From assembly GCF_000003815.2 (NCBI RefSeq), contig NC_049983.1:15624246-15688245 (forward strand): DNA of 64,000 nt, read 5' to 3'. Origin of the DNA: Branchiostoma floridae (taxonomy: Eukaryota; Chordata; Leptocardii; Amphioxiformes; Branchiostomatidae). The notes under the pieces are model-generated. The model had not been told where the DNA came from and did no database searches. It saw only the letters and a list, made by a program, of their open reading frames with translations. This document shows positions 1 through 64,000 of this stretch, piece after piece (the first letter of the stretch is position 1; the number at the start of each line of letters is the position of its first letter). The position numbers and the translations under genes were made by a program.

Positions 1-790
1 TCAATGTAATAGTATGGGTTTGGTACATGATGATAGTAAGATGACAATAATGTTATTGATTAAAAATGAAAATATTGTAAATTCGCTGAAGTGCTGCTTG
101 TGTTTATATTTATTATTGAGTGACTCTGTTTGCTAGATACAGAATGCATGTCGCTTTTACCTACATGGAAAAGGGATCGAGGTTTGGGTCGGGTCTATCT
201 ATCTGTGTGCGTGCATGTGTGTGTGTGTATGCGTGTGGTTGTTTCTGGATATTTAAAGTCAGCATCACTCAAGAACCACTGGATGAATTACAATGACATT
301 TGGTATGTAAGTAGGTGTTGGGAAAACAAATATCAAGGTCAATTTTAGGCCTTCTGGTATGTGACCTTGGTACTGCACCAGAACTTTTGACCTGGCCATG
401 CTATGGTCTTGATTTCTTGGTGGCAGATAGCTTGTAAAGTATGGAGGAAGTGGTGTACGTTTGGGCCCGAGCTTTTGAGGACCATTGAGTCTGTACCTGC
501 GAGTGTCAAAAGCGACATCTTGTGGCAGTTGTAGCAACTGCATGTCAAACCAGAGAGTGATGTAAATTTTTATATGGAGGGATAGTTTTTGGTTTGTTTG
601 TTTGTTGTGTTTATCTACGTTTCTGGTGGCTCGGATCCAAGGTTGTTCCCTGCCGGCAGGTCGAAAAATACGGCATATCATGAAAAGGTCTCGATTTTCC
701 CCACAAACCTCTGCTTGGAGCGTAACTAATCCCTCAAACTGTGCAAATGTGACAAAATACCTATATGCGATTACGTTGTCGTATATAAGT
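1..790. other. Gene-free flank
   Basis: No coding exon is recognised here. It holds a GT-rich microsatellite near 205-240 and one diverged copy of an interspersed repeat (262-495). The rest is AT-rich sequence with no structure that I can name. Confidence 0.5.
262..495 (-). repeat. Interspersed repeat, same family as 18640-19270
   Basis: Read on the minus strand, this stretch runs parallel to 18740-18950. Both share, in order, a cytosine-rich start, 'AAATCA-GACCA', 'GTGCAGTACC/GCTGCAGTACC', 'TTGACCTT', 'ACCTAC..ACCAAAT' and a 'TTCTTGAG/TTCTCGAG' end. The similarity is clear but diverged. The family's class is not known to me. Confidence 0.5.
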
Positions 791-796
791 TTTATT
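791..796 (-). promoter_or_regulatory. Candidate polyadenylation signal AATAAA
   Basis: A perfect minus-strand AATAAA lies about 150 nt beyond the proposed stop codon (946-948) of the candidate secreted-peptide gene. That is a usual distance, so it gives modest support to that gene model. Confidence 0.35.
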
Positions 797-945
797 ATGC
801 TACTGTTGCTACATGTTTGCTTGATACGTCAGACGACCGACTGTAGATGATCAGTAGAAGTACTTCACACTGCAGAAATGCCTGATGCCGAAAGTAGAGA
901 CAACAGTGCAGCGTCGCCAGACTCGCCACCATGTAGGCTCGCACC

Positions 946-2610
946 TCAGGATCCACCGGCCGGGCCCTCGCGGATCTCATCGACGAGAGCCATCTCTGGC
1001 TCCTCTCCTGCACAAATACAGAAAAATGGAAGTTTTCATGATGAGAAACAGAAAATCAGAGAAAGATCTACTAGCCTGTGTTTACACAATCTCTCGCTAA
1101 CTGGAGTTAATGACCCCCTCCTAGGTCATGGCAACTGTAAGGCCGGTCGGTAGGAGCGCGATTTTAGACAGGCTAGAAGATCTATTACCGTGATATATTG
1201 ATAAGATTTTATCCATTTAATTGCAATTGCAACAAGGCAATACAGAGGGCATTCCATCGAACATACGTACATTATACAGTGGACCATCTATATGGAATAA
1301 AGCAGGAGTACATCAAATGACATTTCATTTCATTTTCATTTTTATTTGTTTTACCAGAGTACATCGCTCAGGCTTCAGCCTGTTTTTCAGGACTCTCTGG
1401 ACACATATAAAAACAGACACCATACACGACTTATAACTACACAGTCATATAACTTAAATATAGGAATACGATAACGGTGAAAGTTCTGCCAACAGTATTA
1501 CTGCATCAGTCCGTTTTTAAAAGTTGCTTGCGTTGTCTGTTGTCTCTGAACGGCAGAAAGTTCGTTCCACAACGTAGGGCCCTGGAACTGCAGACAACCT
1601 CTGAAGGACTGGACGTGAGCCTTTGGTACGTTCAACATGTGGGGGTCCCATTCCGACAGCTGCTTTGTAGCATACCGTGTTCGTCTGTGTAGCACAGGTG
1701 GAGACATCCATTTAAACATGTTCTGTAAGTAGGACGGCGCCTTGTTGTGAACTGCCTTGTACACGTTAACCAGTATGTTTCCTTTCGCTCGTTCGGAAAG
1801 TGACTCCATCCCAGCCTCTGACAAGCATTTACATAGGCATAAAATACGTAAAATAACACAATTTGAATTTCTTTTTTAAGATTTAGCAATAAGTAAAAGT
1901 GTAGTATACACTTATACGTCAGAGGTTGTAACTAGTCTTAGTCCATCCAGGACTTTGAGTAACAGTTTGGAGGAAGTGGGCTATGTATTGAGACAGGTCT
2001 TGTGTAGTTTAACTGGAAGAAACGTCAAATTGCATTCAATGATTCATTTAATTAATTTTAATGCCATAGCCCTTACTATCACAGTTCGTAGCAGCCGGTC
2101 CGCGGTCGTATGGTCTCGTATGATATCACTACCCTGATACTGTTCGTGACCGGCCTGGGCATGAAATGTTGATAAGGTGCCAGTTTGTATTTACCGGATC
2201 CATCTTAAGTGTCGTTGTGTGTTGTTTAAAGTCGGTTTTAATGATGACAAGAAAGAGTGAATTCTGCAATAATTCAGAACACAAGTTTGTATCTATCTAC
2301 ATATCTATTTGTTTGACACAAGAGCGTGGCATGTGGCTAGAAATACTAGCCGGGGGCTACTGCAAATGGCCAGCCTTGGTGACAGGGACAGCGTAAATAG
2401 ATTGCTTAGGGCCTTAGGTCATGTTGATTTGATTATATACATACCTGCCCGCAGAGATCGCTCCTGCCGGTCAGCTCCGCCGATAAACTCCTCAGTCTCC
2501 TTAACCAAGCGACGACGACGACGTAGATTCATTCGAATTCCCTCAGCCCCGTCGGACATCATGGCCAGCACCAGGACCACGATCAACAGGAGGGCGAGAT
2601 ACTTCCTCAT
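946..2610 (-). CDS. Candidate two-exon gene for a small secreted peptide precursor
   Basis: I do not recognise the family. Exon 1 (2445-2610) starts MRKYLALLLIVVLVLAMM. This is a textbook signal peptide: basic N-end, hydrophobic core, and small residues near position 24 (GAEG). It is followed by a mature part containing five consecutive arginines, which could be a prohormone-convertase site. There are no cysteines. The exon ends ...LRA-G at a good donor (CAG|GTATGT), leaving one base of a codon. The only downstream exon I can propose is 946-1007, after the acceptor TTTGTGCAG|GAG. It is in the matching phase, is GC-rich against AT-rich flanks, and encodes EEPEMALVDEIREGPAGGS then TGA. The joined reading frame would be 75 residues. 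An AATAAA follows at 791-796. The intron holds a LINE remnant. The signal-peptide exon is reasonably convincing; the second exon is inference. Confidence 0.38.
1498..1824 (-). mobile_element. LINE reverse-transcriptase C-terminal fragment
   Basis: The 108-codon reading frame has the layout of the end of non-LTR retrotransposon ORF2 proteins: 'VYKAVHNKAPSYLQNMF', then an arginine-rich 'HRRTRYATKQL', then 'FRGCLQFQGPTLWNELSAVQ' and a final 'FKNGL'. These match the CR1/L2/jockey-type pattern (P-x-YL, LR..., G..xWN.LP, F+..L). Only the 3' end is present, as expected for a 5'-truncated insertion. It lies inside the intron of the candidate peptide gene. Confidence 0.7.
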
Positions 2611-2733
2611 GGTTTCACCTGTTTGCCTAGTGAGGAGCAAACATTTGAATTATCTCCGGGACGACAATGCGAAAAATTCTTTAAAAATCTTCTTGTGCAT
2701 ATAAATATCCCCTGCATACGGGCACACCCGCAA

Positions 2734-2745
2734 ACACACACACGT

Positions 2746-2796
<51 letters not shown>
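2734..2796. repeat. (CA)n microsatellite
   Basis: An almost pure CA run of about 50 nt with a more degenerate left edge. Reading frames across it translate to alternating VC or TH and are artefacts. Confidence 0.95.
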
Positions 2797-2797
<1 letters not shown>

Positions 2798-5571
2798 TAG
2801 TCCAAAAAGAAAGTACCAAACACCCACCGATGTGACGAAAAGAGATTCTGACACTGACAGAACGCACGTCTTTACTGCGACAGGTTTGAGTCTCGACTGT
2901 CGCGACTAATTGTCCGAAGGACATGAGTTGCTGAAGAACAGGATTTTTCTGTAATTTCAACGAATTCGAACAAAAGACCGGAGGCAGAAAAAAATGTCAA
3001 TGCGCGCGTACAGAAGGGTACTTTGTCGCACGAAGCCAGGTAGCTGATTAGCTCAAGGCAGCGAGAGCTTGTGTAGATTTATAATTCTGCATTATTTGAA
3101 AATGCTGCTACCGTATCCAAAACCGCTAAGCATCATCGAAATCTAGATAACTACTAACTTGCCAAATTTCAAACAAATTCATCTAAAAGATCTTGAGGTA
3201 TTGGTGCAACAGAAACAATACCCCCATTGGAGGTCATTGACATCCTTCATGATCAAGCCTTAATCTCCAAGCAGATCCTACGGTGCCATAAGATAGTATC
3301 AAAGCTGGCCAAGGAGTATAGCCAGCTAAGGGAGTCAAACCGGGTAAGTTTGATACTATACATTGCGCACCGTGGATCTGGCTGGAGATGAGTCAAGACT
3401 GCACGATTTACAAAGACAAATCTCCAAATCTGCGTCAGGCGGGCAGTTTGCGTGAATTAAACGTATGATATAGATAAAAGACAATAAAACACACAAGCCG
3501 TATAAAACAACTTAACAATGCTCAGCATGGTTTGTGTACATTGCTTTCCTTGATTTACACTTTTATCTTTCGTTCCCGCAAAAAGACCGACCAGGCACCG
3601 TTTTGGAAGTCAACCTGACCGTGGCATTGCAGGGCAACATAACTCATCATGTATACATGCGTGTTAGTTTGGTAAGGTAACGTTCTCTCGGGTCAAGTAC
3701 ATGCGTAGACGTGACCGACAGCACAGAAATATCAGTCACTGGTATGGTGGCTCCCAAACTACGTATACAGTCGAGATTGACCGTTTGTCAACTATTAACG
3801 AGAGAGGTAGGTAGACGTGTTCTTTTGATTCTGGTGGCAGAGACCTAATCATTAGTTCATAGTTACTGTATTAGGGGAAATAGTTGCGGCTGTGATAATG
3901 AATGAAGTATTTGAGGTGGATTTCATTTTGCAGGTGAAACTATCATGCAAGGTTTTACTGTTGAAAGGGAAGTGGTCGCTATGTTATCACAGAAACCGTG
4001 AACATAAAACTACCTCGAATATTTTCACTTTTATGGCACGTGACACGATCGTTTTATTATATTCTATGGCATTTGTTAACATTTCACTACTGACAGTCAG
4101 TATTTACTAAGTTGAAGATTTAATAGATAAATACATAAATAAAATAAGGGCATACTTTTTTGAAAGAAGCGTGTAATATGCGACCTACGTGCGCTGTGAA
4201 CGACCTAAGGCTGAATTTGTTAGTTGTCAGAAGGTCGCTCATTTTTTTGTCAAGGTAGCCAGAGATTCGAGCATATTTTTCACCTCAAAATCCATCCTGT
4301 TTTATTTTTTAACAGGCCGGGTGGGGTGACCTGTAACTATTAGCTGATGTCTAAACTTGTCTAAAAAGATTTGCAGATTCGATCGTTGCGTGAACAATTT
4401 TCCTGCTGTGTACCAAGTGCTAACCAATACCATACACCAAAGACGTTTGGATAATCTTCTGCGCACAAAACAAGGTCAAAGTCAAGAGCACCGATTCTTT
4501 TTTAATATCAACGAAGGCACGTAATGTGCATAGCACACATTCAATGCGATGTCTCTGGCCATACTTGCTGCAATCTTTGTTGCAGGCAGAGATAACTCTG
4601 AAGTTGACCCACACAGCTCTGATCGCAGCTCAATTTCCCATTTTTGTTTGTTTATTATATTTTTAATGTTTTTTCTTCCCATGGAAACCACTCACCACTG
4701 ATGTTCAAATCAATCGGCGTATCGAGACAGATGCAGAATATATGTTGATAATGAGGTAGAATTTGGTGGACAATGATAGAAGGCTTTATATTTTATATTG
4801 ATGTGCCCAGTTAATATGAGTTATGTCACCTTCTCCCCGGTAAGGCCCCCACACTCTTTATCCATCCCTCGTAGCTTGTGACGGACCCTTTTACGGAGAC
4901 TGGTCTACATTCATTAGAGTCTAGACAGATCATGGTTTCACCGGCAAGATTCCTTACCCATTAGAGAGAAATAGTTTTGACTCGACAAGACCATTAGAAT
5001 GACAAAACCTTTTGTAAAAAATCCAAGGCCGGGATTTGGCAAGAATAATAACTGTACCAATATGGGCAGTGCTAACAACAACCCTTAGAGCAGCGTCACT
5101 TGACTCGAGTTTCTTCCACTCGAAAATTACGGCGCGGTAGCGAGGTCTTCTCAAATCAGCATGTATTATCTAGACGTTAGAAATGGTCGCCACCGTAAAA
5201 CACGAGCCACTGAGGATGTCTCACATGGCATGGAGGTATTGAATATGCATTTCATTTTCAATGACCTCCTACTTAAAGCAAATAACTCAGACAACACTCA
5301 CCCTACCTGGTACGAAGACCCATATTGTCTGAGGCTAAGGGGAACAGAAGAGAGATGAAAACTATCATAATTTTCAACTGGACGTCAAAATTTTGGTGAA
5401 AAATAACCATAAATTCCTTCTGTGACGCCACGTTATGGAGTAACGACATTCGCTAATCAGTGTATCATAAGTTGCTGAAAGTTTAAGGCGTCTCTACGTA
5501 TACGAAGAGATGGTTATTCAATAGCAAGGTCTTGGTGTATATTTCAACATTCCTTTATGTTGTTTTTACAG
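2797..5571. other. Intergenic region upstream of the KLHL-type gene
   Basis: No coding exon is recognised. It contains one degraded inverted-repeat element (3261-3390). It must also contain the unseen 5' exon and promoter of the KLHL-type gene, because a strong splice acceptor precedes that gene's start. Confidence 0.4.
3261..3390. mobile_element. MITE, TAATCTCCAAGCAGATC family, degraded right end
   Basis: The left end TAATCTCCAAGCAGATCC is intact and is followed by the family's internal 'GCCATAAGATAGTATCAAAGCTGGCCAAGGAG'-type segment. The right end (GGATCTGGCTGGAGATG) is mutated. Other copies are at 12392, 40697, 41075 and 41312. Confidence 0.75.
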
Positions 5572-5582
5572 GAGCCTTCAAG

Positions 5583-7574
5583 ATGACCAAAGAGCACGCT
5601 AATCTTCAAGACAAAGCAATCACAGGTAGCGAAGGCGTCGTCTTCCTCAAAGACAAATACAATGGGTGGCGATGGCAAGATCAGCACCATGGACAAAGAC
5701 TTCTGAATGGAATCTACCTCGTAGGTGAGGATCGATTCAACAACAAGTTCATTGACACGTTGGTAAAGAACGGATTGGACAGAAATGTACCATCACCATC
5801 ATCATTACTTCATGTGCTACAACAGATGAGAGATACAGAACATTTGTGTGACGTGGTGTTACGAGTACGAGACGAGTACGGGACAGTGAAGGAGGTTCTG
5901 CGGTGTCACAGGGCCGTCCTCGCCGCCTGCAGCCCGTACTTCAAAGCGATGCTGTTCGGGAGGTTCCGAGAAGGACAAGCAAAGGAGGTCACTTTTAAAG
6001 ACATCTCTTGTGAAACACTTCGCCAACTTGTGAACTACGTCTACACCGGTGTTGTCACATTCACTGCGAGGAACGTAGAGTTGTTCTTCCACGCGAGTTC
6101 GATGTTTCAGCTGCCTTTCCTCACAGATGCATGCTGCAAATACATGGTGCACAACATGAACATAAGCCACTGCCTCGAGCTTTTCCACTTCGCTAAGACG
6201 CACTTTTGTGAGGAGCTCGCCAGGGAGGCCAAGCACTTTGCTTTGAAAAATTTGCCTGACGTCATCTCCCATGGCGACATTGAGGGTTTGACGGCTGAAG
6301 AGCTGGTAGAAGTACTCAACGATGACAGCCACATGTGGGGTGGGGAAACTTTGTTGGAAGGTGTTGTACGGTGGCTGTTTTGGAACACAAACAATAGAGG
6401 AGACGTCCTACAATCTTTACTACAGAAGCTTCAGATTGATATTACATTGATGAACAAAGGCTTTCTCAAGTTCATAATGACGACCGAGATTGGCATAAAA
6501 AATTCGCTACGATTCAGGGAAGTCCTGGAAGAAGCCGTGGAGAAAATAAAGGCGTTGGAGTTGGAGTTAACCGGACATGAAGTTGTTTTGCAGATTGGTG
6601 GTGTGAGTGGAAGTGAGCTTGCGGACCACAGCTGTAAGAGAATTCATTACATTGACTGCTTCGATTCTAAGACCAACGCCTGCGCCACCGTTACTGAGCT
6701 ACCGCAGCGTCTGCTCCAAGCGCAGTTCAACACGACTGTCCTAGAGAACGATGTGTACGTTGTGGCAACCTTTCCCTGTAGACAAAATAAAGACAGCGAA
6801 GTGTGGAAGTACTCGTGCATGCACGACATCTGGCGACGTTTGCCCGATCTGCTAGAGTCACACGGCTGGGATTTTTTGCTCCATGCCGCAGACAGGAAGG
6901 TGTATGCCCTTGGAAGCGGACGGATTCTGAAGTCGTCGGAAAAATGTTACGAAGCCTTTGACCATGTCGCAAACAAGTGGGGGCGAATCGAACCAGTACC
7001 TGAGACAGTTGAGAAAGCCTGCGTTGCAGCCTGCATGGGGAAGCTCTATGTCATGGGACACTGGGGACAAGCCCAATTTCTTGTGCAAATACACAAACAG
7101 GACAGTCAAAGTTGGCAATCTTTAGTATATCCTGCGTTCCACGGCTGCAAGATACAGTACCACACAGCCACGCTAGGGGGCATGATCTACATGATGCCGC
7201 TATATGCCACACGTCAGGACTATATGTGCGCCTACAACACGGAAAATAATCTGTTTGAAAAAGTGTTCCTGCCTACGAATAAGCGGTTGCAGTGTGGCAT
7301 GACTGCCACAGATGATAGCATCATCGTTACGGGCGGGAGGGAACTACTTTCTCCTGACTACGCTACGGGGAATGTAGAGGTGTTTCGGCCGGCGGAGGGA
7401 TGTTGGAAGATTGTCGGAAGACAATCGGGTCTGATCCGAAGAGGCCACACCTGTGTGACGGTCAATGGCCCGAGCTGGATGCTAGACAGGTTGGACAAGG
7501 CAAGCGAAAAGAGAAACATGACTGGGAATGAGGAGAGTGGCCAGGGATCAGGGGAAACCGTTACTAGTAACTAA
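5583..7574 (+). CDS. BTB-BACK-kelch (KLHL-type) protein, 663 aa
   Basis: A probable substrate adaptor of a CUL3 ubiquitin ligase, by family knowledge. The BTB domain spans about residues 79-188 (HLCDVVLRV, then CHRAVLAACSPYFKAML, then VNYVYTG). BACK follows at about 193-300 (ISHCLELFHFAKTHFCEELA). About residues 345-640 hold kelch-like blades with degenerate spacing and few canonical double-glycine strands ('VVLQIGG', 'KVYALGSG', 'GKLYVMG', 'SIIVTGGRE'). I chose the ATG at 5583 because a pyrimidine-rich tract ends in ACAG|GAGCC at 5570-5571, 11 nt before it. The gene therefore has an upstream noncoding exon, and the in-frame codons before 5572 are intronic. The first ~75 residues are not recognisable. 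The C-tail is polar and probably disordered. No frameshift is seen. KLHL paralogues are too similar to assign an orthologue by eye. Long antisense frames here are shadows. Confidence 0.9.
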   Translation: MTKEHANLQDKAITGSEGVVFLKDKYNGWRWQDQHHGQRLLNGIYLVGEDRFNNKFIDTLVKNGLDRNVPSPSSLLHVLQQMRDTEHLCDVVLRVRDEYGTVKEVLRCHRAVLAACSPYFKAMLFGRFREGQAKEVTFKDISCETLRQLVNYVYTGVVTFTARNVELFFHASSMFQLPFLTDACCKYMVHNMNISHCLELFHFAKTHFCEELAREAKHFALKNLPDVISHGDIEGLTAEELVEVLNDDSHMWGGETLLEGVVRWLFWNTNNRGDVLQSLLQKLQIDITLMNKGFLKFIMTTEIGIKNSLRFREVLEEAVEKIKALELELTGHEVVLQIGGVSGSELADHSCKRIHYIDCFDSKTNACATVTELPQRLLQAQFNTTVLENDVYVVATFPCRQNKDSEVWKYSCMHDIWRRLPDLLESHGWDFLLHAADRKVYALGSGRILKSSEKCYEAFDHVANKWGRIEPVPETVEKACVAACMGKLYVMGHWGQAQFLVQIHKQDSQSWQSLVYPAFHGCKIQYHTATLGGMIYMMPLYATRQDYMCAYNTENNLFEKVFLPTNKRLQCGMTATDDSIIVTGGRELLSPDYATGNVEVFRPAEGCWKIVGRQSGLIRRGHTCVTVNGPSWMLDRLDKASEKRNMTGNEESGQGSGETVTSN

Positions 7575-7780
7575 ATCGTGCTCCTAGCGGCCTATCGGCT
7601 TATTTGTACGCTAGATGCTACGTATAATTCACATTCAACGGCCGGACTATAGAGATTACAGGTCTGGTGTAAAAGGCCATCAATGACAACGTAAATACAT
7701 ATAGCAACTACAGAATGAAATTGTCCTAGCAAAATACTTCAGACCAAAACTGCATCAGTGGTGTCCTAACTAGATCATTG
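7575..7780. other. KLHL-H4 intergenic spacer
   Basis: Short spacer between the KLHL-type stop codon and the H4 promoter. No AATAAA is visible within it, so the KLHL polyadenylation site is undefined. Confidence 0.4.
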
Positions 7781-7786
7781 TATTGG

Positions 7787-8818
<1,032 letters not shown>

Positions 8819-8829
<11 letters not shown>

Positions 8830-9142
8830 ATCAGATGACTCCAAGGGCAACCCAACTCCAACGGGATCAAATTCTGGCTACATATATGTTGAAATTCATG
8901 GATTGTTTACTTAGAGTAATCTTTGTGATCTTCCGCCAGTATAAATTATAAGTATAACTTTGTCAGACGTTATAGCTTGATAAAAATCGGGGGATGAATC
9001 AGCTGACTCCAATGCTACCCAACTCCAACGGAACCAAACTCTGGCTACATATTGTGAAATTCATGGACTGTTAATAGAGTAATCTTTGCGATCTTCGCCT
9101 AGTATAAATGGACTTTGTCAGACGTTACAGCTTGACAAAAAT
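8819..9142 (+). repeat. Tandem duplication of the H4 3' end (period 168 nt)
   Basis: Copy 1 (8819-8986) begins inside the last codons (TCGGGGGATGAATCA) and runs through the 3' UTR. Copy 2 (8987-9142) starts with the same 15 bases and follows the same order of segments (CCCAACTCCAACGG, CTGGCTACATAT, AGAGTAATCTTTG, CTTTGTCAGACGTTA). It has scattered substitutions and small deletions. Confidence 0.9.
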
Positions 9143-9252
9143 GATTAAAAATGTCACACTTGTAGCTGATTTTAAAAAGAGCAACTGTTAAATGAAATTG
9201 AAATTGCATGTTTGGAATTGAAATTGCATGTTTGTCTGAGTTAATTTGTCGC

Positions 9253-9258
9253 AATAAA
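9253..9258 (+). promoter_or_regulatory. Polyadenylation signal AATAAA for histone H4
   Basis: First AATAAA downstream of the H4 stop, 424 nt after it. It is consistent with a polyadenylated rather than stem-loop-terminated histone mRNA. Confidence 0.55.
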
Positions 9259-12128
9259 CATGTGCCTTTTTACTGGTTGAGTATTTTGTAACATTTTTGT
9301 CCACCTGATTTACTTTCACTTCCTCTCTGAATTATCAGACCACAAATTGATGAAGGGTACATTGCAAGAGATTACTAATAATGTAGCATCAGTAACCTCG
9401 AGGTATACACACTTCAGATATCAAACAGATCAAAAACATTCTTGAAGGCTTCAAGTTTTCTTAATATTCAGTGGTCTAAGGGTACCCAGTAGAATTTTGC
9501 AAGTTAACATCATAACGATATTTTGATAATGTAAAAATAGAAAGACATATCTATGATGTAGGCCGGATTTGTTCAGTCAAATGTGAAATAGGCTTGCCCT
9601 AAATTTCAGACCACCCTAATCACGCCTTTGTAGATGCTGTCCTTGGTGCTGAATCCTTGCCTAATGGAGGGTTACTTAGTTGAGTTCATCTTGAATGTTA
9701 GTTTCCCTCCCACACAGCATGCGAAGCCTTCATCAAACATTCAGGGCCTCTCAAGGACTTTGCTAAGATCAATCCTCCACCAAGTTTTTGGTGCTGGAGC
9801 CTGGAATCAAAAGTCTACTCTAACCCAGGTTCACTACTCTGAGTCTGATTGCACTTAAGAATGAGTTTGACTTTTGGAAAATACTCATTCACTTGGCGCA
9901 GATGGCATTTAAAGACTAGTAAGTAACCTTACCTAACTATCTCCCAAACACAGATGACTTTGTCACTACTTACTTCCCACCAGAGTCTGGGGAAGGTGGT
10001 GGTTGGCCTTGGCCAGGTATTTGTGCTGGGAAGCTTTAAGGCAGCTACCCTGTCCTGTTACAATGTTTTGATTCTTCTCACCTTTTTGCTGTATAAAGGT
10101 AAACAGCAAAAAATTGTACATGTAAAACTAAATCATTGTAAAACAGACGTTGCTGACATGAGGCAAAATTATCATCTTAGGCCACACCAATTTAATTTCT
10201 TGGTTCACGGATTTTTTCATAAAAAATATGGAGCGAGAGGGGGAAATAAAAATTGTAAAATGGTTAGGGTAAAGGTAACGGCTAATCCAAAAGAAAGAAA
10301 AAAGTTTTCAGCTTGAAAAAAGTACAAAAACACTATTATTGTACAGTAACAGCACCTGTACCCACACTTTAGGGAGCTTATAATATAAAGGCCAATTTGC
10401 TACACCAGAAAGTTGGTGAATGGTTTCATTAATGGTGAAAATTGCTAAGTGGTAATTTCTATTTTTATTTTTTTTTTCCAAAAAATAGGAGCGAGCGAAT
10501 CCGTGAACCAAGGAATTAAATTGGTGTGGCCTTAGGTGAAAGTAGATTTTACTGTTGAGCGTCAAAATATCGCACCAAAATCAGATCTTTGCAACTATTA
10601 TCGATACATGAATGAGACATGGGAAAAGTCAATTCTATCATGTTTAATGCCCTATACCTCTCCACTGAGCCATGTATGGTACACATCTTGTCACACCTTT
10701 CAGTTATTAGGTACATGTGTAAGCCATTTCTGTCATGATTGAATGTTGACATTACTGTACATGAGCATTTTACAGTAGTTTTAGAAAGCAAAATCTAGAC
10801 TTTTCTCAAATTCAAAACCGTGTTAGATCAGTCATCAATTATGGCAAAAATATCTTTAAACAAGCTATCCTTACAGCACTTATTCTCTTTCCCCACTAAA
10901 GACCTTTAACTTCTTTTATAATCAGGAAGACTCAAAACTAGCTGTTATAGTGGAACAAGCGATATTCCAGTTATAGCACACTTGGGATTGTGGGTAAGGT
11001 CAAAGGCCAAGGCCTCTTAGAAGTAAACCAAAAAACATCAATGTGCACACACATTTACACAATTGTTTATACCAGAGGCACTTTAACCTTTGACCTAGAC
11101 CACAATGCACTATGACTACACATGCAGATTCCTGAACTGTGACCTGATTATTTTCACTAGGAACTGTGATGACCGTAGAAAGAACTTTTAACTTACTGCC
11201 CTTCACATTTGATCACCCGAAAGCAAAATACCCCATTCAATTGCATTTTTCCTCTGTGTCTACTACAAGCTATGCACGTCCCATTACATGCTGTCTACAA
11301 CAATTACACATTAGTTGCCCAAACTGCCCAAAACTCATTTTTCTACTTTAATAGAAAAAATGATAAACAGGATGCTTAAGATGTTCTAAATGAGGCAGTT
11401 TGGTTTAAAAATACTAGTAGGTACTGAGATTAACAGGCTACAAAGTACAGAGGTTGACTGTTTTTCAAATAAATCAAGACGTTTCTTATTGCAAAATGTA
11501 AATGTATGTTACATATTTCTATAAGCAAAGTTTCCCCAATAGAGAAAGTTTTGGCTTGTCTGTGTTTGTGTCTGCAGTTTCCTAATATACACAAAAGCAC
11601 TGTTGTCATTCTTCCCCAGTGCTACTGTTATTGGAAGAGTTGCAAAGTACTAGTAGTATTGGTAAGGGGGTGAAGCCTGCCATCTTTTTTGCCTTGTTAC
11701 CTTATGCTGTATAGATTGTTTGTTCAATAAATGTATGGCCAAACAGCTTAGTTACACAAAGCAATATTCATTTTCCAGATCTAGATATTACAAAAAAATA
11801 AAGAGAATAAAATTTCTAATACTTCTTTTTTTTGGTGGAAGGAAAAAAAAAAGATACTGTTGCTTATCCTAACAAAAAAAGTCAAATCACAAGTTTTTAA
11901 ATGTTTACAGTTATTACAGTGTTTATCTTCAAAGTCACATGATCAATCGTTGCCCTTATTTAGCAACTTAACAGTACTACTGCATCATGGGGAGGAAATA
12001 CAAGTGATGGCTAATTCTTCCGAGTTAGGACCTTCCCTTGTTCTAAGTATTGTTTCTATCCACTTACAAAACTGTCTTCTATGTTAGGAAGAAAGCAAAA
12101 CCAATTAGAGCTCTTGCCAGTATTTTAG
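9259..12128. other. Intergenic region between H4 and METAP2
   Basis: No coding exon is recognised. It contains one complete inverted-repeat element (10178-10534) and otherwise AT-rich unique sequence. Confidence 0.45.
10178..10534. mobile_element. MITE, TAGGCCACACCAATTTAATT family
   Basis: The terminal inverted repeats read TAGGCCACACCAATTTAATT at the left and AATTAAATTGGTGTGGCC at the right, and extend inward through a 'CTTGGTTCACGGATT' segment. A second full copy in the opposite internal orientation is at 17159-17530. Internal sequence has no transposase-like frame, so it is non-autonomous. Confidence 0.85.
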
Positions 12129-12391
12129 ATGAGCATTCTAACGTGATTTGTTTCTCAATCAATGAGTATCAGACTGTGTAATACCTGGAGAGCTGCAGTA
12201 CTGGTAAGAGGTGCTAGGCAGTAGCACATAGGCAGTAAATTTATCCTAGGTTTTCTCCACTGTTTTTGGTGTTTTAGTTTCTTTTTCTCTACCAATGAAT
12301 ACCAGGCTGTGTACTACCTGGCGAGTTGCAGTACTGGTAAGTGGTGCTTAGGGGGCAGCACTTAGGCAGTAATTTTATCCTAGCTTTTCTC

Positions 12392-12565
12392 TAACCTCCA
12401 AGCAGATCCTACAGTAGCATAAGATAGTATCAAAAGCTGGTAGAGGAGTGAAGCCGGCCTAGGAGTGTGTTTTGCTACAAGGCAATCGACACATTTTGGC
12501 TGACTATACTCCTTAGCCAGTTTGGTACTTGGTCTTATGCCATTATAGGATCTGCTTGGAGATTA
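12392..12565. mobile_element. MITE, TAATCTCCAAGCAGATC family, with 9-bp target duplication
   Basis: Left end TAACCTCCAAGCAGATCC and right end GGATCTGCTTGGAGATTA are inverted. Flanks GCTTTTCTC (12383-12391) and GCTTTTCCC (12566-12574) match at 8 of 9 positions, a likely 9-bp target-site duplication. It interrupts a METAP2 3'-UTR tandem unit, so it arrived after that duplication. Confidence 0.85.
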
Positions 12566-12676
12566 GCTTTTCCCCCACTGTGTTTAGTAGTAATCTCCTC
12601 TGCTAATGTCAGTATTTAAGAGCTGCTGTACTGGTAAGAGGTGCCAGGGGGCAGCACTTGCTAGTTTTCCCCCCAC

Positions 12677-12682
12677 TTTATT
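12677..12682 (-). promoter_or_regulatory. Candidate METAP2 polyadenylation signal AATAAA
   Basis: A minus-strand AATAAA 139 nt after the METAP2 stop. It exists because this tandem unit reads CTTTATTTAG where sister units read CTGTGTTTAG or ATGTTTTTAG. The signal was therefore probably made by a change in one duplicated unit. Confidence 0.5.
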
Positions 12683-12820
12683 TAGTAGTCGTCCCCTCTG
12701 CTGATTTCAGTATTCTAGATGTGTTTGTCCAATGAATACCAGGCTATGTAATACCTGGCAAGCTGCAGTACTGGTAAGAGGTGCTAGGGGGCAGCACTTG
12801 CTAGTTTTCCCCCAATGTTT

Positions 12821-32623
<19,803 letters not shown>

Positions 32624-32983
32624 GTTGAAAATGGCGTGATGAGGGACACACTGTCACGGTCTACAGACGCCACCTAACAGTTTTATGATGAACTGCAGTA
32701 CCTGCCCACATCGTATAGCTGCACGTATGATTTTTAACCGCTAGATGACGCTGTTGCACTGTCATTCAAACGGTCCACAGAGTCAAACTCAAAGTTGTGA
32801 TCTTCAAGTAGATGCCGCAGTGGGACCTCTTCATCTAGCGGAGAGGACAGAAGAGACTCGGGAGCTATGATATGTCTGGAAACCATGCCCAGACTATATT
32901 TTTGTGGCCCTTCTGCGTTTCTACCTCTCTCTACAGCAGTACTTTTTCTTCTGGCAGTCCAAGCGCCAAGAGCCCAACATACG

Positions 32984-33100
32984 TGTTGGACGCCCGTTTG
33001 AGGCACTTGACATGGTCACGTAAAAAAAAGATTAAAAAATTGCGGTGGGCTAAATCAGGCTGTCAAAGGTGTCCTCGTAATCCCAACGAGTTGTTCTATC
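32984..33100 (+). repeat. Left terminal inverted repeat of the foldback element
   Basis: Starts TGTTGGACGCCCGTTTGAGG and ends GAGTTGTTCTATC; complementary to 38162-38277. Confidence 0.92.
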
Positions 33101-33566
33101 TGCCTTGTGAATCTCAAGCGATGGACTTTTACGAGAAAGTATATATTTAATGTCAAAGTTGACCGATTTTCGACAGCTTTTACCTATGGTTTCGCCATTG
33201 TTTTCAAGCCGAAATACGCACCGTATGGCCATGGGGGTTTCGGGGTGTCCGCTTAGTGGGCGAGGTTCAACTGTTTCCGGGTCACGCTATACCGTTGCGG
33301 CAGTCACTCGGGACCTCACTCGGTAGTGTACACAAGTACTTTTGATGGTGCTGTCAGCGTTTTATCATGTTACGAAGTAATATTGAAATGTCTTTGAAGT
33401 ATAAGACAGCACTATGATCTGTAAGGTGTTATTCCAATAGGTTGCGTCGTGGGTAAAGTGAACTGTAGGTAACGTTATCCGACGAAGGCTTTTTTGCATC
33501 TGACTGTTAACTGTTGAAGATATTAGATACATTGCTCGCGCCTGACTGAGGGATTAACTAAGATTA

Positions 33567-34385
33567 GAACAGTATATAGCTAATTAATAGCGAAAAACGT
33601 GTTCAGAAGAGAAACTGTGCCAATTTGAATGACACATCTAAAGGACCGTTGTGCGCTGCATTAAGTGTATATAGCTAACTAATAGCGAAAAACGTGTTCA
33701 GAAGAGAAACTGTGTCAATTTTGATGACAGACTTACAGAACAGTAAGAACTATAACGTTATGTAGCTACATGTAATAGCGCAAAACGTGTTCAGAAGACA
33801 AAATGTGTCAATTTGAATGACACACTTGCAGATAGCGCAATAAGAACTGTACATAGCTAACTCATAGCGGAAAAGCGTTCAGGAGACAAACTGTGTCAAT
33901 TTGAATGACACACTTACAGGTAGCGCAATAAGAAATGTATATAGCTAACTCATAGCGAAGTGTAACGTGATCAGAAGACAAACTGTGTCAATTTGAATGA
34001 CACACTTGCAGATAGCGCAATAAGAACTGTATATAGCAAACTAATAGCGGAAAAGTGTTCAGGAGACAAACTGTGTCAATTTGAATGACACACTTCCAGG
34101 TAGCGCAATAAGAACTGTATATAGCAAACTAATAGCGGAAAAAGTGTTCAGGAGACAAACTGTGTCAATTTGAATGACACACTTGCAGATAGCGCAATAA
34201 CAAATGTACATAGCTAACTCATAGCGAAGTGTTACGTGTTCAGAAGACAAACTGTGTCAATTTGAATGACACACTTGCAGATAGCGCAATAAGAACTGTA
34301 TATAGCAAACTAATAGTGGAAAAAGTGTTCAGAAGACAAACTGTGTCAATTTGAATGACACACTTGCAGATGGCGCAATAAGGAT
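33567..34385 (+). repeat. Left subrepeat array, 9 units of 87-94 bp
   Basis: Each unit carries 'GTATATAGC.AACTAATAGCG', 'GTGTTCAGAAGACAAACTG', the core TGTGTCA-N7-TGACACA, and 'CTTGCAGATAGCGCAATAAG'. Cores start at about 33616, 33710, 33803, 33891, 33984, 34071, 34162, 34251 and 34342. Confidence 0.92.
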
Positions 34386-35269
34386 CAATTTTGCACACGT
34401 TAAACAGCGCTTTTCTAATTGTGGGTGATATAGATTGACACAGTTGTCCCCCGGAAAAACGTTTTTCATTTTTAAGACACGGTTCAAACATCGCTTACAA
34501 AGGTGTCAGACAAATTCACACAATTTCCCTCCAGAAAAAGTCGTCCGCCATCAAGACAATTTTACACTGATTTCACATCGTGTTTCATAGTGTGTCATAT
34601 GAAATAACAGTTGTCCTCCTGACAAGGTTTTCTGTCATTTGATACAGTTGTCGTCCTGACCGTGAGGGTTTTCCGTTTTGTGAAATTTTAATAAGTTTTA
34701 AAAAAACTTGTTAATTGACACAGTTGTCGTCCCGACCAAGTCTTCCATCAGTTTAATACTGTTTAATCATCGCACTAGTGTGCCATACTATCAGTGACAG
34801 TTGTCCACCAAAGTTTCCGTCATGAGGCAGTTTTATACTGTTTAACACTCGGTTACTAATTGCAAAGCCGTCCTCCTGACAAAGTTTTCTGTTATAAACT
34901 ATTGTGTCAATTAATGTGACAAACTAGCAAACTGAATAGATATGCCTAAATCGTATAATCATTCGATTGAAACAGTTTTCGGCAGAGCGAGTTTTCCGTC
35001 ATAAGATAGTTATTATGCGTTTCAAAAGTGTGTCATATGATTGACACAGTTTTCAGCTCAGACAGCGCAGTTACTAGATTTGACAGTTTACTTGAACAAG
35101 TTAGTATTTCAGTTACTTTAAACCCTACCATGGTCCAAACTCCAGTAATCAGTTGTTAATTGATATGAAATAACCGCACCTAAAGTCATATATATACGAA
35201 GGAACGCCATTTAGTTCGTAAGAAGGGACCTTAGAACTTGTCTGACACACTTGCAGAAAAGCGCTGCCT
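34386..35269. repeat. Central region of the foldback element
   Basis: About seven decayed units with 'GACACAGTTGTCC.CC' and 'GACAAGTTTTC.GTCAT' motifs at ~90-120 bp spacing. They are clearly related to, but far more diverged than, the arms. No gene. Confidence 0.6.
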
Positions 35270-37745
35270 GAACCGCGCTATTATGTAAGTGTGTCATTCA
35301 TATTGACACAGTTTGACTTCTGAACACGTATTTTGCTATTAGTTAGCTATATACAGTTCTTACGGCGCTATTATGTAAGTGTGTCATTCAAATTGACACA
35401 GTTTGTCTCCTGAATACGTTTTCGGTATTAGTTTGTTATATACAGTTATTTGGGCGCTGTCTACAAGTGTGTCATTCAAATTGACACAGTTTGACATTTG
35501 AACACGCATTCCGCTTTAAGTTAACTATATACAGTTCTTACAGCGCTATTCTATGATGCATTGTGTCATTCAAATTGACACAGTTTGTCTCCTGAACATG
35601 TTTTTCGCTCCTAGTTAGCTCTATACAATTCTTACGGCACTATCATGTAAGTGTGTCATTCAAATTGACACAGTTGGACTCCTGAACACGTTTTTCGCTA
35701 TTAGTTAGCTATATACATTTCTTTCAGCTTTGTTCTATAAGTGTGTCATTCAAAGTGACACAGTTGGACTCCTGAACACGCATTGCATTTTAAGTTACCT
35801 ATACAGTTTTTTTTACAGCGCTGTTCTATTAATGCATCATTCAAATTGACACAGTTTGTCTCCTGAACACGTTTTTTCGCTATTAGTTAGCTGTATACAT
35901 TTCATTCAGCTTTGTTCTATAAGTGTGTCATTCAAATTGTCACAGTTTGTCTCCTGAATACGTTTTCGCTATTAGTTTGCTATAGACAGTTCTTTGGGCG
36001 CTGTCTACAAGTGTGTCATTCAAATTGACACAGATTGACATTTGAACACGCATTCCGCTTCAAGTTAACTATATACAGTTCTTACAGCGCTATTCTATAA
36101 TGCATTGTGTCATTCAAATTGACACAGTTTGTCTCCTGAACACGTTTCTCGCTATTAGTGAGCTATACACAGTTCTTACGGCGCTATTATGTCAGTGTGT
36201 CATTCAAATTGACATAGTTTGTCTCCTGAACACGTTTACGCTATTAGTTAGCTATATAAAGTTCTTTTAGCTTTCTTTTAGCTTTGTTCTATAAGTGTGT
36301 CATTCAAATTGACACAGTTTGACATTTGAACACGCATTGCGCTTTAAGTTAGCTATATACAGTTCTTACAGCGCTGTTCTATGAATGCATCATTCAAATT
36401 GACACAATTAATTTGTCTCCTGAACACGTTTTTCGCTATTAGTTAGCTATATACAGTTCATTCAGCTTTGTTCTATATTATTATGTTATTTGGGCGCTGT
36501 CTACAAGTGTGTCATTCAAATTGACACAGATTGACATTTGAACACGCATTCCGCTTCAAGTTAACTATATTCAGTTATTACAGCGCTATTCTATAATGCA
36601 TTGTGTCATTCAAATTGACACAGTTTGTCTCCTGAACACGTTTTTCGCTATTAGTTAGCTATATACAATCCTTACGGCACCATTATGTAAGTGTGTCATT
36701 CAAATTGACACAGTTTGACTCCTGAACACGTTTTTCGCTATTAGTTAGCTATATACATTTCTTTCAGCTTTGTTCTATAAGTGTGTCATTCAAAGTGACA
36801 CAGTTGGACTACTGAACACGCATATGCATTGCACTTTAAGTTACCTATATACAGTTTTTTTACAGCGCTGTCCTATGAATGCATCATTCAAATTGACACA
36901 GTGTGTCTCCTGAACACGTTTTTCGCTATTAGTTAGCTGTATACAGTTCATTCAGCTTTGTTCTATAAGTGTGTCATTCAAATGGACACAGTTTGTCTCC
37001 TGAATACGTTTTCGCTATTAGTTTGCTATATACAGTTCTTTGGGCGCTGTCTACAAGAGTGTCATTCAAATTGACATAGATTGACATTTGAACACGCAAT
37101 CCGCTTCAAGTTAACTATATACTGTTCTTACAGCGCTATTCTATAATGCATTGTGTCATTCAAATTGGCACAGTTTGTCTCCTGAACATGTTTTTCGCTC
37201 CTAGTTAGCTATATACAGTTCTTTATAATACGGCACTATCATGTAAGTGTGTCATTCAAATTGACACAGTTTGACTCCTGAACACGTTTTCCGCTATTAG
37301 TTAGCTATATACAGTTCTTTTAGCTTTGTTCTATAAGTGTGTCATTTAAATTGGCACAGTTTGACACCTGAATACGCGATTACTTAATAGCTATATACAG
37401 GTCTAACATCGCTGTTCTATAAATGTGTCATTCAAAGTGACACATTTTGTCTCCTGAACACGTTTCTCGCTATTTGTTAGCTACATACAGTTCTTACGGC
37501 GCTATTATGTAAGTGCGCCATTCAAATTGACATAGTTTGTCTCCTAAACACGTTTATCGCTATTAGTTAAGCTACATACAGTTCTTACGGCGCTACTATG
37601 TAAGTGTGTCATTCAAATTGACACACTGGTTTGTCTCCCCAAGGAGGTCTCCCGAACACGTTTTCCGCTATTAGTTCCCTGTATACACTTCTTACAGCAC
37701 TGTTCTATAAATGTGTTATTCAAATTAACACAGTTTGTCTCCTGA
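35270..37745 (-). repeat. Right subrepeat array, 27 units of ~90 bp
   Basis: Opposite orientation to the left array. Cores TGTGTCA-N7-TGACACA start from about 35290 to 37712. Some units show GCATCATTC or GTGCGCCATTC mutations. Frames running through it are periodic artefacts. Confidence 0.93.
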
Positions 37746-38161
37746 TGTCTACGAGAATACCAGTTAGTTCGTTCGGAAGGGACATTACAACCGTTGCAGA
37801 TTCGCAACGTGGGCCGAGACGATACGAACAAACACAAACTTAAAAAACGTTCTGCAAGTTCAAACATACTTTCGCCAAGAGTCCCTTAACAAACCTAATT
37901 TAACAATATGCATAAGCCTGACTTGAATCCTCCTCTACCGAACCTAGCGCAGACTGAGACCGTCAAGATACCTGGTGACCCGCGTTCAATGACCTCACTC
38001 GTACGACCCGGAAGTATATGATCGTAATCGGTTGCACGGAAAACCCCATGCAGTGCGAAATCGAGGCCAAAAACAGGCATAAAGAGCCAGTTTGAAGGCT
38101 AACTTTGACTCTTCAAATCTCATCCCGAAATAATATTTGAATCAACACGAGTACTGTAGGC

Positions 38162-38277
38162 GATAGAACAACTCGTGGGGATTACGAGGACACCTTTGAT
38201 AGCCTGATTTGGGCCACCGCGATTTTTTAATCTTTTTTTACGCGACCATGTCAAGTGCCTCAAATGGGCGTCCAACA
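38162..38277 (-). repeat. Right terminal inverted repeat of the foldback element
   Basis: Reverse complement of 32984-33100, ending GGGCGTCCAACA. Confidence 0.92.
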
Positions 38278-38814
38278 TTCGTCCGGGCACTGCCATCATG
38301 GGACCTTAGCTTCCTTCACCACGTAACAATCTGCATATGTTGACTGAATTTCATATCAGCGCTCCCTCAATAATAAACTCTATCGCTCGTGGAAGAATGC
38401 GAATGATGCTAGGAGAATTTTTATTAAAGGTGTGTACAGAACAGGTTTCAAGTTACTAGTACTACTTGATCTTGTCAGTTGAGGTGACGTCTACTAGGAA
38501 AATAAGTCCATGGCAGTGCTTGGCAAAAAAGTTTAGAGGTCTAAGTTTAAGTTCACATTTTTCACAATCTGCTGCAAAATGACATTAGATACTAACATAC
38601 TAACTAAAATATTGCGATCGCTCTTTGAATGTCACGTGACTAGGTCCTAAATCATAGATAAAATTGATCGAGACACACCGGCTATTCTTTGATACTTTAC
38701 AGGTGGCCAGTAAATCATTTTGTTTGTTTATCAGGATTTGCCCAGCTTTTAAAGTGAACGCCACAAGATTTTGAAACTCTCGCCGTCTTGCCGTGAGAGG
38801 ATATGTTGACAAAT

Positions 38815-39580
38815 GAGAACATAACGTAAGGATTTATTGATTCTTGTACAAATGAATTTATCAATATTTAACACACAAAATCATGCACACTAAGAAAGTG
38901 TTTTCCGACTTTTCCCACGATTGGTTTTGAAAACTTTCATGTCATGAATGAAACATTCGACCGATTAAGATTTCATCATCCCAAATCCATCAGTATAGTC
39001 ATTCTTATCTACTGGAGACTAAACTTAAAATTGGCGGGAACTTTGGAGAAACCGTCGCGTCTGTTTTCTGTCAGCGTCATGCTCTCCGAGCAGATGTAAG
39101 GGTCCGGCACAGTTTCGATGTTTTACATTTAGAATTAGTACCGTCTTTCGAGTAGTCTCATTTTAATCTTTAGGAGGCCAAGAGTTAAATATGAGATCAT
39201 AACATACCGATTTATTGATTCTTAATTCAAAGAATCTTACTAACAATACACCCGAAATCATGCACACCCAGAGAGTGCTTTGTGCTTTTCCCACGATTGG
39301 TTTTGAAAACTTTCATGTCTTGAATGAAACATACGACAGATTAAGATTCTATCACCACAAAATCCATGAGCATATACATCCTTATCTGTGCAAGACTAAA
39401 CTTAAGTTTGAAAATGGCGGGAACTTTAGAGAAACTGCCGTCTGTTTTCTGTCATTCCGTCATGATCTCCAAGCAGATGTAAGGATCAGGCAAAGTCATT
39501 ATGTGTTACATCTGTTTTTGACAATTCATACGTCTTCCTAGTGCTCTCATTTTAGTTTTCAGGAGGCCAAGAGTTGAAAA
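38815..39580. repeat. Tandem duplication, period 378 bp
   Basis: Copy 1 (38815-39192) and copy 2 (39193-39580) share 'GAGA.CATAAC', 'TCCCACGATTGGTTTTGAAA', 'TGGCGGGAACTTT.GAGAAAC', 'GTCTGTTTTCTGTCA' and 'AGGAGGCCAAGAGTT'. Divergence is moderate. Frames in it are not conserved. Confidence 0.88.
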
Positions 39581-39620
39581 GGTGCAATACCAGAACATCG
39601 TTGCAAAAACACACCTCAAA

Positions 39621-39843
39621 CACTGCACTTGGGGCACCGGCGCGTCACTGCGGGGTTCGTTCACCACGACACTGTTGTGTTATGCTCGCCAATATTTTAT
39701 AAATTACATAGTGCGTAATACGTAAAGGTATGACTTAAAAGACAACAAAATGCACAAAACGTAAGAAACTTCGTTCTTCATCTTCAATCCGTTGAGTAAT
39801 CTTTCGAACCCCGCAATGACGCAACGGTGCCCCAAGTGCAGTG
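39621..39843. mobile_element. MITE, CACTGCACTTGGGGCACCG family
   Basis: CACTGCACTTGGGGCACCGG faces ACGGTGCCCCAAGTGCAGTG, with inner CGGGGTTCG/CGAACCCCG. A second copy is at 47104-47322. Confidence 0.88.
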
Positions 39844-40093
39844 AAATGTCAACTTAACATCTACTAGAAGTTTATCTCTCTACACATCTCGTGATTTGGC
39901 ACGGACAAGACAGTAGTCTGTAACAGCTGCCACTGCAGTACGTTTCTACACGTATATCTGGGTCAGGAATGCGCGTCGCTTGTTTGTTTTGAGCCAAAGA
40001 AACTGGCAGACGACAGATAAGGGTGAATCCAGCCCTGATCTGGTAGATAAGGATATTTACCTGCTTATCACATCTACTACAAGGGACAGTTAT

Positions 40094-40332
40094 GCCCCCT
40101 TTCCACTTTGACGGCGCTCTCGTCGCGCTCTCTCTGCGACCTATAATTTGACATATCGCTCAACGAATTGTGTAGAAAAGAACGAATCTTTTTACATTTT
40201 GTGTGCTTAGTAGTATTCTCGGTCACATTTTTACATTTTGTATGATATACCTAGTGTGAATGCGAAGGTTACACATATCCTATTTAGGTCGCAGTGAGAG
40301 CGCTTCGCGACCGCCGTCTAGTGGAAAGGGGC
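40094..40332. mobile_element. Inverted-repeat element with GCCCCTTTCCACT termini
   Basis: GCCCCCTTTCCACTTTGACG faces GTCTAGTGGAAAGGGGC. Inner GCGCTCTC/GAGAGCGC and TAGGTCGCA/TGCGACCTA pairs extend the fold. Confidence 0.8.
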
Positions 40333-40696
40333 CTAAAGTCTGCGACCTCAGTTAGAAAAAAGGGGGGCACAACTCAAATAAACTTTATATGCGTATGATC
40401 ATAAACGCGGTAGCCCTTTCAGGATTGTAAACAAAACTACAATTAGTTGTTACTTTGCGTACATTGCAGGCGACGCTGTTTCGAAAATTAGTAGGTAAAA
40501 AGGAAAAAAAAAACTATGGGTATTGGACAGGCTAGAACTGTATCTTCAGAGCTGTTAGGACTTAGCCTTGGTCACACATAGCCAACATTGGCCTTTTGAC
40601 CTTCTCTAGACCATAGTGGTAATAGGAGTTAACCCCTGTCATACATAGCCGGCCATGGTCTCCAAACATTCTCCAGACCATGCTGATTCATGTAGG

Positions 40697-40858
40697 AGTT
40701 CCATACGATGGCATAAGATAGTTATAAACTGGCCAAGGAGTGTAGTCAGCCAAGAGTTGTATATTTGTCATGTAGCGAAACATACTCCTAGGCCCGCTTT
40801 ACTCCTCTGACAGCTTTTGATACTATCTTATGCTACCGTGGGATCTGCTTGGCGATTA
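40697..40858. mobile_element. MITE, TAATCTCCAAGCAGATC family, left end decayed
   Basis: The right end GGGATCTGCTTGGCGATTA is nearly intact and the internal 'GCATAAGATAGT' segments are present; the left terminus is lost. Confidence 0.75.
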
Positions 40859-41074
40859 GAAGGTCCAGTCGTGAGCACATGTGCTTACGATCGGCTTTTG
40901 ACAGTCAAGGCTGCCAGGTGGTTATAAATTGTGAAGAATTTAATTAAGTTTGGAATTTTAAGCCATGCAATCTTTCTTGTATGCAATTAGAAGAGCGGAC
41001 TGAAGCTAGAAAAAATGGATTCAAGGCTAACTGCCAACTCAACAGCGACCTTGCCCTTGGTTGCGGAGATTGAG

Positions 41075-41255
41075 TAGTCTCCAAGCAGATCCTACTGTGC
41101 CATAAGATAGTATCAAAGCTGGCCAAGGAGTATAGCCGGCCAAAGGGAGACAAACGGGCACCTCCGGTCGCATAAACACTCCTAGGCCAGCTTCCCTCCA
41201 CGGCTGGCAGCTTTTGACACTATCTTATGCTACCGTAGGATCTGCTTGGAAATTA
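41075..41255. mobile_element. MITE, TAATCTCCAAGCAGATC family, perfect 9-bp target duplication
   Basis: Ends TAGTCTCCAAGCAGATCC and GGATCTGCTTGGAAATTA. GAGATTGAG flanks it on both sides (41066-41074 and 41256-41264). Confidence 0.92.
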
Positions 41256-41311
41256 GAGATTGAGCATGTCTTGGGAACGTCCTGTATGTGTGACAAGGAA
41301 TTCGTTTTTGT

Positions 41312-41459
41312 TAATCTCCAAGCAGATCTTGCTGTGGCAAATGGGAAGGACTCCGAAGGAGTTTAGCCGGCAGAGGAGTGTTATTGGCCACTGCGAATAA
41401 CACTCCTCTGTCGGCCAAACTCCTTCCCATTTGCCACAGCAAGATCTGCTTGGAGATTA
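41312..41459. mobile_element. Near-perfect palindromic MITE of the same family
   Basis: Arms of ~64 bp pair with two mismatches and a 10-nt insertion in the left arm. Termini are TAATCTCCAAGCAGATC and GATCTGCTTGGAGATTA. The internal sequence differs from the 41075 copy. Confidence 0.9.
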
Positions 41460-43189
41460 GTTTTCATATGGAGTGAACAGAGAAAAGCTATCAATATCAA
41501 TGCAGGCATTGTGCGGCGGACATTTGAATACAAAATTACTTTACACAGTGGTACAGACGATCCAACAATTCTTTATTTGTAGAATATTCACACCATGATA
41601 CCAGTTACTGACTTGCACTGAATTTCAATAGACTGAATTACTTGATATTCAATGTTCAAACAAAAAAAATGTACTTTTTCGAACAGTTTTGTTCTGCTGA
41701 TAAGAAATTTGCAAGGTTAATATATAAGAACAGCGCACAAGTTTGCAACATGTTATGCTTAAAGGGACTTCTTTTCCGACATCGTATCTATTAAAATGAC
41801 CAATTCTTCATTTGACACCATTAGAAACATATACCAAGAAATAAGCCACTATTGGCTATTGCACAAGATTGGTCATTAAAGCTCGTGTGTTACGCCAAGG
41901 ACGTCAAACCGGCTATACAGATACAGATACAGAAGCTAGCCGTGCATCATAGAAGGACGGTCATACCGGCTATATAGACACAGATAAAGACAGTAGTAGC
42001 CTGATCACATTCGCCGTTAGACTGTCGTACGGTCGAAAACTGACGTCATTCGTGCATGTGTTGTATAAGATTTAGTCTTCTTATGGAAAAGACGGTCTTC
42101 GATCACAGTTAGCAGTTGGTTCTGTCACAACCTGCTTGGAAAATTTAAGACATTAAATCCGTACAACGGCCTTTGACGAATGTGACCCGTGTAATTGATA
42201 TGCAACAAGATGATAACTAAAATTGAACAAAGTTTCCGGTTTCTTTATTAATCGTAACGCTAAAATTTCACGATTTCACCATCAAACATTTCGTAGACAA
42301 TCCTTGAAATATAGAATCGAACAATGTACCGGATACCCAACATTTAAACATTTGTCATAAAACGAAGAAATACAATATTTTCTGTCGCACACATGTAACG
42401 TTACCATCTTGTACTATAACCGAAAAAAAAATCAACCAGCTGAGGGGAGGTCAAGAAAAGCTATGGCGTTAGTGTGGGAGTAATTTTGATCTGTTTGGCA
42501 TATTGCCTTGTTGGGAATGAAATGTATCATCTCTAAATGTAGATGTGTATCTTTCAACTTCGTAATATTTCTAAAATGAATACGTTTTTTTGGCTGTATA
42601 CATATTGACAGTACGGGCAAGTTTGACACTACATGACATCGTTTGTAGTAGAATATGATAAAAACCATAAAAATTATGAGTAAAACAGAAACGAAGAAAC
42701 AAACAAGCAAACAAAGAAAAATTGGAGTGAAAACGAAATTCATTACATTTTTTGTATTTCATTATTTTCAAAGATGCAACATAACATTGGCTTTTGCTTA
42801 CTTAAATGGCAGAAACATTCGAAATTCCGATATTAGCGACTTCTTATAATAATATTGCACGTTCTGCAACAACTATACATAATTTAATACAGAACACTCA
42901 CGGTACAGAACCCACTGAATCGTCATTGATAAGCGACAAAAATGGAATTTTTATGACTTTTGACTTTATAAATTCAATACGATCCACGATGCAGGAGTAG
43001 GCATCCAAAGACGACAAACACACATAACGTACAAAAGTCACCTCTTAAACCCGTGATCAACATGAAATGTCTTCAAACTTCCTATATTTTTGGCCAAAGA
43101 ATGGTTACCTCAGGCCCATCGCCTCGATGAAAAGGGGCATCATGATTGAGCGACTTCGGCGGCAGATTTATCTATAGCGTCTATAGTGG

Positions 43190-43448
43190 TAGAGTGGATT
43201 TATTCCTCAAGCTACCGACACACTGCAGTCGTCCCACAGTAAGACATCTGGAGCCACATAGTTCAAGTTTTGAACTTTTATTCAGCCCGTCGGCCAAACC
43301 AATTTTGTTATGTGCAGCTTCTTCAGTGGCTAGAGGCTAAATAGGCTGAATAAAAGTTAAAAACTCGAACTATGCGGCTCCAGATGTCAAACTGAGGGAC
43401 GACTACATTGTGCAAGATGTCAGTAGTATGAGGAATGAATCCACTCTA
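43190..43448. repeat. Large palindrome / inverted-repeat element
   Basis: TAGAGTGGATTTATTCCTC faces GAGGAATGAATCCACTCTA. Inner 'ACATCTGGAGCC.CATAGTTC' and 'TTTTATTCAGCC' segments also pair, giving arms of over 100 bp with mismatches. Confidence 0.85.
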
Positions 43449-44109
43449 CTATATACTAGATTTATCTAAAGTGTGATCAACATTACCTCACATTACAAAG
43501 GCCTATTACCTGGTTACATCTGTCTAAAGGCACATCACGATCATAGGAAGAAAAGAGCCAAAAGGCTGATGAACATTAAGTTGGTCATTTTCGTCAGTTA
43601 TTATTTTTTGACAAAAGGCAAGCTCTCCTGGTTTGTACACAGACAAACAAAATAAAATAAAACAAAATCAAAGACATCTGTAAAAGCTGACATATAACCA
43701 TGTTTTCCGGTGAGTCTAAAGAGTATGGTTCTATCTATCTATTCTTTGACAGGAACAACACTAAAACGTTACTTTTGGTTTCAGCTACGACAATCTACAG
43801 ACATAAATTGAGAACAAACGTATCTACACTTGAAATTATGCACATTATCACCCCTATTCTCTTTGTGTGTTGAAATAAAAAGAGTTGCACCTTCCTAATA
43901 ATGAACTACCATCACTTAGGAACTTTTTTTGAAGTCCAATACACAAGTGGTTAGAACTAATATTGAAGTTTCACATTCCCGTCGCCATTTCAAAAAGGCT
44001 GCAGCTAAAAATGAGGCTACCATCTACCTGGACAGCTGAGCTACATGCTTCAGTACTTCGAACGCAGAGGATATTCTATCTCTCAAATAAATATACGGAA
44101 ACAAAGATT

Positions 44110-44115
44110 TTTATT
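44110..44115 (-). promoter_or_regulatory. Candidate polyadenylation signal for the GPCR gene
   Basis: Minus-strand AATAAA, 292 nt beyond the receptor's stop codon. Confidence 0.35.
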
Positions 44116-44406
44116 CCATTCCTAACGCATATATTGTGTATGGAATACCGTTTTTAAATATGATATCTTCACATCGCGTCAGACAATCACAAATCCCCCA
44201 TATATTTTCAAAGAATCATACGATCTTTGTTTACAAACACAAGGTATCAGTTACTCAAGTAACTGGAAATTGAGTGAAAGCGGCTAGACGTGGATAGAGC
44301 ATTGAATGATCTCTGAGACGTCTGATATTTTCCAATTTTTCTGAAATTCTTGAGTAACTGTCACCTTATCTTACTACCGGATGTCTAACCTTCATCGATG
44401 ACTAGA

Positions 44407-45243
44407 CTATAAACGAGAGGTGGTACTGTTCTGTAGGTTCGAGCCGTCACCACAACCCAACATCTTTCTAAACGCACGTTTGAAGTTATCATTACAGAGC
44501 GGGTAGAGAAAAGGGTTCATTGTAGAGTTGATGTACCCCAGCCACGTGGCGCCGATCAGAATATCTTCGCTGATGTCGCCGCTGTTACAAAACGCCACGA
44601 AAAGGATGGAATACGGCAGCCAACACGCAACGAAGCACCCCATCAGAATCCCGAGCTGCTTCGCCGCCTTCCGTTCAGAGTGCATTCGCGAGCGATTCTT
44701 CAAGTTCATTCGCCGAAGAAGGCTTCCGCGGGTGAGGCTTAGTCTCTTTTTCGTCGACCCTTGTTTACTGGGAGAGCCTTGCAGATCTGCGATGGATTTC
44801 CGCGGACTGAGTCTCCCGCCCGGCCAGCTCAGCTTGCTGCTCTTTCTCTCGCTCTTCAGGGCGGACCCGTCTTCGGGGATAGGCGGCATCTCGGCCGAGG
44901 AGCGCCGACTGTCTCCGGAGTCCGTCTTGTCCACGGAAAGATATTTCCCGTCATCAGGAGGTAATGTGTCTATCACAGACTGGATGGTGTTGTTTGGGGA
45001 GGACATCTTGGCCAGGACTGCCACCGGCTGCCCCCGCGGACCGTTACAAGACTTTGCAGGCGACTTCTGCTCCGGGGACGGCCCTCTGATCTTGTCGCCG
45101 ACGCAAGACCCGCGCCTGGTTCTAAGACGTTGTAGTTCTGACGTGGAGGATCTTCTGAGACCTTCGTGCATCTTGATATCGTTCTCGGTCGGCACGGACC
45201 CTCTGGAGATGTGCACGCTCAGGTTCTTGTGCCGCTTGCGGAC
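44407..45243 (-). CDS. GPCR exon 4: ICL3, TM6, TM7, C-tail
   Basis: Encodes VRKRHKNLSVHISRGSVPTE to NSTTSRL and TAG. It includes CWLPYSILF (TM6) and WLGYINSTMNPFLYPLC (TM7). Acceptor GTTTTTCAG|GTC. The 239-codon antisense frame here is a shadow. Confidence 0.92.
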   Translation of the reverse strand, partial: VRKRHKNLSVHISRGSVPTENDIKMHEGLRRSSTSELQRLRTRRGSCVGDKIRGPSPEQKSPAKSCNGPRGQPVAVLAKMSSPNNTIQSVIDTLPPDDGKYLSVDKTDSGDSRRSSAEMPPIPEDGSALKSERKSSKLSWPGGRLSPRKSIADLQGSPSKQGSTKKRLSLTRGSLLRRMNLKNRSRMHSERKAAKQLGILMGCFVACWLPYSILFVAFCNSGDISEDILIGATWLGYINSTMNPFLYPLCNDNFKRAFRKMLGCGDGSNLQNSTTSRL

Positions 45244-48200
45244 CTGAAAAACATTTTTAAATGTAAAGGTACGGTGCGTGAGTAATAATATATAAATTAA
45301 CTCAAATGGACGGATAATTTGCCTTCGTTGTGTGAGTCCATTTATGTGTCTGTATCTTCATGGTTATTCCCATATATGCTATAGTTAGTTACGGCCCCCT
45401 AAAGATAGAGAGGTAGGACAAAAGGTCAGAGTTGCAGAAGTGACAGAAAGTGGAGTTCACAGTTGGTAGAATTAGTCATTTATGAACCTTATTCAACAGC
45501 TGACAGACACAGCTCACAGAGATGTGTTTTCGCAGCCCTATGTTCTAATTTAGATACGTTTGTCAGTCTACAGTCGAGTAACAGGAAGTTATCAATCGAC
45601 ACATGTAATGTTAATCAAAAATTTTCATAATTGATGAACTAGATAAAGAAGACACACTCAAGACCTTGAGATATATTTCACGTAGTCGTCAGATTTTCGA
45701 ACTCATGTTTTGTGTTAAGATATTGCAGCGGATGAGAGTAATGATAGCAATCACTACCAGAACATTTGAAACAACAATAACAATAATAACAAGAAACAAT
45801 GATAACAAGAAAACAAACAAACTAATGAACAACAAACAGACCTTGTTGTAGATCTGCGCGTAGATGACACTCATGAGGATCATGGGGAAGTAGAAGTTGA
45901 AGAGTGACGTGATGACTTTAAAGGTGCAGTTGGCGTTGAACTCCGTGTCGCAGACGTCGCCCGGAACCTTCCGAACGCCGCCGAACTCGAAGGCGTGCCA
46001 ACCGACGATGGGGATGATCCAGAGTGCCGACACGCCCCACACCAGCGCGATGAACGCCATGGCTCGCCGCTTCGTGCGCTTGCGCATGTACTTGAGAGGA
46101 GTGGTGACGGACCAATAGCGGTCCAGGTTGAGGACGAAGAGGTTGAAGATGGAGGCTGTGGAGGCCACGTAGTCTACAGACAGCCACACCTGCAGTAACA
46201 AAGCCATTGATTAGAACAAATATTCTGTATTCATAAAACATCAAATCTTGACTCGGGTTTGAACCCAATGTGTGCACTATCCTTTTCTTTTTGTCGTGTC
46301 ATAATCTTAGATGAAGACCGTATATATTAATATTACACTGGAATATTGCGCCATTGGGAAAGGCATACCGTTTTCAATACATTGTACTCGACAATGAAAA
46401 TGAGTAGCTACCTTTGGCTAGGGACATTCCCTTCAAATTCTACTCAGCGTAAAATGTTATGACTTATGTCACACGTCCTAGTAACTTAATAAAGATGTGC
46501 ATCGCTGAATCGGCACTTTTTATCATAACAAATTTTAGTGATCTTTCTCTAACGGTTTACATGATTTCTAGTGACAAACGTAACTTAAGGTTTTAATGCT
46601 TCATACACACATACACACTTACAACGTACTTTGAGAAAAGTACTTTGTAGTTAAGACATATTATCGAATAAAAGAAGTAATTGACACTCTCTTTCTGTCT
46701 ATCTGCTCCGAAGGGAGCTAGATTTCTCTGCAGACCTAAGTCACAAATCCTCGAGGAACCATATCACCTTGAAGAAATCCCCGGATATTAGATTGGTCCG
46801 ATATCGTTCATCTCATGTAAAGCTGTGAGAGCTCAACCAGAGTGTTCTCGTCTCCAAGGCGTTTTAGTGTGGCAAACATTGTTATGACTTTCTTAATATC
46901 TGAAGATCCTAAGGATTTATCGGTTCTTTAGTCTTATAGACAGCAGATGTCCTTGAAAAAAGCTTGGGTTGTTTTGCCGGAAGCATCTGCCGGTAACTGT
47001 TGTACTGAATATTCGGGTTTAGATGAGAAAACTACGCAGAGCGTGTAAATAGCCACAAAAGAAGAAGAATTTTCCTCTCATAGGAACACGAAATGTGGTA
47101 TCTCACTGCACTTGGGGAACCGGTGCGGTACTGCGGAGTTCAAAACATCACTCAACTTATTTCAGAAATAAAGAACGAATTTTCTTACTTTTCGTGCATT
47201 TTTTTTGTCTTCTAAGTCATACATTTACGTATTACACAATTTCTAGCCTGTAGAATAGGAAAACAGCACAGTGCCACAGTGAACGAACACCACAGTGCCG
47301 CACCGGTGCCGTGAGTGTAGTGATATACGGCCTCATTGTTTTATTAGCGTTGCAGTGAATCGATGTATTTCCGGGCAGGTAGAAATATAATAACCCATAA
47401 AAAAGTTTTGAACACCTGTATATCTGAAGTATGCACACCTCGGGATCACTGAAGATGCATAATCATACTACATATAAATAGACTGTCACCGCCACGGTTG
47501 ATGCTAAATACAATGTACAAGCGGTGGACCTAGTATTCCAAATGACATCAAGCATGCTGCTTGCGTACTACGGTAGTGCTACGCATACGTGTCCTTTGCT
47601 ACTTACAAAGGCATTTGTGCGTGTCATACCGTTTACAGTGACGTAAACTGAACTGAAGTATTCATGTAGTCATCGTTTCTGGAAATTGTTGTTCCACATG
47701 TACTGTACAGTAAACGCCAAGTCGCGCACAATACATTGGCAAAGCGTAAAGCATTCGTAGACTGCATTCTAAGCATGACGTCCTTTAAAAAACGCAAGAG
47801 CATTGTAATATTTTTGCCCAATTGCACAAGAATGCTTTTACCTTTGTAAGAGCCCATCATGTGTAAACATAGTTATCACGTTTTTCGAAGAAGAAAAAAC
47901 AACTTTTTGAAATGACAAAAATGTTATAAATAGGCTGACCTGAAAGTCCACCACGCACAGTGGTACTTTTGGCTAATGGAGTATCTTTCTCTGTTTACTC
48001 AGAGTTGTTAATTAGGAGGCTGTCTTGTTGTTGTTGTTGTCAATATGTACCCAGCGGTAACAGGTAAACAACCCGGGCTTGGTAAGATACGATCTTCACT
48101 GAGCTACGCGTACAGCTGGAGACCGAACATTTGTTTACACGGGTACAATCTACTTAAAATCAACTGCTAGACAACATAGGACAGGTTCTTACAGTAGGTT

Positions 48201-51200
48201 TTCATAACAGCTGTAGATCAAGACCTCTGACCTCAGACGGTATCGGACTCGAATGGTTAACTTAAAGGATCATCGTTCCTGAATCATGACTTTGATATGA
48301 TGACTTGGTTCTGTTTATATATATAGTTTTGCCTTGTTACGTTGTATAATGTATCATTGTGTATGATTTCAATCTCTGTATCTACGTTTGATATTTGTTA
48401 CGTTATCTGTGTACTGTGTTTTCTGTACGCCTTTTGAAATCAGCATCCCTTGCTTGCCGTAGGGGCCACCCAAAAGTTTTTACGATTGAATGAACAAATA
48501 AATAAAGATCACCTAGGCCTTGCCAATAGTAATCTCCAAGCAGATACAAGGTACCTTCGTTGTCACGGATCTATGACTAGGTCTAATATAATACGTTTTA
48601 AATGTCATAAAATATAGTTATTGAAATATTTAGCTTTCGGTTTTCCAATGAAATTTTCTGGTTTCCCCGTCGTGACTTTCTTTTCTGGTTATAAAGAGCT
48701 TCTCTGACCTACTTTATTGTGTTTTTGTCATATTACGACTTTTTACGATTGTTTTATCTCTAAAATGTTTGTAGTAATATTCGACTTGAAAAAAATGTTC
48801 AAAGCATATTTCTGCAGGAGTGAAAAGTAGGACAATTGAGTTCTCGTTTTCTATCAGTCAACATTCCGGGTCCCTTAAATCTGTCGTAATCTCCTTAAGT
48901 GTACTGGCCTTCTTGGAGAAATCTTACCGCCCTTATAAGTCGTGCACCAGCCGAGCGGCGAAGATCAACACCACGGATGTTTTGACCGTAACTGGCTTGT
49001 TTTTGACCTCGCAGAATGTCATGGTTGTAGTAATGGAAAGCCATGTTCTTTCGAGAACTGAAAGGACGTGTCTGTGCTAGATACAGTGCGAAAAATTTTC
49101 TTTGGCAAGCTCTTTGGGATTTTTGAACATTTATTTGATTTTGATAGTCTCAAACGATGCCAAACAAATGTTAATTTTATGTGGTAGTGTTTCCTGTCCT
49201 TTTAACGTCAGCTGTAAAATTATAATGGCCACATATGTTTATATTACATTAACAAAACGCCTTTAGTTTCAGGTATCACTTTCCGTTTTATTTTTTTCGG
49301 TAGGGGGGGGGGGGGGTGACTCACGCTCACTGTATATATATTTGTAAGTATTTATTTATTATAGTCTTGCGTATTATATTATTTTTAATTCTTGTATAAG
49401 TGGCGGCGCTAAAATAAGTTGGGTGTAACTTGAGTCTGCCGTCACTTTGTCCTTGTCCCTTTATTTGAATTATTATATGTATATTTCAATAATGAAAAGA
49501 AAAAAGGCGCTAAAACGATCCGAACAATGCAGTTAATGGCGCGACCACTTTCACCATACGTCGTCGTGCGATTTTTCTGTCGTAGAATGTTACAACAAGG
49601 CAACTTAATTTGAGACAACACACATACGACTAATTTTTATCCCGAGAATGTTTTTTTTTTCATCGTCAGGCAATCGTTCGACAAAAGTGACCTAGCCCTT
49701 ATAAAGACGATTGAGAGGCCTCCAACTGAAACGATTTTAGATTACGCTTCATTCAAGTCGCTACATATTTGTCTGGAGTATAGTAGAGCAAGAGACCTGA
49801 ACAGCACCTGCCACATTTCCCAGGAAGCGGCCGTTTTGAGTGTAAAGCTTAAGTGGTCCGCAACGGTCGTACGACGCAAACGCACAACGCAGTGAAAATA
49901 GAACGTCTTACAAGGATTTGCCATACTTGTCCAATTGTCATTTATACGAAAATGACTTTGTAGCTAATAATAAAGGGTTAATGCCCCGCCACGAGGTGCA
50001 TTAACCCTTGGTGGTTTATTCGCTGGTTTATTCGGTGGTTATCACACCTGACCAGGGATTATCTCACCATATACACCGAGGAAAAGGCGGGGCATTAACG
50101 TTATTATCATATAGCCTATCCAACTGACACATACAGTCTATCCAACTGACACAGGGCGTTTTCTGTGTGTTTACTGTAACAACCTGCGGATGACCGCGGG
50201 TGACCCCCGATAAAGTGCCCGTTCTGTTCGATCACATCAGATCGAACAAGATTCGTGTTCTAATACCCCGAAGAGAAGTCTGGAAATTTTTGGTTTTGTT
50301 CAGTGGGGGTGTTGAAAATCATGTTTAATCTTTTTCTGTTTAAGAATCATTTATATCTTTTTAATTGTGTTGTATTTTAACATAAATTGTTCGAAATAAA
50401 GTACAATACGCTGTTTAATAGATCATAATTGATAAATACATAACACTAGTATTAGCGTCATATCCCCTCTATAATGGTGCGGTCCAAAAAGTGTGCGGTT
50501 ATTCTAATAACCGCACACTTTTGATGTTACGGTCTGATAAACCATAGGAAATGGGGGCCTATGATTGGCCAACTCCATCTGGCTTTATGATAATCCTATA
50601 TAAACCTCAATAACTATTAATGCACGTAATATTTGAGGGCAATAAGATATGAATTTAGACGAATAACGCTCTTATAGGAGAAGCGAACATCAAAGTAAAG
50701 GAAGGTGGCAGCTGTGATATATTGACTAAAAGGGACAAGACAGATATTGATTGAGAGAAATGCCGACACACTCTAGCTTCCTGTCCAAAATCGATGTCTT
50801 CTATTCTAGGAGTGACACATGGACATATAAGAAAGGAACATCTTGTTAAAGAGGTGTCAAACAGCAGTGAAATATAGCGAGTCTAAATTTGAAGGGACAT
50901 TTTCACGGCCGTTGTCACAGTCATTTTGCCCCTTATCCCCTAGTCTAGTGGGCCTCGAAATCACTGTGAGAATTGCTGCGCGACTTTCAGTGATAGGCCG
51001 ATGTTCACTAGTCTCTATCAGACTGACTACGTTGGCTATTATAGGGGGAATAATTTGCCAGGCGTGTTTTGCTACCAGAGGAGTTGGTCTGCCGGAGGGG
51101 AAACATGAATGTAACCCTACTCCCCTGGCCAATTTCCCGAATTCTACGATGCCAGCACCCCCGTAGCCGAGGGCCTGTTGGAAGCTAGATGTTCACCAAT

Positions 51201-53483
51201 ATGATAGAGTCGACTTTCAGGAGATCAATACACTGGAATCTCTGGTTATTTTGAAATTCAGCGACCCAAATCAAGAGATTCAGGCAATAAAAAAACGGAC
51301 CGAAACTGAAGTTTTGACAATATGTCACGCGGCCTAAAGTTCAAGTGTGAGCCGCTTTAGAGAGAACATGGCATTTAGAGCGATAAACAAATTCTTCAAG
51401 TCAAATATACCTAAACCTAAGATGTATAATACAGTATATAACACATTTTGATGGATAAAAATGCTTTATCATTGTTTTCAAATGAAAAACGTTTTCAAGC
51501 AGTTGCAAACTTTCCTGCACATGATATCCTTAATCAAAGCAAAATGGCGTTTCAATTCTAAAATGCCACGTCAAGTGTTATTCTATCACAGACATGCATA
51601 TCCAAGTGCGTCTGAGCCACTAGCATCAATTTCTACAATGAAAAGATCGAACAACACAATGTTTTGCTTGTCATCGAATGATATAGTAATGCATGCTTAA
51701 GTGAAAAGGACACAAAATCTACAAAAGAAAAACACAGTCATTGACAGGCTAACTTTTAATTCCATAAGCTGACTATGAAGTACTTAAAGTATGTCAGTAA
51801 TTTATGAACTGTCACATAGAGACAATACAGATTTATACAGGTACTGTACGTGTGTATGTGTGGCAGTCTGTTGTTTGCTGTCAGCACTCACTCTAAGCTA
51901 TTAGTCCCGGGGCGTCAGGCTTTCGAGTATCTCTAGTGAAAGGTTAGCGGACGGCAAGCAAACACTGTCAGATGGTTGTTGAAAGATGGACCAGAGCGCA
52001 CTGTAGATCAGCTTATCTTAGTAAGAACTTAATTTCACGTTAGGATTGGATGTTTTTCCAGGCTTTTAAATTAAGATCGCGCTTGAAACAAAAAAATCGT
52101 TGGTACGGTACTACGGTTGTACCACAACGGTAAACGCCTGTTGAATAAGAAAAAAATAAAACCACCAAGAGAATTTTGAGATTTTCAAGACCCGGTGTCC
52201 CGACCTTTCGCTTGAGACGTTTGTACCCTGTTTATCAGCAGGTCCGTGAGTGAGTGTAGTAACCATAGATCAACTTACTGTTTATGTGTATCGCCATTTA
52301 TCTGTGGTTACGAGAAAACCCAACTGTCACTTTTATTAGTTTCAGATGTAGGCAGAATTCGACGTCTTTTACGTTTCGCTTGGTTGACGGCTTGCAAAAA
52401 GCTACAATGTACTGCAGCAAATGGATACATAGATTCCGCAATCGGTCAGTCGTTGAGAATTTGCTGTATTTTGTAAACTTGTACTGTTTTGTATGGCAGA
52501 ACTTTACAAGAACGTTAAGACTGCTTTGTTGCTGTAAGATCACTCAAGTTTTTCTGTTATCTGTACACTCATTTCTTTAACGTGATCCTTATCTAACGTG
52601 AGAACAAACTGCAAACTAAATATTGCTGTCCCGCAGTGGTAGCTATTAATACGACCGAGTAAACCTCGGAAAAAGGAAATTAGAATATTTAGAAAAAAGA
52701 CCCAAGTAGAGAATCCACAAATCATTCTTATAAGAGCATGCAAGGCTGTTGATCAAACTTAGCACCCAGTCTTCTTACACAGCTTGTAAAACTACTACGT
52801 TACATAAAAATCCCCTTTACCAGCCATACGATTGAAGGGCAGCCTGTACTCGACATAATAAATCAAGCGATGAGCAACCACCTGGTTACCCACCTGTAGT
52901 ATACACAGACTAATGCGTGTGGCTAGTACCAATATTGTTGTTTCTCTTACTCTCCAAGCAGAGGTTAGGCTCCCGCTCCGTTAGGCCACGATGCATAAAA
53001 AACAGTATAAAATAAAAAGCCCGATAAAAATGCCTTAAAAACGTCATAAAACAAAAACAAATGGAGCCAAACGTCTGCTTGGAGAGTAGTGTTTCTATCA
53101 TTGATACGGATAATAGGCACTGAAAAGCCCGTACCTGGCAGACCGGTAGCCCCAGGACCCACTGGTGAGCGACGATGTTGACGGTACTGAGCGGCATGAC
53201 GACCGTCCCGACAGCCAGGTCAGATACGGCCAGGCTCACGATGAAGAAATTACTGATGATGAAGCACAAGGCATAAGTTAAAACAGAATCTTGAGTAATT
53301 CTGATATATCTTACAATGGGATCATTACGCGTTTAGCTATATTGCTTTTCATTCACCCAAACACAGACACGCAGTCACATAGACACACGGATATACACTT
53401 ACGCACAGCATAGACAAACACATACATGCACATGGCGTTCCCTACACTGGTCAGCAGGCACAGCTAGCCCAGGGCGGGCACGC

Positions 53484-53560
<77 letters not shown>

Positions 53561-53696
53561 AACACCTTAGCTGACTGTCTGCAGGTCCCTGTTGGTGCGC
53601 ACGGCGTGTAGCACCCGATCGCGTTCCCCACACTGGTCAGCAGGCCCAGCGAGCCCAGCACGGGCACGCACAGGCAGACAGACAGACAGACAGACA

Positions 53697-53734
<38 letters not shown>

Positions 53735-53860
53735 AACATACACCTTACCTGACTGTCTGCAGGTCCCTGTTGGTGCGCACGGCGTGTAGCACCCGATCGT
53801 GTTCCCCACACTGGTCAGCAGGCCCAGCGAGCCCAGCACGGGCACGCACAGGCAGACAGA

Positions 53861-53943
<83 letters not shown>

Positions 53944-54200
53944 ACAAACAAACATACACCTTACCTGACTGTCTGCAGGTCCCTGTTGGTGCGCACGGCG
54001 TGTAGCACCATGGCGTTCCCCACGCTGGTCAGTAGGCACAGCGAGCCAAGCACGATCCCCAGCGCCACGTCCGTCCACACCGACCCTCCGTCCACGGGCC
54101 CGACCGCCGTCACATTCCCACCGAACGAGCCGTTGCCGTCGTACGCCGTCGTCGGGAGGAAATCCGTCGCGAAGTCCGCTATCGTGGTGTTCCACGACAT
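44407..54200 (-). CDS. Histamine H1 receptor-like class A GPCR, 4 coding exons, 512 aa
   Basis: Seven-transmembrane amine receptor. Exons in transcript order: 53965-54200, 53135-53252, 45842-46189, 44407-45243. They sum to 1539 nt, with frame-keeping GT/AG junctions. The N-tail has glycosylation sequons (N4, N23, N29). Class A anchors are present: N62 (TM1), D90 (TM2), C117 and C198 (disulfide pair), DRY 141-143, CWLP 441-444, and NPFLY 477-481. H1-type ligand residues are D124 (3.32) and T129 in DYVAST, K209 and N216 in the FKVITSLFNFYFP segment of TM5, W442, Y445 and F449. The position equal to human H1 F432 is S446. ICL3 is long, serine-rich and basic (about 235-423), and ERKAAKQLG precedes TM6 as in human H1. 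The closest match by eye is HRH1, with muscarinic receptors next. A CTTACAG|GTGAGG just upstream of the ATG suggests a 5' noncoding exon. Confidence 0.88.
45842..46189 (-). CDS. GPCR exon 3: TM3 to TM5
   Basis: Encodes VWLSVDYVASTASIFNLFVL to IYAQIYNK, including DRY and the TM5 lysine and asparagine. Phase 0 at both ends. Acceptor TTACTGCAG|GTG; donor AAG|GTCTGT. Confidence 0.93.
47104..47322. mobile_element. MITE, CACTGCACTTGGGGCACCG family, second copy
   Basis: CACTGCACTTGGGGAACCGG faces CACCGGTGCCGTGAGTGTAGTG; more decayed than 39621-39843. Confidence 0.8.
48530..48547. repeat. Solo terminus of the TAATCTCCAAGCAGATC family
   Basis: TAATCTCCAAGCAGATAC with no matching right end nearby. 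Confidence 0.6.
49978..50100. mobile_element. Short inverted-repeat element with GTTAATGCCCCGCC ends
   Basis: GTTAATGCCCCGCC at the left and GGCGGGGCATTAAC at the right are perfect complements, 123 bp end to end. Confidence 0.8.
50225..50248. repeat. 9-bp hairpin
   Basis: TGTTCGATC and GATCGAACA face each other across ACATCA. Confidence 0.55.
50487..50522. repeat. Perfect 17-bp hairpin with 2-nt loop
   Basis: AAAAGTGTGCGGTTATT and AATAACCGCACACTTTT are exact complements separated by CT, in AT-rich intron 2 of the GPCR gene. Confidence 0.9.
52948..53088. mobile_element. MITE with TACTCTCCAAGCAGA ends, 9-bp target duplication
   Basis: TACTCTCCAAGCAGAGGTT faces AACGTCTGCTTGGAGAGTA. Flanks TGTTTCTCT and TGTTTCTAT match at 8 of 9. 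The end sequence is shared with the TAATCTCCAAGCAGATC family but the interior is not. It lies 46 nt downstream of the exon 2 donor. Confidence 0.82.
53135..53252 (-). CDS. GPCR exon 2: TM2 and ECL1
   Basis: Encodes SNFFIVSLAVSDLAVGTVVM to LGLPVCQ. It holds D90 and C117. Acceptor CATCATCAG|TAA; donor CAG|GTACGG. Confidence 0.92.
53432..53480 (-). pseudogene. Truncated copy of GPCR exon 1 end
   Basis: Matches exon 1 around CATGGCGTTCCC.ACRCTGGTC and then 'AGCAGGCACAGC', fading into a CAGA run. It lacks the donor part. Unlike the next two copies, it keeps the CATGG spacing of the true exon. Confidence 0.75.
53571..53668 (-). pseudogene. Frameshifted copy of GPCR exon 1 end, donor lost
   Basis: Matches the last ~88 nt of exon 1 but has ACCCGATCG where the true exon has ACCATGG (a 2-nt gain, hence a frameshift). 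The donor reads CAG|CTAAGG instead of CAG|GTAAGG. Confidence 0.88.
53749..53846 (-). pseudogene. Frameshifted copy of GPCR exon 1 end, donor intact
   Basis: Shares the 2-nt gain with the previous copy (ACCCGATCG) but keeps CAG|GTAAGG. Homology to the true exon stops at a CAGA/CA repeat. If spliced into mRNA, it would shift the frame. Confidence 0.88.
53965..54200 (-). CDS. GPCR exon 1: N-tail and TM1
   Basis: Encodes MSWNTTIADFATDFLPTTAY through TM1 (ALGIVLGSLCLLTSVGNAMV) to NRDLQTV. Donor CAG|GTAAGG. The start is the first ATG after an upstream acceptor-like CTTACAG. Confidence 0.9.
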
Positions 54201-55016
54201 GTTCTTGGAAGGAAGCCCTCACCTGTAAGGGCGGGAGGTTGGACGGTACAGATCAGCCCAGCCCTTGTAACGTTCCCGGCTTTACTAGGCGTGAACTGGT
54301 CGATAACGATCACACAGACCGCACTTGCTCGTGTGAATACCGTCCCTCACCAACACACTAACACCACAGGCTGTATATTTTCTCCCCTGACTGCATCTGA
54401 CACAGATAAACTACACTCGTCCCTGCACTTAAGAGTAGTCACCCTTTAATGGACCCTTAAGGACGTCTCCCCGGTGCAGCCATGCGAAGTATGTCAAAAC
54501 ATCAAACTTAATTACCCTCGACTCCGCCGCGAGAATCATACAGTCTGGCAAAGAATTCAGGAATCCCGGTGCAACGCATGTAAAACGCTACATAGCGTGC
54601 GTTTCCCTGTAAAAAATCTCTTCTATTCAGCAAGACGTACAAATACGGAACCGGTTTGTCAGTGCGAGACGGCTACTAGGAAGTCAGGTTGTCAGGAGTT
54701 ACGTAATCAGAGTGAGTGCCAAGCGAGCGCGGGTCTACCAGTTAATCTGTACAACCATATGTCACCTTGTGTTGGCTAGGTGCCGCGGGCGGGCAGTAGG
54801 GTCATCTCCCAGTAGTATACACGTGTGGCTTCGGTTTTCTTTTGCAGTGTGTCGAGCTGGATAGGAACTACAGAGAGCTATAGGCATATAAAGCCTCACA
54901 AAGCCTCGCAAAATCAGTTCAGTCACACATCTACGTGAAGAGTATTTTCGATGTACTGGAGTGTTTCTATGTTTGTGTCATGTGCGTCGAAATGTGAGTG
55001 CATACGTCGTATGCGC

Positions 55017-55043
55017 GCGTGTGTGAGTGTGTGTGTGTATGCA

Positions 55044-55075
<32 letters not shown>

Positions 55076-55230
55076 CGTATGTGTGTGTGTGTGCGTTTGT
55101 GCGTATGTATGTATGTGTGCGTTTGTGCGTGAATGTATGTGAATGTGAGTGTTTATGTGCGTGAGTCTGTGCGCATGTGTGTTCGACGCACCTGCGAGCC
55201 TGTGTGTGTGTGTGCGTGTGTGTGAATGTG
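55017..55230. repeat. GT-rich microsatellite block
   Basis: Interrupted GT, GTAT and GTGAAT runs. The long TH-rich antisense frames across it are artefacts. Confidence 0.92.
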
Positions 55231-56539
55231 AGTGTATTATTTTGCGTGCTTGTGTGCAAATGCAGGTATGTATGTGTTTGTTATCTCCGATATACACAGC
55301 GTTGAAACCATCCCCAGTGGTTCTGTCTCTCTTCATATATACGCATCGAAGGACATCGGAAATGCTATAGCAGACAAACGTGCCTGTATTCTACTGGGAG
55401 AGGGCAAGGTTATGTGACTCATGGAAAGTTTTTATCTTCCGCGAAACCCGGATATTAGCCTCTCAGAATGTATGACGCAAGGCGACAAAAGCGATTGTTT
55501 CGAAGAAAAGGCTGGTCTCGTTTGTCCCAAGTCACGACCGGGACTTAGACGGGTGACAGGTTTTTGTCCGCTCGATATTAACGCTTTGTTATTTCAAGAC
55601 GGACCTGGGAAAGGTCATAGGTGGCGGGTGTTTTCGTTGGTAGACATTTATGAGAAAAAAGGACAGACAAATGACAGACGAAAGGTACACCGCCATCCAA
55701 TTAATGAGGTATACTCGCACTCACAATGTGAAAGCACGGAACAGAAAAAATAACTTTCTTTCACAAGCAAAACCCCAACCATTCTGGTCCGTACCTTTGG
55801 GTAAGGGTGACCTCGATGTCACGTTTTATCGATCATCCGCTATTTAAGGCGTACAAATGGTATACCCCCACAAAGGACGAAAAAAGCAAAGAAAACATGA
55901 ATGCATTTTTCGCTAGTGGAACAAAACCTACAAAAAAAGGTAACTTCAAACTCCAGCTCAATCGTTTTCCGACACGTAAAGTTCATATGACCCACTCAAA
56001 TTACCGCTCTCATGTTTATAGCTCATCACATAGAGAGAATACTAGAAGACACTTGTCAAGGACATGTCAATAACGGTAAAAAAAGCCAACGACTTGTACA
56101 CTTAAACTATAACCCATTGGCAACTTGAAATGCAAATGAAGGACATCAACATGTCGGTTAGCATCGACCTGCTTCCTTCACATGAAAAGTATTAAGCTCT
56201 CTGTTGCTTACTTGTTTATATCGACTGCAGGTTGACTCCTAGCATCCTGATTCACCACAGTTTTCTATAAGTCACTATGATCCAAACAGGTCTATGGCAT
56301 TTCCGGGTAGCATCATTAGACCTTTGTAAGACCAATTAGTCGCCAGGCCCTCGCTACAAGTAAATACTAGACTATTGACTCACGGGAGACCTTACTACAG
56401 CCATGTATACAGACTGGCGCTCTGTGTGCGGAGATCGATACACAGTCAACGATGTTATCAGCTTAGAACAGCGCAAGTTGGAAAAGGTCACTGTCTACAA
56501 CTATAATTGAAGAAATGGACATAGATTTATCAATTTTAT

Positions 56540-56700
56540 CTGTATCTGTATCTATATAGCTGGTATAACCGCCCTTCGGCGTAACACCAGCTTCGCAGGC
56601 ACGCGGCGCGGCAGCAGCTGGTTGTATTACACCGAAGGACCCGCCACACCTAACTTTTGCACGTTTATCTACAAGCGTTCTTTAAAACTATCCAGAGAAG
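56540..56700. repeat. Interspersed repeat shared with 29580-29790
   Basis: Contains ACCAGCTTCGCAGGCACGCG and the same ordered landmarks as the copy in METAP2 intron 4. Confidence 0.6.
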
Positions 56701-58807
56701 ATGCCCCTACTGTGCTTGGTCATAACATATTCCACTCCACGATAGTTAATAATTTTGATAAAGTACGTAACTGGGGTTATGCCTGTTTATGATTCATTTT
56801 CATATACTCTGTATGTAGCTTCAACTTACCGAATCGATAGACAAATGATGAAATACTGAAATCGATATCCACTGCCCAAATAATGAAATCAATACACAGG
56901 TTTCATTTTTAAGCAATCTACGACTTAAATACAAGAAGAGGACCCAGGTTATTGATTTCGTTAAGATAGATAAAATTACGCTTGCCTTTGATTGAATTCT
57001 TAACGATGTTGTACGTCTACATGTAGGTCACGAAATGTAAGGATAGTTTTACCATACTGTAGTTTTTTTTTGCATCCAGCTAGACGTAGACTCAATTAAC
57101 ATGTACCATATCATCATACCTTTGCAATAATAACTAGGAACATTGTTATGTTTGTCTTACGATCGTCGTTTGCTCCGGAGAGGAGATAGGCGCCGCCAGG
57201 GGACTAAAAGCCTGTTGAGTCAGCATAAGTTGTGCTGCCCCCACTGCTAAGGCTATGGGACGAACGAACGAACGAACGTCGTACGATAGCACATTGGTAG
57301 CTAGCATTCTTGGGATAGTCGCGCAGCTGTCTTCTTACGTATTGGATCTTGCAAAAGTCGTACATGTAGATCCTATTTCCAGTTGTTGCCTGCTTGAAAA
57401 TCCCACGACATCAGAATCGTACACGGCCTATACTACGATGAATGTAACCACGCCGCAAGAAAGTGGCATTTGAACTTTGCACATTTATAAATTCTTGACA
57501 TCTAAACTGAACTGCTTTATCAGCACGGGCCTTCTTTTCTGACCACAAGCAATGAACATTTACTCATGAACATTTACTCAAGAATGTTCAATAAAACAAA
57601 GGAAAATCCATCCAAGACTGAAAGAAGATATTTTCGCAATACCAAGAAGTACGAAATCAACTAGATACTAAACTAGGAACCTTACTTTTCATTCTACCCA
57701 CCTTTTTCTTTGATGTGTGCATTTGCTGAAAAGTCCAGTCACCGACATATTTCAAGAGCTCCGCACCGTTCGATATGGAAATCCAGTCTGCGCTCAGAAC
57801 TTACTGACGAAGGAATTTCTTTGGCACTTTCTGGTCCCTGACCGCCGGCTGAATCACGCCGAGCTCTAAGAGGCTTACTTTAGTGAGTTCCAGACTCGTT
57901 TTCTTCTTAGCCTCTCCCGACTCGATGTCTGCTGCCGTCTTATCTTGCGGGCTTGGCAAAGAGCGAGAAGCCCGGGATATCCTCCCTGCACAAGGTCTGT
58001 TAGGCTTAGTAAAGCTTCACGACTGAGCCAGTAGAGTGGGTCAACTATGCACCGGTAGAGACTAGTGTTATCTGACCGGAGAGCGCCGCCTTGCTTCTGC
58101 TGATTGAGGCGGCAACCCATGAGCGACCTTTCATTGCATGCATGGTACCTCAATGCACCCAGAGCAATGGGAGGACCCTGCCAATGACTGATCTAGCTGG
58201 AGATGCACATCGTCCAGGCAGTTAAAATCAGGAGAAGCCAGACTGATGCGCACGGTAAAAGAAAAGTGGATCCTGCGAAAAGGACTCTACAACAGACCTG
58301 AGTCAGCTTACAGATGTGCCCAGTGTTTCAGAAACTGTCATTCTCGCATAGAACTGTTAAGCCACAGTCGACGTAGGGCTTAGATCGATTAGGATTTTAC
58401 CACGGTCAATATTGACCGAAGGAGGCCATATATATGGCACCTCAATGCCAATATCATTGGTGAAGAAGGGTCTTTTGTTGGTTTTATGTGTTTTGTTGTC
58501 TTCAAATCATACTTCATTAATCACATTCAATTCAAACTGCCTTATATAGGTCACAAGAATCTAATTATAGGCACACAATGGTCCCCATCGATTGGAAATG
58601 GGGCCTGGGGAAGAGGTAACGCTACATCTTACTTTGAACATTTTCTGCATATATATACGTAGATAGCTATATATAGGCAACGTTAACTGGTATACTTATC
58701 TATTATACTTTGCCTATGTTGGAAACGTAAAAAAAAAATGATTTTTTTGGCTGCAAACCTTTTCTGATGAAGAGTACTTTTTCGACAGCACTGTCTATAT
58801 TGAATCT

Positions 58808-58907
58808 NNNNNNNNNNNNNNNNNNNNNNNNNNNNNNNNNNNNNNNNNNNNNNNNNNNNNNNNNNNNNNNNNNNNNNNNNNNNNNNNNNNNNNNNNNNNN
58901 NNNNNNN
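58808..58907. other. Assembly gap of 100 N
   Basis: Exactly 100 N; GAATCT occurs immediately on both sides. Confidence 0.99.
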
Positions 58908-61584
58908 GGAATCTATATACAGGAGCCCTAAGTCACCATCAGAAAGGATCGCAGCGGTGCAGGGCTTTTACCAGTATGTTTATCTGCGGATTAACATGCT
59001 TTAGCATTAGGCTTAACACGGCGCAGAAATGAAAACACTAAAAACCGGCCAGTACATTATACTGAAGTCCTTCCTTCTATCATTGAAGTCATTGACGTTC
59101 AATGCTATCGATACGGCAGTGGAGCAGGCAGGTGCTGACATGTTGGTGTCCTTGATTTGAATTTTGATAAATCAGACCTCAAGGTGACATGAACAATAAC
59201 AGGAAGATCATCGAGATTATTTTAAGACGAGCTTGGCGTGAGTGTTAGACAGCGGTTGAATCCCAGGGCTTGATCAGAGGAAATCATTGTAGGTTATCAT
59301 GGCACTGAATGGTTGCCGTTACAGACCCTTGCGGTTCAAACACGCCAATTGTAAGTTCCTAGCAATTTAACCCCTGGCTGCGAGGAGAGAGTAGTCACAC
59401 TCCCACACCCCAATAAACAATAGTAAATCACACTGAGACTGACTGACATACATTGAAATCTCATCGAAAAATAGTTGCGAAATCAACTGAAGACCTTTCA
59501 TGGATCGTAGACAACTCACTGAAAGGCTGTTAAGAGATATGACAACGTCTTTGGACGCCAAACGGTCTTACTTCTTTGAAAAAGAGGTATAAAATATTTC
59601 AAAACTGATTCTAGAAAAGATGCTTCCAAATATGGTTTGTACTGTAATCCCAGAGTGACGTCAAAAGTGTCCTTTCTGGAAATCTGTTATAGGGTTTGGA
59701 TTATTGTGAAATCATGATGCATGGTTTAATTACTGGAAAATATCCGATCTTCTATTGTAAGCCTGGACACTTCATAACTCCATGCAGAACTAACGCTGAA
59801 TGATAGACTGTCGTAGAAACTCAAGACCTTTCCGCCAATTCTACCATTCAGACCTATACATGTAGTAATGCACAGGAGAAAAAGTTTATAACAAACTACA
59901 TTCCATCATATACGTTTTGATGGTTATATCTGAATGACGTATGCTTCCTAATATTTGGTATTCGCTGTGGTCTCGATGTGTTATTACGAGACGATGTTCC
60001 GGGAATTTAAGAATCACGAACGGATCATGGAGCGATCACGCTGTGGGCGTCTGGCTATACGTCACATAGGCGTGTCTTTGAATACAGACAAACTTCTGGC
60101 GTGTGTTTCAACACCTTAGCACTTAACGCTGACTTTGAATGATGGGGAGATATAGTGGCGGAAGTACAAGATTTTCCAGAAAACTCTGCTCAAGGGAATT
60201 CTTTTTCAGTTTTTTTTTTCTCAGAATGATGAAGTATTCACTTACTTACCTATAGGATGATATATGTAGTTCCTAATATGGTATTCACTGTGGTCTCAGA
60301 ATGACGTCACAAGTCCTTCTCCGGGAATACGGTTATCATCACTTGTCCCGACAGCGAGCTTTCGGTTGAGAAATCAACATGTTGGTTTATCCTGAAAAAT
60401 AGTCAAATTTCCGGTGTAAATCGGTACAACCCATTTAAAAAGACTTACGACTGCCCCGAAGCAAAATTACATTTACAGGTTTGGATGTGAATTTCATCCC
60501 GTGATATATGCCCAATGATTACAACTTCATCAGGAGTAAGGCTAACATGGACATTGGTGTATCCTGTCATATATTTCGATGGAGCACACATGGATTTAAA
60601 AGGCATGCTACGATAATTGCAGTAGAAGAAGTAATCAGTGAGCCTCATTGACAACGCTTAAACTTTCTCGAGGTTCGTTCAGATTTTTAGTACGATCGTC
60701 GAACGGTAGTAAACTGTCTTTGATCCTTGTCAGTAGTGGGTTCTGTTACGGCCTGCTTGAAAATTCTACAAGAAAATTGTACGATCAACGGTCACATTCA
60801 TCGTTAGATCATCACACAATGGTAAATTGAGCGCATTTTGAGGTGTATTTGTGCATACGTCTTACTTGCAAAATTGCAGACAATTCTGACAAAAATTCAC
60901 AATGACAGAAGCTTTCCAATCCATAGTTCATATGAATGTGACAAACTTTCATACAAGTTAGACAGATCTGAAGTTTGGAGTGATGTAGGGTTGCAATAAC
61001 AGTGATTTATGGTTATACGCCCACGCGGCACGTATGAACTAAACCATACACATGTACAGCATGGAGATCTACTATCGTCTGTGTTTATTTTGTGGCAAGG
61101 TGATGTATGTCTTTAATTTTAGAAGATTGTAGCCAGCCTGTAAGCAACAGATTTGAGAGATCAGTTGGGGAGTAATGTCTTGGGGCCCCGAAAGGCTAGA
61201 TTTTCTTCGAATGACGTTGTTTGTCCAATGACGTTATACAGCGTCCTTGGTTTGTTGAGTAGAGTATGGAAGTCACGATTACATCCACACAGTTCGACTA
61301 TTTAATTTTCGGAGCTAGCGCAATATGAAAATAAAAAAAAGGCTTGAGTTCTATCTAGTACACATCATAACCCAAAGGTAGTCATCGAAAAAAGTACTCT
61401 TCGAAAAGAAGGTTCAGCTCTGGCTGTTTTCGATGTTTTTATGCGTTTTTTTTTCTCGGGTTTTCTATTTTGTACCGTTTTCGTAAGATCTCACGACTAA
61501 GAACACAGCCAGAGCCAAACATCTGATTGAAGAGTACTGAAAAAAGTGAACAGACGTTTCTTTTAGATACTTGCCAACTCCTCT

Positions 61585-61589
61585 AAAAA
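61585..61589 (-). terminator. RNA polymerase III terminator (TTTTT)
   Basis: Minus-strand T5 directly after the tRNA-Gly discriminator base. Confidence 0.85.
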
Positions 61590-61660
61590 TGCGCCGCCCG
61601 GGAATCGAACCCGGGTCGCAAGAATGGGAATCTTGCATGATACCACTACACCAGCGGCGC
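61590..61660 (-). tRNA. tRNA-Gly, anticodon CCC
   Basis: 71 nt without intron or encoded CCA. The acceptor stem GCGCCGC pairs with GCGGCGC, with discriminator A. The D arm contains TGGTGTAGTGGTATCA, which is box A. The anticodon stem CAAGA/TCTTG encloses TTCCCAT, giving anticodon CCC for GGG codons. The T arm CCGGGTTCGATTCCCGG is box B. All stems pair fully. It is followed by a T5 terminator. Confidence 0.98.
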
Positions 61661-64000
61661 AGTTGGAACGCGTTATGCTCCACAACTTAACGGGTCAGAC
61701 GGATATTGATCTTTCAGTCCTTCCAGTCTATTAGTCTCCAAATCCCGGACCTGGCACGGGCAATTTCGCAAGACCTCGGTGTTCACTACTGCTCTTAAAC
61801 ATTGACAGCTTTGATGAATAGCCCATGTTCCACATTATTTGGAGCGGGGGTCACTCGAATGTAGACCGCATGTGCAATTTACAAGTCGTGTACAGCGAAC
61901 AGTAACACCTTCTGCTGGCCTGAAGCCTGAATCACACTGGCCTGAAGGCTGAATCACACTGCGCCGAATGTGGTGATGGACAGAAGGTCGCAGAATTTCA
62001 AAATTGCCGGAAAGTCGAGTGAGTTTTTGCCGGCGAATCTACTCTTTACATTATACAGTGATCTGTGAACATCGGTAGATTCATAAAGTTTGTGCAGTGC
62101 CATGTGGCAGAGAAAATGTCCTTTGGAGCTCGAAGACTTGTCTGAAGATTTTTCCATGGTATGTCAGTAATATTAAGCATTGTACATGTGTAAAACGTAT
62201 GTCCGTTGCAAAAATAAAAATCCCAAAACGTCCGGACATTTCATAAGTGTAAACTTACAAATTGGCTATTACTCCAAGAAAAATCAAAAGCGGGTACCGC
62301 TGGTATGTTTGAACGTTGACCTAGACCATGATGCATCAGGAGCGCAGCTATAGAACTATGACTTTAACCTGACGTTAATGATACAGACTAGACGCAAGTA
62401 ATAACCAAAGTACAATTTTCTTTAGGAAACTAATACGAAATTGCACTCAATAGCTAGGTGCACGTATCTCCAAGTAGTAGGATCCGAATAAAGAACCAGT
62501 TCTACTGACATTCATCAACGTTGAAAGCAATTTCATGCCAATGCTTCTGGTGTCTCCAAAGAAATGAACCGTGAAACTTAACCCAGGCACATCACCAGAG
62601 AAAGACATACGAAGGGAATGGAGGTATTAAAGAAAGATGAAAAGGAGCCGGATATCATATGGCGCTCAGTCAAGAAGAGTGATCTTGTGTGCTAGAAATA
62701 GCAACTCGTTAAAGGATAATAAAAATGCCATGTCTCTGGTGGATGCTTACGTGAGGTTTTATCTATTTCCCATTAGGTTTTAACGGACGAAGACGGTACT
62801 TAAACTTGTTCACCAGCAACAGTTTGTAACACTGATGGATTGCATCGTTTGACGTCATGACAAGCATATCCAAGCACTTGATATAGTTTCTTTTTCTCAA
62901 CAGCCACAAAGTTTTCAAAAAACACAATGCGATGTAACTTCAACTTCGATAATGGCTGCGGTAACGGCCAGACCTTAACATTAAGAGAAAACAGTGACTA
63001 TCCCGAGATACTAAATGCAGAATCAGTGGGAATGTGTAGTGATGACACGATAGAAGAAGAAGGGGTGGGGAATCTACTTGTCATACCTCAACGATGATCA
63101 TAAATGTTGGGCCGTAACCACAGACTGTCTGGCCCAGAGCTTAGAGGGCCTGGGCTCGAATCCGCTGATATTTTACAGGTACGGGTACTTTTAAATTACA
63201 TGAATTCACTCACCTCACCTCACCGGTCCCATAGACCCTCATCCAGGTAAAATGAGTACATAGCTTCGGTTAGGGCGTTAAACGAAGATCCCGTGTTTGA
63301 TTAGAACCAAACCTCAAGCACCTTGAAGAACCATCTCACGAAAAAGGGGTCATTTCCGGTGTCAATGGATCAAACCTTACGGTCTAGTCTCCGAGTTTAC
63401 ATCATAAAAAAGTTGATAGACACCTGTTATGTCAATCATTCCACTAATATAGTCAATCTCAATAGATAAATAAATCAAACAAGAAATTAGCCATCTTTAG
63501 GGACAGCTATTCCATAACAAAAATGTCGTAAAACATGTCAAAACGAAACCTTGCACGATGTTCTTGCGGCTCGGCATGCGATGAATAAATGATTTTCACA
63601 TTACTCTTGAAGGTATGGACGACACGGTACGTAAGTTATAGTTCGTTATATTATACCTTTTATCTGCATGAAAAACCCAGTACTTTGCCATAAGCCTTTT
63701 AGCTGGAAGTTTATGACTACCATTTAACAACGCGCTCTGAGATAACAAGTAGAGAATATTAATATTATCAGATCAAGTTACACGCTTTTTGCATTTTTTT
63801 CCTGTATAACGTGAATGATTTACTATCTATCAACATGGTAACATTTGGTTTTAAATTATCTTAACGATGTATTTGGTGAATGGGCTCTAAAATACAACAT
63901 ACTGTATTGTTATCTTTATGATGTGAGCACAGAAGGATCATTTTGGATGTAATTGTCCATTGTAAGATTGTCATAAAGTATGTGTAAGTGTAGGAGATAA
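61661..64000. other. Right flank, no gene recognised
   Basis: AT-rich sequence with one SINE-like copy (63225-63450). No coding exon is seen. Confidence 0.4.
63225..63450. repeat. SINE-like interspersed repeat copy
   Basis: Contains CATCCAGGTAAAATGAGTAC, GCTTCGGTTAGGGC, CCCGTGTTTGA and CACCTGTTATGTCAATC, matching the METAP2 intron copies at 26600-28025. Confidence 0.6.

Follow-up and report, generated by a model that had tools for sequence, protein, structure and literature searches.

The 64-kb window (the whole stretch of DNA that was analysed) contains genes of animal type, recognised by their BTB-kelch exons and by exons of a rhodopsin-family receptor. Near the receptor-like exons lies a repeated segment with long AC microsatellites (53464-54252), in which AC or ACAG is repeated perfectly in four runs (32-72 bp). 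The sole Rfam match in the window at the gathering score is a tRNA gene on the minus strand (61590-61660). Two minus-strand ORFs (1498-1875 and 19453-19806) are what we take, by eye, to be retroelement remnants (non-LTR reverse transcriptase), and a plus-strand ORF (7878-8330) appears on visual inspection to resemble the start of histone H4, followed by unrelated sequence.

The subject of this analysis is a 5.3-kb element located at positions 32984-38277 of the 64-kb window, which carries a terminal inverted repeat (TIR) at each end and tandem units of ~90 bp inside (Table 1). Both components appear to be confined to it within the window: all 39 hits of a unit profile with E-values up to 0.05 fall between the TIRs, none was found outside the element at this threshold, and BLASTN returned no other copy of either the TIR or the unit. 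Two exact-match scans of viral contigs gave no match. An 18-base piece of the TIR, compared with genome contigs, was found in four prokaryote records (with equal base frequencies, chance alone would give ~7), and among the matches listed for these records the longest TIR match does not exceed 22 bases; the scanned collections comprise viruses and prokaryotes, with near records possibly left out, and are uninformative on the host genome. Among the titles listed as matches in the open-licence amphioxus literature, none names such an element.

Table 1. Components of the element and its possible target duplication (positions in the 64-kb window)
Feature	Positions	Strand	Basis
Possible 4-bp target duplication, left copy TACG	32980..32983	.	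3/4 match to 38278-38281
Left terminal inverted repeat; begins TGTTGGACGCCC	32984..33105	+	92.6% identical to inverted 38158-38277
Left spacer; no inverted counterpart on the right	33106..33565	.	115/200 shuffles as good vs right spacer
Left array; 9 units, ~90 bp each	33566..34382	-	Tandem Repeats Finder, core lists, profile hits
Decayed units, right-arm orientation	34383..35289	+	Profile hits 11/12 on +; 4 beat 200/200 shuffles
Right array; 27 units, last cut short; 6-unit higher-order repeat over much of array	35290..37745	+	
Right spacer	37746..38157	.	Compared with left spacer
Right terminal inverted repeat; ends GGGCGTCCAACA	38158..38277	-	Inverted match to left TIR
Possible 4-bp target duplication, right copy TTCG	38278..38281	.	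3/4 match to 32980-32983

Termini, target site and spacers

The inverted-repeat comparison identified TIRs of 122 bp on the left and 120 bp on the right, starting inwards from 32984 and 38277, and thus bears out the ~117-bp repeats proposed in the initial annotation. Aligned in 122 columns, the pair exhibits 92.6% identity (E-values of 5e-47 and 5e-45), with 7 substitutions in 120 aligned positions and 2 gap columns. Base 32984 is aligned with base 38277, i.e. the outer ends of the two repeats coincide to the base. The ends of the element read TGTTG...CAACA. The similarity stops where the flanks diverge; when the 4-kb flanks were compared with each other, no similarity was found at E up to 1. 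The possibility of an LTR element was rejected, as the terminal repeats are inverted, not direct.

The flanks were compared for duplications of 2 to 12 bp, and the sole candidate is TACG/TTCG with 3 of 4 positions matching (the probability of such a match by chance is 0.05 for the 4-bp length alone, and eleven lengths were examined). The putative 4-bp target on the left is preceded by CCAACA, which is the element's own right end, so that positions 32974-32989 read CCAACA-TACG-TGTTGG; this may be due to chance or to a preference for self-like targets. A target duplication of 8-10 bp, such as described for copies of Tetris and Tm1 in the accounts available for these elements, is not recognisable in the flanks, which match at 4 of 8 (chance 0.11), 1 of 9 and 1 of 10 positions. 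Since the TIRs have diverged by just ~6%, a duplication of this length should still show, and its absence counts against the known foldback elements that generate them. It is possible that the duplication has decayed or was lost by deletion in this old copy; according to the Tm1 account, 8 of the 53 complete elements lack an 8-10-bp duplication.

Between the TIRs and the arrays lie spacers of 460 bp (left) and 412 bp (right). Compared as inverted copies they are not alike: their best score of 19 was equalled by 115 of 200 shuffles. Inverted similarity is therefore present on the inside (arrays) and on the outside (TIRs), but not in the spacers between them. A stretch of the left spacer (33412-33438) weakly resembles part of the unit (3 of 200 shuffles were as good, for the best of three regions tested), and is possibly the seed of the array, or a chance similarity. 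The right spacer has no unit-like stretch (114 of 200 shuffles as good). We also considered whether the unit derives from the TIR by copying, a link proposed for Tetris, and rejected this, as the local alignment of one unit with the left TIR was matched by 43 of 200 shuffles.

The dissimilarity of the spacers and the lack of a clear target duplication, together with the fact that the whole structure is known from a single copy, would also agree with there being no single element at this site, but a local minisatellite and an inversion between two opposed copies of a 120-bp dispersed repeat. We regard this as improbable, because the outer ends of the two repeats fall on the same base, because no further copy of the repeats or the units is present in the 64-kb window, and because the TGT...ACA ends resemble transposon termini.

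Unit arrays, central segment and unit core

The left array contains 9 unit cores (33616-34342) and the right array contains 27 (35290-37712), the last of which is incomplete. The cores were counted from fuzzy core lists, with the better-matching orientation taken for each, as the core is nearly palindromic; the profile hits agree with these lists, and both reproduce the earlier count of 9 units one way and 27 inverted. Tandem Repeats Finder scores the left array at up to 1127 and the right array at up to 1703.

For the unit profile we used all units except R13, R26, R27 and L1 (32 of 36). It was run on the centre (34383-35289), on both outer stretches (TIR and spacer) and on flanking sequence, 1 kb per side. 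With E-values up to 10, the centre yielded 12 hits, 11 on the plus strand and one (2.2 bits) on the minus strand; one of the 11 (35272-35289) corresponds to the edge of the intact right array. Four hits in the centre (15.6, 15.5, 10.0 and 8.2 bits) outscore all of 200 Markov shuffles, the highest of which reached 7.1 bits; none of the remaining eight hits does. The flanks gave one hit (2.6 bits, left flank), and the outer stretches gave none. At E up to 0.05, the hits in the whole window run as 9 on the minus strand followed by 30 on the plus strand, three of them in the centre, which indicates one change of direction, at ~34383-34423. As the decayed units of the centre share the orientation of the right arm, the centre reads as an old part of the right array. 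The "decayed centre" of the initial annotation holds decayed units, and we rejected a separate middle domain on account of their right-arm orientation in the profile hits (11 of 12 on the plus strand).

Within the right array, the mean identity of units peaks at lags 11 (0.88), 6 (0.84), 14 (0.83) and 3 (0.82), and the segment 35445-36459 is repeated at 36485-37493, which constitutes an internal duplication of 1.04 kb. As read from the alignment, the lag peaks would fit a six-unit higher-order repeat that lost one unit at R13.

The unit carries a 21-bp interrupted palindrome (TGTGTCA-7nt-TGACACA). When a 21-bp frame was slid along the unit (70 stretches), this core came out as the most conserved (mean 0.97 vs 0.84 for the rest, 34 units), as measured in units that were themselves located by this core. 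In an analysis of 18 of the 36 cores (13 distinct), we found one compensatory change, and the structure of the palindrome pairs better than its own slid versions; none of the five pair measures used for these cores beats shuffles (149, 111, 111, 500 and 81 of 500 shuffles were as high). Five stretches folded as single-stranded DNA are unremarkable (z from -1.05 to 0.84), and the core hairpin is predicted in all three intact units that were folded. Selection on the palindrome as a hairpin is therefore unsupported by covariation or folding, while conservation of the core itself is seen. By analogy with Galileo, in which two of the four subrepeats carry secondary sites bound by the THAP domain of the transposase (matching passages of PMC3688188), the palindrome may serve to bind a protein.

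The element is overlapped by 36 ORFs (stop to stop, at least 45 aa). Six of these 36 were scanned against Pfam, and revealed no family at the curated cutoff and no integrase-like transposase; the lone weak match, to a phage tail family (E 0.029), was taken as chance.

FB of the fly and TU of the sea urchin are foldback elements, and it was to their architecture that the present structure had initially been matched. The match holds for two traits, i.e. terminal inverted repeats at both ends and opposed tandem subrepeats on the two sides, and fails for three others: arrays within continuous long TIRs are absent, with dissimilar spacers (33106-33565 and 37746-38157) intervening, and neither the 8-10-bp duplication nor two arms around a middle domain was found. 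Hence, "foldback-like" is fair as a description of a TIR-bounded element with oppositely oriented arrays, and we do not file it as a foldback transposon, chiefly because of the dissimilar spacers, as the repeats of Tetris sit inside long TIRs. An origin as a true foldback element (of the FB, TU, Tetris, Galileo or Tm1 type), in which the arrays would have belonged to long composite TIRs, with later divergence or replacement of the spacers, seems to us rather unlikely. In its favour are the TIRs with their oppositely oriented arrays, and the fact that the tandem repeats of Tetris too are bordered on the outside by a flanking domain and differ in number between copies (matching passages of PMC4079207). 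Nonetheless, such an origin has to contend with spacers that lack inverted similarity although the arrays and TIRs on either side of them have it, with the missing duplication, and with a centre composed of right-arm units.

Divergence and proposed course of events

The TIRs differ from each other by 5.8% substitutions (2.4-11.6). The divergence of the 1.04-kb duplication in the right array is 5.5% (4.2-7.1) and that of the three-unit duplication in the left array (L7-L9 vs L4-L6) is 4.6% (2.4-7.9), while two shorter-lag repeats of the right array have diverged by 8.3% and 10.7%. Between the left and right arrays we found 15.6% substitutions (95% interval 13.1-18.4) in the best-matching 781 aligned positions. 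Assuming that the two TIRs did not differ when the element inserted, the most recent expansions on either side would be about as old as the insertion, and the split between left and right units would be older; with the wide interval for the TIRs, this order is indicated at best. The earlier suggestion that the arms grew after insertion agrees with this timing (4.6-5.5% for the youngest expansions, 5.8% for the TIRs), and the agreement is one of fit.

In a FastTree phylogeny of 34 of the 36 units (the two truncated ones were dropped; ~90 bp each, midpoint rooting, many nodes below 0.9), L4-L9, the six inner units of the left array, form one clade with support of 0.94, which groups with R01, R04, R10, R15, R21, R24 and R25 at 0.96. 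L2 and L3 do not belong to this left clade, so that the left block may derive from two or more sources.

The explanation we favour, and regard as reasonably probable, is that of an old TIR transposon, non-autonomous, that carries a minisatellite in its interior; at one edge this minisatellite would have been inverted, and the inverted part would have gone on to expand by itself. The element would be the insertion of a putative non-autonomous DNA transposon with ~120-bp TIRs, in which we found no coding capacity (6 of 36 ORFs scanned), and whose interior would have been colonised by a minisatellite with a palindromic unit of ~90 bp. The array would have grown one way first, leaving the inner part that is now decayed (its orientation and decay are observed, and the order of events is suggested by them); subsequently, part of the array would have been inverted, giving rise to the left block, of which the orientation is observed. 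Template switching or two independent captures could take the place of the inversion. As their sequences show, the two blocks then expanded separately, the right one through the six-unit higher-order repeat and the 1-kb duplication, the left one through the six-unit clade, with unequal exchange as the presumed cause. The element itself would have been moved by a transposase supplied in trans and acting on the TIR ends. In support of this explanation stand the matched TIR ends around all 39 profile hits, the divergence of the flanks right where the TIRs stop, the lack of a Pfam family at the cutoff in the six ORFs scanned, the one orientation switch with decayed units that continue the right array, the L4-L9 clade and the lag peaks. 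The want of a convincing target duplication and of a second copy in the window counts against it, as do the short units and the weak nodes of the tree. According to this scenario, the foldback look would be a secondary product of satellite turnover, and not the original structure of the TIRs.

Long inverted arrays are likely sites of rearrangement. If the proposed course of events is correct, the element documents legibly the way in which inverted satellite arms can come about within a transposon (from old units, through a single switch, to growth on each side by itself), and, if other copies exist, a foldback look would be reachable without extending the TIRs.

Comparison with Ginger and foldback transposons

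In its termini, the element can be compared with the Ginger transposons. Ginger elements are characterized by TGTNR...YNACA ends and a 4-bp target duplication, with TIRs of 40-270 bp in Ginger1 and 50-180 bp in Ginger2; the known families of Ginger1 target CCGG or CCGT, those of Ginger2 prefer RTATAY, and both groups are present in B. floridae (matching passages of PMC2836005). In B. lanceolatum, a copy of Ginger2-1 adjoins an opsin gene, as mentioned in a passage of PMC5802833. Both occurrences bear on the element provided that its host is an amphioxus. Our element resembles Ginger1 and Ginger2 in its TGTTG...CAACA ends, which agree with TGTNR (a short pattern, noticed after the fact), and in its TIR length of ~120 bp, which lies within both ranges; the candidate duplication TACG/TTCG (3/4 matching) would have the 4-bp length. 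It differs from them in the target, as TACG/TTCG fits neither CCGG or CCGT nor RTATAY. No transposase was found in the 6 of 36 ORFs scanned. Inverted satellite arrays, which are present here, are unmentioned for Ginger among the matches listed from PMC2836005. TG..CA ends with short duplications occur also in other groups, e.g. IS481EU (as stated in the matching part of PMC10045372), and the likeness to Ginger is one of terminal pattern. Within the favoured explanation, the class of the element as a non-autonomous Ginger-type (integrase-related) transposon, moved by a Ginger transposase of the host, is a tentative assignment, which we find possible but doubtful. It would be a long shot that the element represents an integrase-type (Ginger-like) family which arrived at a foldback-like architecture independently, not by lengthening of the TIRs but because a palindromic minisatellite inside it was inverted and expanded.

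With Tetris / DAIBAM, a foldback element of the Drosophila virilis group, the element shares a non-autonomous nature and the combination of TIRs, an adjoining flanking domain and tandem subrepeats that vary in number; Tetris has no conserved ORFs according to the matching passages of the report (PMC4079207), and no coding capacity was found here. Unlike Tetris, in which these passages place the repeats in long TIRs and describe 8-10-bp duplications, our element has dissimilar spacers of 412-460 bp and no such duplication. Galileo, a foldback-like member of the P superfamily, likewise has internally repetitive inverted ends (in the part of PMC3688188 that matched); it is likened here by description, not by sequence, and differs from our element, in which the TIR and the array are not continuous and no transposase was found. 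The arrangement of transposon ends around an expanding minisatellite is also known from miDNA4 of Xenopus, pearl/CvA of bivalves and the central repeats of Helentrons and DINEs (matching passages of PMC9659126). Compared with the descriptions of these satellite-carrying MITEs and non-autonomous transposons in the same passages, the present element is distinguished by two array orientations and a higher-order repeat.
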